Positions 1 to 64,000 of a DNA stretch of 64,000 bases are shown in pieces (position 1 is the stretch's first letter; every line of letters begins with the position of its first letter). A program made the position numbers and the translations under genes. The DNA is taken from NCBI RefSeq assembly GCF_900102915.1, contig NZ_FNGG01000002.1, positions 399,097 through 463,096 on the forward strand. The letters run 5' to 3'. Below the pieces are notes generated by a model. The model had not been told where the DNA came from. It did not search any database and worked only from the letters and a program-made list of their open reading frames with translations. This DNA is from Salinimicrobium catena. GTDB taxonomy: Bacteria > Bacteroidota > Bacteroidia > Flavobacteriales > Flavobacteriaceae.

Positions 1-35
1 ACAAAATAATAATGCCGCAGGTTCCCCCGATGCTT
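1..35. repeat. 35-base direct repeat, copy 1
   Basis: Bases 1-35 recur at 99-133 with one mismatch (T at 10, A at 108). The copy includes the left arm of a small hairpin (CCCCGA, loop TGCT, TCGGGG, about 25-40), whose right arm is absent from copy 2. The repeat unit with its spacer is 98 bases and encloses a terminator. It looks like a partial duplication of a transcript 3' end; function unknown. Confidence 0.75.
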
Positions 36-55
36 CGGGGCTGCCACCCCGACTT

Positions 56-91
56 AAAAAAGGTTCCGTATGGTAATGCGGAGCCTTTTTT
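56..91 (+). terminator. Rho-independent terminator
   Basis: A 12-bp stem (57-68 with 79-90, one G-U pair) has a 10-base loop, and its right arm ends in a T tract. It probably ends a transcript that begins outside the window. The A-rich left side means it could work in both directions. Confidence 0.7.
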
Positions 92-98
92 ATTTTTT

Positions 99-133
99 AC
101 AAAATAAAAATGCCGCAGGTTCCCCCGATGCTT
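99..133. repeat. 35-base direct repeat, copy 2
   Basis: Near-identical copy of bases 1-35 (one mismatch). After base 133 the sequence diverges, so the hairpin that follows in copy 1 is broken here. No coding potential is seen in either copy. Confidence 0.75.
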
Positions 134-266
134 GGTCTGCTACTTCGACAAACATTATTCATTCACTAAAGTGAAAGGTTTTCTATGGCGCAAATCTAAC
201 GCTTGCTTTTAAGCTGCAGGATCTACAAAAAAGGTAGTGCAGGTGCAGCCTGAGAGCTTTGCCGCT

Positions 267-294
267 AAAAAATACCTCTTTAATGGTATTTTTT
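267..294. terminator. Perfect inverted repeat, bidirectional terminator
   Basis: AAAAAATACC (267-276) and GGTATTTTTT (285-294) form a perfect 10-bp stem with an 8-base loop. An A run on one side and a T run on the other fit a terminator working on both strands. It lies in a region (1-548) with no gene that I can support. Confidence 0.7.
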
Positions 295-362
295 CACAAA
301 CTACACCTTTCTATCTTAGCCCCGTTAAATAATTGAGTTAAGCAATTTTTGAGGATCTGTTA

Positions 363-388
363 GGAAGTTCAAGTAGGGGTGAACTTCC
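363..388. other. Perfect hairpin of unknown role
   Basis: GGAAGTTCA (363-371) pairs perfectly with TGAACTTCC (380-388) across an 8-base loop. No T tract follows, so this is not a typical terminator. It could belong to an untranslated RNA or be a protein-binding site. It lies about 160 bases before the LuxR-type gene. Confidence 0.5.
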
Positions 389-454
389 GGTATTTTATTA
401 GGGATAAAATATAGATTCGGTTTTCGATTGCGCCAAAAAGTATTTGACACAAAG

Positions 455-483
455 GCCTTCAGAATTTTTCCGGAGGCTTTTTT
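455..483 (+). terminator. Probable rho-independent terminator
   Basis: GCCTTC (455-460) pairs with GGAGGC (472-477, one G-U pair) and is followed by six Ts. It would separate upstream transcription from the LuxR-type gene at 549. Confidence 0.55.
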
Positions 484-548
484 CTTTCCTCTTTTCGAAA
501 AGCTTCGTTATTTTACTACTCTTAATATAAAATTATAATTTGGAATGT

Positions 549-1367
549 ATGGAAAAGGAACTTAAACAGATCTCAGATTACTGGCAGGAAAAGTACTCCA
601 GTCAGGTGAAAGAATACCGTCCTTTTCAGGTATCTGAGTATTTTAAAAGATTCGCATCCCTTTTCGCCCCCGGCCACTCCTATTTTTATGTGGTTAATAT
701 ATATAACTTTGAACTGGAATATGTTTCAGATTCTGTAAAGGATTTTGTGAGTAAGAGCCTAAGGGAAATTAAATTGCAAGATCTTTTGCAAACAGTGGTC
801 TCCGAAGAGATTGAGAGCGTTAAACTTAAAAGTAAGGTTATAAGTGATTTTTACACCTCATTTTTGAAAAAGGAAGAGGTATGGGCTTATAAGAATATGT
901 TTACCTATCGAATGCTGGACGGGGAAGGAAAGAAAAGGAAAATGCTGTATCAGGCTTTTCCTTTAAGTGTTTTAGAAAATGGAACGCCGGAACATGTTTT
1001 CTGCCTTCAAACCGACGTGTCTCATCTCCAGGTTACAAGTACGAATACTGTTTCTTTTATTCATTTGCACGGTGGAAGATCTTATTTTAATGTTGATATC
1101 TCCCAGGGTAATTTTGATCCAGAAGTGTTAGATGCTGAATACTCAGATTTTTCTACTTTTTTAACCAAAAGAGAAAAGCAAATAGTGAACAGTTTTTCGC
1201 GAGGCTTAAGTGCCGATCAAATTGCAAAGGAACTTAATCTCTCACCTCACACCATTAAAACACATAGAAAAAATATCCTGCGAAAAACCGGATGCACGAA
1301 TACGACCGAACTAGTTGCTAAATGTCTTACCAGCGGAGTGATCTCTCCGGGCCCGAAATTAGTTTAA
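549..1367 (+). CDS. LuxR-type transcriptional regulator with N-terminal sensor region
   Basis: This is a predicted cytosolic DNA-binding regulator. The C-terminal 65 or so residues form a LuxR/GerE helix-turn-helix: TKREKQIV, then a recognition helix region around LSPHTIKTHRKNI. The first 190 or so residues have no receiver domain signature and look PAS-like, so a small ligand or partner may be sensed directly. The frame stays open to a TTG at 540, but the ATG at 549 (MEKELKQ) is a more natural start and gives 272 residues. The gene converges with the response regulator on the other strand, with only 24 bases between stops. The target genes cannot be told from the sequence. The HTH is certain; the PAS-like call is tentative. 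Confidence 0.85.
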   Translation: MEKELKQISDYWQEKYSSQVKEYRPFQVSEYFKRFASLFAPGHSYFYVVNIYNFELEYVSDSVKDFVSKSLREIKLQDLLQTVVSEEIESVKLKSKVISDFYTSFLKKEEVWAYKNMFTYRMLDGEGKKRKMLYQAFPLSVLENGTPEHVFCLQTDVSHLQVTSTNTVSFIHLHGGRSYFNVDISQGNFDPEVLDAEYSDFSTFLTKREKQIVNSFSRGLSADQIAKELNLSPHTIKTHRKNILRKTGCTNTTELVAKCLTSGVISPGPKLV

Positions 1368-1391
1368 GATCAAAGCGAAAAACAGGTTGTA

Positions 1392-1760
1392 CTAAGCTTC
1401 CTTTTTATTTATTGTAGCTTCAATACTTTGCAGAAAGTCATCCACAGAAAAAGGTTTGGCAATAAAATTATTAGCGCCGGCAGAAATACAAACTTCCTGG
1501 GCGCCATCAAAGCCTGACATCATGAGGATTGGAGTTTGGGAGACCCCTTCTGTTTCTCTGATCATATTGCAAACTTCAGTTCCGTCAGTTCCGCTCAACA
1601 ACTTGTCAAGTATTACCAGATCAAATTTTTCTGCCTGAAGTGTTTCGACTGTCTGAGCTGGCACCCTCAAAAGCTTCACGTCATAGCCGTTCATTTCGAG
1701 CTGGTCCTTGAGTATGTCCCCAAGGTTAAAATCGTCTTCAACTAGTAAGATTTTATTCAT
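1392..1760 (-). CDS. Single-domain response regulator (receiver domain only)
   Basis: This CheY-like receiver of 122 residues has no output domain. It shows the acidic pair in LLVEDD, the phosphoacceptor Asp in LVILDKLLSG and the conserved Lys in FIAKPFS. An in-frame ATG at 1874 exists, but the ATG at 1760 gives the standard receiver N-terminus (MNKILLVEDD), and a promoter-like box lies at 1790-1797 inside the longer frame. The gene is divergent from the large hybrid kinase at 2153, which makes that kinase a plausible phosphate donor (inference). With no DNA-binding domain, it would act by protein contact or pass phosphate on. Confidence 0.9.
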   Translation of the reverse strand: MNKILLVEDDFNLGDILKDQLEMNGYDVKLLRVPAQTVETLQAEKFDLVILDKLLSGTDGTEVCNMIRETEGVSQTPILMMSGFDGAQEVCISAGANNFIAKPFSVDDFLQSIEATINKKEA

Positions 1761-2152
1761 ATGAATGTTTTTATTGAATTGATGTCGGTCAAATTTAGGG
1801 GCAACAATCTTTTCAACAGAAATCTCTGAACATCCCAATAGAATAATTTTTTTGGATGCTTTGTCGCTTGCCAAAAGTACTCATAAAACTATAAACTCCA
1901 AGTACGGTCAAATAGACAGAAAACAAAATTATAATCTTAATGTTAAAAAAATTATGTAAAAAGGGGAGTTATCTTCTAAAAGTCAGTGGTATACATTTAT
2001 CCTGTCGTAGGATTCCCGATGTTATCACAAAATTTTTTTACCAGTTTTCACAAAAATTTCACATAGTCTTTAGATATAAAGCCCTTTTTTTACGGTCCAT
2101 TCAGAAAAATCAATGTGATATTCGAATTCAGATAATATAACCCCTTCTTGAA
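1761..2152. other. Divergent intergenic region, AT-rich
   Basis: About 390 bases lie between the response regulator and the hybrid kinase. It holds the minus-strand promoter at 1790-1820. No clear TAnnTTTG box, terminator or RNA gene was found for the kinase side. A 66-codon open frame at 1940-2140 has no domain-like features and is not called. Confidence 0.6.
1790..1820 (-). promoter_or_regulatory. Bacteroidota-type promoter for the response regulator
   Basis: On the minus strand there is a TAAATTTG box (1790-1797, consensus TAnnTTTG). Nineteen bases upstream lies TCTG (1817-1820), a 3-of-4 match to the -33 TTTG element. The predicted transcript start, near 1783, leaves a short leader before the ATG at 1760. 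Confidence 0.5.
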
Positions 2153-5100
2153 ATGGCAAAAAGAACAACATCCCCCAAGACAAAAACAAAAACCACTTCT
2201 CAAAAAGTTACCCCAACCAAACGTCCCATAGTTAAAAAGTCAAAAAGAGTAGCCCATGAGGAAATGTTCAAGGACAGCGATTATGTGCATGAGCAGCTTG
2301 ACAGACTTATATTTGCGTTGGAGGCCTTTAGGGAAGGAGATATTTCTGTTAGACTTTCCAAAGAACGTAATGATAAGTTTGCCGATGTAGCCGAAGCTTA
2401 TAACACGATGGTTGAGATGATTGGGGGTGTAAGTACCGAGGTGTCCCGTATATCACGTGTAGGTGGTATTGAAGGTAACCTTGATGCAAGGGCTGAATTC
2501 AAAGCTTCCAGCGGGGTCTGGAAGGACATGATCGACAACATTAATATTCTTATTGAGGCGATCGCGAAACCGGTACTTGAGGTAAGCCGAATTCTTAACA
2601 GTATTGCAGCAGGAAAACTGGAAGACAAATTTAGTCTTACGGTAACCGGAGATTTCCGGGCCATGGCCGATGTGATCAACCGAACCCTGGGAAGTTTGAA
2701 CATTTTTGCTGAACAGGTTACCCAGGTTGCCCGTGAGGTGGGTGTTGAAGGAAAACTGGGAGGACAGGCAAGTGTACCAAACGTATCCGGAACCTGGAAG
2801 GACCTTACCGATAATGTGAACCAGATGGCGAGTAACCTTACCGAGCAGGTACGGGAGATCGCCGGAGTAACCACAGCGGTGGCCGATGGTGACCTTTCCA
2901 GGAAAATTACCGAAGAAGGAAAAGGTGGGGAAGTACTTGGATTATCGACAACCATTAACCGAATGGTGGACTCCCTGAACATTTTCGCTGCTGAGGTGAC
3001 CAATGTGGCACGTGAGGTGGGTGTTGAAGGAAAACTGGGAGGCCAGGCAAATGTACCAAACGTTGCAGGAACCTGGAAGGATCTTACGGTGAACGTGAAC
3101 ACCATGGCATCTAATCTTACCGCACAGGTAAGGGAGATCGCTGGAGTAGCAACATCGGTAGCGAATGGTGACCTTTCAAAGAAAATATCCATTAACGTAA
3201 AAGGAGAAATCGCGGAATTAAAAGATACTATCAACCAGATGGTGGACTCGCTGAACATCTTCTCTGATGAGGTAACCCGTGTGGCACGTGAGGTGGGAAC
3301 CGAAGGTAAACTGGGAGGACAGGCCGAAGTACCAGATGTGGCCGGAACCTGGAAAGATCTTACCGATAATGTAAATACCATGGCGAGCAACCTGACTAAC
3401 CAGGTAAGGGAGATCGCATCGGTAACGACCGCGGTGGCACAGGGAGATCTTTCGCAAAAGATTACCGAAGAAGGAAAAGGGGGAGAGGTATTGATCCTTT
3501 CCAATACGATCAACAGCATGGTTGATTCCCTGACGTTATTTGCTGCGGAGGTAACTCGTGTGGCCCGTGAGGTAGGTACCGAAGGAAAACTGGGAGGCCA
3601 GGCAACAGTACCGAGTGCGGCAGGAACCTGGAAGGATCTTACAGATAATGTGAATATCATGGCGAGTAACCTTACTACTCAGGTGAGGGAGATCGCCAAC
3701 GTAGCGACCGCGGTGGCCGATGGTGACCTTTCACAAAAGATTACCATTGATGTAAAAGGAGAGATCGCCGAATTGAAAGATACCATTAACCAGATGGTGG
3801 ACTCGCTGAACATCTTTTCTGACGAGGTAACGCGTGTGGCACGTGAGGTGGGTACCGAAGGTATTCTGGGGGGTCAGGCGAAAGTGCCTGATGTAGCGGG
3901 AACCTGGAAAGACCTTACCGATAATGTGAACTACATGGCATCTAATCTTACCACACAGGTAAGGGAGATCGCGAATGTGGCAACCGCGGTTGCCAAAGGT
4001 GACCTGGCACAAAAGATTGCTATTGAAGCCAAAGGGGAGATCGCAGAACTGAAAGAGACCATCAACACGATGGTGGATTCCCTGAACATTTTCTCTGATG
4101 AGGTAACCCGTGTGGCTCGTGAGGTGGGTACCGAAGGTATCCTGGGTGGTCAGGCAGAAGTACCGAACGTAGGTGGTGCCTGGCTGGAACTTACCGAGAA
4201 CGTAAATACCATGGCATCCAATCTTACCACACAGGTGAGGGAAATTGCATCGGTGACCAAAGCGGTGGCAAACGGGGATCTTTCCAAAAAGATTTCCGAA
4301 GAAGAAAAAGGAGGAGAAGTACTGGAGCTCTCTACCATTATCAACACGATGGTGGACTCGCTGAACATTCTTTCTAACGAGGTAACCCGTGTGGCCCGTG
4401 AGGTGGGGACCGAAGGAATGTTGGGTGGTCAGGCAGAAGTGCCTAACGTGGCCGGAGCATGGCTCGATCTTACCGGAAATGTGAATACCATGGCGAGTAA
4501 TCTTACCAGCCAGGTGAGGGAGATCGCCAACGTGGCCACCGCGGTAGCGAACGGGGACCTTTCTCAAAAGATCTCTATTGATGTAAAAGGAGAAATTGCT
4601 GAACTGAAGGATACGATCAACCAGATGGTGGACTCGCTTAACGTTTTTGCCGCGGAAGTAACGCGTGTGGCACGTGAGGTGGGTACCGAAGGTATGCTGG
4701 GAGGTCAGGCAAAAGTGCCGAACGTTGCAGGTACCTGGAAAGGCTTGACCGATAATGTGAACACCATGGCCTCTAACCTTACCACTCAGGTGCGGGAGAT
4801 CGCCTCGGTAACCACTGCGGTTGCGAACGGTGACCTTTCTCAGAAGATTTCTGAACAGGGGAAAGGAGGGGAAGTACTTGAACTCTCTACCACCATTAAC
4901 CGAATGGTGGACGCCCTGAACATTTTTGCAGATGAGGTAACCAACGTGGCACGTGAGGTGGGGACCGAAGGTATTCTTGGTGGACAGGCAGAAGTGCCTA
5001 ACGTGGCCGGATCCTGGAAAGATCTTACCGATAATGTGAACCAGATGGCGAGTAACCTTACCTCTCAGGTACGGGATATTGCGGGAGTATCTACCGCACT

Positions 5101-8092
5101 TGCTCGAGGAGATTTCTCTAGAAAGATCGACGTGGAAGTTAAGGGTGAGGTTCAGGAGCTTAAGAACAACATTAACGCGATGGTGGACTCATTCACCACG
5201 ATTGTGAAAGCCGCCAATACCATTGCAGAAGGTAACTTCTCGATAGAAATGCCGCTTCGTAGTGAGGCCGACCAACTGGGGATCGCTCTAAACTCGATGA
5301 CCGAGAACCTTAAGCGAATTTCTGAAGAGAACGAGAATGAAGCATGGATCAAGACGGGACAGGCGGGGCTTAACGACAGGATGCGTGGAGAGCAGGATCT
5401 GTTGACCCTTTCCAAGAACATCATTTCTTACCTGACCAAATACCTGGACGGCCAGGTGGGTGTAATTTACCTGGCTGAAAAGAATAACGATAAGAAGCAG
5501 TTGAGAATGACCGGCTCTTATGCCTTTACCCATAGAAAATCCCTTAAAACAACTTTCGATTTTGGAGAAGGACTGGTTGGGCAGGCTGCCTCAGAAAAAG
5601 AACCGATCGTACTTTCGGGTATACCTACAGACTATATCAGTGTTTCGTCAGGGCTGGGAGAAAAGACGCCAAGGCATATTCTCGTGCAGCCATTCATGAT
5701 AGATGGCGAGGTAAGAGGAGTCATAGAAATTGGTTCTTTTAAGGCCTTTAATGACAACCAGCTGGAACTGGTACGATCAGTAGGAGAGAACATTGCGATT
5801 ACGACCAACGTATCCCTCGATAGGGAAAAAATGAAAGACCTGCTTGAGGAGTCTCAGCGTCAATCTGAAGAATTATTGAATCAGCAGGAGAAGCTGAAAA
5901 TTCAGAGTCAGGAGTTGCAGATGGCAAATGATGACCTGGAGTCCAAAACCAAGGATCTTGAGATGCAGAAAGAGGATCTGCAGTCAAGCAGGGTTGAAGT
6001 AGAGCGCAAAGCCAAGGAACTGGAGCTTGCCAGTAAGTACAAATCTGAATTCCTGGCCAATATGTCTCATGAGCTGAGAACACCACTTAACAGTCTTCTC
6101 ATACTTTCTAAGGACCTTAGTGATAACCGAAAAGGAAACCTTTATAAAGACCAGCAGAAATCGGCCAGCATTATTTACGAAGGTGGTTTAAACCTGCTTA
6201 ACCTTATTAACGATATTCTGGACCTTTCTAAAGTAGAGGCCGGTAAGCTGCAGATACACCCGGAAGACATCCTTATAGAAAACCTGATAGATAACCTGCA
6301 AAACCAGTTCGAGCCCCTGGCGAAATCGAAAAAGCTTAAATTCACTATTCAGCGGAAGGCAAACGTGCCCGAAAGAATCGTAACAGATGGGCAACGCCTG
6401 GAACAGATTATTAAAAACCTGATTTCTAACGCTATAAAGTTTACGGAAAAAGGCTCGGTAAGCGTGTCTATCTCTAAACCTGGTTCAGGAGTGAATTTCA
6501 GGGAGATCACCCTGCCTCATTCCGAAGTATTGGAAATTGCAGTAAAAGATACCGGAATTGGAATTCCTGAAGCCAAACGAATGATGATCTTTGAGGCCTT
6601 TCAGCAGGCCGAAGGAGGAATTAGCCGCCAGTATGGTGGTACAGGACTAGGATTGACCATCTCCAGGGAACTTTCGCGATTATTGGGAGGAGAGATACAT
6701 ATTGAAAGTACCGAAGGAAAAGGTAGTATTTTCAAAGTCTATGTGCCTACAGATCTTAATAGTGCACCAATCAAAGAGATGGATGATGCGATCTCCTCTT
6801 ATAGCAAGTCAAAGAATTCCATTTCCCAGGAGAGTAAGGTTATTGATTTGGAGAAGGAGAAATCTGAGGACATACCTGAAGCTCATATTCCTGATGACAG
6901 GGATAATTTAAAAGCTTCTGAAAATTCTTTACTGATAATTGATGAAGACAGGTTTTTTGGTCAGTTAGTAAGAAGAGTCGTTCGAAAAGACGGTTACAAA
7001 TTGCTTTTTGCAAAAGATGGTAAAGAAGGAATGAAACTGGCAGCTCAATATCAGCCAAATGGAATATTTCTGAGTGAGCCTTTGCCCGATATGAGAGGGC
7101 TCATTGTTCTGGATCATTTGAAATTCAGTCTGGAAACCAGGCATATTCCGGTCTTTTTCACTTCAGAAGAAGATCATCGACATGAGGCCCTCAGCAAAGG
7201 TGCAATGGGCTTCAGTTTTAAGCCTGTATCCAATAAAGATATTGAGAATACCATCAAAAGGATTGAGAAACTGCACGATTCTCTATCTAAGGAAGTTCTA
7301 ATTGTTGAAGATGATGAGGCGTCTCTTAAAGCCATTAGAAGTACTTTGCAGAATAAGCAGATCAATATTTCTACAGCAGTTACGGGACAGGATGCATTGG
7401 ACACAATTAGGTCTCAAAGATTTGATTGTATCATCCTTGACCTCAAATTACCTGATATAACCGGTTTTGAGGTGCTTAAAAAGCTCAATTCCGGTAAGAA
7501 AGACTTCAACGTACCTGTCGTTGTGTATACCGGTAAAGAGCTCACGAAAAAGGAAGTAAAAGAACTGCATAAATTTGCCGACAGTATCTTGATCAAAGGT
7601 GCTTCTACACCAGAACATCTTTTAGATGAGGTGTCTTTATTCCTGCATAGTGACGAGAACAAACTGTCTTCACGTCAAAAGAAAATAATGGCCGACCTGC
7701 ACAACCCCAAACACCTTTTAAAGGACAAAAAGGTATTGGTGGTAGATGATGATAAGCGTAATTCCTATGCGCTTACCAAAGCCCTTACAGAGTCTGGCAT
7801 GAAGGTGGTCGTTGCGGAAAACGGGAAACTTGCCATTGAGAAATTAGAAGAAGAAAAGGATGTAGATGTGGTGTTGATGGATGTAATGATGCCTGTTATG
7901 AACGGCTATGAGGCCACAACTCAGATCAGGGAATATGATGCCTTTAAGGATCTGCCTATAATTTCGTTGACCGCTAAGGCAATGCCCGAAGACAAGGCCA
8001 AAAGCCTCGAGGCAGGAGCCAATGATTATCTCACTAAACCGGTGAACATTGATAAATTGCTGAACATAGTGCGACTGTGGTTGTACCAGTAG
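2153..8092 (+). CDS. Soluble hybrid histidine kinase with HAMP array, GAF and three receivers
   Basis: This 1979-residue kinase has no signal peptide or membrane segment, so it should be cytosolic. Order: basic N-terminus; a diverged HAMP-type unit (about 95-190); nine near-identical HAMP-type units (193-1024); GAF domain (about 1072-1225); coiled coil; HisKA with phospho-acceptor His1306 in SHELRTP; ATPase with N box (NLISNAIKF, about 1422), DTGIGIP (about 1465) and GGTGLGL (about 1495); then three receivers starting near 1591, 1712 and 1860. Receivers 2 and 3 keep the phosphoacceptor Asp (1763 and 1910). Receiver 1 has Ser1641 there and should not accept phosphate. The layout resembles fungal group III (Nik1-type) osmosensing kinases and their bacterial relatives. 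Input signal unknown. The stand-alone receiver next door is a likely partner. Confidence 0.95.
2729..5224 (+). repeat. Nine tandem coding repeats (276/279 bases) of the HAMP array
   Basis: Each unit begins at an Ala-Arg-Glu-Val-Gly motif and ends after the following linker helix. Two unit types occur. Type A (93 codons) carries a KGGEVL segment; type B (92 codons) carries KGEIAEL or a variant. The order is A-B-A-B-B-A-B-A-B: codon positions 193 and 933 for the first and ninth units match exactly the sum of these lengths. Units are similar enough at DNA level for recombination to change their number. Confidence 0.9.
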
Positions 8093-8152
8093 AATTAAGT
8101 TGAGTTTACTTTAGTTTGAAACTGAAGAGGATCAAGTTAGTACAATGAAAGA

Positions 8153-8187
8153 GACCGGGCAGACTCAGTTTGTCCGGTCTTTATTTT
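8153..8187 (+). terminator. Rho-independent terminator after the hybrid kinase
   Basis: GACCGGGCA (8153-8161) pairs with TGTCCGGTC (8171-8179, one G-U pair) across a 9-base loop and is followed by a T-rich stretch. It lies 60 bases after the kinase stop codon. Confidence 0.8.
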
Positions 8188-8286
8188 GAACAGGCTGTTC
8201 TTTGATCAAATTACCTATCCAGATTTTAACGAAGGGCACAATGCTGAATCGGCTGAATTTCTTAAATTTAGAACAAACCGATTTTC

Positions 8287-9102
8287 TTGAACACAGAACC
8301 ATTACTTCAGTCCAAATTCGATTCCCTTCAATGTTGTGTCTTGATCCCTACCTATAATAACGCGAAAACCTTAAAGCGGGTTCTTGAGGGAGTGTTGAAC
8401 TATACAGCCAATATAATTGTGGTGAATGACGGCTCTACAGATCACACCCCCAAAGTTCTTCATGCTTATAATCAGCTGCAGGTGATCGATCTGCCTAGAA
8501 ACAAAGGCAAGGGAAATGCACTAAGGACAGGTTTTGAAGCAGCTGCAGAAGCAGGTTATGAATATGCCATTACCATGGATTCAGACGGACAACATTTTCC
8601 CGACGATCTTCCAGTTTTTCTTAATGCTCTTGAGGAAAAGGCTCCAAACGACCCCGAACTACTGGTGATCGGTTCCCGAAAAATGGATGATCCCTCCGTT
8701 CCCCAAAAAAGCAGTTTTGGCAACCGATGTTCCAGTTTCTGGTATTGGGTCGAAACAGGTGTCAAGTTGCAGGATACCCAATGTGGTTACCGGCTTTATC
8801 CTGTAAGAACTGTAAATCAATTAGATCTTTTTACCAGTAGATTTGAACTGGAGATTGAGGTGATAGTAAAGGCAGCCTGGGAGGGTGTGGAGGTAAAGAA
8901 CCTTCCGGTAAAGGTGTTGTATGATCCAGACGAAAGGGTTACCCATTTTAAACCTTTTCGTGATGTAGCCAGGATCACCCTTTTGAATATATGGTTCGTG
9001 GGGATCGCTCTTTTTTATATTCTTCCCAGGAACATCTTCAGAAAGATCAATGGGGGTATGGCAGGAAAAGAGTTTTCTGATACCAAACTTCCGCTGGAAT
9101 AA
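8287..9102 (+). CDS. Family 2 glycosyltransferase (dolichyl-phosphate-mannose-synthase-like)
   Basis: This GT-A fold transferase uses a nucleotide sugar. The N-terminal VLIPTYNNA and IVVNDGSTD strands and the MDSDGQH motif (the DxD metal/nucleotide site) are typical of the DPM1/polyprenyl-phosphate group. A hydrophobic C-terminal segment (LLNIWFVGIALFYILP) suggests membrane association. It would transfer a sugar to a lipid carrier or to a lipid or polysaccharide; acceptor unknown. No ATG is available: a stop codon at 8269 leaves the TTG at 8287 as the only common start, giving 271 residues. It stands alone between a terminator and a convergent operon. Confidence 0.85.
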   Translation: MNTEPLLQSKFDSLQCCVLIPTYNNAKTLKRVLEGVLNYTANIIVVNDGSTDHTPKVLHAYNQLQVIDLPRNKGKGNALRTGFEAAAEAGYEYAITMDSDGQHFPDDLPVFLNALEEKAPNDPELLVIGSRKMDDPSVPQKSSFGNRCSSFWYWVETGVKLQDTQCGYRLYPVRTVNQLDLFTSRFELEIEVIVKAAWEGVEVKNLPVKVLYDPDERVTHFKPFRDVARITLLNIWFVGIALFYILPRNIFRKINGGMAGKEFSDTKLPLE

Positions 9103-9108
9103 GGAATT

Positions 9109-10284
9109 CTAGACCTTTTTGCAGACAAGTACTATCTTTTCCTCACTTTTGAGAGTGGTGAAAAACAGGTAATGTTCCCCCCCGTCCTTCAGCTTAAGCT
9201 GTTTTCTCAAACTTGCCACGCTTTCAGAAAAATTTCGGGTGGTAATATGCGCCTTCTTCAGATCAAGTTCTGCCTTCAACTTTTTCTTTTTGAATGGAAG
9301 GGTTTTGAGGACATGAAAACGTCTTCCGGGAAAATCCTTTAGCTCTTTGGAAGTATAGAGATGTGAGTTTGTGTGTAGTTTCAAAAGTGCAAAATCTTCG
9401 GAAATAGCATCAAAAAGTCCGCTTTTCATTACAGCAGCATTCGGTTCATACAGGTAGGCCAAAGGCTCGCTGAACCTCACTGTATGTTCATTGCCCCAAT
9501 AATTTTCGTAAACCTGCCTTTCCTTTTTTCCAAAGTTGATGGTTTTGATCTTAATTTCTTCGGAAGGCTCCTGCTTTAAAATCCATAAAAGCTCTTTCAC
9601 ATCATTTTCAACGGCGACAATGTGTATTTCATGAACATTTTTCAGTTCCCGTAGTCCGGCTTTCAGGTCAAGGAGGGGAGAGGTTTTTATAAGTATATTT
9701 TTTCCTTTCTCCAAAAGCAGATCTATATTTTCCGGAACATTGGGCAGGCAATCAGAAAGCTGAAAGATCCTTCCGCCGGCATCGTCTCTCCTGGAAGGAT
9801 CAATATAGATCCAGTTAAAAAGTTCAAAGGAATTTCTAATAAATTCTATTCCGTTCCCAAGGTAAACTGAGACATTTTCAGCACCCAAGACTTCAAAATT
9901 ATGAGAGGCAATTTCAGAAAGTTCTTCATTCAGTTCGCAGTGGATCACCCTTTGAAAATTTCGGGATAAGAAATAGGAATCAATTCCGAAGCCACCGGTA
10001 ACATCTACAATAGAATTGCCTTCTATAAGAGAAGCTTTATACGCGGCTGTTGTCTCTGAAGAGGTCTGTTCCAGGTTTAACGTTGGAGGATAAATTATTC
10101 CGCGCGTTTTGAACCAGGTGGGGAGTTTCTTTTCAGCTTTTTTCTTTCCGGTAAGTTGTACGGCCAGTTCCTGTGCAGATACGCCGGGAAAAGGGCTCCC
10201 TTTAAAAACTATTTTTGATACATCTTCCCTGAAGTTTTTTTCCAGGTAAATTTGGACCTCTTTATGCAAAAGAGAATTATTCAT
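9109..10284 (-). CDS. SAM-dependent methyltransferase with THUMP-like domain (PG_1098-like)
   Basis: This Rossmann-fold class I methyltransferase has SAM-binding motif I at VDVTGGFGIDSYFLS, followed by an acidic strand end (HCELNEEL) and an IYIDPSRRD motif. The N-terminal part and the C-terminal THUMP-like part match the Bacteroidota PG_1098 family, which is thought to act on RNA. The target is unknown. It is the last gene of the leftward operon and its ATG directly abuts the stop of the AI-2E family gene. The RNA-modification neighbours (TsaD, RsmE, TrmH) fit an RNA substrate. Confidence 0.8.
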   Translation of the reverse strand: MNNSLLHKEVQIYLEKNFREDVSKIVFKGSPFPGVSAQELAVQLTGKKKAEKKLPTWFKTRGIIYPPTLNLEQTSSETTAAYKASLIEGNSIVDVTGGFGIDSYFLSRNFQRVIHCELNEELSEIASHNFEVLGAENVSVYLGNGIEFIRNSFELFNWIYIDPSRRDDAGGRIFQLSDCLPNVPENIDLLLEKGKNILIKTSPLLDLKAGLRELKNVHEIHIVAVENDVKELLWILKQEPSEEIKIKTINFGKKERQVYENYWGNEHTVRFSEPLAYLYEPNAAVMKSGLFDAISEDFALLKLHTNSHLYTSKELKDFPGRRFHVLKTLPFKKKKLKAELDLKKAHITTRNFSESVASLRKQLKLKDGGEHYLFFTTLKSEEKIVLVCKKV

Positions 10285-11373
10285 CTACAGATCGCGTGTT
10301 AATCGCTTCACGATCTTATATTCGCTCAAAGATTCCTTGGCGATCACCTTTATGGCGGTATAAAAAGGCACTGCGACGATCATTCCCATAATTCCTGAAG
10401 TTAATCCGGCGATAAGGATCACCAGGAAGATCTCCAGGGGATGAGAACGTACACTCGCTCCAAAAATAAGCGGCTGGTTGATGAAGTTGTCGATAAGCTG
10501 ACAAATAATGTAACCAGACATTACATAAATAAGCTGCGGCAGGATGATGGTTTGGAAATCGGCTCCCAGGTTACTGGAGATCACGAAAAGTGAAATCAGA
10601 ATCCCTGCGATTATCGGCCCCAGGTATGGGATGATATTAAGAAATGCGCAGATGAACGCAATAGCAATTGGATTATCGATCTCAAAGATTGAAAGAAGGA
10701 TGCTGTAGAGAACAAAAAGTACAGTTATTTGCAAAGTGAGGCCTACAAAGTAACGGGAAAGCAGGATCTTGATCTTGTTGAACACCCTCTGGAATTTCTC
10801 CTCATGGCCCTGGTTCGCAAAGACCAGGATACTGTTCAGCATTAACTTACTGTCCTTCAGGAAAAAGAAGGAGATGAAGATCACTGAAAATACGGCGATA
10901 GCAGCCGCTCCCAGTATTCCGAAGAAATTGTTCAGGTAAGTGGGAATGGTAGAAAGGTCAAAGTTACGGGCGAATTCCGTTTGTTTGATCCCTTCAATAA
11001 TGTCAATTTCATCCACGCCCAGGTAATTGTTTATCTGAGTGTTTAGTTCGTTAAGATCGCGAGTAAAAGCGTCCATATCTATCTGCCCCAGGTTCTTGCT
11101 TTGTTCCACCACGATAGGAATGAAAATGGTAATGAGTCCAATGAACATGGAAACCACCAGCAGTAAAACCATGACCACGGCGATCTTGTTGGGAAGCCTT
11201 AACCGGTTGCGCAGAAAGATGACCACCGGTCGCCCCACCAGCGAAATTACACCGGCAACCGCGATATACAGGAGGACAGATTGTATCTCATAGAGGAAGT
11301 ACAGCAGAAATACCACCCCGAGCAAAATACCAATGGCCCTTAAAATTCCGTAGGATAACTCTTTCTCGTTCAC
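10285..11373 (-). CDS. AI-2E family transporter (PerM/YdiK-like membrane protein)
   Basis: This 362-residue integral membrane protein has about eight hydrophobic segments. Two lie near the N-terminus (GILRAIGILLGVVFLLYFL onward), followed by a soluble stretch (about 90-140) and a dense C-terminal set with the family's NIIPYLGPIIAG motif. The family includes TqsA and Na+/H+ antiporter-like members. Actual cargo varies and cannot be told here. It starts at GTG 11373, 19 bases after the TrmH-type gene. Confidence 0.88.
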   Translation of the reverse strand: MNEKELSYGILRAIGILLGVVFLLYFLYEIQSVLLYIAVAGVISLVGRPVVIFLRNRLRLPNKIAVVMVLLLVVSMFIGLITIFIPIVVEQSKNLGQIDMDAFTRDLNELNTQINNYLGVDEIDIIEGIKQTEFARNFDLSTIPTYLNNFFGILGAAAIAVFSVIFISFFFLKDSKLMLNSILVFANQGHEEKFQRVFNKIKILLSRYFVGLTLQITVLFVLYSILLSIFEIDNPIAIAFICAFLNIIPYLGPIIAGILISLFVISSNLGADFQTIILPQLIYVMSGYIICQLIDNFINQPLIFGASVRSHPLEIFLVILIAGLTSGIMGMIVAVPFYTAIKVIAKESLSEYKIVKRLTRDL

Positions 11374-11392
11374 GAAGTAAATATATTATTTC

Positions 11393-11911
11393 TCATTTAA
11401 CTGGCTGCAGGCTTTTTGTTATTTCGAACAGGGCGATGCCGGCGGCCTGCGCCACGTTCATGCTGCTGTTCTTTCCGAACATATTGATATGCAGATGTTC
11501 ATCGGCTAATTTTAAGACCTCTTCGTCGATACCTGAATTTTCATTTCCCAGGACAAGCGCTATTTTTTCGAACCTGTCATACTTAAGGGAATCAACAGGT
11601 AAACTCCCTTCACTTATCTCCAGGGCAAGGATGCTGTAACCTTCTTGAGCAAGTTTCCTGCAGGCATCGACGGCGCTTTCCTGTTCTTCAGAAATAACAT
11701 TTTTGATAGTGGCTCGTGCCGTTCTTTTTACTCTGCTGCTGTTAAGGTCAGAAAAACTGCTGCCGCAAAAGATCATTTTTTCTATACTGAAGGCATCTGC
11801 CAGCCGGAACAAACTGCCCACATTCGCCGGACCGGTAATTGAATCCAGCACTAGAACAATGGGGAATTTCTTTTCCTTAAAAGGAATGGCATCGTGAGAT
11901 AACTGTATCAA
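11393..11911 (-). CDS. TrmH-type (SpoU) RNA 2'-O-methyltransferase
   Basis: SPOUT-class enzyme predicted to methylate the ribose 2'-O of a tRNA or rRNA. It shows the three family motifs: an N-terminal NVGSLFRLADAF segment with the conserved Asn and Arg, LVLGNENSGI in the middle and a C-terminal SSMNVAQAAGIALFE. At 172 residues it is just the catalytic domain without a substrate-binding extension. It starts at TTG 11911, and its first four bases (TTGA) overlap the stop of the DUF4159 gene, so translation is probably coupled. The exact modified nucleotide cannot be assigned. Confidence 0.88.
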   Translation of the reverse strand: MIQLSHDAIPFKEKKFPIVLVLDSITGPANVGSLFRLADAFSIEKMIFCGSSFSDLNSSRVKRTARATIKNVISEEQESAVDACRKLAQEGYSILALEISEGSLPVDSLKYDRFEKIALVLGNENSGIDEEVLKLADEHLHINMFGKNSSMNVAQAAGIALFEITKSLQPVK

Positions 11912-12552
11912 TTCTGAAACGCGTATTTGATGATGTTCGCGCCCATTTGGAGCGCTTTCAGTCGTACTTCGGGCGGGTCATTGTGTACCTGTTCATTTTC
12001 CCAGCCGTCTCCCAGGTCGCTTTCGTACGTGAACAGGCAAATGAGCCGGTCTTTTTCAAAGATCCCGAAAGCCTGGGGCCGTTTTCTGTCGTGTTCATGG
12101 ATCTTTGGAAGACCTTCAGGAAAGGGATAAGCGCTGCTGAAAATGGGGTGATCTGTTGGAAGTTCAACTAATTCTTTCTCTGGGAATACTTTTTTGAGCT
12201 CCCTTCTTACGAATTCGTTCATTCCGTAATTATCGTCAATGTGCAGAAAACCGCCGCTCATCAGATAATTCCGAAGGTTTTCGGCATCTTCTTCAGTAAA
12301 GAAAACATTTCCGTGGCCGGTCATATGCACGAAGGGATATTGAAAAATATCAATGCTTCCCGGTTCAACGGTTTCAGGATCGGGATCTATGGAAGTGGAA
12401 AGGTTTTCATTGCAGAACTTTATAAGATTTGGCAAAGAAGTAGGATTGCCGTACCAGTCACCACCTCCCTTATATTTAAGAACGGCGATCTCCTGCCCGT
12501 GCAACACTAAAGTAGCGGGTAAAAATATCAAGATGAGCAGGACTTTTTTCAT
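11908..12552 (-). CDS. DUF4159 domain protein, exported
   Basis: A 214-residue protein with a clear N-terminal signal peptide (KKVLLILIFLPATLVLHG, cleavage near the following Gln), so periplasmic or envelope located. The rest matches the DUF4159 family (GGGDWYGN, HMTGHGN, GGFLHIDDNYG), which has a glutamine-amidotransferase-like fold in some proteins. No enzymatic role is established. It is placed among RNA-modification genes in a leftward operon and shares four bases with the TrmH-type gene. Confidence 0.85.
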   Translation of the reverse strand: MKKVLLILIFLPATLVLHGQEIAVLKYKGGGDWYGNPTSLPNLIKFCNENLSTSIDPDPETVEPGSIDIFQYPFVHMTGHGNVFFTEEDAENLRNYLMSGGFLHIDDNYGMNEFVRRELKKVFPEKELVELPTDHPIFSSAYPFPEGLPKIHEHDRKRPQAFGIFEKDRLICLFTYESDLGDGWENEQVHNDPPEVRLKALQMGANIIKYAFQN

Positions 12553-12597
12553 GCTGTAAAACGTAAAAATAAGAAATAAAGAGAATGCCGAACAGGT

Positions 12598-13311
12598 TTA
12601 TTCAGTTTCGTTCAAAAGGGCGGCAGTGTGGCAGGCCACTATGGCAGCTGTCTCAGTACGAAGCCTGCTGCTGCCAAGACTTACCGCTTCCCAACTATTC
12701 TTCAAGGCGGTACTGATCTCATCCGGTGAAAAATCTCCCTCGGGCCCTATCAGTATCGTCACCTGCGCTCCTTTTTTCAGTCTTTTTGAAAGCAGGTTCT
12801 TTTCGGCATCTTCCTCGCAATGGGCAATGAATTTCTGCCCTGGGATTTCTCTTTCTACCAGCTCTGTAAAAGATACGGGCTCGTTCAACACAGGGAAACG
12901 AGTGTGCAATGACTGTTTTAATGCGCTTTGCAAAACCCTTTCGTAACGGTTCAGCTTCACCACCTTTCTTTCGCTATGGTCACAAATTACAGGGGTGATC
13001 TCTTGTACACCTATCTCAGTAGCCTTTTCCAGGAACCATTCGTAACGGTCGTTCATTTTGGTGGGAGCCACAACCATATGCAGGTGATAGGGGGCGGGCG
13101 GGGCTTCTTCAGAACTTAAGACCCTTGCCGTACAGCTGTTCTGGTTCGCGGCGATAAGTTCGGTCACAAAGAGCCATCCTTTCCCGTTGGTAAGGTGTAA
13201 CTGGTCTCCTTCCTTCTTTCGCAAGACCTTTACGATATGTTTGCTTTCCTCGCGAGGAAAGACCACTTCCTTGTCTCCCGGAGCCACTTCTGGATGGTAG
13301 AATAACTGCAT
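12598..13311 (-). CDS. rsmE: 16S rRNA (uracil-1498-N3)-methyltransferase RsmE
   Basis: SPOUT-type enzyme that methylates N3 of U1498 in 16S rRNA within assembled 30S subunits. The length (237 residues) is normal. An N-terminal PUA-like domain is followed by the catalytic domain with KATEIGVQEITP, the knot region ILIGPEGDF and the C-terminal LGSSRLRTETA motif. It starts at ATG 13311, four bases after the TsaD stop, so it belongs to the same leftward operon. Confidence 0.95.
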   Translation of the reverse strand: MQLFYHPEVAPGDKEVVFPREESKHIVKVLRKKEGDQLHLTNGKGWLFVTELIAANQNSCTARVLSSEEAPPAPYHLHMVVAPTKMNDRYEWFLEKATEIGVQEITPVICDHSERKVVKLNRYERVLQSALKQSLHTRFPVLNEPVSFTELVEREIPGQKFIAHCEEDAEKNLLSKRLKKGAQVTILIGPEGDFSPDEISTALKNSWEAVSLGSSRLRTETAAIVACHTAALLNETE

Positions 13312-13315
13312 AAAA

Positions 13316-14338
13316 TTACATTTTTATCCGGGCTTTGGCAGTGACTTCCATGTCTGCAAAATCGCCTGTCAGGTATTTATAATGTCCGGCGATGGCGATC
13401 ATCGCAGCATTGTCTGTGGTGTACTCAAACTTCGGAATAAAAGTTTTCCACCCGTACTTCTTTTCGGCTTCCTTCAGGGTCTTTCTTATTCCGCTGTTGG
13501 CTGAAACGCCACCGCCGATAGCGATCTGCCGAATTCCTGTCTGCTTCACCGCTTTTTTCATCTTATCCATGAGAATATTGATGATGGTATGCTGAATTGA
13601 AGCGCAGATATCTTCCAGGTTCTGGGAAATGAAATCTGGGTTTTCCTTTAATTCCTTCTGAATAAAGTAAAGAATTGAGGTTTTGAGCCCACTAAAGCTG
13701 AAATTAAGGTCTCCCACTTTTGGTTTAGGGAACTGAAAAGCCTTTGGATTACCTTGTTGGGCATATTTGTCTACCAAAGGCCCGCCGGGATAGGGAAGGC
13801 CCAGAATTTTCGCGCTTTTATCAAAGGCTTCTCCTACGGCATCGTCCAAAGTTTGTCCTATGACTTCCATCTCAAAATAATCGGAAACCTTGACCACCTG
13901 GGTATGTCCTCCGCTGATCGTTAGGGCTAAAAAGGGGAATTCAGGCTTGTCAAAACCTTCTTCCTCTATGAAATGCGCCAGAATGTGAGCCTGCATATGG
14001 TTCACATCTATCAGCGGAATGTTAAGACCAAGTGCCATAGATTTCGCAAAAGAAGTACCTACCAGGAGCGAACCCATTAACCCGGGGCCGCGGGTGAAAG
14101 CAATGGCTGTAAGGTCTTTTTTGGTGATACCGGCCCGATCTAGAGCCTCGTGGATCACCGGCACTATGTTCTGCTGGTGCGCCCTGGAAGCCAGTTCTGG
14201 CACCACGCCGCCATACTTTTTATGGACCTCCTGGGTGGCTACAACATTGGAAAGTATTTTGCCGTTGCAAAGAACAGCTGCGGCCGTATCATCACAGGAA
14301 GATTCAATGCCGAGAATATATATTTTTTGTGAAGCCAT
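13316..14338 (-). CDS. tsaD: tRNA N6-adenosine threonylcarbamoyltransferase TsaD
   Basis: Catalytic subunit for threonylcarbamoyl transfer to A37 of ANN-decoding tRNAs, acting with TsaB, TsaC and TsaE. The ASKHA fold is intact: GIESSCDDTA at the N-terminus, the metal-binding NHMQAH motif, and GGGVSAN near residue 260. Its length of 340 residues is typical. It is first in the leftward operon to 9109 and is divergent from tamB. Confidence 0.97.
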   Translation of the reverse strand: MASQKIYILGIESSCDDTAAAVLCNGKILSNVVATQEVHKKYGGVVPELASRAHQQNIVPVIHEALDRAGITKKDLTAIAFTRGPGLMGSLLVGTSFAKSMALGLNIPLIDVNHMQAHILAHFIEEEGFDKPEFPFLALTISGGHTQVVKVSDYFEMEVIGQTLDDAVGEAFDKSAKILGLPYPGGPLVDKYAQQGNPKAFQFPKPKVGDLNFSFSGLKTSILYFIQKELKENPDFISQNLEDICASIQHTIINILMDKMKKAVKQTGIRQIAIGGGVSANSGIRKTLKEAEKKYGWKTFIPKFEYTTDNAAMIAIAGHYKYLTGDFADMEVTAKARIKM

Positions 14339-14376
14339 CTTTATGATTTAGGCCTGAAAATTGTTAATATTGTTCG

Positions 14377-14405
14377 CAAAGTTATAACATAAAAATCCTA
14401 TCAAA
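14377..14405 (-). promoter_or_regulatory. Possible promoter of the tsaD operon
   Basis: On the minus strand a TAACTTTG box (14377-14384) matches TAnnTTTG exactly. A TTTG (14402-14405) lies 17 bases upstream, slightly closer than the usual 19. The predicted start of transcription is about 30 bases before the tsaD ATG. Confidence 0.45.
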
Positions 14406-14432
14406 AAATTCTGGAAAATACTGGGTAAAACA

Positions 14433-17400
14433 GTGGTCGCGCTGTTGCTTCTTTTTATCATTTTACTGATAGTGTTTTCTATTCCCTCTGTTCAGACTTC
14501 CGTAGCGAGAAAGATCACTAACTCCCTGAAGGAGAACAAAGATGTGGACATAACCATTGGCAAGGTGGGGATCACTTATGGAGGGAGAATGGATCTTAGG
14601 GATGTGCTTATTCGTGACCACCACCAGGATACGCTGATCTTTTCTGAGAAGGTGACAACCTCGCTTACCAGCTTTAAAAGTTTGTTCAATAATAATCCTG
14701 TTTTAGGAAATACTACCGCGCACGACCTGCAATTTGACCTCAAGATCTATGAAGGGGAGAACCGCGATAACCTTAATGTCTTCCTGAATAAGCTCAAATC
14801 TGAAAAAAAGAAGAAATCTTCTTCTTTTGTCATGGCCATTAACGACCTGGAGGTGATAAACGGGCATTTCAGCTACATGAATGAAAATGCCAATAACCCG
14901 GAGATCCTTGTGCTCAATGACCTTAACCTGAATGCCGATGATTTTCTGCTGGAAAATTCAGATATAAGTGTAGACGTAAGAAAACTTTCCGCCCTTGAAA
15001 AAAGAGGGCTGGAAATCGATTTTTTGAGCACTAATTTTTCTTATACCAGCGAAGCGATGACACTCGCTGACCTGCAGATTATTACACCACAGTCAAATGT
15101 GGAGGCCAATATCGTTTTTGACACCCGCCAGGGATTTTCGAATTTTGTGAACACAGTTCCCATTACCGCCGACTTCAGACAATCCACCATCTCAACAACC
15201 GACCTGAAACCGTTTTACAGGGAATTCGGAAATGACGAGATCTTTTCCTTTTCTACAGTGTTGGAAGGACAGTTGAATAATTTCACCCTTACCGATTTCC
15301 AGATGGAAGGCCTTGACAGGACCCGCCTTTCCGGAGAATTACGGGTTAAGAACGTCATGCCTGGGGCAGAGGAGAACTTTTCTATTCAGGGAGATATGGA
15401 AGAACTGGCCACCAATTATTATGATCTGGTGAACCTGCTGCCGGGACTGCTGCGGGAAAAGCTTCCTGAAGATCTGGTAGAATTCGGAAATGTGCATTTG
15501 CATGGGGATGTCTTTGTTTCTGCCAATTCCCTTATTGTAGATGCCGATGTTTTTTCACAGTTAGGGACAGCCGATGTTGATCTTGAGATGGAAGATTACC
15601 GCCATACGGCCGAAGCATCTTATTCCGGCCACCTGGAGGTGAAAAATTTCAATCTCGGGAAACTTTTTGAGGTAAGGGATCTTGGAAATACTTCTTTTAA
15701 TATCAACTTCAGCGGAAAAGGGCTTTCCGCAGAAACGCTTAATTCCCAGGTACGCGGAAGGATCTCGAAACTGGTATATAAAGGCTATGCCTACAATAAT
15801 CTTAAAATACGGGGTACCCTGAAAGCGCCGGTTTTCAACGGGAACTTCATCTCCCTTGATCCAAACCTGCAGATGGAATTCAACGGGTTGGTAGATTTTT
15901 CAGAAGGAACCAATATTTACGATTTTGAAGCCTCTGTAGCTCACGCCGACCTGGCAAAGATGAACCTGGTGCAAAGGGACAGCCTGAGCGTGTTTAAGGG
16001 AGATATTATCATGAACATGCGCGGTACCAACCTGAATGATCTTGCCGGGAACATTCTGCTGCTGCATACTTCTTACGAAAACGAGAACGACAGGTACATG
16101 TTCAATGATCTCAGCATCAGTTCAAGTTTTGATGGCCCGGTAAGAACCATCACCGTAAATTCTCCAGATGTGATCAACGGAAGCGTGGAGGGAGTGTTCG
16201 ATATCAAAGAGGTGCCGGCGCTGGTGGAAAATGCCGTGGGAAGCCTCTATACCAATTACCGCCCCAACAAGATCACCACAGATCAATACCTCTCATTCAA
16301 TTTTGATATTTACAATAAAATAGTGGAGGTGTTCTTTCCGCAGATAACCCTGGCGCCAAATACCTTTATTCGTGGAAGTGTGGAGTCTGATGAATCTGAG
16401 TTCAGGCTTGCCTTCAAATCGCCTAAAATAGAAGCTTTTAATAACCTTTTTGATCAGGTAAATATCCAGGTAGACAACTCAAACCCGCTTTTCAATACTT
16501 TCATAGAAATTGATAGTGTGGCGACCGGGATCTATAGTATTGCCGATTTTAATCTGATTAATGTTACCCTTAATGACACCTTGTTCGTACGTTCGGAATT
16601 TCGTGGAGGGCCAAAGAATAATGACGAGTACAATCTCAACCTGTACCACACTATCAATGAGAATAACAATTCCGTGGTGGGGCTGCAACGTTCAGACATC
16701 AAATTCAAGGAAAGTGTATGGCAGCTTAACGCCAAAAATAACAGGTCAAACAGGGTGATCTTTGATAAGGGGCTGCAAAACCTAAGGGTGGATTCCCTGG
16801 TGCTCAGTCATCAGAATGAAGAGATCAGGCTTACCGGCGAGATGCGGGATACCACCTACAAAGATTTCAAAATGCAGTTTGAGAACGTGGACCTGTATAA
16901 GATCACTCCCGAAATTGACAAGCTGGAAATGGGCGGTGTTGTTAACGGAAATTTGAATCTACTGCAGCAAAATGGAGCTTACTATCCCAATACTTCACTT
17001 ACCATCAGTGATCTGGTGATCAATGATGAACTTTTAGGGAATCTGAACATCGATGTTATGGGGAACAGGGATCTTAGTTTCTACAATGTGAATACGACAC
17101 TACGGAACGAAGGTTTGGAGTCTTTATCGGCCATTGGAGAAATAGAAGTTGATGATGATCCCACCATAAACCTGGATGTTGACCTGCGGAATTTTAACAT
17201 GGAGGCCTTTAGCCCGATTGGAGGAGATGTGATCAATAATATCCGTGGTTATGTTTCGGGTAGTGCCGATGTCACCGGAAGTTATAAGAATCCCGACTTC
17301 ACAGGCAGATTGTTCTTGAAAAAGGCCGGGCTTAGCATTCCTTACCTGGAGGTGGACTACAGGTTTGAAGACAATGCAGTGGTCAATCTATCAAAGCAGC

Positions 17401-18839
17401 AGTTCGAGTTCGAAGATATCGAGATCACCGACACCAGGTATAACACCACCGGAACTTTGGGAGGTACCATCTCTCATACCAACTTCAAAAAATGGATCCT
17501 GGGGCTGAATCTTTCTACGAACCGGCTTTTGGTTCTCGATACCGAGCTGGAGGAAGAATCTCTTTACTACGGAACCGCCTTTATGGGAGGGAATGCTTCC
17601 ATATATGGACCAACTTCAGAACTGGTAATTGATGTAGTGGGAACCACCCGCCGCGGAACCGTCTTTAAAATTCCTATTTCTGACACCGAAAGCATTGGGG
17701 ATAATTCCTTTATCAATTTTTTGAGTCCTGAAGAGAAAGCAGCTCGTCTTGCCGGAGAGGAAATAGAGGTAGAGGAGGTGAAAGGCCTTGAACTTAATTT
17801 TGATCTTGATGTCACCAGCGACGCGCTGGTGGAACTGGATGTCGACGGAAGCATACTGAGAGGACGGGGAGCCGGAACTCTTTTGATAGAGATCAACACC
17901 CTTGGGAAATTCAATATGTGGGGGGACTTTATCGCAACTACCGGCGAATATATTTTTAATTACGGAGCGCTTCAAAAGCGATTCGACGTACGACCCGGCG
18001 GAAGCATCAACTGGAGCGGAAGCCCCTTGCAGGCCGACCTTAACATGAGTGCGGTATATGAAGCTCATGCCAATCCCGCCATCATTCTGGATAATCCTGG
18101 AGTAAGTAGAAGGATCCCTGTAGATGTGGTGATCAATCTGCAAGGTGAACTGGTGCAGCCCGATATTTCCTTTGACCTGGAATATCCTAATGTGACTTCA
18201 GCGGTACGTTCTGAGTTGGAATATAAGATAGAGACCAGCGGTAATAGTGAGGCTCAGGCTTTCTCTTTACTGGCATTAGGACAATTCTATACCCCTGATG
18301 TGTTTGGAGGCAACGCCGGAAGTGCCATTTTAGGAGGGGTTTTCCAAAGTGCTTCTTCAGGGCTTTTCAGTAGCCTGGTAGGGGAGGATGGTGGTGTCTT
18401 TGAAGTAGGGCTTAATTACGAACAGGGCTCCAGGACCCCTGAACAATCTACCGCAGACCGTTTCGGGGTGACTCTTTCCACTCAGATAAGTGAACGCGTT
18501 TTGATCAACGGACAGGTGGGAGTGCCGGTAGGTGGGGTTACCGAAACAGTTATCGTTGGAAACATTGAAATTGAATTCCTCCTGAACGAGGAAGGAAACC
18601 TGAGGGCGAAGATCTTTAACCGGGAGAATAATATCCAGTATATAGGAGAAGAACTTGGCTTCACCCAGGGTGTCGGCCTGTCTTACCAGGTTGATTTTGA
18701 CACCTTCAAGGAATTGATCCAGAAGATCCTTGATAAGGAAATAGCAACTGCAGCTACCGAAGAGCCGCAGGAAGAGGAGAAGGAGGCTCAAAAAAGCCTT
18801 GCCCCGGATTATATTCGTTTCCCCGGGGAAGACAATTGA
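14433..18839 (+). CDS. tamB: TamB family translocation/assembly protein
   Basis: A very large inner-membrane-anchored periplasmic protein (at least 1468 residues) of the AsmA/TamB superfamily. The N-terminal hydrophobic anchor (ALLLLFIILLIVFSI) is followed by long beta-rich repeats and the conserved C-terminal TamB (DUF490) domain from about residue 1100, including the GEYIFNYG region. Such proteins bridge inner and outer membranes in lipid transport or outer-membrane protein assembly. The first standard start is GTG 14433, but this cuts off eleven in-frame codons reading IKKFWKILGKT, a typical basic lead-in to the anchor, so the true start may be at 14400 with an unusual ATC codon. LptD follows on the other strand. 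Confidence 0.93.
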   Translation: MVALLLLFIILLIVFSIPSVQTSVARKITNSLKENKDVDITIGKVGITYGGRMDLRDVLIRDHHQDTLIFSEKVTTSLTSFKSLFNNNPVLGNTTAHDLQFDLKIYEGENRDNLNVFLNKLKSEKKKKSSSFVMAINDLEVINGHFSYMNENANNPEILVLNDLNLNADDFLLENSDISVDVRKLSALEKRGLEIDFLSTNFSYTSEAMTLADLQIITPQSNVEANIVFDTRQGFSNFVNTVPITADFRQSTISTTDLKPFYREFGNDEIFSFSTVLEGQLNNFTLTDFQMEGLDRTRLSGELRVKNVMPGAEENFSIQGDMEELATNYYDLVNLLPGLLREKLPEDLVEFGNVHLHGDVFVSANSLIVDADVFSQLGTADVDLEMEDYRHTAEASYSGHLEVKNFNLGKLFEVRDLGNTSFNINFSGKGLSAETLNSQVRGRISKLVYKGYAYNNLKIRGTLKAPVFNGNFISLDPNLQMEFNGLVDFSEGTNIYDFEASVAHADLAKMNLVQRDSLSVFKGDIIMNMRGTNLNDLAGNILLLHTSYENENDRYMFNDLSISSSFDGPVRTITVNSPDVINGSVEGVFDIKEVPALVENAVGSLYTNYRPNKITTDQYLSFNFDIYNKIVEVFFPQITLAPNTFIRGSVESDESEFRLAFKSPKIEAFNNLFDQVNIQVDNSNPLFNTFIEIDSVATGIYSIADFNLINVTLNDTLFVRSEFRGGPKNNDEYNLNLYHTINENNNSVVGLQRSDIKFKESVWQLNAKNNRSNRVIFDKGLQNLRVDSLVLSHQNEEIRLTGEMRDTTYKDFKMQFENVDLYKITPEIDKLEMGGVVNGNLNLLQQNGAYYPNTSLTISDLVINDELLGNLNIDVMGNRDLSFYNVNTTLRNEGLESLSAIGEIEVDDDPTINLDVDLRNFNMEAFSPIGGDVINNIRGYVSGSADVTGSYKNPDFTGRLFLKKAGLSIPYLEVDYRFEDNAVVNLSKQQFEFEDIEITDTRYNTTGTLGGTISHTNFKKWILGLNLSTNRLLVLDTELEEESLYYGTAFMGGNASIYGPTSELVIDVVGTTRRGTVFKIPISDTESIGDNSFINFLSPEEKAARLAGEEIEVEEVKGLELNFDLDVTSDALVELDVDGSILRGRGAGTLLIEINTLGKFNMWGDFIATTGEYIFNYGALQKRFDVRPGGSINWSGSPLQADLNMSAVYEAHANPAIILDNPGVSRRIPVDVVINLQGELVQPDISFDLEYPNVTSAVRSELEYKIETSGNSEAQAFSLLALGQFYTPDVFGGNAGSAILGGVFQSASSGLFSSLVGEDGGVFEVGLNYEQGSRTPEQSTADRFGVTLSTQISERVLINGQVGVPVGGVTETVIVGNIEIEFLLNEEGNLRAKIFNRENNIQYIGEELGFTQGVGLSYQVDFDTFKELIQKILDKEIATAATEEPQEEEKEAQKSLAPDYIRFPGEDN

Positions 18840-18844
18840 TATAA

Positions 18845-19225
18845 TTATTTGATGGCGATCATGCTGATCTCCACATTCACGAACTTCGGAAGGTTGGCCA
18901 CTTCAACTGTTTCTCTTGCCGGAGCAGTTTCTTCATCAAAGTATTTAGAATAGACCGAATTTATCTGCGAAAAATTGTTCATATCGCTGATGAAAATGGA
19001 ACTTTTCACCACATTTTCGAAGTTCATGCCGGCAGCTTCCAGTACCGCTTTCAGGTTTTGCATGACCTGTTCCGTCTCTTCCTGGATCCCGGTGAGTACC
19101 AGTTCACTGGTTTCAGGGTCCAGGGCAATCTGGCCCGAAATGTACAAAGTATTTCCTGCAAGTACTGCCTGATTGTACGGCCCAATAGGAGCCGGTGCGT
19201 TGGTTGTGCGAATGATCTTTTTCAT
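18845..19225 (-). CDS. RidA family protein (reactive imine/enamine deaminase)
   Basis: A 126-residue YjgF/YER057c/UK114 protein that hydrolyses reactive enamine or imine intermediates, such as 2-aminoacrylate. It has the usual NAPAPIGPYNQAV start region, an SGQIALDPET strand and a C-terminal VEISMIAIK. The conserved Arg that binds the carboxylate is present in APARETVEVA. An ATG at 19336 exists upstream, but the ATG at 19225 (MKKIIRTTNAP) is the family start, and the longer frame would run into the end of lptD. It follows lptD by 10 bases and converges with tamB. Confidence 0.93.
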   Translation of the reverse strand: MKKIIRTTNAPAPIGPYNQAVLAGNTLYISGQIALDPETSELVLTGIQEETEQVMQNLKAVLEAAGMNFENVVKSSIFISDMNNFSQINSVYSKYFDEETAPARETVEVANLPKFVNVEISMIAIK

Positions 19226-19235
19226 ATGAAGAGAA

Positions 19236-21932
19236 TTAAAGTTGTCTGTCGCGTTGTCTGCGTTTCTCGTATTTAATATCACGCAGCAGGGCAGATTTGA
19301 TCCCGATAAAGAAGTTCCATTGTTCGTAGCGGCCAAAAGGAGTCCAGTTGAAGGTCATTCTCCAACTCTTGAGGTCCCTGGCGAATCTCAACTGGGTATG
19401 AGTGAATCCCTGGTTCACGAAATCATAACCCGAGGAGGCTCCCACCGTCCATCGTGGGGAAAGTTCCACGTCTCCAGAGAACATCAGGGAGTGCGAGGAG
19501 ATCTCATTCTGCCTGGCCGTGTTGGAATAGTTCATGGTATAGGCAAGTCTCAGATCCCATGGAATCTCAAAGTTATACCATTTATTTTCCGGGCCCTCTT
19601 CTTCATCAGCCACATCTTCTTCCTGTTCATCATAGAAAGTTCCGTCTAATTCCATGCCCTTTCCGAAGAGATCATCGGGGCGCCCTCCGTTCCTGAAGGT
19701 TTCATTGCTTAGGCGGTTGGTGTTCTCCTTTCCTCCGGTAAAGTCCCTGCTCGAAAAGGAGTACCCAAAGCTCACGTTGGCATTGGTCATCCTGAAAAGA
19801 CTTCCGCCGTTATTGATATTTAGTTTGTCGATCCTGCGGTTGTCGTTGTTCAACGCGTAGATGTCCAGGTTTGTTCCAAAATTCACATCCAGTTTTTGCT
19901 GAATAATTGGAAGTGTCCCGCGGATGCTGATGGGCGATAGCTTTAAGGAATCTCCTGCCAGGTTATATGACGTGCTAACATTAAGGTTGTTCAGCAGTTT
20001 AACTTTCCTGGGCTCTGCATCTGCCGAATCTTTTACTTTCGCCTCAAAAGTATTGCTCAAAGCGAAGCCTATGGAGCTTGAAAAATTCTTCCCTGGAGGA
20101 CCGTAGAGGGTTCCCTGGAACCTTGAATATTCCACTTCTCTTTCTTCTCTTCCTGCAGCTTCAGGGATCAGGTAAGTGTCATAATAATAGTCAAATCCGG
20201 GGTTGATATTGTAGCTGATGCTGGGGCGCATCACATGCCTTATCGCCTGGTATTTGCTGTCAGGACTGAAATTGACGGTTCCGTAGATGGTCGTTCCAAT
20301 ACTTGTGTTGAAATTATAGGTCCTAAAGGAATCAAATCCAGAAATGGTGTCAATCACCTCCCGTTGCAGCTCCTCGTCAAAAGAGCGGTCAAAGGTCTTG
20401 AACACCCAGTTTTCGGTATAATTTCCACCAGCGCTAACGCTCAGGTAATTGAACAACTTGAAGTTGGTGGTAAGCGGCACGGTATGTTGTGCTCCCATCA
20501 CAGCGTTTTCGAACATTTCGGGTTTGAAGAAAAGAGAGTCTGTAGTCGTGAATCTATTTTCTCCCCTAAAATTGTACTGAAAGTTAATATTTTCAATGAT
20601 TCCTTTTTTCGCTCCAATTTTTGGTTCAAAAGGATAGATCCTCGCCACGCTTGCCTGGATGGTAGGCAGCGTCATGTTTATTTGCTGTGTGTTCGTGTTC
20701 TGACTGTGGGTGGCCGTTATGCTCAGGTTTACCTGGGGCTCAATGGGAAACGTTTTGGAATATGAAACCGAAGAGCTTAAGGTGTTGGTAAGACGGCTTC
20801 CGGAGTTGCTCTGGTTAGTCGAAGCCTGGTAATAATCGCTACTCCCAAGGTTCACCGAGGCCGAAAATCTTGAAGTAGGATTGGCTTTTTGATCCTGTGT
20901 ATGGTACCAGCGAAGGTTGTAGATGGATCCTTCTGAATAATCCGGGAAACCGCGCTCGCTGTTGATCAATTTTTCATACCTGAAACTCAGGTTCCCCCTG
21001 AACCTGTAGCGCAGGGCGTAAGAAGATTCCAGGCGCAGCCCGTAACTTCCGTTGGTATAGTAATCTCCCAGGGTAGTAAGATCAACATAATCGCTTATCG
21101 CGAAGTAATATCCCCCGTTTTGAAGGTAATAGCCACGGTTATTGTCTTCCCCAAAAGAAGGAATGATGAATCCTGAAGTTTCTTCGTCGGTCATCGGAAA
21201 ATATCCGAAAGGCAGTCCCAGCGGAGTGGGAACATCAGCGATGTACATGTTTACCAGCCCCGAAACGATCTTTTTGTCCGGTACGAACTTGATCTTTCGG
21301 GCGTAGAAATAGTAGTCGGGATCCTCTTCATCTTCAGAAGTGGTAAATTTCACGTTCTTCATGTAAAACACCGAATCATTTTCTCTTTTTGTCACCGCTC
21401 CAAAAACCTTGAACTCTCCCTGCTCGGTACGCGAATTGAAAACCAGTGCTTTTTCGGTCTCAAAATTGAACCGGATCGAATCCGGTCGTACCACACTTTG
21501 AGCCTGTGTGAAAACCGGTTTCTGCGTGTAAGTGCCCGTAGAATCAGGAATTCCGTAGGCATAGACCTCGTTCTTTTCGTTATCCAGAATGATCATTCCG
21601 GCAGTAATGTTAATGTCCCCGTAGGTAACTTCAGCCTGATCATAGAGGTAGAGCCGGTTTTCCCGGGGGCTTAACCTCATGTAATCTTCGGCTGTGTAGA
21701 CCACCTGGTCGGTAAGCATCTGGTTCTTGGGTTTTACAGAATCCTGGGGAGTGATATTTATCACCGGCACCGGGGCTTCGATCTCTATGGAATCCTGTAC
21801 AGGAGCCACTGTGTCACGCTCTGCGGGAATGCGAATACCTTCTTTTGTTTTGATCTCCTGGGCGGCAATTTGAGGAAGATTCAACAGTAAAAAAATACTG
21901 CAGGAAAGTATGTGAAGTATATTGGTTCGCAA
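19236..21932 (-). CDS. lptD: LptD-like outer-membrane lipopolysaccharide assembly protein
   Basis: This 898-residue outer-membrane protein of the Bacteroidota LptD-like family would insert lipopolysaccharide into the outer leaflet. An N-terminal signal segment (HILSCSIFLLLNLPQIAAQ) precedes an OstA/LptA-like periplasmic domain (about 75-230) and a long beta-barrel rich in alternating aromatic residues and ending ...GIKSALLRDIKYEKRRQRDRQL. No ATG lies near the 5' end; TTG 21932 is used. The gene's 5' end and promoter region overlap that of the divergent amidase. It is followed by ridA. Confidence 0.88.
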   Translation of the reverse strand: MRTNILHILSCSIFLLLNLPQIAAQEIKTKEGIRIPAERDTVAPVQDSIEIEAPVPVINITPQDSVKPKNQMLTDQVVYTAEDYMRLSPRENRLYLYDQAEVTYGDINITAGMIILDNEKNEVYAYGIPDSTGTYTQKPVFTQAQSVVRPDSIRFNFETEKALVFNSRTEQGEFKVFGAVTKRENDSVFYMKNVKFTTSEDEEDPDYYFYARKIKFVPDKKIVSGLVNMYIADVPTPLGLPFGYFPMTDEETSGFIIPSFGEDNNRGYYLQNGGYYFAISDYVDLTTLGDYYTNGSYGLRLESSYALRYRFRGNLSFRYEKLINSERGFPDYSEGSIYNLRWYHTQDQKANPTSRFSASVNLGSSDYYQASTNQSNSGSRLTNTLSSSVSYSKTFPIEPQVNLSITATHSQNTNTQQINMTLPTIQASVARIYPFEPKIGAKKGIIENINFQYNFRGENRFTTTDSLFFKPEMFENAVMGAQHTVPLTTNFKLFNYLSVSAGGNYTENWVFKTFDRSFDEELQREVIDTISGFDSFRTYNFNTSIGTTIYGTVNFSPDSKYQAIRHVMRPSISYNINPGFDYYYDTYLIPEAAGREEREVEYSRFQGTLYGPPGKNFSSSIGFALSNTFEAKVKDSADAEPRKVKLLNNLNVSTSYNLAGDSLKLSPISIRGTLPIIQQKLDVNFGTNLDIYALNNDNRRIDKLNINNGGSLFRMTNANVSFGYSFSSRDFTGGKENTNRLSNETFRNGGRPDDLFGKGMELDGTFYDEQEEDVADEEEGPENKWYNFEIPWDLRLAYTMNYSNTARQNEISSHSLMFSGDVELSPRWTVGASSGYDFVNQGFTHTQLRFARDLKSWRMTFNWTPFGRYEQWNFFIGIKSALLRDIKYEKRRQRDRQL

Positions 21933-21944
21933 TGCTAGATGTGC

Positions 21945-21952
21945 TATTTTTG
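21945..21952 (+). promoter_or_regulatory. Promoter -7 box for the amidase gene
   Basis: TATTTTTG (21945-21952) matches TAnnTTTG. The expected -33 position (21922-21925, TTGG) is only a partial match. It lies 13 bases upstream of the lptD start on the other strand, so both genes would share a compact control region. The leader to the ATG at 22060 would be about 100 bases. Confidence 0.4.
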
Positions 21953-22059
21953 TAAGCGTGGCTTGTTTTTTGAAGTTTCAAAATTACATATATTTTTTAA
22001 GCTACCTTTTCGGTTTATCAAAAAATAAAATAACCACCTATTTGAATCGTTATAGCCAT

Positions 22060-23181
22060 ATGAGAACGAAGCATGTCGCCCTTTTAGTTTTATTTTTTTC
22101 ATTTTTTATTTCTGCGGAAGCATTCGCTTCCAATTGTGAGCCTCCTCGCGAACGATTTGTAGTGGTTCTTGACGCCGGCCATGGGGGGCAGGACCCCGGA
22201 AACAGGGGGAACGGTTATTTTGAGAAGGATATCGCCCTCAACATTGTGTTAAACATTGGCGCAGAACTTGAAAAACTGCCCGATGTTAAGGTAATCTACA
22301 CCCGAAAGACCGACGTTTTTGTCACTTTGGCGGGTCGTGCAGAGATCGCCAATGAGGCCGAAGCAGATCTATTTATTTCGGTGCATTGTAATGCGCACAG
22401 CTCCCAGGCTTCGGGAACAGAGACCTTTGTACTGGGGCTTCACCGTAATGAGGATAACCTTAAGGTGGCCATGCGCGAGAACCAGGTGATCTACCTGGAG
22501 GAAGATTATGAAGTGACCTACGGCGGATTCAATCCTGATTCTCCTGAGTCCTATATCGGCCTTACTTTAATGCAGGAAGAATATCTTGATCAAAGTATCC
22601 TGCTGGCCGATTTCATTCAGAAGAAATTTACGCATGAGCTTAATAGGGTGAACCGCGGCGTGAAACAAGCGGGATTTCTCGTGCTTAGACAAACCTACAT
22701 GCCAAGCGTGCTTATTGAAACCGGCTTTTTGACCAACAAAGGAGAAGGCTCCTTCCTTAACAGTAGTTCGGGTCAGGATAAAATGTCTTCGGCTATCGTA
22801 AAAGCGGTAAAAGATTATAAGAACAGCATCAATCTGGAAGTTTTAGAAGGCCTGGCCGAAGAGCCTCCGATCAAGGTAGATCCTGAAGTAGCTTCGCGGC
22901 CTTCAGATGAATACAAAGATGTCACATTCAGGATTCAGCTTGCGGCTACAGGGAAAAAGATCGAACCTAGTCCGCGCAATTTCAAGGGATTGACAGATGT
23001 TTTCAGGAACAAAGAAGGTAAATTATATAAGTACTATTATGGTGCGACCTCAAGCTATGTACAGATCAAGGAGCTGCATGAGCACGCAAAAAAGAAAGGG
23101 TACAGCACCAGTTATATAGTAGCCTTTAAAGATAATGATAAGATCAGCGTGAACGAAGCGTTAAAAACAAAGGTGAAATAA
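22060..23181 (+). CDS. N-acetylmuramoyl-L-alanine amidase (Amidase_3)
   Basis: Zinc amidase that cuts the bond between MurNAc and the stem peptide, used in cell separation. A signal peptide (VALLVLFFSFFISAEAFA) directs it to the periplasm. Zinc ligands appear in VLDAGHGGQDPG (His), EKDIALN (Glu) and SVHCNAH (His), with the catalytic Glu in VLIETGFLTN. The C-terminal 90 or so residues look like a SPOR-type peptidoglycan-binding domain (FRIQLAATGKKIEP). The frame is open back to 21922, but the ATG at 22060 fits the signal peptide and gives 373 residues. It is followed by the MlaD-like gene. Confidence 0.93.
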   Translation: MRTKHVALLVLFFSFFISAEAFASNCEPPRERFVVVLDAGHGGQDPGNRGNGYFEKDIALNIVLNIGAELEKLPDVKVIYTRKTDVFVTLAGRAEIANEAEADLFISVHCNAHSSQASGTETFVLGLHRNEDNLKVAMRENQVIYLEEDYEVTYGGFNPDSPESYIGLTLMQEEYLDQSILLADFIQKKFTHELNRVNRGVKQAGFLVLRQTYMPSVLIETGFLTNKGEGSFLNSSSGQDKMSSAIVKAVKDYKNSINLEVLEGLAEEPPIKVDPEVASRPSDEYKDVTFRIQLAATGKKIEPSPRNFKGLTDVFRNKEGKLYKYYYGATSSYVQIKELHEHAKKKGYSTSYIVAFKDNDKISVNEALKTKVK

Positions 23182-23204
23182 AGGAACATTTCTATATTTA
23201 TTTT

Positions 23205-23212
23205 TAAATTTG
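23205..23212 (+). promoter_or_regulatory. Promoter -7 box for mlaD-like gene
   Basis: TAAATTTG (23205-23212) is an exact match to TAnnTTTG, in the 53-base gap before the GTG at 23235. No clear TTTG lies at the -33 distance. The gene may also be read from the amidase promoter. Confidence 0.35.
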
Positions 23213-23234
23213 TCCTTCATCAAATAAGATCTTT

Positions 23235-24185
23235 GTGAAATATTCTAAAGAGGTTAAAACCGCTCTTCTGGCCCTTGTGGCCATTCTTCTTTTTATTTTC
23301 GGATATAGTTTTTTAAAAGGGAAGAACTGGTTTGATTCCAGCAGAACCTTCTATGCCGTCTATAACGATGTTGAAGGGCTAACGCCCTCTTCGCCGGTGA
23401 CCATTAACGGACTGGAAGTAGGAAATGTTACCGATATTAGCTTTTTAGACACCTCGGGCAGACTGGTGGTGACTTTTACCGTAGATAACGACTTTCCTTT
23501 CGCCAAGAGCAGTGTGGCCCAGATCTATGGCGGCGGGCTCATCGGCGGAAAATCTGTGGCGATCCTTCCGAAGTATGAGCAGGGAAATATGGCAAAGTCG
23601 GGTGACACCCTGGAAAGTGCTATTGAAGAAGGACTTCTTGAACTGGTAAATGAAAGGCTTACCCCGCTTCAGGAAAAGGTGGAAAAGGTGATCGTGAGCA
23701 CAGATTCACTTGTGAATGCTTTTAATCAGGTGCTTAATGAAGAGACCCGAAAAGATCTGAAGAACAGTATAGAGAATCTTTCCCTTACAGTAGCCTCTCT
23801 TCGTAGCACAGCCAAATCCGCCGATAAAATTCTGTCTGAGAATTCTCCCAAATTCAACCGTACTTTTACTAATTTGGATGAAATGACGACCAACTTGAAT
23901 AATTTCTCTGATACGCTGGCACAGGTTGATCTTAAAAGGATGACGAATGATCTGGAAACAGCCGTTTCCAATTTTGAAGATGTCACCAACAAACTCAATA
24001 ATGGTGATGGCACCGCGGCCAGGCTTATCAATGATCCTACGGTTTACAACAACCTGGAAAGAGCAACCAACCAGCTTGACGAATTGATCCAGGATATAAA
24101 ACTGAATCCGAAGCGATATGTTCATTTTTCTATCTTCGGAAAGAACCCCGGCCCATATTCGCCTCCAAAAGATTCTTTGAAATAA
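23235..24185 (+). CDS. MlaD family (MCE domain) lipid-transport protein
   Basis: Periplasmic substrate-binding component of an Mla-type phospholipid transport system, anchored in the inner membrane by one N-terminal helix (TALLALVAILLFIFGYSFL). The MCE domain (about 35-115) shows VYNDVEGLTPSSPVTINGLEVG and the GGLIGGKSV end. A long helical tail (about 140-290) with regular heptads follows, as in tunnel-forming MCE proteins. Start GTG 23235; 316 residues. No mlaE or mlaF permease or ATPase lies in the window, so the partners must be elsewhere. Confidence 0.92.
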   Translation: MKYSKEVKTALLALVAILLFIFGYSFLKGKNWFDSSRTFYAVYNDVEGLTPSSPVTINGLEVGNVTDISFLDTSGRLVVTFTVDNDFPFAKSSVAQIYGGGLIGGKSVAILPKYEQGNMAKSGDTLESAIEEGLLELVNERLTPLQEKVEKVIVSTDSLVNAFNQVLNEETRKDLKNSIENLSLTVASLRSTAKSADKILSENSPKFNRTFTNLDEMTTNLNNFSDTLAQVDLKRMTNDLETAVSNFEDVTNKLNNGDGTAARLINDPTVYNNLERATNQLDELIQDIKLNPKRYVHFSIFGKNPGPYSPPKDSLK

Positions 24186-24204
24186 CCAACCAACTCAACC
24201 AACC

Positions 24205-25539
24205 ATGCAAATTATTGCACAGATCGCTTTCATCCTTGCATTCGCCATTGGGATAGGCATATTCGTTCGGAATGTTCGCCGAATGATCCGAAACATCAAA
24301 CTGGGAAGAGAGATTGACCGCAACGACCATCCCGGCATTCGCTGGAAAAAAATGGCCAAAATAGCGCTCGGTCAGTATAAAATGGTGAGAAGACCCGTTT
24401 CAGGAATCGTACACATCATCGTTTACCTGGGCTTCATCATTATAAATATTGAAGTGCTGGAGATCATCATAGACGGGATCTTCGGAACCCACAGGGTGTT
24501 CGCCGGTGGCGGCGCTGCTTATGATTTCCTTATCGCCTCCTTTGAAATACTTGCCCTGCTGGTACTGGTAGGGGTGATCATTTTCTGGGTGAGGAGAAAC
24601 ATCCTGCATGTGTACAGGTTCATGGCTCGTGAAATGACCAGCTGGCCAAAGAACGATGCCAATTACATCCTGTATTTTGAAATGGTGCTTATGACCTTAT
24701 TCCTGGTGATGAACGCAGCAGACCATCAATTACAGATCAACGGAGCACCTCATTATGTGGAGGCAGGAGCCTTTCCCGTGAGTAGTATGCTTCTTCCGCT
24801 ATTTGACGGCTTGAGCAACTCCACGCTTATTTTCATCGAAAGAGCTGCCTGGTGGCTGCATATCCTTGGAATTCTGTTCTTCCTTAATTACCTGTACTAT
24901 TCAAAGCACCTGCATATTTTGCTTGCTTTTCCAAACGTATATTTTTCAAAGATCCGTCCAAAGGGAGAATTTGACAATATTGAAGCTGTAACCAAAGAGG
25001 TGCAGTTGATGATGGATCCAGACGCTGATCCGTTTGCCGCCCCTGCCGAACCTGAAGGCCAGGAGGAGGGTGAACCCGAAAAGTTTGGGGCTTCAGATGT
25101 TTTTGACCTTAACCGGGTACAACTTCTAAATGCCTACACCTGTACCGAGTGCGGTAGGTGTACAGATGAATGTCCTGCGAATAACACCGGGAAATTGCTT
25201 TCTCCGCGTAAGATCATGATGGATACCCGTGACAGGCTTGAGGAAGTAGGGGAAAATATCAACAAGAACGGATCTTTCAAGGATGACGGGAAGCAACTGC
25301 TTGACGATTACATTCTTCGCGAGGAGATCTGGGCCTGCACCACCTGTAATATGTGCGTAGAAGCCTGCCCTGTGGGAATCGACCCGATGTCTATCATTGT
25401 TGAAATGCGAAGATACCTTATGATGGAGCAAAGCGCCGGTCCTGCCGATCTTAACAACGCGATGAGCAATATTGAGAACAACGGTGCTCCCTGGCCTTAT
25501 AACCAGATGGACCGTTTAAACTGGGCTAACGAAAATTAG
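24205..25539 (+). CDS. Membrane iron-sulfur oxidoreductase subunit (HdrC/NarI-like)
   Basis: A 444-residue electron-transfer protein. The N-terminal half holds about five membrane helices with spaced His residues, like the cytochrome b subunit of nitrate reductase gamma. The C-terminal half has two 4Fe-4S ferredoxin motifs (CTECGRCTDECP and CTTCNMCVEACP). It probably links the quinone pool to the HdrB-like protein encoded 55 bases downstream, as in HdrCB or GlpC-type enzymes. The electron donor is unknown. An acidic linker (about 273-292) separates membrane and iron-sulfur parts. Start ATG 24205, 19 bases after mlaD. Confidence 0.88.
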   Translation: MQIIAQIAFILAFAIGIGIFVRNVRRMIRNIKLGREIDRNDHPGIRWKKMAKIALGQYKMVRRPVSGIVHIIVYLGFIIINIEVLEIIIDGIFGTHRVFAGGGAAYDFLIASFEILALLVLVGVIIFWVRRNILHVYRFMAREMTSWPKNDANYILYFEMVLMTLFLVMNAADHQLQINGAPHYVEAGAFPVSSMLLPLFDGLSNSTLIFIERAAWWLHILGILFFLNYLYYSKHLHILLAFPNVYFSKIRPKGEFDNIEAVTKEVQLMMDPDADPFAAPAEPEGQEEGEPEKFGASDVFDLNRVQLLNAYTCTECGRCTDECPANNTGKLLSPRKIMMDTRDRLEEVGENINKNGSFKDDGKQLLDDYILREEIWACTTCNMCVEACPVGIDPMSIIVEMRRYLMMEQSAGPADLNNAMSNIENNGAPWPYNQMDRLNWANEN

Positions 25540-25594
25540 TGCCGGCAAATAAATTCTGAAAATAAAAGCCCAAGGCTTTTTAAAAATTACAATA

Positions 25595-26386
25595 ATGGCT
25601 GAAAATATTAAAGTGCCTACCATGGCCGAATATATGGCAGAAGGCAAAAAACCTGAAGTTCTATTTTGGGTAGGTTGTGCCGGAAGTTTTGACGATCGTG
25701 CAAAAAAGATCACCAAAGCCTTTGTCCGACTGCTTAGCAAGGCAAATGTGGATTTTGCCGTTTTGGGAACCGAAGAAAGTTGTACTGGAGATCCTGCAAA
25801 AAGGGCCGGAAACGAATTCCTTTACCAGATGCAGGCTGCCGGAAATATCGAAGTTTTGAACGGGTACGAGATCAAAAAGATCGTGACCACCTGTCCGCAT
25901 TGCTTTAATATCATCAAAAATGAATATCCCGGTCTTGGAGGCAATTACGAGGTAATGCACCATACCACCTTTTTGAAATCCCTGCTGGATGAAGGCAGAC
26001 TTACCGTGGAAGGCGGCAAGTTCAAAGGGAAAAGGATCACTTTTCACGATCCCTGTTACCTAGGGCGTGGAAATGATATCTATGAGGCACCTCGTGACCT
26101 TCTGAGAAAGCTGGAAGTGGAGCTGGTTGAAATGAAACGCTGTAAGAAGAACGCCATGTGCTGTGGTGCAGGTGGTGCGCAGATGTTCAAGGAGCCGGAA
26201 CCCGGTAAAGAAGAAGTCAACGTGGCCCGTACTGAACAGGCCATTGATGTCAAGCCGGAAATGATCGCCGCCGGATGTCCTTTCTGCAACACCATGCTTA
26301 CGGACGGAGTAAAAGCAAAAGATAAAGAAGGTCAAATTGAGGTGATGGATCTTGCTGAGATGATTGCCAACGCAGAGGATCTGTAG
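25595..26386 (+). CDS. CCG-domain iron-sulfur protein (HdrB/LutA/GlpC-like)
   Basis: A 263-residue soluble protein with two cysteine-rich CCG domains. The first has WVGCAGS, then TTCPHCFN and HDPCYLGR. The second has MCCGAGGAQMF and AGCPFCNTM. In heterodisulfide reductase subunit B these cysteines bind unusual 4Fe-4S clusters at the active site. Directly downstream of the membrane subunit, it should be the catalytic or cluster-relay partner in a membrane dehydrogenase. The substrate cannot be told from the sequence. A strong terminator follows. Confidence 0.9.
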   Translation: MAENIKVPTMAEYMAEGKKPEVLFWVGCAGSFDDRAKKITKAFVRLLSKANVDFAVLGTEESCTGDPAKRAGNEFLYQMQAAGNIEVLNGYEIKKIVTTCPHCFNIIKNEYPGLGGNYEVMHHTTFLKSLLDEGRLTVEGGKFKGKRITFHDPCYLGRGNDIYEAPRDLLRKLEVELVEMKRCKKNAMCCGAGGAQMFKEPEPGKEEVNVARTEQAIDVKPEMIAAGCPFCNTMLTDGVKAKDKEGQIEVMDLAEMIANAEDL

Positions 26387-26407
26387 ATAAAATATACTGA
26401 AAAAGAG

Positions 26408-26438
26408 AGGCTGTCAAATGAATTGACAGCCTTTTTTT
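26408..26438. terminator. Bidirectional rho-independent terminator
   Basis: AGGCTGTCA (26408-26416) pairs perfectly with TGACAGCCT (26424-26432), with a T run to 26438 and an A-rich left side. It separates the iron-sulfur pair from the convergent hypothetical gene, whose last codons it touches. Confidence 0.85.
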
Positions 26439-26964
26439 ATTTAAGCCGAAGTTGGTCTTCTTCTTTTAATTCATTTCTTACCAGCACAATGATATCCTCA
26501 TCGGTAAGGCCTTCTTCTATATAATCTCCCTGCTTTCCTTGCTTGTATGCGTATTCTTCAATGTTGGTTGGATAAGGAGGTTGTTTCCGTTGTTTTGCAT
26601 TCTTTTCACTGTAGCCTTTCAGGTAAGCTACAACGAGATCATCATCCTCTACCTGTAGGTGTTTTTGCTTGTTGTATCGCTGTAAAAGCTTAAGAGCTTT
26701 CTGCACTCCTTCAAAAAGCATTGCAGAATGAGAATTTCCGCCGGTACAGTAATGGGGTTCATCGTGGTAGATGTATATTGGCGCCGTAACGGTGTAGAAA
26801 TATCCTTCTACCAGGTTCACCTGTTCGTCCCATACACATCCTACTTCTACATGTATCTGGTGGTTTTCTCGCAACCAGTCCCGTATGGCATAAATATTAT
26901 TAACATCACCGGTGTAGCCCAATCTTTGAGCACTTGAGATTAATTTTGAGAGATCATTTGTCAT
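26437..26964 (-). CDS. Hypothetical protein
   Basis: I do not recognise this 175-residue protein. No signal peptide or membrane segment is visible, so it is probably cytosolic. The middle part has a strand-rich stretch (EVGCVWDEQVNLVEGYFYTV) and a GGNSHSAMLFEGVQKAL segment; the C-terminus is highly charged. Codon use looks normal and the start (ATG 26964) follows an AT-rich upstream region. It is a single gene, convergent with the iron-sulfur pair and sharing their terminator. It is probably real because the frame has protein-like composition throughout. Confidence 0.7.
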   Translation of the reverse strand: MTNDLSKLISSAQRLGYTGDVNNIYAIRDWLRENHQIHVEVGCVWDEQVNLVEGYFYTVTAPIYIYHDEPHYCTGGNSHSAMLFEGVQKALKLLQRYNKQKHLQVEDDDLVVAYLKGYSEKNAKQRKQPPYPTNIEEYAYKQGKQGDYIEEGLTDEDIIVLVRNELKEEDQLRLK

Positions 26965-27112
26965 AAAACAAAATTAAGATTTGGTATTCTAATTATTTTA
27001 TGATTTGTGTCACTTTTTAAAAATTAAAAATCAGGTATAACTTTTTAAATAATAGGAATTTAACAAGCAGGTTTTATGGTGGAAATAGGCTTCTATTTTT
27101 AACGCCCTGTAG

Positions 27113-27143
27113 TTTGAACAAAGCTGAGAATCAACTAATTTTG
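27113..27143 (+). promoter_or_regulatory. Consensus Bacteroidota promoter
   Basis: TTTG (27113-27116), a 19-base spacer and TAATTTTG (27136-27143) exactly match the sigma-ABfr consensus TTTG-N19-TAnnTTTG. The transcript would start about 12 bases before the ATG at 27163 and should cover three genes through bshA. Confidence 0.8.
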
Positions 27144-27162
27144 TGAAAAATAAAATTCACAC

Positions 27163-27648
27163 ATGTTTGTTCCATTTGAAAATCTACCGGATAGTTCCCG
27201 TGTCTGGATCTATCAGGCCAATCGCTCTTTTACTGATCAGGAGCAGGAGGAAATACAAGAAAAACTTCAGGAATTCATAGAAAGTTGGACGGCCCACGGA
27301 GCTGACCTAAAGGCTTCTTACGAGATCCGTTATAAAAGGTTCATTATTCTTGGTCTTGACCAGGAAATGAATGCAGCCACCGGTTGTTCCATAGATGCTT
27401 CGGTTAAATTCATTCAGCAGCTTGAAAAAGATTACGGGGTTGACCTTTTAGACAAGATGAATGTTTCCTACAAGCAGGGGGATTTTGTGGCTTACAAGAC
27501 GCTTACAGATTTCCGAAAAATGGCGAAAGACCGCGCTGTTTCCCCGAAGACCATCGTATTCAATAATCTTGTAAATAACAAAGCCGAATATCTTTCAGAC
27601 TGGGAAGTGCCTGCATCTGAAAGCTGGCATAAACGTTTTCTCAATTAA
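27163..27648 (+). CDS. Conserved small cytosolic protein of unknown function
   Basis: This 161-residue protein belongs to a Bacteroidota family often labelled 'ABC transporter ATPase'. It shows no Walker A, Walker B or ABC signature motif, so that label has no support here. Seen: an N-terminal FENLPDSSRVWIYQANR, a central LDQEMNAATGCSIDASVKFI and a conserved DFRKMAKDRAVSPKTIVFNN region. The stop overlaps the start of the next gene by one base (TAATG), so translation is probably coupled to the cell-wall hydrolase gene. The function is unknown. Confidence 0.85.
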   Translation: MFVPFENLPDSSRVWIYQANRSFTDQEQEEIQEKLQEFIESWTAHGADLKASYEIRYKRFIILGLDQEMNAATGCSIDASVKFIQQLEKDYGVDLLDKMNVSYKQGDFVAYKTLTDFRKMAKDRAVSPKTIVFNNLVNNKAEYLSDWEVPASESWHKRFLN

Positions 27649-30575
27649 TGAACTTGAAAAAAAGCCCTTTTTTCTACCTTTTATTTTTTTCCTTTCTTTT
27701 TATTCAGAACAGCTTTTCACAGAGTCGGCCACTAATAGCTGAAGATCATGAACTGCAACGCAAATGGGTGGACAGCATCTATGACCAGATGACCCTGAAT
27801 GAAAAAGTGGGACAGTTATTTATTGTTGACATCTATTCCAACGGTTCTTCGGAAGAAAAGGAAAAGGTGCGCGAGCTTATTTCCGAAGAAAAAGTGGGTG
27901 GCGTTATCTTTTCTAAAGGCGGTCCTGTGAGACAGGCCCGGCTTACCAATGAATTTCAGGAATTGTCAAAGACTCCGCTCCTGGTAAGCATGGATGCCGA
28001 GTGGGGGCTGGCAATGCGGCTTGATTCCACTTATGCTTTTCCGTGGAACATGACGCTTGGAGCCATTCAGAACCCTCAGCTTATTGAAGAAGTGGGGGTA
28101 CAGGTGGCCAGGCATTCTAAAAGGCTTGGAGTACACATGAATTTCGCTCCGGTGGTTGATATCAATACCAACCCCGAAAATCCCATTATTGGGAACCGTT
28201 CTTATGGAGAAGAAAAAGAGAACGTGGCCGAAAAGGCCGCGGCTTTTGTAAGAGGAATGGAGCGGGAAAATGTGTTGAGCAGCGCCAAACATTTTCCGGG
28301 TCATGGAGACACGCAGCAGGATTCACATAAAACCCTGCCCACCATAGATTTTTCAAGAAACCGTATTTACCGGGAAGAGCTGTACCCGTATATGGCCCTT
28401 ATGGATGAAGGCCTCAGCAGCGTGATGGTGGCACATCTAAATGTGCCGAGTCTTGAGGAACGTTCGAATTTTCCTTCCTCGCTTTCCCACGAAATTGTAA
28501 CCGGAATTCTTAAGGAACAACTCGAATTCAATGGCCTGGTGATCACCGATGCCCTGAACATGCGGGGGGTGGCTGACTTCGATGAACCAGGCGAGATCGA
28601 CCTGGCAGCCTTCCAGGCCGGGAATGACATTTTGTTGATGTCTGAAGATGTTTCCAAAGCAAAGCAAAAGATCCTCAAAGCTTATAATGAGGGCTTGATC
28701 ACCGAAGAACGCCTCAGGCATTCCGTAAGAAAGATCTTGTTCGCTAAATACAAGGCGGGGCTGCACAACTATCAACCAGTGGATACCACCAACATTCATA
28801 AGGACCTTAACGGGCTCAAAAGCGAGCTCCTGTCGCACAGGCTTTATGAAGAGGCCATGACGGTCATCAAGAATGACAGGAGCCTTATTCCCATACGAGA
28901 CCTTGAAAAAACAAAGATCGCTTACGTGCATTTTGGAGAGGACAGTGGTGATTCTTTTTATGAGCAATTATCCCGCTATACCCGTGTAGATTCTGTTTCT
29001 GCTGAAAATCTGAATGTGCTCCTTGATGAGCTTGACAGTTATAATTTAGTAATAGTAGGATACCATCAATCGAATGACTCTCCATGGAGCGGTTATAAAA
29101 TGAACGCCAAACAACAGGCCTGGCTGTATGAGATCGCCAGAAAGAACAGGGTCATCCTGAACATATTTACAAGGCCTTATGCCTTGATCGATCTAAAGAC
29201 CACCGGAAATTTTGAAGCCATTCAGGTAGCGTTTCAAAACAGTGAATTGGCTCAGCAGAAGGCGGCGCAGGTCATCTTTGGTGCCATTGAGGCTAAAGGT
29301 AAATTGCCCGTAAGCGCCGGCAGGGAATTCCCTGTTGGTACGGGTTACCGCACCCGGGATCTCAAGCGTTTGGCGTACGGACTTCCCGAAAGCGTGGGTA
29401 TGAATTCGGAGAAACTGAAAAAGATCGATTCCCTGGTACAAACCGTTCTTGATGAAAAAATGGCACCTGGTGTCCAGGTGCTTGTGGCCCGCAAAGGAAA
29501 AGTCATCTACGAGAATAATTCCGGCTATCATACCTATGAAAAGGAAAGGCCTGTAAAAGCTTCAGACGTATATGATCTGGCTTCCCTTACCAAGATCCTG
29601 GCTACCTTGCCGCTTATTATGGAGCTGGTAGAGAAGAACGAGCTTGATCTTGATACAAATCTTGGGGAGATGTTTCCTGCCTTCCGTGGAACAGATAAGG
29701 CAGATATCACTCTTTTACAGATGCTGTCACATTATGCCCGTTTCAAATCCTGGATCCCGTTTTACGCGATCACCAAAGATCCTGAAACCGGCCGCACAGA
29801 TAAACGTTATGTGAGAGACAAGGAATTTCCCGGGTACAACACCAAGATCGCTGAAGGCATGTATGTTCGGAATGACATTAGAGATTCAATTGTAAAAGTG
29901 ATCAGGAAGAGTGAGCTCAACAGGAAAAGAGAATATCAGTACAGCGATCTCCCGTACTACCTGTTAAAGGCATATCTGGAAGATATTTATGGTACTTCTT
30001 TGGATTACCTGACTCAGGACCATTTTTACCAGTCTCTTGGAGCCAATAATACAACTTATTTGCCCCTGAATAAATTTCCGAAGGAAAAGATCATTCCAAC
30101 AGAAAATGACAAATTGTGGAGAAAACAGCTGCTTCACGGTTATGTACATGACGAAGGCGCAGCCATTTTGGGAGGAATAGGCGGGCAGGCGGGGCTATTT
30201 GCCAACGCCAATGATGTTGCCAAGATCATGCAGATGTACCTGAACGGCGGAGAATACGGCGGGATCAAATTCCTGGATCAGGAGACCATTGATAAGTTCA
30301 ACACCTGCTATTACTGTGAGGATGAAGTAAGAAGGGGGGTTGGATTTGATAAACCTCAACTTAAAGAAGCAGGCCCTACCTGTGGTTGTGTATCCATGAC
30401 CAGTTTCGGCCACAGCGGATTTACAGGAACTTTAACCTGGGCAGACCCTCATGAAGAAATAGTTTACGTATTTTTATCCAATCGAATTCATCCTTCTTCA
30501 GAAGACAAGAAACTCATACGGGAAGGAATTCGTACTAAGATACAGGAAATCATATACGAAGCTATAGAGCGTTAA
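27648..30575 (+). CDS. NagZ-like GH3 glycosidase fused to beta-lactamase-type serine hydrolase
   Basis: A 975-residue exported enzyme with an N-terminal signal peptide (FYLLFFSFLFIQNSFS). Residues about 40-370 form a GH3 domain with the NagZ dyad motif KHFPGHGDT (about 213) and nucleophile Asp301 in ITDALNM, so it should cleave beta-N-acetylglucosaminides of muropeptides. A GH3 C-terminal-like domain follows (about 385-560). Residues about 590-970 form a class C beta-lactamase/esterase domain with Ser646-x-x-Lys649 (SLTK), a Tyr motif (YQYSDLPYY) and HSGFTGT in the KTG position. The pairing suggests periplasmic peptidoglycan turnover, sugar and peptide side handled by one chain (inference). 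bshA follows after three bases. Confidence 0.93.
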   Translation: MNLKKSPFFYLLFFSFLFIQNSFSQSRPLIAEDHELQRKWVDSIYDQMTLNEKVGQLFIVDIYSNGSSEEKEKVRELISEEKVGGVIFSKGGPVRQARLTNEFQELSKTPLLVSMDAEWGLAMRLDSTYAFPWNMTLGAIQNPQLIEEVGVQVARHSKRLGVHMNFAPVVDINTNPENPIIGNRSYGEEKENVAEKAAAFVRGMERENVLSSAKHFPGHGDTQQDSHKTLPTIDFSRNRIYREELYPYMALMDEGLSSVMVAHLNVPSLEERSNFPSSLSHEIVTGILKEQLEFNGLVITDALNMRGVADFDEPGEIDLAAFQAGNDILLMSEDVSKAKQKILKAYNEGLITEERLRHSVRKILFAKYKAGLHNYQPVDTTNIHKDLNGLKSELLSHRLYEEAMTVIKNDRSLIPIRDLEKTKIAYVHFGEDSGDSFYEQLSRYTRVDSVSAENLNVLLDELDSYNLVIVGYHQSNDSPWSGYKMNAKQQAWLYEIARKNRVILNIFTRPYALIDLKTTGNFEAIQVAFQNSELAQQKAAQVIFGAIEAKGKLPVSAGREFPVGTGYRTRDLKRLAYGLPESVGMNSEKLKKIDSLVQTVLDEKMAPGVQVLVARKGKVIYENNSGYHTYEKERPVKASDVYDLASLTKILATLPLIMELVEKNELDLDTNLGEMFPAFRGTDKADITLLQMLSHYARFKSWIPFYAITKDPETGRTDKRYVRDKEFPGYNTKIAEGMYVRNDIRDSIVKVIRKSELNRKREYQYSDLPYYLLKAYLEDIYGTSLDYLTQDHFYQSLGANNTTYLPLNKFPKEKIIPTENDKLWRKQLLHGYVHDEGAAILGGIGGQAGLFANANDVAKIMQMYLNGGEYGGIKFLDQETIDKFNTCYYCEDEVRRGVGFDKPQLKEAGPTCGCVSMTSFGHSGFTGTLTWADPHEEIVYVFLSNRIHPSSEDKKLIREGIRTKIQEIIYEAIER

Positions 30576-30578
30576 TAG

Positions 30579-31739
30579 ATGAAGATCGCTATTGTTTGTT
30601 ATCCCACCTTCGGGGGGAGTGGAGTTGTTGCCACAGAATTGGGGATGGCCCTTTCCAAGAGAGGCCATGAAATCCATTTTATTACCTATAAACAACCGGT
30701 AAGATTGGAACAATTGTCCGGTAATATTCATTTTCACGAAGTGAATGTGCCGGAATATCCATTGTTCCATTATCAGCCTTACGAACTCGCCCTGAGCAGT
30801 AAACTGGTTGATATGGTCAAGCTCCACAAGATCGAGATGCTGCACGTGCATTATGCCATTCCTCATGCCTACGCCGGGTATATGGCCAAAAAGATGCTCG
30901 AGGAAGAAGGGATCTACCTGCCCATGATGACCACGCTGCACGGTACCGATATTACCCTGGTGGGAAATCATCCTTTTTACAAGCCTGCTGTTACTTTTAG
31001 CATCAATAACAGTGATGTGGTCACTTCGGTTTCCCAAAGCCTGAAAGCCGATACCATGAGGTTGTTCAAGCTTAGGAAGAAGATCGAGGTGGTGCCCAAT
31101 TTTATAGATACTTCGAAATACAGTAACTCTGTTAGCAATTGTCAGCGCTCCATGCTGGCACGTGGGGATGAGAGGATCATAACTCACGTGAGTAACTTTA
31201 GGAAAGTGAAGCGTATTGATGATGTGATCATGATCTTTTACAAGATACAGCAGGAGGTAAAATCCAAACTGGTGATGGTAGGGCAGGGGCCCGAAAGGGA
31301 AATGGCGGAAGAACTGGTCGCTGAACTGGGGATTGAGGACAAAGTGCTGTTCCTTGGGGAATCGCATGAGATCGATAAGGTGCTGAGCTTTTCTGACCTC
31401 TTTTTGCTGCCCTCAGAAATTGAAAGTTTTGGACTTGCCGCTCTTGAAGCCATGGTGAACGGAGTTCCGGTGATCTCTACCAATACCGGCGGACTTCCGG
31501 AAGTGAATAAGCAGGCTTATTCAGGATTTTTAAGTGAGGTTGGGGCAATTGAAGAAATGGGAAGGAATGCCATCAGCATTCTCAAAGATGATGAAACCCT
31601 GCAAAGGTTCAAAACCAACGCTCATAACCAGGCCAGTATATTCGATATCAATGTCATTGTACCTTTGTACGAGGATCTTTATAAACAAGCACTGGCAGGG
31701 GTTCAGGAACAAAAAAAGGCTGCCAAAAAGGTATTTTAG
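30579..31739 (+). CDS. bshA: N-acetyl-alpha-D-glucosaminyl L-malate synthase BshA
   Basis: GT-B fold, GT4 glycosyltransferase for the first step of bacillithiol synthesis: UDP-GlcNAc plus L-malate gives GlcNAc-malate. The N-terminus has CYPTFGGSGVVATELG, the middle has TLHGTDITLVG, and the C-terminal nucleotide-binding region has LPSEIESFGLAALEAM. Length (386) and sequence fit BshA well, which predicts that this organism makes bacillithiol. No bshB or bshC lies in the window. It is third in the operon from the promoter at 27113, and its stop codon lies inside a hairpin that terminates the opposing gene. Confidence 0.93.
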   Translation: MKIAIVCYPTFGGSGVVATELGMALSKRGHEIHFITYKQPVRLEQLSGNIHFHEVNVPEYPLFHYQPYELALSSKLVDMVKLHKIEMLHVHYAIPHAYAGYMAKKMLEEEGIYLPMMTTLHGTDITLVGNHPFYKPAVTFSINNSDVVTSVSQSLKADTMRLFKLRKKIEVVPNFIDTSKYSNSVSNCQRSMLARGDERIITHVSNFRKVKRIDDVIMIFYKIQQEVKSKLVMVGQGPEREMAEELVAELGIEDKVLFLGESHEIDKVLSFSDLFLLPSEIESFGLAALEAMVNGVPVISTNTGGLPEVNKQAYSGFLSEVGAIEEMGRNAISILKDDETLQRFKTNAHNQASIFDINVIVPLYEDLYKQALAGVQEQKKAAKKVF

Positions 31740-31745
31740 GCAGCC
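31711..31745 (-). terminator. Terminator for the outer-membrane protein gene
   Basis: GGCTGCC (31718-31724) pairs with GGCAGCC (31739-31745). Read on the minus strand, the hairpin is followed by a run of seven Ts (31717-31711). It overlaps the 3' end of bshA. Confidence 0.75.
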
Positions 31746-31769
31746 CTCATTTATAACAAAAACTTCTTT

Positions 31770-32240
31770 TTAGAACTGGTAACGGATACCCAGAGCGATA
31801 TCGAAATCCAGGTCATCGTAGTAATCGACGAATCCAATTTCCGGTCTAAAGTCAAGGGAGATCAATAGTGGAATATCAAAGTCATACTCGATTCCCACAT
31901 CACCTGCGACAAGCGCGAAGAAATCGCTGTCTCCGTTATCAATATCCACAGAGCCTATTCCTCCACCGGCACCAACATACCAGTTGAATCCTCCGTCAAT
32001 GTTCCATACCCACTGGTACAAACCTGTAAGTTTAAAAGCATCGGCATTGTCGTGACTTCTCCATCCAAGATCCAATTCTAAGCGATTGTTTTCAGACAAC
32101 CCGTGCTGATATGAGATCTCAGTTCCCAAACCATTATTGTCTCCCAATCGTAACCCAAGGGCATGATCAGCAATACTTTGCGCCTGCGAACTGAAGGTGA
32201 ATCCTAATAAACAAATGGCTAGTAAAATCAATTTTTTCAT
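31770..32240 (-). CDS. Small outer-membrane beta-barrel protein
   Basis: A 156-residue protein with a signal peptide (KLILLAICLLGFTFSSQA, cleaved before QS). The mature part has alternating beta strands typical of an eight-stranded barrel (NRLELDLGWRSHD, YQWVWNIDGGFNWYVGAGGG) and ends in a C-terminal Phe (LGIRYQF), the usual outer-membrane sorting signal. It has its own promoter-like box at 32266 and terminator at 31711. Cargo or role unknown. Confidence 0.85.
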   Translation of the reverse strand: MKKLILLAICLLGFTFSSQAQSIADHALGLRLGDNNGLGTEISYQHGLSENNRLELDLGWRSHDNADAFKLTGLYQWVWNIDGGFNWYVGAGGGIGSVDIDNGDSDFFALVAGDVGIEYDFDIPLLISLDFRPEIGFVDYYDDLDFDIALGIRYQF

Positions 32241-32265
32241 GTCTTCTCTTTTAATTAGTTTTAGG

Positions 32266-32273
32266 CAAAATTA
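32266..32273 (-). promoter_or_regulatory. Promoter -7 box of the outer-membrane protein gene
   Basis: On the minus strand TAATTTTG (32273-32266) matches TAnnTTTG, 26 bases before the ATG at 32240. The -33 element is weak (GTTT at 32293-32296). Confidence 0.4.
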
Positions 32274-32369
32274 GGTTTTCTGTTATTCCATTAAACTACT
32301 GCTTTCGCTAATATAATGTTAAAATGATGAGATAGTGTAGAAAGAAGCCTCTGTTTCAGTCCGTTATCT

Positions 32370-35282
32370 ATGAAAAATAAATTAAAAGAGCTGTCTTCCC
32401 GCCTTGAAGGAGAGCTCTATTTTGATTCCCTGTGGCGCAGCATTTTCGCGACAGATGCTTCGGTGTACAGGAACTTGCCCCTTGCCGCTGCTTATCCCAA
32501 ATCAAATGAGGATCTAAAGGAGCTCATTAATTTTGCCGCTACCAATAACACCTCTCTCATTCCAAGGACTGCCGGTACTTCCCTCGCAGGGCAATGTGTT
32601 GGAGAAGGCATCGTGACAGATGTTTCCAAATATTTCACCCGAATCCTGGAGGTAGATGAGAAGGCAAGAACGGTGCGGGTACAGCCGGGAGTCATTAGAG
32701 ATGACCTCAACCGCCATTTAAAACAGTATGGATTGTTCTTCGGACCCAACACCTCCACTTCCAACAGGTGCATGATAGGGGGAATGGTTGGAAACAATTC
32801 CAGCGGCACCACTTCGATCAAATATGGTGTAACCCGCGATAAGGTAGTGGAGCTTAAAGTACTGCTTTCTGATGGTTCTGAAGCTGTTTTTTCTGAAGTT
32901 TCTTCGGAAGAATTCCGAAGCAAAATGGAATTGGATTCCATGGAAGGGGAGATCTACCGGAAGTTATATGAAGAACTGAAACCTGAAGAGGTAAGGCAGG
33001 AGATCGAAAAGGGCTTTCCCAAACCCGAGATCCACCGGCGCAACACCGGGTATGCCGTAGACAGCCTGATAGATACAGAGATCTTTTCAGAATCGAATAA
33101 AAAGATAAACATCGCCGATCTTTTGTGCGGCAGTGAAGGCACCCTTGCCTTTACCACAGAGATCACCCTACAACTGGATCCCTTACCTGCCGAAAACGCG
33201 GTGATGATCGCCGCTCATTTCGATTCGGTTGAAAAATGCCTGCAGGCGGTGGTTCCAGCAATGCAGCATTCGCTTTTCACCTGTGAGATGATGGACAAGG
33301 TGATCCTGGACTGCACCAAGAACAGCATAAAATATCGCGAGAACAGGTTCTTTATTGAAGGTGACCCGGCAGCCATCCTAATGCTGGAGCTGCGTGCCGG
33401 CGATGAGACCGAATTGCTCGATCGTACCGCCGAACTCATCAAAACCCTCACCGATTCCGGCCTGGCCTATGCCTTGCCCGTGCTGCGGAATGACACCATT
33501 GACCTGGCACTGGAGCTCAGGAAAGCCGGACTTGGCCTTTTAGGGAACATTGTAGGAGATAAAAAAGCGGTGGCCTGTATAGAAGATACCGCCGTAGCCG
33601 TGGAAGACCTGGCTGAATATATCAACGAATTTTCGGCACTGATGAAGGAGTACGGGCAGGATGCTGTTTATTATGCCCATGCCGGTGCGGGGGAACTGCA
33701 TCTAAGGCCTATCCTCAACCTCAAAAAAGAGGAAGATGTGGTCCTTTTTAGAAAGATCACTCAGGATGTGGCCGCCCTCGTAAAAAAATACGGAGGTTCC
33801 ATGAGCGGGGAGCATGGTGACGGCAGGGTGCGTGCAGAGTTCATCGAATTCATGATAGGCGCTGAAAATTATCAGTTGCTGAAAAGGGTAAAAAATATCT
33901 TTGATCCAAACCACATTTTCAATCCCGGAAAGATCATAGATGCCCCGCCAATGGACGAGGACCTACGTTATGAACCGGGAAGAAAAGAACCGGAGATCAG
34001 CACGCTGATGGATTTTTCAGATTCTTTGGGAATCCTTCGGGGAGCCGAAAATTGTAATGGCAGCGGCGATTGCCGTAAACCTGCCGAAGCCGGGGGCACC
34101 ATGTGTCCTAGCTACCGCGCCACCCGTAATGAAAAAGACACTACCCGTGCCCGCGCAAATGCACTTCGGGAATTTTTGACCCATTCAGAAAAGGTGAACA
34201 GGTTTGATCACCGGGAGTTGAAGGAAGTGTTGGAGTTGTGCATCAGCTGTAAGGGCTGCAAAAGCGAATGTCCGTCAAACGTTGACATGGCAGCCTATAA
34301 AGCAGAATTCCAGTACCAGTATCAAAGGAAGAACGGCAGTTCCTTAAGAAGCAAAGCCTTTGCCTACAATACCCGAATGAACAGGCTGGCTTCTTATTTT
34401 CCGCATATTTCCAATGCGGTTTTCAGGAGCAATCTATCTTCCGGTCTTATAAAGAAAATGCTAGAGATAGCACCTGAAAGGCAAATGCCGCTGGTAGCTA
34501 CAGAAACAGTTAGTTCATATTACAAGAAGAACCGTACGAAGCAAACGAACCCTGTTAAAGAGATTTATTTATTTAATGATGAATTCACCAACTATCTGGA
34601 TGCCGAAGTGGGGAAGGCAGCCCTGAAGCTTTTACGAACCCTCAATTATGAGGTGGAGATCGTGGCGCATCCGGAGAGCGGGCGAAGCTTCATCTCCAAA
34701 GGCTTTTTAGAGGAAGCTAAGAAAGTGGCAAATAAGAACATCGAGATCTTTGGAAAGATCATTTCAGAAGATACGCCTTTATTGGGGCTGGAGCCCTCTG
34801 CAATTCTTTCTTTCAGGGATGAGTATTTGAGATTGGCAAATGACAGGCCAGCAGCTGAAAAACTTTCCAAGAATGTGTTTCTCTTGGAAGAATTCTTCAA
34901 AAAAGAAATTCTTGCCGGAAATATTTCAGCTTCGGCTTTTACTTCGGAAAAGAAAAAGATAAAACTGCACGGACATTGTCACCAAAAAGCGCTTTCGGGA
35001 GTGGAGAGTACTTTCATAATGCTCAATCTTCCGCAGAATTATGAAGTGACCATCATTCCTTCGGGCTGCTGCGGAATGGCGGGATCCTTCGGTTACGAAA
35101 AAGAACATTACGAGGTGAGCATGCAGATAGGAGAGCAGACATTGTTTCCGGCGGTGCGTAAGGCTTCCGATGACATTATAATAGCCGCGCCCGGTACCAG
35201 TTGCCGGCACCAGATCATTGACGGGACGGGGAGAAAAGCCTTGCATCCGGTGGTGATCATGGCTCAGGCGCTTAAAATATGA
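32370..35282 (+). CDS. FAD- and iron-sulfur-dependent dehydrogenase (YdiJ-like, D-2-hydroxyacid)
   Basis: A 970-residue fusion. Residues about 20-270 are a PCMH-type FAD-binding domain (PRTAGTSLAGQCVGEG; GNNSSGTTSIKYG). About 270-540 form an FAD-linked oxidase C-terminal domain with HAGAGELHLRP and SGEHGDGRVR. A ferredoxin-like part follows (CISCKGCKSECPSNVDM), then a C-terminal CCG domain (HGHCHQKAL; PSGCCGMAGSFG). E. coli YdiJ with this layout oxidises D-2-hydroxyglutarate; D-lactate is the other family substrate. It probably passes electrons to quinone. It is followed by aroC, which has its own promoter-like box. Confidence 0.9.
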   Translation: MKNKLKELSSRLEGELYFDSLWRSIFATDASVYRNLPLAAAYPKSNEDLKELINFAATNNTSLIPRTAGTSLAGQCVGEGIVTDVSKYFTRILEVDEKARTVRVQPGVIRDDLNRHLKQYGLFFGPNTSTSNRCMIGGMVGNNSSGTTSIKYGVTRDKVVELKVLLSDGSEAVFSEVSSEEFRSKMELDSMEGEIYRKLYEELKPEEVRQEIEKGFPKPEIHRRNTGYAVDSLIDTEIFSESNKKINIADLLCGSEGTLAFTTEITLQLDPLPAENAVMIAAHFDSVEKCLQAVVPAMQHSLFTCEMMDKVILDCTKNSIKYRENRFFIEGDPAAILMLELRAGDETELLDRTAELIKTLTDSGLAYALPVLRNDTIDLALELRKAGLGLLGNIVGDKKAVACIEDTAVAVEDLAEYINEFSALMKEYGQDAVYYAHAGAGELHLRPILNLKKEEDVVLFRKITQDVAALVKKYGGSMSGEHGDGRVRAEFIEFMIGAENYQLLKRVKNIFDPNHIFNPGKIIDAPPMDEDLRYEPGRKEPEISTLMDFSDSLGILRGAENCNGSGDCRKPAEAGGTMCPSYRATRNEKDTTRARANALREFLTHSEKVNRFDHRELKEVLELCISCKGCKSECPSNVDMAAYKAEFQYQYQRKNGSSLRSKAFAYNTRMNRLASYFPHISNAVFRSNLSSGLIKKMLEIAPERQMPLVATETVSSYYKKNRTKQTNPVKEIYLFNDEFTNYLDAEVGKAALKLLRTLNYEVEIVAHPESGRSFISKGFLEEAKKVANKNIEIFGKIISEDTPLLGLEPSAILSFRDEYLRLANDRPAAEKLSKNVFLLEEFFKKEILAGNISASAFTSEKKKIKLHGHCHQKALSGVESTFIMLNLPQNYEVTIIPSGCCGMAGSFGYEKEHYEVSMQIGEQTLFPAVRKASDDIIIAAPGTSCRHQIIDGTGRKALHPVVIMAQALKI

Positions 35283-35283
35283 T

Positions 35284-35314
35284 TTTCAAGTCTTGCTTTA
35301 AAAAATTACATTTG
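35284..35314 (+). promoter_or_regulatory. Probable promoter of aroC
   Basis: TTTC (35284-35287), a 19-base spacer and TACATTTG (35307-35314, an exact TAnnTTTG match). The transcript start would be about 10 bases before the ATG at 35331. Confidence 0.45.
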
Positions 35315-35330
35315 CTCAAATTCGATCTCT

Positions 35331-36395
35331 ATGGCGGGAAATTCCTTCGGAACACTTTTTAAACTTACCACTTTTGGGGAGTCCCACGGGGAGGCGATTG
35401 GCGGAATTATCGATGGATGTCCGGCTGGGGTGAAGATCGACCTGGAAGAGGTGCAGCGGGAGATGCAACGCCGCAAACCGGGGCAGTCGGCTATAGTTAC
35501 CCAGCGGAAGGAAGCCGATACGGTAAAATTCCTTTCCGGGATCTTTGAAGGCAAAACCACCGGCACTCCCATTGGTTTTATCATTGAAAACGCCGACCAG
35601 AGATCGAAGGATTATAGCCATATTAAAGACGTCTACCGCCCGTCACACGCTGATTATACTTATGACCAAAAATATGGTAATCGAGACTACAGGGGAGGAG
35701 GCCGTTCTTCGGCCAGGGAAACCGCCTGCAGGGTCGCGGCCGGAGCTGTTGCCAAACAATTGATAAAGGACATGAAGATCACCGCCTACACTTCGGCGGT
35801 GGGAGAGATAAACTTGGAAAAGGATTATAAAGATCTTGATCTTTCAGAAATAGAGAAGAACGTTGTACGTTGCCCCGATGAGGAAACGGCTGCAAAAATG
35901 GAAGCGCATATCAGGGAGATCCGCTCGCAGGGTGATACTATTGGCGGGGTAGTTGAATGCGTGATCCAAAACGTTCCGGCAGGACTGGGGGAACCAGTAT
36001 TTGATAAGCTGCACGCCAAACTGGGGCAGGCCATGCTCTCCATCAATGCCGTAAAAGGCTTCGAGTATGGCAGCGGCTTTAAAGGTGCGACCATGAGAGG
36101 CAGTGATCACAATGACCTTTTTAACGAGGATGGCTCTACAAGAACGAATTACAGCGGGGGAATACAGGGAGGTATTTCCAACGGAATGGATATTTACTTC
36201 AGGGTTGCCTTTAAGCCGGTAGCCACTCTTATTCAGAAACAGGAAACCATAGATACAGAAGGCCAAAAGGTGGAAATGCAGGGAAAAGGAAGACACGATC
36301 CCTGCGTGGTTCCCAGGGCGGTGCCTATCGTGGAAGCGATGGCTGCACTGGTAATGGCCGATTTCTATTTACTCAATAAAACATCAAAAATTTAA
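35331..36395 (+). CDS. aroC: Chorismate synthase AroC
   Basis: Converts 5-enolpyruvylshikimate-3-phosphate to chorismate, the last step of the common aromatic pathway. It needs reduced FMN. The three family signatures are seen: [18 protein letters not shown] near the N-terminus, the [17 protein letters not shown] segment and the C-terminal [18 protein letters not shown]. The 354-residue length is normal. It is a single-function gene in a rightward run with the symporter 21 bases downstream. Confidence 0.97.
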
Positions 36396-36416
36396 ATTTT
36401 TCAGAGACCATAGATT

Positions 36417-37727
36417 ATGAAAAAACTCGCACTGCACTGGCAGATCTTATTAGGAATGGCTGCCGGGGTGATCTTTGCCCTCCTCATGACCAATTTTTCC
36501 TGGGGCGCTGAATTCATTGGAGACTGGATCAAGCCTTTCGGGAACATTTTTATAAATGCCCTTAAATTGATCGCAGTGCCCTTGATCCTGGCCTCACTAA
36601 TAAAAGGGATCTCAGACCTTAAAGACATTTCCAAGCTGTCGAAAATGGGAACCCGCACCATTCTTATTTACATCACCACTACGGTGATCGCGGTTTCTAT
36701 AGGCCTTGGGATGGTTAACTTGATCAAACCGGGAAGTGCTATTTCTGAAGATACCCGGAATGAATTGATCGCCAGCTACGAGGGGGATGCTTCGGTAAGG
36801 ATTGCCGATGCCGCCAAGCAGAAGGAAGCGGGGCCACTTCAGGCTCTTGAAGACCTGGTGCCCAGCAACATTTTCGCAGCTGCGGGTGACAATTCCAACA
36901 TGCTGCAGGTGATCTTCTTCGCTATTTTCTTCGGAGTCGGATTGATCCTTATCCCTGAAGAAACGGCAAAACCTGTAAAAGCCTTTTTTGACGGCTTCAA
37001 TGAAGTTATCCTGAAGCTGATCGACATCATCATGCTTACCGCGCCTTACGGGGTTTTTGCTCTGTTAGCGGCCCTCGTAGTGGAATCTCCAAGTGCGGAC
37101 CTGTTCCAGGCGCTGGCCATGTATGCGGTAACGGTTCTTATAGGACTGCTTTTAATGATAGGGGTATACATTCTTATAGTTTGGGTGTTTACCGGAAGGA
37201 CCCCTGCCTTTTTTGAGAATGGAATAGCCCCGGCTCAGCTGTTGGCTTTTTCCACCAGCTCAAGTGCGGCAACCCTTCCTGTTACCATGGAGCGTGTAGA
37301 AGAGCACATGGGAGTGGAAGAAGAAGTGGCCAGTTTTGTATTACCGATTGGTGCCACTATTAACATGGATGGAACCAGCCTATATCAGGCCGTGGCCGCT
37401 GTTTTCATCGCGCAGGCCTTCGGGATGGACCTTTCGCTTTCAGCACAATTGGGGATCATTGCTACAGCGACTTTAGCTTCCATAGGTTCTGCTGCCGTAC
37501 CCGGTGCCGGAATGGTGATGCTGGTTATCGTACTGGCCCAGGCAGGTATCCCTGAAGCCGGTCTTGCACTGATCTTTGCTGTAGACCGGCCTCTTGACAT
37601 GTGCCGCACCACGGTGAACGTGACCGGTGATGCCGCCGTTTCCATGATGGTCGCCAAATCTGTAGATAAACTGGGGGAGCCGCACGTGAAGGAATGGGAC
37701 GACAATCTTTCCGCAGAAAACAGATAA
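36417..37727 (+). CDS. Dicarboxylate/amino-acid:cation symporter (SDF/DAACS family)
   Basis: A 436-residue inner-membrane transporter of the GltP/DctA fold with eight helices and two re-entrant loops. Signatures: the serine-rich hairpin SSSAATLPVT (the HP1 tip), the helix 7 NMDGT motif and the HP2/TM8 region with PLDMCRTTVNVTGD, whose Asp and Asn residues bind the substrate. It imports C4-dicarboxylates or acidic/neutral amino acids with Na+ or H+. Arg in DMCRTT suits acidic substrates. It starts at ATG 36417 in a leader similar to that of the next gene (atagattATG). Confidence 0.93.
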   Translation: MKKLALHWQILLGMAAGVIFALLMTNFSWGAEFIGDWIKPFGNIFINALKLIAVPLILASLIKGISDLKDISKLSKMGTRTILIYITTTVIAVSIGLGMVNLIKPGSAISEDTRNELIASYEGDASVRIADAAKQKEAGPLQALEDLVPSNIFAAAGDNSNMLQVIFFAIFFGVGLILIPEETAKPVKAFFDGFNEVILKLIDIIMLTAPYGVFALLAALVVESPSADLFQALAMYAVTVLIGLLLMIGVYILIVWVFTGRTPAFFENGIAPAQLLAFSTSSSAATLPVTMERVEEHMGVEEEVASFVLPIGATINMDGTSLYQAVAAVFIAQAFGMDLSLSAQLGIIATATLASIGSAAVPGAGMVMLVIVLAQAGIPEAGLALIFAVDRPLDMCRTTVNVTGDAAVSMMVAKSVDKLGEPHVKEWDDNLSAENR

Positions 37728-37749
37728 AACAGGTGCTAAAGTTTGGACA

Positions 37750-37766
37750 ACTTAAATTATTTAAGT
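37750..37766. promoter_or_regulatory. Perfect 17-base palindrome, possible operator
   Basis: ACTTAAAT, a central T, and ATTTAAGT form a perfect inverted repeat in the 82-base gap between the symporter and the QEGLA-family gene. It sits within a looser outer inverted repeat (AAAGTTTGG near 37738, CCCAACTTT near 37777). Such compact symmetry fits a binding site for a dimeric repressor; nothing identifies the protein. Confidence 0.4.
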
Positions 37767-37809
37767 GTATTTGCCCAACTTTAAATTTTTAAGCTGAAAG
37801 GGATAGATT

Positions 37810-38961
37810 ATGAAAGGGGATAGCGCCTATAAAAGCCTGTTTGAAATAGATAAGAACCTGGATAGATTGGTGAAGGAGATCGATGTGCTAAATTACCTCA
37901 ATCCGCTGAATATTGAACAGGAAAAGAAAAGGTTTTTTACCTCGAAATTCTCTGAAGATCCGGTTTTCAATTACCGGAAGGTTAAGTTCAATCCCTTCAA
38001 CCTGCAGCGTGAATTTTTCAGTCAGCGGCTTGAGGATATCCCCGATGAGGATATCAGGAAGCTTTACCATGATACCATTTATGAATATTCAGGCCTGGTA
38101 CAATGTGTGGCTACAGTGGGCCAGGGAAAGAAATTCTTTTATAACTCGCTTCGGGTGTTTGGAACCCCACAGGAAAAGGATGTCAAAAATGCCAAATTCA
38201 TTCTGCATTTCCACAAGGAAGAGGATGCCGAGGAAATGATCCCCCGGTACAATGCCGACCAGGCGCAGGCGTACTTTCAGGCTTTTGGCGAAAAATATCC
38301 TTTCAAATTCAAGATAAGGCAATCCAACAGTATAACGGCTGCAGCCATGGCTTTGAACACCACCCAGACCCTGGTGGTTAAAAAGAACCGGAAATTTAGC
38401 GATAATGACCTCAAGATACTCGCCAATCACGAGATAGGGGTGAACATGCTCACTACTTTCAACGGACTCAATCAACCCCTGCGCATCTTTTCCCACGGAT
38501 TTGCGAACAACAACCTTACGCAGGCGGGACTTGCTGCTTTTAGCGAATACATGAGCGACAGCCTTACCTTGAAGCGAATGAAGGAACTGGCATACCGTGT
38601 TTTGGCGGCAGACAGCCTCATTAAAGGATATTCCTTCAGCGACACGTTTGACCTGCTTTACAGTCAGTACAAACTTGACAGGGAGACTTCCTGGTCCATT
38701 ACTTTAAGGGCACACAGGGGCGGCGGCTTCACGAAAGATTACCAGTACCTTTCTGGTCTAAAAAAGGTGTATGATTACTATTCTTCCGGAAAAGATATGG
38801 GTATACTGCTCACTGGTAAAGTAGGGCTGGAAGATGTGGACCTTATTAAAAAGCTTCAGAAGAAAGAGCTCGCCGAAAAGAATAAATTTTATACCCATTC
38901 TTTCCACGAGAACAAGAACACCAATGATAAATTGGAGTTCCTGCTGAGCAATCTCAAATAA
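37810..38961 (+). CDS. QEGLA-family (DUF1704/MATCAP-like) protein with altered metal site
   Basis: A 383-residue protein of the family named 'flavohemoglobin expression-modulating QEGLA motif protein', which is related to tubulin carboxypeptidase MATCAP. The usual members have HExxxH and QEGLA motifs that build a zinc peptidase site. Here the first reads HEIGVN (207-212), with Asn replacing the second His, and the second reads QAGLA (238-242), with Ala replacing Glu. The flanking sequence (MLTTFNGLNQPLR, FSEYMSD) still aligns well. So the fold should be kept but zinc catalysis may be lost. No signal peptide. The function is unknown; the gene follows a palindrome at 37750. Confidence 0.82.
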   Translation: MKGDSAYKSLFEIDKNLDRLVKEIDVLNYLNPLNIEQEKKRFFTSKFSEDPVFNYRKVKFNPFNLQREFFSQRLEDIPDEDIRKLYHDTIYEYSGLVQCVATVGQGKKFFYNSLRVFGTPQEKDVKNAKFILHFHKEEDAEEMIPRYNADQAQAYFQAFGEKYPFKFKIRQSNSITAAAMALNTTQTLVVKKNRKFSDNDLKILANHEIGVNMLTTFNGLNQPLRIFSHGFANNNLTQAGLAAFSEYMSDSLTLKRMKELAYRVLAADSLIKGYSFSDTFDLLYSQYKLDRETSWSITLRAHRGGGFTKDYQYLSGLKKVYDYYSSGKDMGILLTGKVGLEDVDLIKKLQKKELAEKNKFYTHSFHENKNTNDKLEFLLSNLK

Positions 38962-38968
38962 ACCCTGT

Positions 38969-39382
38969 CTACTTCAGGAAAAGAGCCCGTTCCTCATCTG
39001 TAGGGATCATGCAGCTCTCTTTTTTGCCAAACCATTTGTAGCGGTTATTAGCGATGAACTCATAGATGCTGTCCCTGAAACCTTCCGGCAGGGGTTTAAA
39101 AAACCTGAGCCAGCGATAACCCTTCAGGTGCTTGGCGATCTCTATGGCCGCCGTAGATTTGTTGTAATAGGCTACTCCTGGTTCGATTAGAATGATAGAG
39201 TCAATATTTTCAGTATCTATGCCACGCTCATTAACGATCTGTAAACCTACATCGCTTTGCAATGGGGCAAACCTGAAAGTGTCCTGCGTGTCATTTTTGA
39301 TGATGGTTTGCACCGCGCGATTGCACAGCGTACAGACCCCGTCAAAGAGAATGATCTTTTTGTTGTCCGGAAAATTTACCAT
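38969..39382 (-). CDS. DCC family thiol-disulfide oxidoreductase
   Basis: A 137-residue thioredoxin-like protein with the DxxCxxC motif near its N-terminus (LFDGVCTLCNRAVQ), which names the DCC family (DUF393). It is predicted to be a cytosolic or membrane-associated redox protein of unknown substrate. The C-terminal half has the family RYRWFGK segment. It converges with the QEGLA-family gene, 7 bases away, and lies 13 bases after mutS2, with which it may be co-transcribed. Confidence 0.9.
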   Translation of the reverse strand: MVNFPDNKKIILFDGVCTLCNRAVQTIIKNDTQDTFRFAPLQSDVGLQIVNERGIDTENIDSIILIEPGVAYYNKSTAAIEIAKHLKGYRWLRFFKPLPEGFRDSIYEFIANNRYKWFGKKESCMIPTDEERALFLK

Positions 39383-39395
39383 AATTCTTCTTTTT

Positions 39396-41567
39396 CTATT
39401 TTTTTCGTTGTACTAGCTCCAGTTTTTCTACCGAAACTGACGTTGTAAAAATGCCGTAATTCACCTTGGCATTTCCTTTTTCTATGCTGTCAATGCTGCC
39501 AACAGCCTTTCCATCCTGCATCCTTACGCGGTCTCCCACTTTGAGTACGGGTTTTGGCTTCGCAATTTCTTCTTTCTTTTCGGCTTCCTGTTTTTCTTTT
39601 TTCTTTTTCCTTATTTCCTTCACCTTTTTCTCGGCCTCCTGCTGCACCTTCTTTTCTTTGGCCTTTTCAGCTTTTTTCTGTTGTGCCGAAAGTTTCTTTC
39701 TTTTTGAATTTTCTACCTCCACGATCTTCAGGAATTCGCCTATCAGCTCTTTTTTCTTCTTGTTGTTGAAGTATTTTTCGCTGATGTCATTGATCTTATT
39801 TCCAAGATAGATCAGTCTCTGATTGCTATCGTATAACTCCTGAAAATTCTCCAGTTTCTGCTGAATGCGCTCATTGGTCTCTTCCAGCTTTTTCTTTTCG
39901 GTTTCAGCCTTTTGTTCCTTGGTCTTTAAGGCATCTGTGGTCTTCTGAAGTTTGGAACGTTCCTTTTGCAGATTTGCTATACTTTTATCGAATCTTATCT
40001 TGCCTCTTTCCACCTTCTTCTTGGAACGGTTGATCAGGCTATACGGGATCCCGTTCTTTTGGGCCACCTCGAAAGTAAAACTGCTCCCGGCTTCTCCCAT
40101 GTGCAATTTATACAGCGGTTCCAGCGAGCGCGAATCGAACAACATGTTGGCGTTGGTGATATTCGGTAATTCGTTCGCCAGCATTTTCAGGTTCGCGTAA
40201 TGAGTGGTTAGGATCCCGAAAGATTCCTTTTCATAGAACACTTCCAAAAAGGTTTCCGCCAGGGCTCCTCCCAATTCCGGGTCACTCCCCGTTCCAAACT
40301 CGTCTATCAAAAACAGCGTTTTATCATCGCATTTCCGAAGAAAATAGTTCATGTTCTTCAGGCGATAACTGTAGGTGCTTAAATGGTTCTCGATACTCTG
40401 ATTGTCTCCGATATCAGTAAGTATCTTATTGAACAAACAAACCCTGCTGTATTCATGCACGGGAATGAGCATTCCGCTTTGCAGCATAAGCTGCAACAAT
40501 CCCACTGTTTTTAGGGTGATACTTTTTCCGCCGGCATTGGGCCCCGAAATAACGATGATACGCTGTTCCTTGTTCAGTTTTATGGTCTGCGGAAAAGTTT
40601 TCTCGCCTGTTCTCCTGTTGTTCAGCAACAACAACGGGTGATAGGCATCGATCATCTCCAGCTCCCTCTCTCGGGTCACTTTTGGAAGAACTGCGTTCAT
40701 GTCCATGCCATACCTGGCCTTTGCAGCGATCACATCAATGTCACTGAGCAGGTCCTGGTATTCTATCAAAAGCTCCCGGTAAGGCCGTACAAAACTGGTA
40801 AGCCCCTTTAAAATGGCTTTTATTTCCTCCTTTTCCTCATACTGCAGGTTGTTGAGTTCGCGGGTATGAATGTGGGTGGCTTCAGGCTGAATATAAACAA
40901 TGCTGCCGGTTTTTGAATTCCCCAGGATACTTCCCTTCACCTTGCGGCGGTGCATGGCCGAAACGGCAAGTACCCGAATGTTTTCCACAACCGTTTCTCT
41001 GATGTCATCCAGGTAGCCCAGACTGTTATAGTGGGTAAGCGCGCTGCCAAAACTGGAATTGATCTGGCCTTTTACCCGGTTGATCTTTCTTCTTATCTCC
41101 TCGAGAAGAGGAGAAGCATCATCCTTAACCTCGCCGTAGCGGTCGATCTTTTTGTTGATGTTCTCAATGATCGCCGGGGTATATTCTATTTCTCCCGTTG
41201 TCTTTCGCAGGGCGGGGTAGATATCTTCAAATTTTTCAAAGAACTTGATCTGGGTATTCACCGTTTCCGAAATGGCGCTGATCTTTCTAAATCCCTGAGC
41301 CTCCAGCATGGTATCTTCAATGCCCAGCATCTTGATCTCGTGATCTATGGCATCGAATCCGTGATTGGGGATCCTGCTTTCCTGCTGATAGGAAGACACA
41401 TATTCGTTGGTCTGGCGCAGGGAAAAAAGCGTTTTTTCGTAGCTTGAAAAAGGTGAAATGTTCAAAACCTTTTCTTTTCCCGGGCCTGTTACCGTCAACT
41501 TGCTTATTTGCTGGCAAACGGTAGGAAATTCAAGATCAGAAAGAGTCTTAGCTGTAATTTTAATCAT
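39396..41567 (-). CDS. mutS2: MutS2-type ATPase lacking the Smr domain
   Basis: A 723-residue MutS-family DNA-binding ATPase. Core helical lever and clamp regions come first. The ATPase follows with Walker A (SGPNAGGKSITLKT), Walker B (FLIDEFGTGSDPE) and the dimer His in THYANLKM. After it comes a long Lys/Glu-rich coiled coil (about 510-670) and a short beta domain (VGDRVRMQDGKAVGSIDSI). The C-terminal Smr endonuclease of classical MutS2 is missing, as is common in Bacteroidota. Roles known in the family are suppression of recombination and rescue of collided ribosomes; the latter normally needs Smr. It is divergent from ung. Confidence 0.9.
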   Translation of the reverse strand: MIKITAKTLSDLEFPTVCQQISKLTVTGPGKEKVLNISPFSSYEKTLFSLRQTNEYVSSYQQESRIPNHGFDAIDHEIKMLGIEDTMLEAQGFRKISAISETVNTQIKFFEKFEDIYPALRKTTGEIEYTPAIIENINKKIDRYGEVKDDASPLLEEIRRKINRVKGQINSSFGSALTHYNSLGYLDDIRETVVENIRVLAVSAMHRRKVKGSILGNSKTGSIVYIQPEATHIHTRELNNLQYEEKEEIKAILKGLTSFVRPYRELLIEYQDLLSDIDVIAAKARYGMDMNAVLPKVTRERELEMIDAYHPLLLLNNRRTGEKTFPQTIKLNKEQRIIVISGPNAGGKSITLKTVGLLQLMLQSGMLIPVHEYSRVCLFNKILTDIGDNQSIENHLSTYSYRLKNMNYFLRKCDDKTLFLIDEFGTGSDPELGGALAETFLEVFYEKESFGILTTHYANLKMLANELPNITNANMLFDSRSLEPLYKLHMGEAGSSFTFEVAQKNGIPYSLINRSKKKVERGKIRFDKSIANLQKERSKLQKTTDALKTKEQKAETEKKKLEETNERIQQKLENFQELYDSNQRLIYLGNKINDISEKYFNNKKKKELIGEFLKIVEVENSKRKKLSAQQKKAEKAKEKKVQQEAEKKVKEIRKKKKEKQEAEKKEEIAKPKPVLKVGDRVRMQDGKAVGSIDSIEKGNAKVNYGIFTTSVSVEKLELVQRKK

Positions 41568-41588
41568 ATGTAATATTCCCTACTTTTG
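41558..41588 (+). promoter_or_regulatory. Probable promoter of ung
   Basis: TTTT (41558-41561), a 19-base spacer and TACTTTTG (41581-41588, exact TAnnTTTG match). It overlaps the mutS2 start region and puts the transcript start about 19 bases before the ung ATG. Confidence 0.5.
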
Positions 41589-41613
41589 AGGATGCGGCAA
41601 TTTAATTAATATT

Positions 41614-42279
41614 ATGAAGGATTTCTTACCCCCCGATTGGAAAATTAAGTTAAATGATGAGCTTGAAAAGCCGTATTTTAAGGAACTTCTAAGCTTTGTT
41701 GAAAAAGAATACGAAGAAAAGGAATGCTTTCCTGATCCCGAAAATATCTTTAAGGCTTTTGAACTTTCCTCTTTTGACGAGACGAAGGTGGTAATAATTG
41801 GTCAAGATCCGTACCATGGATTTGGACAGGCGCACGGACTGTGTTTTTCGGTACAGCCCGATGCAAAGATCCCGCCGTCTCTTCGGAATATTTACCGGGA
41901 AATACATGATGATCTTGGAAAACCTGTTCCTGCAACAGGAAACCTGCGGCATTGGGCCGAGCAGGGTGTGATGATGTTGAATACCACTTTGACCGTGAGG
42001 GAAGGAAAAGCCGGATCTCACGCCGGGAAAGGATGGGAGATCTTTACAGATGCAGTCATCAGGCTGCTTTCCGAAGAAAGAGAAAACCTGGTCTTCCTCT
42101 TATGGGGTGGGCCGGCTCAGAAAAAGGGCAAAAAAATAGATGCTACCAGACACCTTGTACTTACCGGCGGACATCCTTCTCCGTTAGCGGCCAATCGCGG
42201 TTATTGGTTCGGGAACAGACACTTCAGCAAGACCAATGAGTATTTGACCGCTAGAGGAAAAAAACCGATAGATTGGTGA
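41614..42279 (+). CDS. ung: Uracil-DNA glycosylase
   Basis: Family 1 UDG that removes uracil from DNA in base-excision repair. The catalytic water-activating motif GQDPYHG is present with Asp65, and the C-terminal HPSPLAANRGYWFG motif supplies His187 and the DNA-intercalating loop. Length (221 residues) is normal. It starts at ATG 41614. Its stop directly abuts the stop of the convergent solute-binding-like gene with no bases between, so no separate terminator is available. Confidence 0.97.
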   Translation: MKDFLPPDWKIKLNDELEKPYFKELLSFVEKEYEEKECFPDPENIFKAFELSSFDETKVVIIGQDPYHGFGQAHGLCFSVQPDAKIPPSLRNIYREIHDDLGKPVPATGNLRHWAEQGVMMLNTTLTVREGKAGSHAGKGWEIFTDAVIRLLSEERENLVFLLWGGPAQKKGKKIDATRHLVLTGGHPSPLAANRGYWFGNRHFSKTNEYLTARGKKPIDW

Positions 42280-43137
42280 TCAGCTCCAATGGTTTGCCAG
42301 GAAAAAAGCGTTTTCCTTTTTTTCTGAAATAAGCCCCAGCTCCTCCAGCTGCTCCTGTACTTTATTGATCTCCATGACCGAGATCTGTTTCTGACTCCAG
42401 GTAGTTATTTTGAGCCATTGTTTGATATCTTCTAGTTTTTGATCGTATTTTTTCGCGAGGGCAGACTCTATCCCGGGGATTTGCTTGAACCTTGCCGTAA
42501 CCTCGTTTAGGGTGTGAAGCATGGTTTGCATGGCTGCAGGATTCCTGTCTATAAAATCTTCCCGCACGGCGATCACAAAACAGGACCAGGGAGTTGGGCA
42601 ATCGGCAAGTCGTCTAAAGATCCCTTTATCTACCAAAGGCTTGGTCGTGAAGTGTTCCCACATAAAGTATCCTGCCTTTCCTGCCTGTAAAGCTTCGATT
42701 GCCCCGTTAATATCTCCTACTACCTCGAACTCAAGCTCTGCAGGATCCCATCCCAGGTTCTTAGCATTTACATAGGCCATAAGATGCGAACCAGAGCCGT
42801 AACGGCTTATGGCTACCTTGGTATTCTTGAGGTCGTCCAGCCTTCTGTACGGTGAATTCGCTGCAACGTGTATGCCCCAGATGAGGGGAGAAGCGATATA
42901 TTCCTGCACGATCTTCGCATTATTGCCATTGAGAATATCTTTCACTATGCCTTCGGTGAGGATCACGGCCGCGTCAATTTCTTTGTTTCGCAAGGCTTTG
43001 CACATGGCGCCGGTGCCGTCGGGAAAATCGCGCCATTTTACATCCAGGTTATTTCTTCTGAAGGTACCGTCGTCTATGCACAAGTGCCAGGGCAGGTTAA
43101 AATGTTCGGGTACACCTCCTACTTTAATGGTTTTCAT
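42280..43137 (-). CDS. Solute-binding-protein-like domain without signal peptide
   Basis: A 285-residue type 2 periplasmic-binding-protein fold of the NitT/TauT (SsuA/ThiY-like) type: KVGGVPEHFNLPWHLCIDDGTFRRNNLDV, then AAVILTEGIVKDIL and GSGSHLMAYVNAK. It has no signal peptide or lipobox, and no transporter permease or ATPase is nearby, so it is probably cytosolic. Related cytosolic proteins act as metabolic enzymes (for example MqnA/MqnD or THI5-like proteins) or sensors. Its ATG overlaps the ppk1 stop (4 bases), so it is coupled to polyphosphate kinase. The ligand is unknown. Confidence 0.8.
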   Translation of the reverse strand: MKTIKVGGVPEHFNLPWHLCIDDGTFRRNNLDVKWRDFPDGTGAMCKALRNKEIDAAVILTEGIVKDILNGNNAKIVQEYIASPLIWGIHVAANSPYRRLDDLKNTKVAISRYGSGSHLMAYVNAKNLGWDPAELEFEVVGDINGAIEALQAGKAGYFMWEHFTTKPLVDKGIFRRLADCPTPWSCFVIAVREDFIDRNPAAMQTMLHTLNEVTARFKQIPGIESALAKKYDQKLEDIKQWLKITTWSQKQISVMEINKVQEQLEELGLISEKKENAFFLANHWS

Positions 43138-45185
43138 TCGGAATGTTTTTCTTTGAGGTAATTGTAAATTTCGTATTGGGACCTGATGGCTTTTTCTCCT
43201 GATTTCCTCTTCACAAATCTATTGCTTTCTTCGGCATCCTGCACGCGTGCCTTCACGTTGTCCTTAAGCTGAATGTTGAGTATATCTTTGAATTCCTGTG
43301 CGATATCTTTATCACAGATGGGCGCGATCACTTCGATCCTTCTGTCCAGATTTCGGGTCATCCAGTCGGCGCTTCCAAAATAGATCTCCTCATTCCCGTC
43401 ATTTTCGAACAGGTAGATCCTGCCGTGTTCGAGGTACCGGTCTACTATGCTAGTGATGTAGATGTTCTCGCTTAATTTTTCGATTCCCGGAAGGAGACAG
43501 CTAAATCCTCTTACCAATAATCTTATTTTGACGCCCGCTTCGCTGGCCTTATAGAGCAGTTCAATGATCTCTTTGTCCTCAAGGCTGTTCATTTTCGCAG
43601 TGATACCCGATTTTTTACCCAGGCGCGCATTTTCTATCTCTCGGTTGATCAGATCGGTAAAAACCTTTCGGGTCGAAAAGGGGCTTATAAGCAGGTGTTT
43701 TGCCCTGGGAATGATCAATTCCCCTTCCAGCACCTGGAAGACCCTGGAAAGTTCTGACGTGATCTTCTCGTGGGTGGTGAAAATGGCATGGTCGCAATAG
43801 ATCTTGGCAGTTTTGCTGTTGAAATTACCGGTGCCTATGTAGGCGTAGTTCTTTAAGTCATCTCCCTCTTTCCTGGTGATAAGCAGGATCTTGGAGTGCA
43901 CCTTAATTTTTGGGTAGCTGTATATGACAGTGGCTCCCTTTTCCTCGAACTTCCTGCCCCAGTCAATATTGTTGCGCTCATCGAATCTGGCTTTGGCCTC
44001 GATAAAAACAGTGACCTTTTTGCCGTTCTCAAGAGCCGAGAGCAGGGCAGAGGTTACCTTTGATTTATCAGCAATGCGGTAGATGGACATCTTGATCTCC
44101 TGTACATCCTTGTCAACAGAAGCCTGCTGCAAAAAACGCTCTACATAATCAAAGGGCATGTAAGGGAAATGAACCGCGATGTCTTTTTTGGCAATTTCCT
44201 TGAAATAATCATCGGTTTTCTCCAGGACCTTATGCTTTATTGGCGGGAGAGGCTTAAAATGAAGATCAGGGTTATCGGTAGGATCGGGAAAATCAAAGAA
44301 ATCACTGAAGTTATGATATTTTCCACCCGGCATCATGTCTATCTTTCCCAGCCCTAAAGTTTTCCTCAGGATCTTCTGGTCTCCTTTGGGCATTTCGGCA
44401 TCATATAACAGCCGGGTAGGCTGCCCGTCTGTTCGTTGTTTCAGGGATTCATAGATCTTTTCAGCCAGCAGGCCGTCCACGTCATCGTCAATGTATAACT
44501 CGGCGTCACGAGACAACTTTATTTCGTAGACACCTTCTATCTTATGATCGGTAAAGAGTTCGGGTATTCGGGCGGTGATGATATCATCCAGGAAAGTGAT
44601 CTTGTGTTTAGGTCCATTGGAGGTGAAGTAGATGAACCTTCCGCAATCCTCGACCGGCACGTTTACAATTCCGAAGTTATCTTCATCCTTGAACGTCACC
44701 AGCAGGTACAGCAGATTGTTCTCCAGGAAAAGGTCCTGGCCTTTTTCGTAGGCCACCACCTGGGGCTTTACGCAATCTGCTATCTTGTGAAAATACTTGG
44801 CGGCAAACTCTTCCTGAAGCTCGTCAAAATCCTCCCTGTGCACCAGGAAAATACCTTTTTTCTCTAACTCCGGAATGATCTCCTCTCTGTATACTTCCCC
44901 AAATTTTTCCTGTTGTTCTTTTACGATCTCCAGGATCTCCTTGACGGTTTGGCTGGGTTTCAAAGCGAGTTTCTTCCGAAGTCTTTTTCGCACCCTCTTC
45001 ATCTGCCGTAATTGGGAAACGCGCACCCTGAAATATTCATCCAGGTTCATGGAAAATATGGCCAAAAATTTAAGTTTTTCGTACAGGGGAGTGGAAGGGT
45101 CCTGTGCCTCCTGTAAAACTCTTTCGTTAAAACTCAGCCAATTTAGATCTCGGTGCCTTAATTTGATTTCCTCAGGCTTCAGCAT
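43134..45185 (-). CDS. ppk1: Polyphosphate kinase 1
   Basis: Makes inorganic polyphosphate from ATP, reversibly, through a phospho-His intermediate. The family layout of N, H, C1 and C2 domains is seen. The N domain has HRDLNWLSFNERVLQEA. The C1 region has the phosphorylated His in KIKVHSKILL, and C2 has IGTGNFNSKTAKIYCDH with the second conserved His. The frame opens at TTG 45203, but ATG 45185 (MLKPEEIK) is preferred and gives 683 residues. It is fifth in a leftward operon, followed by the overlapping solute-binding-like gene. Confidence 0.95.
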   Translation of the reverse strand: MLKPEEIKLRHRDLNWLSFNERVLQEAQDPSTPLYEKLKFLAIFSMNLDEYFRVRVSQLRQMKRVRKRLRKKLALKPSQTVKEILEIVKEQQEKFGEVYREEIIPELEKKGIFLVHREDFDELQEEFAAKYFHKIADCVKPQVVAYEKGQDLFLENNLLYLLVTFKDEDNFGIVNVPVEDCGRFIYFTSNGPKHKITFLDDIITARIPELFTDHKIEGVYEIKLSRDAELYIDDDVDGLLAEKIYESLKQRTDGQPTRLLYDAEMPKGDQKILRKTLGLGKIDMMPGGKYHNFSDFFDFPDPTDNPDLHFKPLPPIKHKVLEKTDDYFKEIAKKDIAVHFPYMPFDYVERFLQQASVDKDVQEIKMSIYRIADKSKVTSALLSALENGKKVTVFIEAKARFDERNNIDWGRKFEEKGATVIYSYPKIKVHSKILLITRKEGDDLKNYAYIGTGNFNSKTAKIYCDHAIFTTHEKITSELSRVFQVLEGELIIPRAKHLLISPFSTRKVFTDLINREIENARLGKKSGITAKMNSLEDKEIIELLYKASEAGVKIRLLVRGFSCLLPGIEKLSENIYITSIVDRYLEHGRIYLFENDGNEEIYFGSADWMTRNLDRRIEVIAPICDKDIAQEFKDILNIQLKDNVKARVQDAEESNRFVKRKSGEKAIRSQYEIYNYLKEKHSE

Positions 45186-45253
45186 AGAGAGGTGTTTTCT
45201 CAAAAATACAAATATGCGGTGCTCCTGATTTTAATATTCTGTTAAATGAAAAA

Positions 45254-46129
45254 TTAGGCTTCCGTTAGTTTTTCCAGGCAATATCTAATCGTCTCATCTA
45301 CAGCTTTTACGCCATCTTTGGTAAATTCACCCGTCGCCCGGTTGGCAATGATCGCGTTAAGCGAGAGCGCTTTATGGCCCAGCAATTTGGACAATCCAAA
45401 AATCGCCGAAGTCTCCATTTCCAGGTTGGTGATCCTTTTTCCTTTGAACTCGAAAGTAGCTATCTTGTCGCGAAGATTGCCGTCTTTTAAGGGGAGTCGC
45501 AATACCCTTCCCTGTGGCGCGTAGAAGCCAACGTTAGAACCTGTAAAGCCTTCATAAACGCCGGGAGACATGAATTTTTCTGCAAGCGCTTCATCACTGG
45601 GTACCACGTAAGGTTTGCTGTTTCGGGCATAGATATCAAGATGCTCTTCAAGAGCCTGGTTGAAATCCTGCAACTGTACCTGTTCACTCTGGTAAAAATG
45701 CAACACTGTATCGAAACCTACTCCCAGTTTGCTCACTACAATGGAATCAACAGGGATATCAGCCTGAATGGAACCTGAGGTTCCCACTCTCACGATGGTA
45801 AGGCTGGTTTTCTTCTCTTTGATCTGCCGGGTTTCAAAATCGATATTTACAAGCGCGTCAAGCTCGTTCAACACAATGTCTATGTTGTCTGTTCCTATTC
45901 CTGTGGAAAGGACAGAGATCCTTTTGCCTTTATAAGTTCCGGTTTGAGTATGAAATTCTCTTTTCTGGACCACATGTTCAATAGTATCGAAATATTGAGT
46001 GATCTTTCCCACCCGGTCCTGGTCGCCCACCAAAATAACGGTGTCGGCTATTTGTTCGGGAAGCAGGTTAAGGTGATAGATGCTTCCGTCTTTGTTCAGA
46101 ATTAATTCTGAAGCTGCTAAATGATTCAT
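45254..46129 (-). CDS. Nucleoside phosphorylase (PNP/UDP family)
   Basis: Cleaves a nucleoside with phosphate to the base and ribose-1-phosphate. The 291-residue chain has the NP-I signatures: ILVGDQDRV near the start, STGIGTDNIDIV, RVGTSGSIQADIP (phosphate/ribose site) and the C-terminal NLEMETSAIFGL, where Glu-Met-Glu binds the ribose. The sequence is closest in style to uridine phosphorylase, but the base specificity cannot be assigned. It is co-transcribed with DUF1835 (one-base gap) upstream and ppk1 (68 bases) downstream. Confidence 0.92.
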   Translation of the reverse strand: MNHLAASELILNKDGSIYHLNLLPEQIADTVILVGDQDRVGKITQYFDTIEHVVQKREFHTQTGTYKGKRISVLSTGIGTDNIDIVLNELDALVNIDFETRQIKEKKTSLTIVRVGTSGSIQADIPVDSIVVSKLGVGFDTVLHFYQSEQVQLQDFNQALEEHLDIYARNSKPYVVPSDEALAEKFMSPGVYEGFTGSNVGFYAPQGRVLRLPLKDGNLRDKIATFEFKGKRITNLEMETSAIFGLSKLLGHKALSLNAIIANRATGEFTKDGVKAVDETIRYCLEKLTEA

Positions 46130-46130
46130 A

Positions 46131-47066
46131 TTAAAGTTTTAGTAGGTCGTGGCTGTCAGGGTCGTAGAGAAAATCATATTTTCTGACGCCACCATAAAAT
46201 TCGTTGTCTTTTAACCTTTGGTAGAAATTCTTGGAGCCGGAAAGGGCCTTTTCCCCATCCTCGTTCAGGCGGATGCGGTCGTCTGAGACTGTATAAAAAT
46301 CGCGAAGTTTATCGATCACCCGTTGCATTTGCACGTCCACATAGCCGTAGTAGCCCTGGTATTTAAGGGCATAACCCAGCAACTGGTGAAGCGTGGTGAT
46401 CTCATGCCTGTTAATGAGTTTCAGCACGTTGATCTCAAGAGTGTTTAACCCGGTCTTGGCACTGGGGAACCGCTCTATATGTGCCCTTATGCTGCTGGCC
46501 AGGTATTCGAAATTGGTAGATTTCTTGATCTCGGCAGGCAGCCTTTTTGGGTTTTTACCGCAATACAGTTCCCAGATCAGTTCGGCTGTGCTAACATCGT
46601 CATCGGTAAGCGGGATGCGTTGTTCGTAGTGTTTTTCAAGCCTTTCTTCGGAAAGTTCCGAAAGCGGGATCATTTCTTCTTCTCCTTCAAGTTTTCGGCT
46701 ACAAACCAGCGACACAGGATCGTTCTTCTTGTTCTGAAGCAAAAAGGCGATCACGGCCAGCATGTTCATATGGGAAAAGAGATCGAACTCGAACCAGAGC
46801 ACGATCTCATCGTAATTATTTATGATAGCCAGCTTTTCCAGTTCTGAAACGAACTTTTCATGATAGTCATGTTTTGCAATACCGTAATTTTCTTTCAGGA
46901 ATTTTCTGCGCAATTTTAAAAACTCTGCATCTCCAACGTCCTGCGAGGCAGGACCTTCACAAAGCATTTCCCTCCAGGTGATAAGATCTCCCGGAAGTTT
47001 CATTTCGGTGATCTTTTGTGTAAGATCATCGCCGTTGGTGATGTGCAAAAGTTTTTTGTCTTGCAT
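46131..47066 (-). CDS. DUF1835 domain protein
   Basis: A 311-residue cytosolic protein with an N-terminal DUF1835 domain (LLHITNGDDLTQKI; WREMLCEGP; ELEKLAIINNYDEIVLWFEFDLFSHMN) and a C-terminal winged-helix-like part (about 215-290, with LNTLEINVLKLINRHEITTLHQL). No catalytic function is established for the family. It lies 14 bases after the SUI1 gene and one base before the nucleoside phosphorylase, inside the ppk1 operon. Confidence 0.88.
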   Translation of the reverse strand: MQDKKLLHITNGDDLTQKITEMKLPGDLITWREMLCEGPASQDVGDAEFLKLRRKFLKENYGIAKHDYHEKFVSELEKLAIINNYDEIVLWFEFDLFSHMNMLAVIAFLLQNKKNDPVSLVCSRKLEGEEEMIPLSELSEERLEKHYEQRIPLTDDDVSTAELIWELYCGKNPKRLPAEIKKSTNFEYLASSIRAHIERFPSAKTGLNTLEINVLKLINRHEITTLHQLLGYALKYQGYYGYVDVQMQRVIDKLRDFYTVSDDRIRLNEDGEKALSGSKNFYQRLKDNEFYGGVRKYDFLYDPDSHDLLKL

Positions 47067-47080
47067 ATTTAGAAAATTGA

Positions 47081-47437
47081 TTAACCTCCCACACGCTTTA
47101 CCTGATAGCCTTTATCTTTTAAATGGGCCATCACCTTGTCGCGTACATCACCCTGAATGATGATCTCACCATCCTTTACAGAACCTCCAACCCCGCATTT
47201 TTTCTTGAGCTCCTTACCCAGCGCGTTGAGATCTTCCTCGGTGCCTTCAAAGCCTTTTACCACTGTAACTGTTTTTCCTGCGCGCCCTTTTGAACTGTAA
47301 TGCGCCTCCAGTCTTTGTTCTGAAGGTTTTAAAGTTTCCTGTGGCTCCTCCTCATTATATTGATCGGGGTCAAAATCGTTATCTGTTGAAAAAACGAATC
47401 CTCCCAGATCTTCCAGTCCCAGTTTTTTCTTAGCCAT
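47081..47437 (-). CDS. SUI1/eIF1-like translation factor (YciH type)
   Basis: A 118-residue protein with a C-terminal SUI1 fold: GRAGKTVTVVKGFEG, LNALGKELKKKCGVGGSVKDGEIIIQGD and the final MAHLKDKGYQVKRVGG. The bacterial form YciH resembles eukaryotic eIF1 and may affect start-site selection or act under stress. The N-terminal 50 residues are acidic and look unstructured. It is five bases after the oxygenase gene and 14 bases before DUF1835 in a leftward operon. Confidence 0.93.
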   Translation of the reverse strand: MAKKKLGLEDLGGFVFSTDNDFDPDQYNEEEPQETLKPSEQRLEAHYSSKGRAGKTVTVVKGFEGTEEDLNALGKELKKKCGVGGSVKDGEIIIQGDVRDKVMAHLKDKGYQVKRVGG

Positions 47438-47442
47438 GGTTA

Positions 47443-48396
47443 TTATTTTTTCAGTCCGATTTCCCTTAATCGCTGATCAAGGAATTCTCCCGCGGTAATA
47501 TCAGGATATGCCTTTGGATGTTCGGCGTCAATGCATTCTTCAAGACAGTTCAAAGGCATTTCGCTTCTTGGGTGCATGAAGAAAGGAATGGAGTAACGCG
47601 GAGTGCCCCACTGTTCTTTGGGCGGATTCACTACCCGGTGAATGGTAGATCTCAGTTTATTGTTGGTATGACGCTCCAGCATATCCCCTACATTGATCAC
47701 AAGTTCATCTTCGTTTGGAATGGCGTCGATCCACTCTCCGTCTTTTCTTTTTACTTGTAAACCTCCGGTTGAAGCACCCATAAGCAGGGTGATAAGGTTA
47801 ATGTCTCCATGTTCCCCGGCACGTACTGCGCCTTTAGGTTCTTCGGTAATAGGAGGGTAGTGAATAGGTCTTAGAATACTGTTTCCATTACTGGCCCAAT
47901 GGTCAAAGTAATGTTCGTCAAGACCAATGTAAAGAGCCAAAGCTCTAAGCACATAGATCCCGGTCTTTTCCAACATTCTGTAAGCTTCCATTCCGGTGTG
48001 ATTGAAATCCTTCAGTTCTTCTACATGAACATTTGGAGGGTACTCTTCCGTAAGATTCGCGTCTGCTGCAGGCTCCTGTCCAAAATGCCAAAATTCCTTA
48101 AGATCTCCTTCTTTTTTGCCTTTTGCATGCTCTTTTCCGAAGGAAATATATCCCCGCTGCCCGGCTAGGCCTTCAATTTCATATTTTTTCTTAACCTCTA
48201 CCGGAAGGTCGAAAAACGATTTTACTTCTTTATATAATTCTTCTACAAGCTCATCGCTCAAAAAATGGTTCTTTAGAGATACGAAACCTATTTCTTCATA
48301 GGCCTTTCCAATTTCGTTCACAAATTTCTGTTTGCGTTTCGGATCCTCAGAAAGAAAATCTGCAAGGTCACCACTCGGAATGTTGTTCATTTCCAT
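47443..48396 (-). CDS. Isopenicillin-N-synthase-like Fe(II)-dependent oxygenase
   Basis: A 317-residue enzyme of the IPNS/2-oxoglutarate dioxygenase family. The double-stranded beta helix keeps the iron ligands His and Asp (GEHGDINLITLL), a distal His (STIHRVVNPP) and the RYSIPFF motif, whose Arg and Ser bind 2-oxoglutarate. The N-terminal DIOX_N region has GFVSLKNHF. The substrate is unknown. A longer frame opens at 48462, but ATG 48396 (or 48390) is chosen because a promoter box lies at 48420-48427. It heads the six-gene leftward operon to 42280. Confidence 0.88.
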   Translation of the reverse strand: MEMNNIPSGDLADFLSEDPKRKQKFVNEIGKAYEEIGFVSLKNHFLSDELVEELYKEVKSFFDLPVEVKKKYEIEGLAGQRGYISFGKEHAKGKKEGDLKEFWHFGQEPAADANLTEEYPPNVHVEELKDFNHTGMEAYRMLEKTGIYVLRALALYIGLDEHYFDHWASNGNSILRPIHYPPITEEPKGAVRAGEHGDINLITLLMGASTGGLQVKRKDGEWIDAIPNEDELVINVGDMLERHTNNKLRSTIHRVVNPPKEQWGTPRYSIPFFMHPRSEMPLNCLEECIDAEHPKAYPDITAGEFLDQRLREIGLKK

Positions 48397-48419
48397 AATT
48401 TCAATTATTAATATCAAGA

Positions 48420-48427
48420 CAAAGTTA
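48420..48427 (-). promoter_or_regulatory. Promoter -7 box of the oxygenase/ppk1 operon
   Basis: On the minus strand TAACTTTG (48427-48420) matches TAnnTTTG, about 24 bases before the ATG at 48396. No good -33 TTTG is visible. Confidence 0.4.
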
Positions 48428-48491
48428 ATTAATTTCCGAAGAGTTGTACGGGCTTTATACAATTCTTAATACAGAGAATGCCTAATTTGAC

Positions 48492-48499
48492 TACATTTG
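48492..48499 (+). promoter_or_regulatory. Promoter -7 box of the E1 dehydrogenase gene
   Basis: TACATTTG (48492-48499) matches TAnnTTTG. It covers the TTG at 48497 that would open the longest frame, so the ATG at 48518 is the better start; the leader is then about 12 bases. Confidence 0.45.
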
Positions 48500-48517
48500 A
48501 GAAAGCAATTTTCATCT

Positions 48518-50527
48518 ATGGAAACTCAAATGCCTCAAACCGATTCTAAAATTTCATACGATAAAGGCCACCTTAAATCTGAAGAATTACTCCTGTTGTA
48601 CAGGGCGATGTTGAAGCCCAGGCTGATAGAGGAGAAAATGCTGGTGCTGCTGCGCCAGGGAAAGATTTCAAAATGGTTTAGCGGGATAGGCCAGGAGGCC
48701 ATTTCTACGGGAGTTACCCTGTCTCTGCAGGAAGATGAATATATTCTTCCAATGCACCGAAATTTGGGCGTTTTCACTTCCCGGAACATTCCATTGCATC
48801 GGCTGTTCAGTCAGTGGCAGGGAAAAGCTTCCGGCTTTACAAAAGGAAGGGACCGAAGTTTTCATTTTGGGACCCAGGAGTACCGCATCATAGGAATGAT
48901 CTCTCATCTTGGACCTCAATTAGGTGTGGCCGACGGGATCGCATTGGCGCATAAGCTGAAAAAGGAGAAGAAGATCACCGCGGTATTCACCGGCGAGGGC
49001 GGCACCAGTGAGGGAGATTTTCATGAAGCCCTTAATATCGCTTCGGTGTGGCAGCTTCCGGTGTTATTCTGCATTGAAAACAACGGTTACGGACTTTCCA
49101 CGCCAACCAATGAGCAATACAAATGCCAGGATCTGGCAGAAAGGGCGGCCGGCTATGGGATGGAATCCCTGATCCTTGACGGAAATAACATTTTAGAGGT
49201 ATATCAAAATATTTCGAGGCTGGCTCAAAACATGCGGGAGAACCCAAGGCCGGTACTGGTCGAATTCAAGACCTTCAGGATGCGGGGTCATGAAGAGGCC
49301 AGCGGAACGAAATATGTTCCGGATGAACTGATGGCAGCCTGGGCCAAAAAAGACCCGATAGAAAATTACCGGCAATTCCTTAGTTCCGAAGAAATACTTT
49401 CAGAAGATCTTGATAAAAAATACAGGGCCGAGATAAAAGTCGAAATTGAGGAGGATCTCAAAAAGGCAAATGCGGAATCCGCTATGGTGTTCGATGAAAG
49501 CAAAGAATTAAATGATGTTTATGAAAATTTTGAATATCAGAATTTTGCGCCTGAAGAAAATGCAGAAGAACTTCGATTTATAGACGCCGTTTCCCAGGGG
49601 TTAAGACAGTCGATGCAAAGACATGAAGACCTGGTCTTAATGGGTCAGGATATAGCCGAATATGGGGGAGTCTTCAAGATTACCGAAGGCTTTGTAAAAG
49701 AGTTCGGAAAAGAAAGAGTGCGCAACACTCCTATTTGTGAATCGGGAATCGTGGAGGCCGCAATGGGACTTTCTATAAAAGGCATGAAATCTATGGTGGA
49801 GTTGCAATTTGCCGATTTTGTAAGCTCCGGATTCAATCCGGTGGTGAATTACCTGGCCAAGGTGCATTACAGGTGGGGGCAAAATGCCGATGTGGTGCTA
49901 AGAATGCCCTGCGGGGCAGGAGTGGGCGCCGGACCTTTCCACAGCCAGACGAACGAAGCCTGGTTCACCAAAACCCCGGGCCTGAAGGTTGTGTATCCCG
50001 CATTTCCTTATGATGCAAAAGGTCTGTTGAATACCGCATTTAACGACCCGAACCCTGTGTTGTTCTTTGAGCACAAAGCTCTTTACAGAAGTATTCGGCA
50101 GGAAGTTCCGGTGAACTATTACACCATACCCTTTGGAAAAGCGGCAAAGCTTAGGGAAGGAAATAATGTTACCATCATAGCTTTTGGAGCAGCCGTGCAT
50201 TGGGCTCTCGAAACTTTAGAGAGACATCCTGATGTAGATGCAGACCTGCTGGATCTAAGAACCCTGCAGCCACTAGACACCAAATCCATCTTTTCTTCGG
50301 TAAAAAAGACCGGTAAAGTGATCATTCTTCAGGAAGATTCGCTTTTTGGCGGAATAGGTTCAGACATTGCCGCCATGATCAACGAAGAATGCTTTGAATA
50401 CCTGGATGCGCCCGTAAAAAGGGTTGGAAGTTTGGAAACTCCAATTCCGTTCGCCAAAGCCCTTGAAGAAGGCTACCTTTCTAAGGCAAAATTTGAGGCA
50501 AAGCTGTTGGAATTATTACAGTATTAA
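48518..50527 (+). CDS. Fused alpha/beta E1 of branched-chain 2-oxoacid dehydrogenase
   Basis: A single 669-residue chain that joins both E1 subunits. The alpha half (about 15-330) has the thiamine-diphosphate motif GEGGTSEGDFHEALN, ending ENNGYGLSTP. The beta half (about 345-665) starts RFIDAVSQGLRQ and has GGVFKITEGF, MPCGAGVGAGPFHSQ and the C-terminal EDSLFGGIGSDIAAMI region. It decarboxylates 2-oxoisovalerate and related acids and passes the acyl group to lipoylated E2, which is not in the window. In Bacteroidota this supplies branched-chain acyl-CoA starters for iso-fatty acids. Start chosen at ATG 48518 from the promoter box. Confidence 0.92.
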   Translation: METQMPQTDSKISYDKGHLKSEELLLLYRAMLKPRLIEEKMLVLLRQGKISKWFSGIGQEAISTGVTLSLQEDEYILPMHRNLGVFTSRNIPLHRLFSQWQGKASGFTKGRDRSFHFGTQEYRIIGMISHLGPQLGVADGIALAHKLKKEKKITAVFTGEGGTSEGDFHEALNIASVWQLPVLFCIENNGYGLSTPTNEQYKCQDLAERAAGYGMESLILDGNNILEVYQNISRLAQNMRENPRPVLVEFKTFRMRGHEEASGTKYVPDELMAAWAKKDPIENYRQFLSSEEILSEDLDKKYRAEIKVEIEEDLKKANAESAMVFDESKELNDVYENFEYQNFAPEENAEELRFIDAVSQGLRQSMQRHEDLVLMGQDIAEYGGVFKITEGFVKEFGKERVRNTPICESGIVEAAMGLSIKGMKSMVELQFADFVSSGFNPVVNYLAKVHYRWGQNADVVLRMPCGAGVGAGPFHSQTNEAWFTKTPGLKVVYPAFPYDAKGLLNTAFNDPNPVLFFEHKALYRSIRQEVPVNYYTIPFGKAAKLREGNNVTIIAFGAAVHWALETLERHPDVDADLLDLRTLQPLDTKSIFSSVKKTGKVIILQEDSLFGGIGSDIAAMINEECFEYLDAPVKRVGSLETPIPFAKALEEGYLSKAKFEAKLLELLQY

Positions 50528-50570
50528 GAAAGTTTAAGGCTGGTTGGCCGCGTGTTAGTATTTCTTTACA

Positions 50571-50600
50571 AAAAGATTGTTAAATTATTAATAATCTTTT
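50571..50600 (+). terminator. Stem-loop terminator after the E1 gene
   Basis: AAAAGATTGTTA (50571-50582) pairs with TAATAATCTTTT (50589-50600, one G-U pair) across a 6-base loop. The T run is inside the stem. It lies 43 bases after the E1 stop codon. Confidence 0.65.
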
Positions 50601-50656
50601 GTTTGGCGGAGGCTCGAAATGTAATTTAGAGTAACTAATCACTAAAACTTTTTATT

Positions 50657-50818
50657 ATGATACGACTTATCGTAATCTTTCTGATCATTGCCCTTATTGC
50701 GGCCATCTTCGGATTCGGAGGAATCGCTGAAGGTGCAGCGGATATTGCACAGATCATTTTCTACATTTTTCTTGTATTACTTGTTATTGCACTCATTAGC
50801 CGACTCTTTAGAAGATAA
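50657..50818 (+). CDS. DUF1328 family small membrane protein
   Basis: A 53-residue protein with two hydrophobic helices joined by a short turn: [19 protein letters not shown], then [24 protein letters not shown] and a basic end (SRLFRR). The [13 protein letters not shown] centre is the hallmark of DUF1328 (YtjA-like) proteins, which are found widely and are often stress-induced. Function not established. It starts at ATG 50657 after an A-rich leader and stops at 50818, between two terminators, so it forms its own short transcript. Confidence 0.9.
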
Positions 50819-50834
50819 GCGTAGAAAAAGCATG

Positions 50835-50882
50835 ATCCAATGTCGGCTGTTCTAAAGATCAGGATCTGGCATTGGATTTTTT
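50835..50882 (+). terminator. Rho-independent terminator after the DUF1328 gene
   Basis: ATCCAATG (50835-50842) pairs with CATTGGAT (50870-50877) and is followed by a T run. The 27-base loop contains a second small hairpin (AGATC/GATCT). Confidence 0.65.
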
Positions 50883-50902
50883 ATTAAACCTAAATCGAAA
50901 AC

Positions 50903-51370
50903 ATGAAAAAAATTGCATTAGTAGTATTTGTAATGGCAATCCTTGTTTCCTGCGGCTCAAGTGCCGTGGTAAAAGAAGCCAGGTCCACCATGAAAGGAGA
51001 CTGGGTTCTTACCAGCATTAGTTATCCGGGAAATGAAGAAGCCCTGCAGGTAACCTTATTAAATGACACTTCTTCGGAATGTCTTGAAAACAGTAAATGG
51101 AATTTCATCTCAAACAACAATACAGGGTCTTATGTTCCCGGCAAGATCATGTGCGGTACTCAACCCAGATTCTTCAGGTGGTCTATAAATGAAACCACTG
51201 CAGGAAATTATGATCTTATGCTTAAACCTACAGATGAAGATTATAAATCTGCTTCAGACCAGGGTTTCAGGTTAAACCTAACTAATCTTACAGACAATAC
51301 TATGGTTTGGGAGCAAACAATTACCTTTGAAGGAGAGCCCTTTACAATTAGAATGAACTTTAATAAATAA
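50903..51370 (+). CDS. Lipocalin-like lipoprotein
   Basis: A 155-residue lipoprotein: signal peptide with lipobox ILVSCG at residues about 13-18, so Cys17 or so should be lipidated. The rest is beta-rich and begins MKGDWVLTSISYPG, the usual opening of Bacteroidota lipocalin-family proteins, with DFTxxGxY-like strands (NSKWNFISNNNTGSYVPG). A small hydrophobic ligand is likely for the family, but none can be named. The OmpA lipoprotein gene follows after 8 bases and is probably co-transcribed. Confidence 0.87.
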   Translation: MKKIALVVFVMAILVSCGSSAVVKEARSTMKGDWVLTSISYPGNEEALQVTLLNDTSSECLENSKWNFISNNNTGSYVPGKIMCGTQPRFFRWSINETTAGNYDLMLKPTDEDYKSASDQGFRLNLTNLTDNTMVWEQTITFEGEPFTIRMNFNK

Positions 51371-51378
51371 ATAGAAAA

Positions 51379-52071
51379 ATGAGAACATCAATAAACAGAA
51401 TATTTGCCGTTTTAGTTGCTGCAACCCTCTTATTCGGGTGCGAAGCGACAAAGAATGCGAGTAACAAGCAGAAAGGAGCCGTTATCGGGGCCACAGGAGG
51501 TGCCGTGATCGGCGGTGTAGTGGGTAACCAGGTTGGAGAAGGTAACACCGCTTTAGGAGCCATTATTGGCGGAGTAGTAGGTGGTGCTGCCGGAGCTTAC
51601 ATTGGTGACCGTATGGACAAGCAGGCACAGCGAATAGAGGAAGAAATTCCGGGAGCTGAAGTAGAAAGAGTTGGTGAAGGTATCAACGTGACCTTTGATG
51701 AGACCAGCGGGGTTTATTTCGCTACAGATAAGTACAACATCGAAGGCCAGTCCCGCGAAGCGCTTAACAAGCTTGCAGGGATCTTCAAAGAATACCCAAA
51801 TACCAACATCCTTGTAGAAGGACACACAGACAGCACGGGTAGTGATGCTTACAACCTTACCCTTTCCAAGAACAGGGCGCAGGCTGTGACCAACTTCCTT
51901 GTGAACGAAGGGATATCTTCGGGAAGGATCACAACCAAGTGGTACGGTGAAAGCCAGCCAAAGTATGACAATTCTACGGTTGAAGGTCGTGCCAAGAACC
52001 GAAGGGTAGAGCTTGCCATTGTAGCCAATGAGGAATTGATCGAAGAGGCTAAGAGAGAAACAGAGAACTAA
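51379..52071 (+). CDS. OmpA family lipoprotein with glycine zipper (YiaD-like)
   Basis: A 230-residue envelope protein. Signal peptide with lipobox LLFGCE; a glycine-zipper membrane segment (about 35-75: GAVIGATGGAVIGGVVGN, then GGVVGGAAGAYIGD); then a C-terminal OmpA domain (about 110-225) with the peptidoglycan-binding motif LVEGHTDSTGSDAYNLTLSKNRA and ending NRRVELAI. It should tie the outer membrane to peptidoglycan. It follows the lipocalin-like gene by 8 bases and ends at a strong terminator. Confidence 0.94.
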   Translation: MRTSINRIFAVLVAATLLFGCEATKNASNKQKGAVIGATGGAVIGGVVGNQVGEGNTALGAIIGGVVGGAAGAYIGDRMDKQAQRIEEEIPGAEVERVGEGINVTFDETSGVYFATDKYNIEGQSREALNKLAGIFKEYPNTNILVEGHTDSTGSDAYNLTLSKNRAQAVTNFLVNEGISSGRITTKWYGESQPKYDNSTVEGRAKNRRVELAIVANEELIEEAKRETEN

Positions 52072-52086
52072 GATATTAGAGACCAT

Positions 52087-52113
52087 AAAAAACCCGGTTC
52101 GCCGGGTTTTTTT
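52087..52113 (+). terminator. Strong rho-independent terminator before the type III PKS operon
   Basis: AAAAAACCCGG (52087-52097), loop TTCG, CCGGGTTTTTT (52102-52112): a perfect 11-bp stem with a stable UUCG loop and a T run. It lies 15 bases after the OmpA stop and 12 bases before the GTG of the next gene. Confidence 0.9.
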
Positions 52114-52125
52114 ATACCCTAAAAA

Positions 52126-53256
52126 GTGGAAAGAGAAGAGGTGATCATCATTGGAGGCGGTCCGGCAGGCATGACGGCTGCCATTCATTTGGCCAAAAAT
52201 GGGATCAAAACCACTGTTTTTGAGAAGGAAACTTTTCCGCGTCACAAGGTCTGCGGGGAATATCTGTCAAAAGAAATTCTGCCATATTTTGGGGAGTTGG
52301 ATGTTAACCTAAACGATCTCAAGCCCAAAGATATTACCAGGATGAGATACAGCAGTCTTAACGGCCGCACTCTCTCTACTGAACTGCCCTTGGGCGGTTT
52401 GGGCGTTAGCCGTTACGGGCTGGATGATCTTCTATACCGCACAGCAGTTCGCTCAGGAGTAATTGTAAAAGAGGAAAAAGTATCGGCTGTTGATTTTTCT
52501 GATGATCATTTTATTGTCAATACATCAGAAAACACTTACAAAAGCCGCTTTGTTTTGGGGGCTTACGGCAAACGGGATCTTTTGGACAAGCAGCTGGGAA
52601 GGAGCTTTTTTCAAAAACCCGCGCCCTGGGTGGGCATTAAAAGCCATTATGAGAAAAATGATTTTCCCGATGATCTGGTAGAGTTGCACAATTTCAAGGG
52701 CGGTTATTGCGGCCTGTCAAAGACCGAAACCGGTGCGGTGAACGTCTGTTACCTGGCCACGTATAAAAGCTTCCGGAAAATGAAAGATCCAGAACTTTTT
52801 CGGGAAAAAGTGCTTCGGAAAAATCCTTTTTTGGACGAGTTCTTTTCCGAAGCCAAAGAGATATTTGAGAAGCCCATGAGCATTGCCCAGATCTCTTTTC
52901 GCCGGAAGGAGTCGGTGGAAAATCACATGCTAATGATAGGGGATACTGCCGGGCTTATTCATCCCCTATGCGGAAACGGAATGGCAATGGCTATACAAAG
53001 CGCCAGGATAGCTTCGGAAGTTATACTAAAACAAATCCAGCAAAAATCTCCGATTCGTGAGATGATGGAAAAGGAATACGAACAGCGATGGCAAAAGGAG
53101 TTCAACCGAAGATTAACAGCAGGAAGGTACCTTCAAAAAGTGCTTCTGAACGATACATTGTCGAACCTTTCGCAGAAAGCCTTGTTGAAAATGCCCTTTT
53201 TGCTTCCGAAGATCATCGAACAAACACATGGAAAGCCTCAAAAATTTCAGCAATGA
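52126..53256 (+). CDS. FAD-dependent oxidoreductase (monooxygenase / geranylgeranyl-reductase-like)
   Basis: A 376-residue flavoprotein. It has the FAD-binding GGGPAGMTAAIHLA at the N-terminus, the FPRHKVCGEYLS segment typical of the geranylgeranyl-reductase/halogenase-related group, and the second FAD motif IGDTAGLIHPLCGNGMA (about 270-285). No lysine-rich halogenase motif (WxWxIP) is seen. In the cluster it most likely hydroxylates or oxidises the aromatic ring, like SrsC; double-bond reduction is the alternative. Start is GTG 52126, only 12 bases after a terminator. Its stop overlaps the ATG of the methyltransferase (ATGA). Confidence 0.87.
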   Translation: MEREEVIIIGGGPAGMTAAIHLAKNGIKTTVFEKETFPRHKVCGEYLSKEILPYFGELDVNLNDLKPKDITRMRYSSLNGRTLSTELPLGGLGVSRYGLDDLLYRTAVRSGVIVKEEKVSAVDFSDDHFIVNTSENTYKSRFVLGAYGKRDLLDKQLGRSFFQKPAPWVGIKSHYEKNDFPDDLVELHNFKGGYCGLSKTETGAVNVCYLATYKSFRKMKDPELFREKVLRKNPFLDEFFSEAKEIFEKPMSIAQISFRRKESVENHMLMIGDTAGLIHPLCGNGMAMAIQSARIASEVILKQIQQKSPIREMMEKEYEQRWQKEFNRRLTAGRYLQKVLLNDTLSNLSQKALLKMPFLLPKIIEQTHGKPQKFQQ

Positions 53257-53957
53257 ACATTAAAACAAGAAGCAATCGAAAAGAGATCATGGATCACCAC
53301 GACCTGGACGGGGAGGAGCTGGAAAGGATCCTGGGCGAAGTAGAGGGGGTCAACCGTTTGCTTGGAGGGTATAAGGTGACCCTGGAAGGCATAGATAAGA
53401 TCCTGAAAAGTGGCTGTTACTCCCAGCCGGTGGAAATAATGGACGTTGGCTGCGGTAACGGGAATATGCTTCGGGAAGTGGCCAAAATAGGGCGCAGCAG
53501 GGGAATTCGCATGAAACTGATCGGGGTGGACATTAGTAATTCGACCATTGAAATAGCCCGAAAGGAATCTGTGGATTTTCCGGAAATATCCTTTGAGACA
53601 ATGGATGTGACTTCAAGAGATTTCGGGGAGAAGAAAACAGATATCATCCTTTGTACTCTTACGCTGCATCATTTCAAGGATAAGGAGATCGAAGACCTGA
53701 TGAAGGTTTTTGAAAAAGTATGTCAGATGGGTATCGTGATCAACGATCTCCACAGAAGCAGGCTAGCCTATCATCTTTTTAAGCTGTACTCAAATCTTTA
53801 TATGAAGAATGAGATCGCAAAAAAGGATGGTCTTACTTCCATTTTAAGGAGCTTTAGGAAGGAAGATCTCAAATGGTATGGCCGTAATCTAAAAGCGCGG
53901 AACCAGATGATCTCCTGGAAATGGGCTTTCAGGTATCAATGGGTGTTGTTAAAATAA
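53253..53957 (+). CDS. SAM-dependent methyltransferase of the type III PKS cluster
   Basis: A 234-residue class I methyltransferase: motif I MDVGCGNGNMLREVA (about 65-80), an acidic end of strand 2 (LIGVDISNST), and a later LCTLTLHHFKD motif. A C-terminal hydrophobic region (RSRLAYHLFKLYSNLYM) may bind a lipid-like substrate. The open frame extends to 53088 upstream, but ATG 53253 (MNIKTRSNRKE) overlaps the preceding stop by four bases and is the natural start. By context it methylates the ring or a phenolic oxygen of the PKS product, like SrsB (inference). Confidence 0.88.
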   Translation: MNIKTRSNRKEIMDHHDLDGEELERILGEVEGVNRLLGGYKVTLEGIDKILKSGCYSQPVEIMDVGCGNGNMLREVAKIGRSRGIRMKLIGVDISNSTIEIARKESVDFPEISFETMDVTSRDFGEKKTDIILCTLTLHHFKDKEIEDLMKVFEKVCQMGIVINDLHRSRLAYHLFKLYSNLYMKNEIAKKDGLTSILRSFRKEDLKWYGRNLKARNQMISWKWAFRYQWVLLK

Positions 53958-53967
53958 TAGATTTGGA

Positions 53968-55020
53968 ATGAGTGTAAGAATAAGAGCGGTTACAAAGCAA
54001 TTTCCGAAATATTCAAGGAAAACCACTGAGGTGATCCCGATGGTGGAGACCTGGCTCGACGGGCAGGAGGAGCGTTTCCGCAGAAAGGTCATCAAGATCT
54101 TTGAAGGCGCGGCTGTAGACAAGCGGTTTTCCATTATGCAGCCAGAGGAGGTTTTTACTGCGACTTCCTTTGAGGAAAAAAATAACATCTATGTTCGGGA
54201 AGTAAAGAAAATGGGAACCCAAGTGCTGCAAAAAGCTTTGCACAAAGCTGATTGGGATCCGGCTTCTTTGGATTACATCATAACGGTGAGTTGTACGGGA
54301 ATAATGATCCCGTCTTTGGATGCTTTCCTGATAAATGAACTGGGACTGTCCCAGGATGTAACGCGGCTACCGGTGACCGAAATGGGATGTGCCGCAGGAA
54401 TTTCGGGAATGATCTACGCCCATAATTTTTTAAAGGCCAATAAGAAAAAAAGAGCGGCCGTAGTGGCGGTGGAAAGCCCGACGGCTACTTTTCAGCTGAA
54501 CGATTTTTCTATGGCCAATATGGTGAGCGCTGCCATTTTTGGAGATGGCGCCGCCTGTGTGCTGCTTTCTTCTGAGGAAGAGGCTGAAGGCCCTGAGATA
54601 ATAGGAGAGGAGATGTACCATTTTTTTGATACCACCAGGCTCATGGGGTTCGATCTCACCAATTCGGGCCTGCAAATGGTGCTCGATCCTGCAGTGCCGC
54701 AAACCATTGCAGATCATTTTGAAAACATTGTTCATCCCTTTCTGCAAAAGAATAACAGCAGCATGGAACAGGTACAACATCTCATCTTTCATCCCGGAGG
54801 TAAGAAAATTATGCAAACAGTTGAAGATCTTTTTGGTAACTTAGGGAAGAACATAGATGACACCAAAGCCGTTTTGCGCGAGTATGGCAACATGAGCAGT
54901 GTTACTGTGCTGTACGTGCTTGAACGTTTTATGGAAAGAAATCCTCAAAAAGGAGAACAGGGGCTCATGTTGAGCTTTGGTCCCGGTTTTTCTGCACAAA
55001 AAATCTTATTGGAATGGTAA
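53968..55020 (+). CDS. Type III polyketide synthase (chalcone/stilbene synthase family)
   Basis: A 350-residue homodimer-forming synthase that extends an acyl starter with malonyl units and cyclises the product. The catalytic triad is visible: Cys141 in TEMGCAAG, His275 in LIFHPGGKK and Asn308 in YGNMSSVT. The ending GPGFSAQKILLEW matches the family's GFGPGL-type loop. Length is somewhat below plant enzymes (about 390), as usual for bacteria. Likely products are alkylresorcinols or alkylpyrones if the starter is a long acyl chain, which the linked FAS-like genes suggest. It starts 10 bases after the methyltransferase and overlaps the next gene by 7 bases. Confidence 0.94.
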   Translation: MSVRIRAVTKQFPKYSRKTTEVIPMVETWLDGQEERFRRKVIKIFEGAAVDKRFSIMQPEEVFTATSFEEKNNIYVREVKKMGTQVLQKALHKADWDPASLDYIITVSCTGIMIPSLDAFLINELGLSQDVTRLPVTEMGCAAGISGMIYAHNFLKANKKKRAAVVAVESPTATFQLNDFSMANMVSAAIFGDGAACVLLSSEEEAEGPEIIGEEMYHFFDTTRLMGFDLTNSGLQMVLDPAVPQTIADHFENIVHPFLQKNNSSMEQVQHLIFHPGGKKIMQTVEDLFGNLGKNIDDTKAVLREYGNMSSVTVLYVLERFMERNPQKGEQGLMLSFGPGFSAQKILLEW

Positions 55021-55808
55021 AAGACTTTGAGAACAAAGATTACTGGGCCCTCATCCTGGGTGGCAGCAGCGGACTGGGTTTTGCTTCGGCAAAAAAGCTT
55101 GCCGCGCACGGCATGAACGTGATCATCATCCATCGGGACAGAAAGGATGATCTTCCCGAGATCAGGGAATCCTTTGAAGAGATCCAGAAGCTGGGAGTGC
55201 AGATACACACTTTTAACGTCGATGCTACAAGAAAGGAAAAAAGAGAAGAAATGGCCCTGGAGATCAGGAACAGCCTTGGGGAAAAAGGAAAAATAAGGAC
55301 ACTTCTTCACAGTATTTCAAAGGGAAATCTGAAGTCTATGCTGGGAGAGGAACCCACTCTGAAAAATGATGATTTTCAGCAGACCATAGACGCCATGGCC
55401 ATTAGCCTGTATGACTGGACCAAGCTCATCTATAACACCGGAGTCTTCGCAAAAGATGCCCGAATTCTTTCTTTTACCAGTGAAGGAAATTCCAAGGCCT
55501 GGAAGGATTATGCCGCAGTTTCGGCCGCAAAGGTCGCTTTAGAAGCCATTACCCGAAGCATTGCCCTGGAGTTCGCCCCAAAAGGCATCAGGGCAAATTG
55601 TATTCAGGCGGGTGTGACCGTTACCCGTTCATTCCAGATGATTCCGGGTTATGAGACCCTGCGGGTGCATGCAGTGAAACGTAATCCATTCAAGAGGCTT
55701 ACCACGCCGGCCGATGTGGCCAACGCCGTCTACCTGCTTAGCAAGGACGAGGCGAGCTGGATCACAGGCACGATCATTCCTGTTAACGGAGGTGAACATT
55801 TAAAATAA
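55014..55808 (+). CDS. FabI/FabL-like enoyl-ACP reductase (SDR superfamily)
   Basis: A 264-residue short-chain dehydrogenase. The N-terminal cofactor loop is GGSSGLGFASAKKLA. The catalytic pair is Tyr166 and Lys173, spaced Y-x6-K (YAAVSAAK), which is the enoyl-ACP reductase spacing; ordinary SDR ketoreductases have Y-x3-K. The PVNGGEHLK end resembles FabI/FabL. An Arg-rich adenosine loop (HRDRKDD) hints at NADPH use, as in FabL. In the cluster it would reduce the enoyl group of the growing acyl chain. It overlaps the PKS gene by 7 bases. Confidence 0.87.
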   Translation: MVKDFENKDYWALILGGSSGLGFASAKKLAAHGMNVIIIHRDRKDDLPEIRESFEEIQKLGVQIHTFNVDATRKEKREEMALEIRNSLGEKGKIRTLLHSISKGNLKSMLGEEPTLKNDDFQQTIDAMAISLYDWTKLIYNTGVFAKDARILSFTSEGNSKAWKDYAAVSAAKVALEAITRSIALEFAPKGIRANCIQAGVTVTRSFQMIPGYETLRVHAVKRNPFKRLTTPADVANAVYLLSKDEASWITGTIIPVNGGEHLK

Positions 55809-55812
55809 AAAG

Positions 55813-56271
55813 ATGCAAGCTACCGAACTCATCGAAAAACTGCCTTATTCCTATCCATTCCTGTACGTGGACGATCTTGAAGAAATAGGGGAAGAGGGAA
55901 TTACCGGTCACTATACCTTTCCCGAAAGCGCTTTTTATTACCAGGGACATTTTAAGAACAATCCGGTGACCCCGGGCGTGATCCTGGCAGAATGTATGGC
56001 GCAGATAGGAGTTGTTTGTTTAGGGATCAACCTGCTGCAAAAAGGAAAAGAAGTGGAAGAGCCTGAAGAGGAGAAGGAACTGCAGATAGCGATGAGCAAT
56101 GTTGACGTGGACTTTTTTCTGCCGGTCTTTCCCGGGGAAAGAGTCACGGTCACTTCTAAAAAAGAATATTTCCGGTTCAATAAATTGAAATGTAATGTCA
56201 AAATGAGAAATGAGGAAGGCAAGCTGGTGTGCAAAGGAGAGATCTCAGGAATGATCGTGGAAGATGAGTAG
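55813..56271 (+). CDS. FabZ-like 3-hydroxyacyl-ACP dehydratase (hotdog fold)
   Basis: A 152-residue hotdog protein. The active-site block reads YYQGHFKNNPVTPGVILAECMAQ in parts: the His in GHF and the Glu in PGVILAE match FabZ/FabA catalytic residues. The N-terminal LPYSYPFLYVDDLEE also follows FabZ (LPHRYPFLLVD). An acidic insert (EVEEPEEEKE, about 78-87) is unusual. It should dehydrate 3-hydroxyacyl-ACP in the dedicated acyl-chain line of the cluster. The gene overlaps the ketosynthase start by 8 bases. Confidence 0.9.
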   Translation: MQATELIEKLPYSYPFLYVDDLEEIGEEGITGHYTFPESAFYYQGHFKNNPVTPGVILAECMAQIGVVCLGINLLQKGKEVEEPEEEKELQIAMSNVDVDFFLPVFPGERVTVTSKKEYFRFNKLKCNVKMRNEEGKLVCKGEISGMIVEDE

Positions 56272-57544
56272 GAGAGTGGTGGTCACAGGCATGGGAGTCG
56301 CCGCGCCAAACGGAGTGGGGCTTGCGGCTTTTGAAGAGGCCCTGAGGGAAGGAAAAAGCGGGATCAGGTTTCAGCCTGAACTCGAAAAGCTGAACTTCAG
56401 TTGCCAGATCGCCGGGAAACCTGAAGTTTCCGAAGAATTACTAAAGCGATATTTTACTCCTCTTGAATTGAAAGGCCTAAACAGCAGCGGGATCTTTTAT
56501 GGCGTGATAGCAGGGATGGATGCCTGGAAAGACGCGGGACTGGATGCTGGAAACGAACAGGAAACCGACTGGGACAGCGGGATCATCTTTGGCACCGGAA
56601 TACTTGGTGTGGACAAATTTAGAGAAGCCATTCATTTGATCGATGAAGGCAGGGTACGCCGCCTGGGAAGCACCGGGGTGACGCAAACCATGGCCAGTGG
56701 GATAAGCGCTTTCCTGAACAGCAAGCTGGGCTGCGGCAATATGGTGAGCACAAATTCATCGGCCTGTACTACAGGTACCGAAGCTGTGATCATGGCTTAC
56801 GAACGGATCAAGTCGGGGCAGGCAAAAAGAATGCTCGCCGGCAGCTGCAGTGACAGCGGACCTTATATATGGGGAGGATTTGACGCCATGCGCATTTTGC
56901 CGCATCAATATAATGACAGCCCACAGGAAGGTTCAAGGCCAATGAGCGCCACGGCGGCAGGATTTGTGCCGGGGAGCGGAGCAGGGGCTTTAATGCTTGA
57001 AGACCTGGAATCGGCCAGAGAAAGAGGGGCAAAGATCTATGCCGAAGTACTTGGCGGGCACGTAAACAGCGGCGGGCAAAGGACCGGTGGAAGCATGACC
57101 GCTCCAAATTCTTTGGGAGTGCAGAAGTGCATTATAAAAGCTCTTGAAGATTCGAAGGTGCATCCGGAAGAGATCGATGCCATCAACGGCCATCTAACGG
57201 CAACCGCGATGGATGCTAAAGAAATGGAGAACTGGACTTCGGCCTTAAATAGAAAGGGTGAGGATTTTCCCATGATCAATAGCTTTAAAGGACTGACAGG
57301 GCACTGCCTTAGCGCCGCCGGCAGCATTGAATGTGTGGCAAGCGTACTTCAGGTAAAGAAGGATCTTGTTTTTGGGAATGTTAACAGCGAAGACCTGCAT
57401 CCGGATATTGAAAAGCAGGTCTCCCGGGACAGAATTCCGCAGAAGACCAAAGAACATCAGGTAAAAACTTTGATCAAGGCCAGTTTTGGTTTTGGAGACG
57501 TTAATGCGGTTGTCATATTCAGGAAACAAAAAAATGAACTATAA
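56264..57544 (+). CDS. FabF-like beta-ketoacyl-ACP synthase
   Basis: A 426-residue thiolase-fold ketosynthase. Catalytic Cys168 lies in NSSACTTGTEA. Two active-site His residues follow in NGHLTATAMD and KGLTGHCLSAAGS, so condensation activity should be intact. The first His motif deviates from the usual HGTGT (here HLTAT), which marks it as a specialised paralogue and not the housekeeping FabF. It would extend the acyl starter for the type III PKS. The ACP gene follows after 9 bases. Confidence 0.92.
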   Translation: MSRRVVVTGMGVAAPNGVGLAAFEEALREGKSGIRFQPELEKLNFSCQIAGKPEVSEELLKRYFTPLELKGLNSSGIFYGVIAGMDAWKDAGLDAGNEQETDWDSGIIFGTGILGVDKFREAIHLIDEGRVRRLGSTGVTQTMASGISAFLNSKLGCGNMVSTNSSACTTGTEAVIMAYERIKSGQAKRMLAGSCSDSGPYIWGGFDAMRILPHQYNDSPQEGSRPMSATAAGFVPGSGAGALMLEDLESARERGAKIYAEVLGGHVNSGGQRTGGSMTAPNSLGVQKCIIKALEDSKVHPEEIDAINGHLTATAMDAKEMENWTSALNRKGEDFPMINSFKGLTGHCLSAAGSIECVASVLQVKKDLVFGNVNSEDLHPDIEKQVSRDRIPQKTKEHQVKTLIKASFGFGDVNAVVIFRKQKNEL

Positions 57545-57553
57545 TTTTTAGTT

Positions 57554-57814
57554 ATGGAAACAAACGAAATTATTTACTGCCTTAAAAAGATCGTGAAGCC
57601 TTATGTGCAGAATGATCTTGCATTTCAGGATTTCAACATCAAAACTGATTTTACCCGGGACCTGGAGATCAATTCGGCGCACCTGGTAGATATAGTGCTT
57701 GATGTGGAAGATGAGTTCAATATTGCCATAGATAACCAGGCCATGGAAAACATGATGACCGTGGGAGATGCGGTGAAAATCATCAAAAAGAAACAGGTTA
57801 ACCATGATAGGTAA
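57554..57814 (+). CDS. Acyl carrier protein of the type III PKS cluster
   Basis: An 86-residue four-helix carrier protein. The phosphopantetheine site is Ser42 or so in LEINSAHLVDIVLDVEDEF: the usual Asp-Ser-Leu is Asn-Ser-Ala here. The acidic helix II after it (VDIVLDVEDEF) is typical for docking with partner enzymes. The altered motif and location mark it as a dedicated carrier, probably for the acyl starter. The 3' end overlaps the phosphopantetheinyl transferase gene by 11 bases, which suggests matched production. Confidence 0.92.
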   Translation: METNEIIYCLKKIVKPYVQNDLAFQDFNIKTDFTRDLEINSAHLVDIVLDVEDEFNIAIDNQAMENMMTVGDAVKIIKKKQVNHDR

Positions 57815-58385
57815 TGACGTGGTGGACCTAAAGGCTGCAGCAGCAGAAAGCGACTGGAGCCGAAAAGGTTTTCTGGAAAAGGTCTTTTCAGAAGAGGAGC
57901 GGGAGCTAATCTGCGCAGCTGCGGATCAGCATCAAATGGTGTGGCTGTTGTGGAGCATGAAAGAGGCAGCCTATAAGGCCCGGCAGCGGCATTTCAACCT
58001 GCCCAGGCGCCTAAACTGGCAACTGCTTCACTGTAATCTTGAAGAAATTAGCACGGGAAAAGCTTCAGGCGTGGTAAAAGTAGGTGCGGAGAAATATTTT
58101 ACTGCTTCAGGGATCACTTCAGAAAACATTCATACCACCGCAAGACCCAATTCCAAAATACCTCTCGAAAATTTCATTTTCGAGACCTCTTCCGCAGCAG
58201 CAAAAAATAAGCTTCTGCAGCAAACAGCTGATTTCCATTTCCTTCCTGTCGCCGATCTTCACTTCAGAAAAGATCTTCACGGCGTGCCCTATATCTCCTA
58301 CAAAAACGCTGAATTCTTCAACAGATTTTCCTTCTCAGACCATGGCAGGTATTCCGCTTTTTCTCTCTCGTTAAGAATCTCCTAA
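57804..58385 (+). CDS. 4'-phosphopantetheinyl transferase superfamily protein
   Basis: A 193-residue enzyme that moves phosphopantetheine from CoA to the Ser of a carrier protein. It has the metal-binding IGNDVVDL motif at the N-terminus and the WSMKEAAYKARQRH helix (WxxKEA), both needed for catalysis. The length lies between AcpS (about 125) and Sfp (about 225). It overlaps the ACP gene and is most likely its activator. It is the last gene of the cluster; the next gene has its own promoter. Confidence 0.9.
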   Translation: MIGNDVVDLKAAAAESDWSRKGFLEKVFSEEERELICAAADQHQMVWLLWSMKEAAYKARQRHFNLPRRLNWQLLHCNLEEISTGKASGVVKVGAEKYFTASGITSENIHTTARPNSKIPLENFIFETSSAAAKNKLLQQTADFHFLPVADLHFRKDLHGVPYISYKNAEFFNRFSFSDHGRYSAFSLSLRIS

Positions 58386-58410
58386 ATACCAGTTAAACAG
58401 TCCCAAAAAC

Positions 58411-58442
58411 TTTGGACGAATTTTGGTGCGGTCGTATATTTA
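58411..58442 (+). promoter_or_regulatory. Probable promoter of the MBL-like gene
   Basis: TTTG (58411-58414), a 20-base spacer and TATATTTA (58435-58442; one mismatch from TAnnTTTG). It lies in the 80-base gap after the phosphopantetheinyl transferase and separates the next gene from the biosynthetic operon. Confidence 0.5.
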
Positions 58443-58465
58443 ATTGAACCCAAAAATCAGATTAA

Positions 58466-59200
58466 ATGAAGTCCATTGATAAGAAAGAAGTGATTAGCAG
58501 CCAGTCGGCTGAGTTTATTAAGCAAGGTGAAGAAGGGAAGTTCCTAAAAATGGTTTCAGACACGTTTATCATCAAGACCGCGAACGGAACTCAGGGATAC
58601 GCTATAAGGCATTTGAACATGCACGATATGCTCCTGATTGATACCACAGGGGAGGGAGCCAAAGACGCGATCAAGCACCTGGTCGAGGAAGGATATAAGA
58701 TCAGTGCCATATTAATTACCAATAAGGAGGCGTTGAGAAACACCTATGCTTCCCTTAAGGAGATCTCACAGGATGCGGGCGGAGCTCCTATTTACAGTCA
58801 CCCCATGAATAACAGCGATTCATCTTTTGAGGTGAAGGACATCAATACAAAGAACAAGATCTTTGACCATTTTTCTATAAGTGTAGATGATTTTCCATCT
58901 GCTTCGGGCGAGAACTCTGTGATCTATTGCGATATCAATGAAGGGATGGTCTTTGCCGGGAATAGCGCTATTGGTGCTTCTTATGATGAGGATGGAGACA
59001 CGATAACCAGACCTGACCTAAAAAGCGAGAACAAAAATTTGAGCCTGGCCGAAAGCTGGAGAACCTATATCAGGGAATTCAGATATCTCTTTCCATACAA
59101 AGGAAAACCAAAGTTCAACCTTGAGGAAGGGGAGCAGACAGATCTGATCCAAAAGCTGGGCAGCACAAGTTACCCCGGGGGTGGAAATCCGAATCTGTAA
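58466..59200 (+). CDS. Possible degenerate MBL-fold protein
   Basis: A 244-residue protein, probably cytosolic, with no confident family. Order and spacing of some segments resemble a metallo-beta-lactamase fold: a HDMLLIDTTGEGA strand-turn, then GYKISAILITNKEALRN where HxHxDH would sit, GAPIYSHP, and a later strand EGMVFAGNSAIG in the GDTLF position. The metal-binding His cluster is not seen (NKEALR instead), so if the fold is right, hydrolase activity is probably lost. It has a promoter of its own after the PKS cluster, so a link to that pathway is uncertain. Confidence 0.6.
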   Translation: MKSIDKKEVISSQSAEFIKQGEEGKFLKMVSDTFIIKTANGTQGYAIRHLNMHDMLLIDTTGEGAKDAIKHLVEEGYKISAILITNKEALRNTYASLKEISQDAGGAPIYSHPMNNSDSSFEVKDINTKNKIFDHFSISVDDFPSASGENSVIYCDINEGMVFAGNSAIGASYDEDGDTITRPDLKSENKNLSLAESWRTYIREFRYLFPYKGKPKFNLEEGEQTDLIQKLGSTSYPGGGNPNL

Positions 59201-59208
59201 AAAAGATC

Positions 59209-59230
59209 TTTCAGCTTGAAATAGCTGAAA
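59209..59230. terminator. Hairpin between convergent genes
   Basis: TTTCAGCT (59209-59216) pairs perfectly with AGCTGAAA (59223-59230). Read on the minus strand a T-rich run follows, so it could terminate the membrane-protein transcript; on the plus strand no T run follows. Confidence 0.5.
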
Positions 59231-59245
59231 AACAGGAAATAAGTT

Positions 59246-59339
59246 AAGGACTATACCTGAAGTTGATTTACTTTATCCTCGATTTTATTTTGATGAAATT
59301 CTGGACCAGGTTCAAAAATTTGCTTCTCGCATAGTCCTT
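59246..59339. repeat. Intergenic segment bounded by 9-base inverted repeats
   Basis: AAGGACTAT (59246-59254) and ATAGTCCTT (59331-59339) are exact inverted repeats 76 bases apart, just after the stop region of the minus-strand gene. They could form the base of a long structured 3' end or be the relic of a tiny mobile element. No other copy was noticed in the window. Confidence 0.4.
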
Positions 59340-59340
59340 T

Positions 59341-59973
59341 CTATTTGTTTACTTCATCCTCAGCCTCTTTTACTTTTTTCTTCCGTTTTTGTTCTTCTTC
59401 CTCATTCTCCTCTTCATTTTGATCATCTTCAACTTCATTATCGTCTTCGTCGTGCTCCACCAGAGGATGATCTGTTTGTTTGAATCCCACAATGGCAATA
59501 ACATTGGAAATGGTTCCGTAGAGCATGGTTACCACCGCAATAAATCCGCCTCCTAAAATGGAAGCCATCCCCAAACTAATGTAATAAACAATGGAGTACC
59601 AGGAGGTAGGAACTTCTTTTGATTCGGTGATGGGCAGGTTTAGAAATAGAAAAGTGACCACGGCTGCCACGATCAAAATGGTATCTGTTCTTGCTACCAT
59701 GAGCACATGATTGTAATGTGCATTAGACAACTTTGACCTGGCAGAGCGGCTAAGACTTAGGAGTGTAAGCATAAGGGCCAGAATGGTAGAAGACCCCAGG
59801 ATGACGGTATTACACAGCATGTTGATACCAGAAAGAGAGGAGGTGAGGAGGGCCTTAGCTTCATATCCTGAAACTTCCCCCAAAATATAGGTTCCTACAC
59901 CCATGATTATAGTGGAGACAGCTCCTCCAACAAAAGCGCGTTTGATTATCGGACTCATATGGAATTTTGGCAT
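59341..59973 (-). CDS. Membrane protein with highly acidic C-terminal tail
   Basis: A 210-residue protein of unrecognised family with four hydrophobic segments (about 15-32, 48-72, 93-112 and 125-160) and a cytosolic-looking tail from about 172, made almost only of Glu, Asp, Asn and Lys. No signal peptide is needed and no catalytic motif is seen. Starts at ATG 59973; ATG 59958 is an alternative. It is divergent from the aconitase gene. A perfect 7-base hairpin (59984-60005) lies just upstream of its start. Confidence 0.8.
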   Translation of the reverse strand: MPKFHMSPIIKRAFVGGAVSTIIMGVGTYILGEVSGYEAKALLTSSLSGINMLCNTVILGSSTILALMLTLLSLSRSARSKLSNAHYNHVLMVARTDTILIVAAVVTFLFLNLPITESKEVPTSWYSIVYYISLGMASILGGGFIAVVTMLYGTISNVIAIVGFKQTDHPLVEHDEDDNEVEDDQNEEENEEEEQKRKKKVKEAEDEVNK

Positions 59974-60086
59974 TAGTACAGGTCCTGAAAATTAAAAGTT
60001 TCAGGTTCATTTTAGCCTAAGATATTGTTAAACCACCTATTTGTCTTTCTGAATTTTGATAAATTATAAGAAAAATAAGCCGAATT

Positions 60087-62123
60087 ATGTCCAAACTAAA
60101 TGTTACTCAAAAACTTATAAAAGACCATCTGTTAGAGGGGGAAATGACTCCCGGAAAAGAGATAGGTATAAAGATAGATCAGGCTCTCTTACAGGATGCC
60201 ACCGGTACCCTGGTGCAACTGGAACTGGAGGCCATGGGACTGGACAAGGCCAAGACCGAAGTCGCAGTACAATATGTTGATCACAACCTTTTACAGACCG
60301 ATTTTAAAAATGCCGATGACCACGCTTTTTTGCTTTCGGCGTCGCAACGCTTTGGAATATGGTACAGCAGGCCCGGAAACGGGGTGAGCCATCCCGTGCA
60401 CATGGAGCGTTTCGGGAAGCCGGGTAAGACAATGGTAGGATCTGACAGTCACACTCCCGCAGCCGGTTCTCTAGGAATGCTGGCTATAGGTACCGGAGGC
60501 CTGGATGTGGCGGCAGCCATAGCCGGGCAACCTTACTTTGTAAAAATGCCACAGGTAATGGGAGTGAAGCTCACCGGGAAAATGCCCGACTGGGTAAGTG
60601 CCAAGGATGTGATCCTGGAAATGCTTCGCCGCTATGATGTTAAAGGAGGAGTTGGAAAAGTGATCGAATATTACGGTCCCGGCTTAAAAGAACTCAGCGC
60701 CATGGACAGGCACGTGATCGCCAATATGGGCGCCGAACTTGGTGCTACCACTACCGTTTTTCCTAGTGATGAAATCACCAAAAAATTCCTGAAAAGCCAG
60801 GGAAGGGAAGAGGACTGGACAGAACTTCTTGCCGATGAAGGCTGCAGCTATGATCTTGAAGACGAGATAGTGCTGGATGACCTTATCCCTTTAATTGCAT
60901 TACCTACCAGCCCCGGGAACGTGGTGCCGGTGAGTGAGGTAGCCGGAAAGAAGATAGGCCAGGTGGTAATTGGATCTTCAGCCAATCCGGGAATAAGGGA
61001 TTTTTGGACAGCAGGAGCCATAGTAGCCGGAAAAGCTACCCGGGAGGAGGTTTCTTTTGATATTAATCCTACTTCCAGGCAAATGATCCAGAATTTGATC
61101 GCCAATAAAGGCTTTGAAAATCTTATTGCTGCCGGAGCCCGTTTTCACCAGTCCGGTTGTATGGGCTGTATAGGAATGGGACAGGCACCCGCATCAGACA
61201 GCATAAGTTTGAGAACCATGCCCCGGAATTTCCCCAGCCGTTCGGGAACCGAAGATGATCAGGTTCATCTCTGCAGCCCCGAAACCGCGGCAGCTTCGGC
61301 TTTGACCGGCGAGATCACCGATCCACGGGACCTGGAGAAGCTGTACGACATGAAATATCCTAAATATGAATATCCGGAAAAAGAGATCATCAATACCATG
61401 ATGCTGGTAAAACCACCCGAAGACGGATCTCATGTGGAACTTCAGAAGGGACCGAACATCAAATCCCTGCCGTATATAGATCCGCTGCATGATTGTTATG
61501 ATGTTCCAGTGCTGCTAAAAATGGGAGATAACATCTCTACAGATGAGATCTTGAGAGCAGGAGCAGAGGTATTGCCTTTCCGAAGTAATTTACCCGAAAT
61601 CAGTAAATTTTCCTATTCGGTAATAGATCACTCTTTTTACGACCGGGCACAACAGGCCAAGATCGATTTTGGAGGACACATAGTGGTCGCAAAAGATAAT
61701 TATGCCCAGGGTTCGAGTAGAGAGCATGCCGCACTGGCACCCAAGTTTTTAGGACAGGTAGCGGTGATCGCTAATTCCTATGCACGAATCGCCTGGCAGA
61801 ACCTTGTTAATTTCGGTATTTTACCTTTGGAATTCATAGATCTTGCCGATTATGATAAAATTGAACAGGGCGATCTGGTTAGTTTCAAAAATCTGCAGGA
61901 AGATGTGAGAAACAGGAATAACATCAAGGTGCTTATCGAAAAAGAGGAAACAGGAGCCGAACCCATTGAGATCGAGACAAAACATTCCATGAGTGACAGG
62001 CAGATACAGGTATTGCTTAAAGGTGGAATTATCAATGAGTTCAAAGAACAGTTAAAGAATAAAGACGTGCATGCCGTAAAAGAAAACACGGTTACAGGCA
62101 ATGAACGGAAACAGGTAAAATGA
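60087..62123 (+). CDS. Aconitase-family hydratase (Aquifex type)
   Basis: A 678-residue aconitase-superfamily enzyme, shorter than the 750-residue mitochondrial type. It has GSDSHTPAAGSLGMLA and AAIAGQPYF in the core, two cluster cysteines (358 and 361) in SGCMGCIGMG, and the swivel-domain substrate motif GSSREHAAL. The third cluster cysteine of classical aconitase (GSCTNS) aligns with Ser298 in GSSANPG. The expected reaction is citrate to isocitrate through cis-aconitate in the TCA cycle; a different hydroxyacid is possible. It has its own leader, divergent from the membrane protein, and a terminator follows. Confidence 0.88.
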   Translation: MSKLNVTQKLIKDHLLEGEMTPGKEIGIKIDQALLQDATGTLVQLELEAMGLDKAKTEVAVQYVDHNLLQTDFKNADDHAFLLSASQRFGIWYSRPGNGVSHPVHMERFGKPGKTMVGSDSHTPAAGSLGMLAIGTGGLDVAAAIAGQPYFVKMPQVMGVKLTGKMPDWVSAKDVILEMLRRYDVKGGVGKVIEYYGPGLKELSAMDRHVIANMGAELGATTTVFPSDEITKKFLKSQGREEDWTELLADEGCSYDLEDEIVLDDLIPLIALPTSPGNVVPVSEVAGKKIGQVVIGSSANPGIRDFWTAGAIVAGKATREEVSFDINPTSRQMIQNLIANKGFENLIAAGARFHQSGCMGCIGMGQAPASDSISLRTMPRNFPSRSGTEDDQVHLCSPETAAASALTGEITDPRDLEKLYDMKYPKYEYPEKEIINTMMLVKPPEDGSHVELQKGPNIKSLPYIDPLHDCYDVPVLLKMGDNISTDEILRAGAEVLPFRSNLPEISKFSYSVIDHSFYDRAQQAKIDFGGHIVVAKDNYAQGSSREHAALAPKFLGQVAVIANSYARIAWQNLVNFGILPLEFIDLADYDKIEQGDLVSFKNLQEDVRNRNNIKVLIEKEETGAEPIEIETKHSMSDRQIQVLLKGGIINEFKEQLKNKDVHAVKENTVTGNERKQVK

Positions 62124-62146
62124 TTTGTAGCATAACTTGAAATTTT

Positions 62147-62173
62147 AAGGCCGGAAAAGTTCCTGCCTTTTTG
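62147..62173. terminator. Terminator between aconitase and CDF genes
   Basis: AAGGC-C-GGAA pairs with TTCC-T-GCCTT (62147-62156 with 62160-62169; one mismatch), followed by a T run. The A-rich left side fits use by both convergent genes. Confidence 0.65.
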
Positions 62174-62177
62174 TTGA

Positions 62178-63098
62178 TCAAGCTCTTGAACTAAGGTCTG
62201 TGGTTTGAATATAAACCTGCTTGATCTTGGGCTGTTGGTGCTTGATCTCAAGGCGCAGGCTTTCCATGGTGCGCTCTGCCTGTTCCAGGTTGAGTTCATC
62301 AATCAAGTCTATCTCTAGAACGAGCAGAATATTATTTGGTCCAAAATGCATGGTCTGGGGCAGGTTCCAGTCTTTAATATTTATATTTTTTGACAGGATC
62401 TTTTCAACCACCGATATGGTTTCGGGGGTAGCGCTTTCACCCAGTAACAAACCTTTGCTTTCGTGGGCCAGGAAGGTGGCGACTCCCAGCAGGAGCAAAC
62501 CAATCAATACAGACGCGCCCCCGTCAATGTATGGATTTTGAAGCTGCTGTGAGAGAAAAACCCCTAAGAGGGCAATGGACAATCCGATCACAGCTGCTGT
62601 GTCTTCAATGATCACTGCAAAAGTGGCCGCATCTTTACTCTTAATAATGTTCCTTATGAGATTTCGCTTGTTCTTTCGGGATTTATTGAAGGTCTTGAGC
62701 GCCATATAGAGAGCAATGCCTTCAAACAGTATAGCTGCGGAAAGAACTCCGTAGTTCCAGGCAGGATCTTCAATTACATGCGGATCCTGAAGAGCATGAA
62801 TACCCTCGTAAAGAGCGAAACCACCGCCCAGGGCGAAGATGAGTACACTTACCACGAAACTCCAGAAATAGACTTCTTTCCCGTACCCAAAAGGATGCAT
62901 GTCATCGGGTTTTTGTTTAGATCTTTTTATTCCCAGGAGCAAGAGCAACCCGTTACCGGTATCAACGAGGGAATGAATGCCCTCAGCCATCATAGCAGAA
63001 CTGCCGGTGAAAGAGGCCGCGATGAATTTGCTCACGGCAATTAAAGTGTTTGCTCCAATAGCGCCGTAAATCGCAATTTTTGATCCTCCTGCTGCCAC
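62178..63098 (-). CDS. Cation diffusion facilitator family transporter
   Basis: A 306-residue inner-membrane metal exporter of the CDF (ZitB/FieF/MMT) family with about six helices. The helix 2 site has AEGIHSLVDTGNG and helix 5 has AVIIEDTAAVIG, which hold the conserved metal-binding acidic residues; HPFGYGKEVYFWS is a family signature. A cytosolic C-terminal domain (about 215-300) is the usual dimerisation part. It probably exports Zn2+, Fe2+ or Mn2+ in exchange for protons; the metal cannot be told. GTG start at 63098. Confidence 0.92.
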   Translation of the reverse strand: MAAGGSKIAIYGAIGANTLIAVSKFIAASFTGSSAMMAEGIHSLVDTGNGLLLLLGIKRSKQKPDDMHPFGYGKEVYFWSFVVSVLIFALGGGFALYEGIHALQDPHVIEDPAWNYGVLSAAILFEGIALYMALKTFNKSRKNKRNLIRNIIKSKDAATFAVIIEDTAAVIGLSIALLGVFLSQQLQNPYIDGGASVLIGLLLLGVATFLAHESKGLLLGESATPETISVVEKILSKNINIKDWNLPQTMHFGPNNILLVLEIDLIDELNLEQAERTMESLRLEIKHQQPKIKQVYIQTTDLSSRA

Positions 63099-63265
63099 AA
63101 ATATGCTTTTTTTAGAAAATTACAATATTATAAAGGAACAGCAGAGGCAGAAAAACGGGTTTTACAAAGATTTAATATATGAAAGGAGGGAGGAATGTGA
63201 TTTTAAAGTGATTATCAAGTTGCAAGTGCTTCAAATTTCTTAAATTAAGATATAAATTAAGTGCG

Positions 63266-63820
63266 ATGAATCTTACTAACATACAAATGCATAAAGGAAA
63301 CAGGGCAATCAAGATATTTTTCTTACCCGTGCTGCTGATGTTGCTGATCTCCTGCGGAAGTGGAAAGAAGTCAGCTTTTACCCAGATCAATGATTATCAA
63401 GAGTTAAGGGAAGCAGTTTATAACGGGGAATTTGAAATAGAGAACCAGTGGGCGTATCCGGTGAGTGGCAGCATGATAGACCTACTGAGTAATCCGAATT
63501 ATCTCAGGATGAAAAATGACAGTGTAGACCTGTTTCTGCCATATTTTGGAGTGCGGCATATGGGAGGTGATTATGGCGGCCGTGAAGGGGGAATAAAATA
63601 TAAAGGCGTGGCTGAAGATCTGGAGATAGATGAGGCTAATGATGAATCAAAAATAGAAATCACATTCGAAGCTGAAGAAGGCACCGAAAACTACAATTTC
63701 AGGATCACATTATTTCCAAATGGTAACGCGTCAACTCATGTAACAAGTTCCGAAAGAAATTCTATTTCTTATAGAGGAATCGTAAAAGGAAAATCAACAG
63801 GAACAGAAGAGGAACGGTAG
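63266..63820 (+). CDS. DUF4251 lipoprotein
   Basis: A 184-residue envelope lipoprotein. A hydrophobic signal segment ends in the lipobox LLISCGS, so the Cys should be lipidated. The mature part matches DUF4251 (YNGEFEIENQWAYPVSGS, LPYFGVRHMGGDYGGREGGIKY), a Bacteroidota family of unknown function with a beta-rich fold. Start ATG 63266; ATG 63287 (MHKGNRA) is an alternative and would give a more typical signal peptide. No neighbour suggests a role. Confidence 0.87.
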   Translation: MNLTNIQMHKGNRAIKIFFLPVLLMLLISCGSGKKSAFTQINDYQELREAVYNGEFEIENQWAYPVSGSMIDLLSNPNYLRMKNDSVDLFLPYFGVRHMGGDYGGREGGIKYKGVAEDLEIDEANDESKIEITFEAEEGTENYNFRITLFPNGNASTHVTSSERNSISYRGIVKGKSTGTEEER

Positions 63821-63826
63821 AAAGAT

Positions 63827-63868
63827 CATAATCTTCTTAATCATTTACATAATCTTCTTAATCATTTA
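63827..63868. repeat. Perfect tandem duplication of 21 bases
   Basis: The same 21 bases occur at 63827-63847 and 63848-63868, six bases after the stop of the DUF4251 gene. The unit is not self-complementary enough to be a terminator. It looks like a recent replication-slippage event. Confidence 0.9.
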
Positions 63869-63904
63869 AAGGTGGAGTGAAAAGGTTATTCTTTCCATTA
63901 CTTC

Positions 63905-63937
<33 letters not shown>

Positions 63938-63953
63938 TGCAATAGATATATTT

Positions 63954-64000
63954 ATGAGAAGAGGGCTGTCACTACATAAATACTTCCAATGCCTTACTTC
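63954..64000 (+). other. Possible start of a gene cut by the window edge
   Basis: An ATG at 63954 opens a frame (MRRGLSLHKYF...) that stays open for 15 codons to the window end, after an AT-rich stretch. No motif supports it; it may be chance. Confidence 0.2.

Follow-up and report, generated by a model that had tools for sequence, protein, structure and literature searches.

A type III polyketide synthase operon with dedicated ketosynthase, dehydratase, and acyl carrier protein genes recurs in Bacteroidota

Gene content of the locus

The window, which is the whole 64,000-nucleotide stretch of Salinimicrobium catena DNA analyzed here, contains a run of eight co-directional genes, all on the + strand, at positions 52126-58385 (Table 1). 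The original prediction of "eight overlapping genes" is nearly right: eight genes are present, and four junctions overlap (FAD/MT by 4 nt, PKS/SDR by 7, DH/KS by 8, and ACP/PPTase by 11), although the remaining three have gaps of 4-10 nt. The MT almost certainly starts at 53253 rather than at 53088, where its frame has its first ATG; the ATG at 53253 overlaps the flavoprotein stop codon (ATGA), and MT homologues have a median length of 237 aa. A downstream open reading frame (58466-59200) was rejected as a ninth member, as its family occurs in only 15 of 80 loci and lies in an ompA-type chromosomal context in the nearest relatives.

Table 1. Genes of the operon, with profile scores and characteristic residues
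Gene product	Coordinates	Strand	Remarks
FAD-dependent group-A monooxygenase-like flavoprotein (FAD), 376 aa	52126..53256	+	Predicted aromatic hydroxylase
Class I SAM methyltransferase (MT), 234 aa	53253..53957	+	Best NCBIfam match PRK06202 (NF004851), 136.6 bits vs cut-off 243
Type III polyketide synthase (PKS), 350 aa	53968..55020	+	Triad C141/H275/N308; F228 replaces W of most relatives
SDR, FabL-type enoyl-ACP reductase by similarity, 264 aa	55014..55808	+	Y166-x6-K173; accessory member
FabZ-type 3-hydroxyacyl-ACP dehydratase (DH), 152 aa	55813..56271	+	PF07977 above cut-off; FabZ NF000582 66.7 bits vs cut-off 113
FabF-type ketosynthase (KS), 426 aa	56264..57544	+	C168/H310/H347; GFGDVN and GHLTAT; TIGR03150 276.3 bits vs cut-off 493.75
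Acyl carrier protein (ACP), 86 aa	57554..57814	+	Serine in INSAHL; NCBIfam ACP models at most 45.8 bits, under cut-offs; PF00550 20.3 bits vs 20.8
4'-Phosphopantetheinyl transferase superfamily protein (PPTase), 193 aa	57804..58385	+	PF01648 above cut-off; accessory member

The family assignments of all eight genes are backed by both Pfam and NCBIfam. The best NCBIfam match of each gene lies below the curated cut-off, and the ACP falls just below its Pfam cut-off too, so none of the eight is a named equivalog. The PKS was rejected as DpgA because it scores 176.1 bits against a cut-off of 425 (NF042429) and no DpgBCD-type protein is found among the eight genes. For the SDR, FabL is the best NCBIfam model (136.4 bits; cut-off, 328), and the sole PDB sequence match at an E value of ≤1e-20 is FabL 3oic. 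Flavin-dependent halogenases, which are characterized by a WxWxIP motif, head the fold list of the flavoprotein, although this identity was discarded because WxWxIP occurs in 0 of 74 orthologues; GGYxGxS occurs in all 74.

The active sites, which had been predicted to be intact, are conserved well beyond this genome. Counting the window's own sequence, the PKS triad is invariant among 79 aligned orthologues, the catalytic Cys and two His residues of the KS among 73, and the Tyr and Lys of the SDR among 56. The motifs GFGD.N and GH.T.T are present in 73/73 KS orthologues, the serine motif in 66/66 ACPs, W..KE..YK in 50/50 PPTases, and the FabZ-type His/Glu motif GHF...P..PG....E in 71/75 DHs. 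With its Cys-His-Asn triad and a thiolase-fold chain within the range of 350-400 aa, the PKS has the hallmarks of a type III enzyme.

The solved structures nearest to the PKS are Pks11, its best structural match, and CylI, a resorcinol synthase. Because Pks11 makes pyrones, according to its structure title, the fold does not fix the ring type. We take F228, by our own alignment and chalcone-synthase numbering, to be the equivalent of ArsB W281. The available account of ArsB holds that W281 decides between resorcinol and pyrone (PMC6274091). The F228 column contains W in 26 of the 27 other PKSs compared. Given that the equivalence depends on that alignment and numbering, that this column holds W in Pks11 and L in CylI (and Y in THNS), and that the PKS model has a pLDDT of <50 nearby, at 224-230 and 233-238, no ring prediction is drawn from F228.

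Distribution and linkage of the genes

The operon is not singular. Of 299 genomes sampled from the window's family, the PKS is carried by 103 (about one-third, window included) and the KS by 101; both occur in 101, and the KS occurs alone in none. Two PKS-bearing genomes have no detected KS (G138 and G293, the latter incomplete), and KS and PKS are nonadjacent in 4 of 101 genomes, of which one (G066) is a fragmented assembly. KS-PKS linkage is thus near-obligate, and gene distances correlate. Together with the other fatty-acid genes that the genome encodes outside the operon (see below), this evidence supports the original prediction that the KS, DH, and ACP genes go together with the type III PKS.

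A search of Bacteroidota for the gene order, suggested along with that prediction, found it again, with a PKS 67-82% identical, in Salinimicrobium, Gillisia, Polaribacter, Flavobacterium, Pedobacter, Chitinophaga, and others, which points to more than chance; in Dyadobacter the order is rearranged. Across 64 loci with enough flank, six genes (FAD, MT, PKS, DH, KS, and ACP) constitute a core that is complete in 61. MT and PKS are present in all 64, FAD is present in 62, and DH, KS, and ACP are present in 63 each. A Pedobacter locus (L098) has only FAD-MT-PKS within its 21 kb, and two Dyadobacter loci have no FAD gene in the fetched region. One recurrent insert, c42, interrupts the operon in five Polaribacter loci and appears by eye to be a transposase-type open reading frame.

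In three genomes from two other families, identity to the window's copy is 70, 71, and 69% for the PKS versus 71, 71, and 66% for the FabF-type KS, whereas inside the window's family the PKS is the less conserved of the two. The tips of the operon clade are monophyletic in a midpoint-rooted tree, with a node support of just 0.456. More distantly related type III PKSs of Bacteroidota (30-37% identity) were rejected as members of this system: all 20 regions retrieved, some of them truncated at contig ends, have no profile match for FAD, MT, DH, KS, ACP, or PPTase, and one (L151) has a single weak SDR profile match.

A proposed pathway and its alternatives

The operon had been described as self-contained, a claim that does not hold. 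By Pfam and NCBIfam profiles, the eight genes lack a ketoreductase, a KAS III, and a malonyl transferase, and the SDR and PPTase are missing from 19/64 and 15/64 loci, respectively. Elsewhere, the same genome encodes another KS and ACP, FabZ, FabG-like and FabI-like proteins, and a second PPTase; the operon KS shares 34% identity with the genome's other FabF-type KS. The SDR was dismissed as the sole enoyl reductase of the cell, as a gene at C14:94947-95714 is 28% identical to E. coli FabI and, by this similarity alone, may be FabI.

We propose, at somewhat better than even confidence, that the operon encodes a lipid-polyketide pathway in which an acyl starter carried by the ACP is converted to a tailored lipid of the alkylphenol or quinone type. 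The simplest reading, for which there are enzymatic precedents, is a private acyl-ACP starter. The PPTase would activate the private ACP, on which the divergent KS and DH would extend or tailor an acyl chain drawn from primary fatty-acid synthesis. Ketoreduction would fall to a housekeeping ketoreductase (FabG), and enoyl reduction would fall to the SDR or, as we infer, to a housekeeping enoyl reductase. C141 of the PKS would then receive the acyl group from acyl-ACP, the presumed donor, before addition of malonyl units and closure of an aromatic ring, most likely that of an alkylresorcinol. The ring would then be modified, presumably first by methylation (MT) and next by hydroxylation (flavoprotein), to yield a methylated alkylphenol, hydroquinone, or quinone lipid.

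As a counterpoint, the PKS could work on one part of the product and the KS block on another. It is unlikely, in our estimation, that KS-DH-(SDR)-ACP makes an acyl chain of its own, perhaps unsaturated, and that this chain is afterward attached to an aromatic head for which the PKS uses an ordinary acyl-CoA as starter, in the way that two halves are joined in flexirubin-type esters. The DH-KS-ACP block is indeed separable, as it sits apart from FAD-MT-PKS-SDR in three genomes (G190, G144, and G276) and is divergently oriented in two Dyadobacter loci (L067 and L075), and a dispensable SDR would suit an unsaturated chain. However, no additional recurring gene family able to join the halves lies inside the operon, the transposase-like c42 being the only recurrent insert, and in two sphingomonad loci the genes for ACP and KS immediately precede that for the PKS, the position expected of a donor. 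Less probable still is priming of the PKS by malonyl-CoA or another small unit, in the manner of DpgA or THNS, with KS, DH, and ACP acting later, either on the polyketide itself or on a different small molecule. DpgA is the best NCBIfam match of the PKS (176 bits), THNS is among its best PDB sequence matches, and the Y of THNS at the F228 column can be read in the same direction.

A more serious contender, to which we assign a little less than an even chance, is that the six-gene core is the real pathway and that the SDR, perhaps along with the PPTase, serves general fatty-acid or carrier-protein functions and just happens to lie in the operon. The SDR occurs in 45/64 loci and the PPTase in 49/64. 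In two genomes of one genus (g31), the SDR is kept intact and alone at the same site, with the rest of the operon lost; these two SDRs share 76.5% identity, with synonymous sites saturated. Its absence from 19 loci and its retention alone in two genomes indicate that the SDR is not tied to the PKS. Against this, 94 of the 103 family genomes with the PKS also have the SDR, which adjoins the PKS even where the KS has moved away (G144, G190, and G276). This explanation is compatible with the proposed lipid-polyketide pathway and alters only its scope.

Searches of an open-access literature library found no reported product of the operon and no description of the eight-gene set, in agreement with the original impression that the full set had not been characterized. 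If the proposed pathway is correct, a sizeable fraction of Bacteroidota from marine and soil habitats produces an uncharacterized phenolic or quinone lipid, and handover from an ACP to a type III PKS, known from few systems, is a common strategy with a compact gene set. A bolder extension, which we consider improbable, is that the operon defines a common Bacteroidota class of type III PKS quinones or alkylphenols with a private-ACP starter, a role in the membrane or in redox rather than antibiosis, and a history of descent and probably some transfer, paralleled by a similar arrangement in sphingomonads.

Comparison with known systems

The adjacency of PKS, MT, and FAD in one operon is an arrangement of the hid/pkq/srs type. 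The description "srsABC-like" is apt for a set of activities; at the level of sequence, the MT and FAD are remote homologues (26-32% and 22-30% identity, respectively) of trios in Proteobacteria and Deinococcus, where relatives of all three genes cluster together. In the available accounts, pkqABC of Mycobacterium and Streptomyces uses acetyl-, malonyl-, and methylmalonyl-CoA to make a polyketide quinone, a lipid able to carry electrons (PMC9927152). Both pkqABC and srsABC share the three activities of the window's PKS, MT, and FAD, and pkqABC, as described, is three-gene machinery without private fatty-acid genes. Likewise, hidABC of cyanobacteria and the trio of Planctomycetota are portrayed as operons of a type III PKS, a methyltransferase, and an oxidoreductase that are widespread in a phylum, and heterologous expression of the planctomycete PKSs yields alkylresorcinols (PMC10896814, PMC8086630). 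By these descriptions, the trios have none of the KS, DH, enoyl reductase, ACP, or PPTase genes found in the window's operon. The koreenceine cluster was rejected as a relative, being described as a type II PKS system of Pseudomonas.

Two plasmid-borne sphingomonad loci (Sphingobium yanoikuyae pKN1 and Novosphingobium US6-1 pLA3) each have ACP and KS genes immediately preceding a type III PKS gene, and MT and FAD alongside. The S. yanoikuyae MT and FAD share their best NCBIfam models with the window's, and the Novosphingobium PKS is 26% identical to the window's PKS. Unlike the window's operon, neither gene run has an annotated DH, SDR, or PPTase. The sphingomonad KSs are closer to a FabF (34-36% identity) than to the window's KS (24-28%), which argues for separate recruitment.

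Two known systems load a type III PKS from an ACP. In arsABCD of Azotobacter, a dedicated type I fatty acid synthase is described as passing ACP-borne acyl chains directly to ArsB and ArsC (PMC6274091); this synthase is multidomain, whereas the window's KS, DH, SDR, and ACP are discrete. In the cylindrocyclophane cluster (CylB, CylD/H, and CylI), as outlined, the free ACP CylB bears the chain and CylI, a top fold match of the window's PKS, forms the resorcinol (PMC8086630), although type I PKSs extend the chain, and halogenation and dimerization stand where the window's operon has MT and FAD. As in the Ars and Cyl systems, a dedicated ACP and chain-building enzymes are encoded beside the type III PKS.

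Gene content, motifs, and flanks of the operon

The gene content, motifs, folds, and linkage of the operon are the established part of its proposed mechanism. In gene order, Pfam and NCBIfam place the first product, a flavoprotein, in the geranylgeranyl-reductase/monooxygenase superfamily and the second among the class I methyltransferases. They identify the other six as a type III polyketide synthase (PKS), a FabL-like reductase (SDR), a dehydratase resembling FabZ, a ketosynthase resembling FabF, an acyl carrier protein (ACP), and a phosphopantetheinyl transferase (PPTase). The top NCBIfam match falls under the curated cut-off for all eight proteins, so each is a divergent member of its family. 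Junction sequences reveal overlaps at four junctions and gaps of 4 to 10 nt at three; at the reassigned methyltransferase start, ATGA couples the gene with the stop of the preceding one.

The catalytic residues listed in the original prediction proved invariant among orthologues. The same holds for the serine motif of the ACP (66/66), the transferase motif (50/50), and the ketosynthase's unusual motifs (73/73), while the dehydratase motif is found in 71 of 75. All 79 operon PKSs carry F228, a position occupied by tryptophan in 26 of 27 other bacterial PKSs and by tyrosine in one. By sequence comparison, F228 probably marks a changed pocket and leaves the choice between resorcinol and pyrone undecided.

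In the window and related loci, a simple stem test detected a hairpin with a T-run in 23 of 28 intergenic stretches between ompA and the flavoprotein gene; in 22 of those 23, the T-run ends 9 to 27 nt ahead of the flavoprotein start. The operon may thus be transcribed without a leader or by read-through from ompA. Downstream, a 244-aa ORF has no Pfam or NCBIfam match and by eye resembles a metallo-beta-lactamase. A YceI-type lipid-binding protein gene recurs no more than a few kilobases from the operon in several arrangements; in 'Saltatorellus ferox', too, the type III PKS gene is reported to have a lipid/isoprenoid-binding gene next to it (PMC10896814).

Features in the window, in the S. catena genome, and in related loci (L, loci; G, genomes; c, protein clusters)
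Feature	Location	Strand	Remarks
Eight operon genes	window 52126-58385	+	Pfam and NCBIfam assignments
Reassigned methyltransferase start	window 53253
Terminator-like hairpin and T-run	window 52072-52126		directly ahead of flavoprotein start codon
244-aa ORF	window 58466-59200		related ORFs in 15 loci of nearest relatives
Separate FabF-type ketosynthase	S. catena, L159		adjoining ACP frame
Second FabA/FabZ-family match	S. catena, L185		468-aa frame, presumably LpxC-FabZ
FabG-like SDR	S. catena, L178		by eye
Second PPTase	S. catena, L165
SDRs of PKS-less genomes G257 and G031 (genus g31)	L187:8860-9654, L188:8157-8951		intact, between ompA-type and aconitase-type genes
187-aa ORF in SDR slot	L062:11114-11677		c42; also in four more Polaribacter loci
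YceI-type gene	L046:14296-14811		c18, 18 loci
Split PKS match	G150:C1:841123-842162		two adjoining pieces in different frames

A conserved core and its accessory genes

Among 299 genomes of the family, the window's included, 101 encode an orthologue of the ketosynthase (E up to 1e-110), and every one of these has the PKS. Two genomes, G138 and the incomplete G293, have the PKS without the ketosynthase. In 97 of the 101, the pair lies on the same strand within 5.4 kb; the genes are separated in G276, G190, G144, and G066, the last a fragmented assembly. Gene content was counted in those 64 of the 80 named loci whose flanks are long enough: the methyltransferase and PKS are present in 64, the dehydratase, ketosynthase, and ACP in 63 each, the flavoprotein in 62, the PPTase in 49, and the SDR in 45. 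The six-gene core without SDR and PPTase is complete in 61 of these loci, and all eight genes occur in 30. A Pedobacter locus (L098) has the flavoprotein, methyltransferase, and PKS alone within its 21 kb. In two Dyadobacter loci (L067 and L075), SDR-DH-KS-ACP-PPT (DH, dehydratase; KS, ketosynthase; PPT, PPTase) is divergent from methyltransferase-PKS, and a flavoprotein homologue is absent from the 21 kb. For each partner, distances between loci are correlated with the PKS distances (Mantel r, 0.68 to 0.89; 48 to 77 loci; 0/999 permutations each), as expected for a linked block, although correlation alone does not prove joint function.

The SDR occurs in 96 of the 299 genomes, 94 with the PKS and 2 without; nine have the PKS but no SDR. 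In the two PKS-less genomes, the operon has been lost from the orthologous site, and the interval holds no operon gene but the conserved SDR, apart from a 75-aa PPTase remnant in L187. Their SDRs are 76.5% identical, with a dN of 0.16 and saturated synonymous sites, and thus the SDR appears to be retained by selection despite the absence of the PKS. A gene resembling E. coli FabI (27 to 30% identity) was detected in 8 of 10 tested genomes, including those of S. catena and both g31 members; none exceeded the threshold in the other two (G177 and G157). Where the ketosynthase has relocated (L190, L192, and L194), the SDR still adjoins the PKS. The ORF in the SDR slot of Polaribacter loci resembles, by eye, a REP-type transposase.

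Because S. catena has separate ketosynthase, ACP, FabZ-family, FabG-like, and PPTase genes, those of the operon are second copies. None of the eight encodes a ketoreductase, KAS III, or malonyl transferase, so chain building, if any, must draw on primary fatty-acid synthesis. The ketosynthase and dehydratase would extend or tailor an acyl group held on the private ACP, helped by FabG and enoyl reductase. The PKS would receive this group, add malonyl units, and cyclize the chain, and the methyltransferase and flavoprotein may complete ring tailoring.

Spread among Bacteroidota

A scan of genome contigs confirmed 123 loci. The best 80 (PKS identity, 67 to 82%) include Salinimicrobium, Gillisia, Gramella, Polaribacter, Flavobacterium, Kaistella, Pedobacter, Chitinophaga, Dyadobacter, and other genera, with Salinimicrobium nanhaiense closest. 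In the family sample, the PKS matched 103 genomes at E < 1e-100 and 145 at 1e-10; among the matches listed, those beyond the 103 comprise one at 31% (G072) and others at about 22 to 28%, presumably FabH-type. One match (G150) is split, owing either to disruption of the gene or to a sequencing error. Of 395 genomes across the phylum, 95 matched at 1e-40. In 33 of them the identity is 67 to 100%, and in the other 62 it does not exceed 37%. None of the 95 fell between these ranges, a gap indicating that operon PKSs form one tight clade. Twenty regions around distant Bacteroidota PKSs yielded no match to an operon partner, save for one weak SDR match.

From family to class, PKS identity stays almost level while that of the FabF-type ketosynthase declines. 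For instance, G536, from a different family, has a PKS identity of 69% and a FabF identity of 66%, whereas G191, from the window's own family, has 58% and 86%. This pattern suggests some horizontal spread within Bacteroidota.

Comparison with known systems

Our search of open-access literature found no product for the operon. The parts seen of reports that give antiSMASH counts of type III PKS clusters in Flavobacteriaceae (PMC7440613, PMC7477175, and PMC12843772) and Fulvivirga (PMC12565237) do not describe its gene set. Clusters of the trio kind, quinones as products, and type III PKSs supplied by an ACP are each known singly.

Eleven plasmid regions, picked from match lists of 177, 405, and 60 records, were inspected. 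Eight hold a type III PKS, methyltransferase, and flavoprotein close together (Psychrobacter, Falsirhodobacter, Novosphingobium, Deinococcus, Roseomonas, two Sphingobium, and Paracoccus). Two Bacteroidota regions (Bernardetia and Hymenobacter) have a flavoprotein homologue alone, and the eleventh record is almost unannotated. In the first five trio regions, identities to the window proteins are 26 to 32% (methyltransferase), 22 to 30% (flavoprotein), and 26 to 30% (PKS); the other trios were assigned from tblastn matches and annotation. A midpoint-rooted tree unites the operon PKSs (node support, 0.456) and separates them from the trio PKSs of Proteobacteria and Deinococcus (0.805).

Two sphingomonads also have an ACP and a ketosynthase next to the PKS. 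The methyltransferase and flavoprotein of Sphingobium yanoikuyae have the same top NCBIfam models as those of the window and end a single run, ACP-KS-PKS-MT-FAD (MT, methyltransferase; FAD, flavoprotein); Novosphingobium has ACP-KS-PKS-FAD with the methyltransferase adjoining. Their ketosynthases are only 24 to 28% identical to that of the operon, compared with 34 to 36% to the other FabF-type ketosynthase of S. catena, and so ketosynthase and ACP appear to have joined a type III PKS on two occasions.
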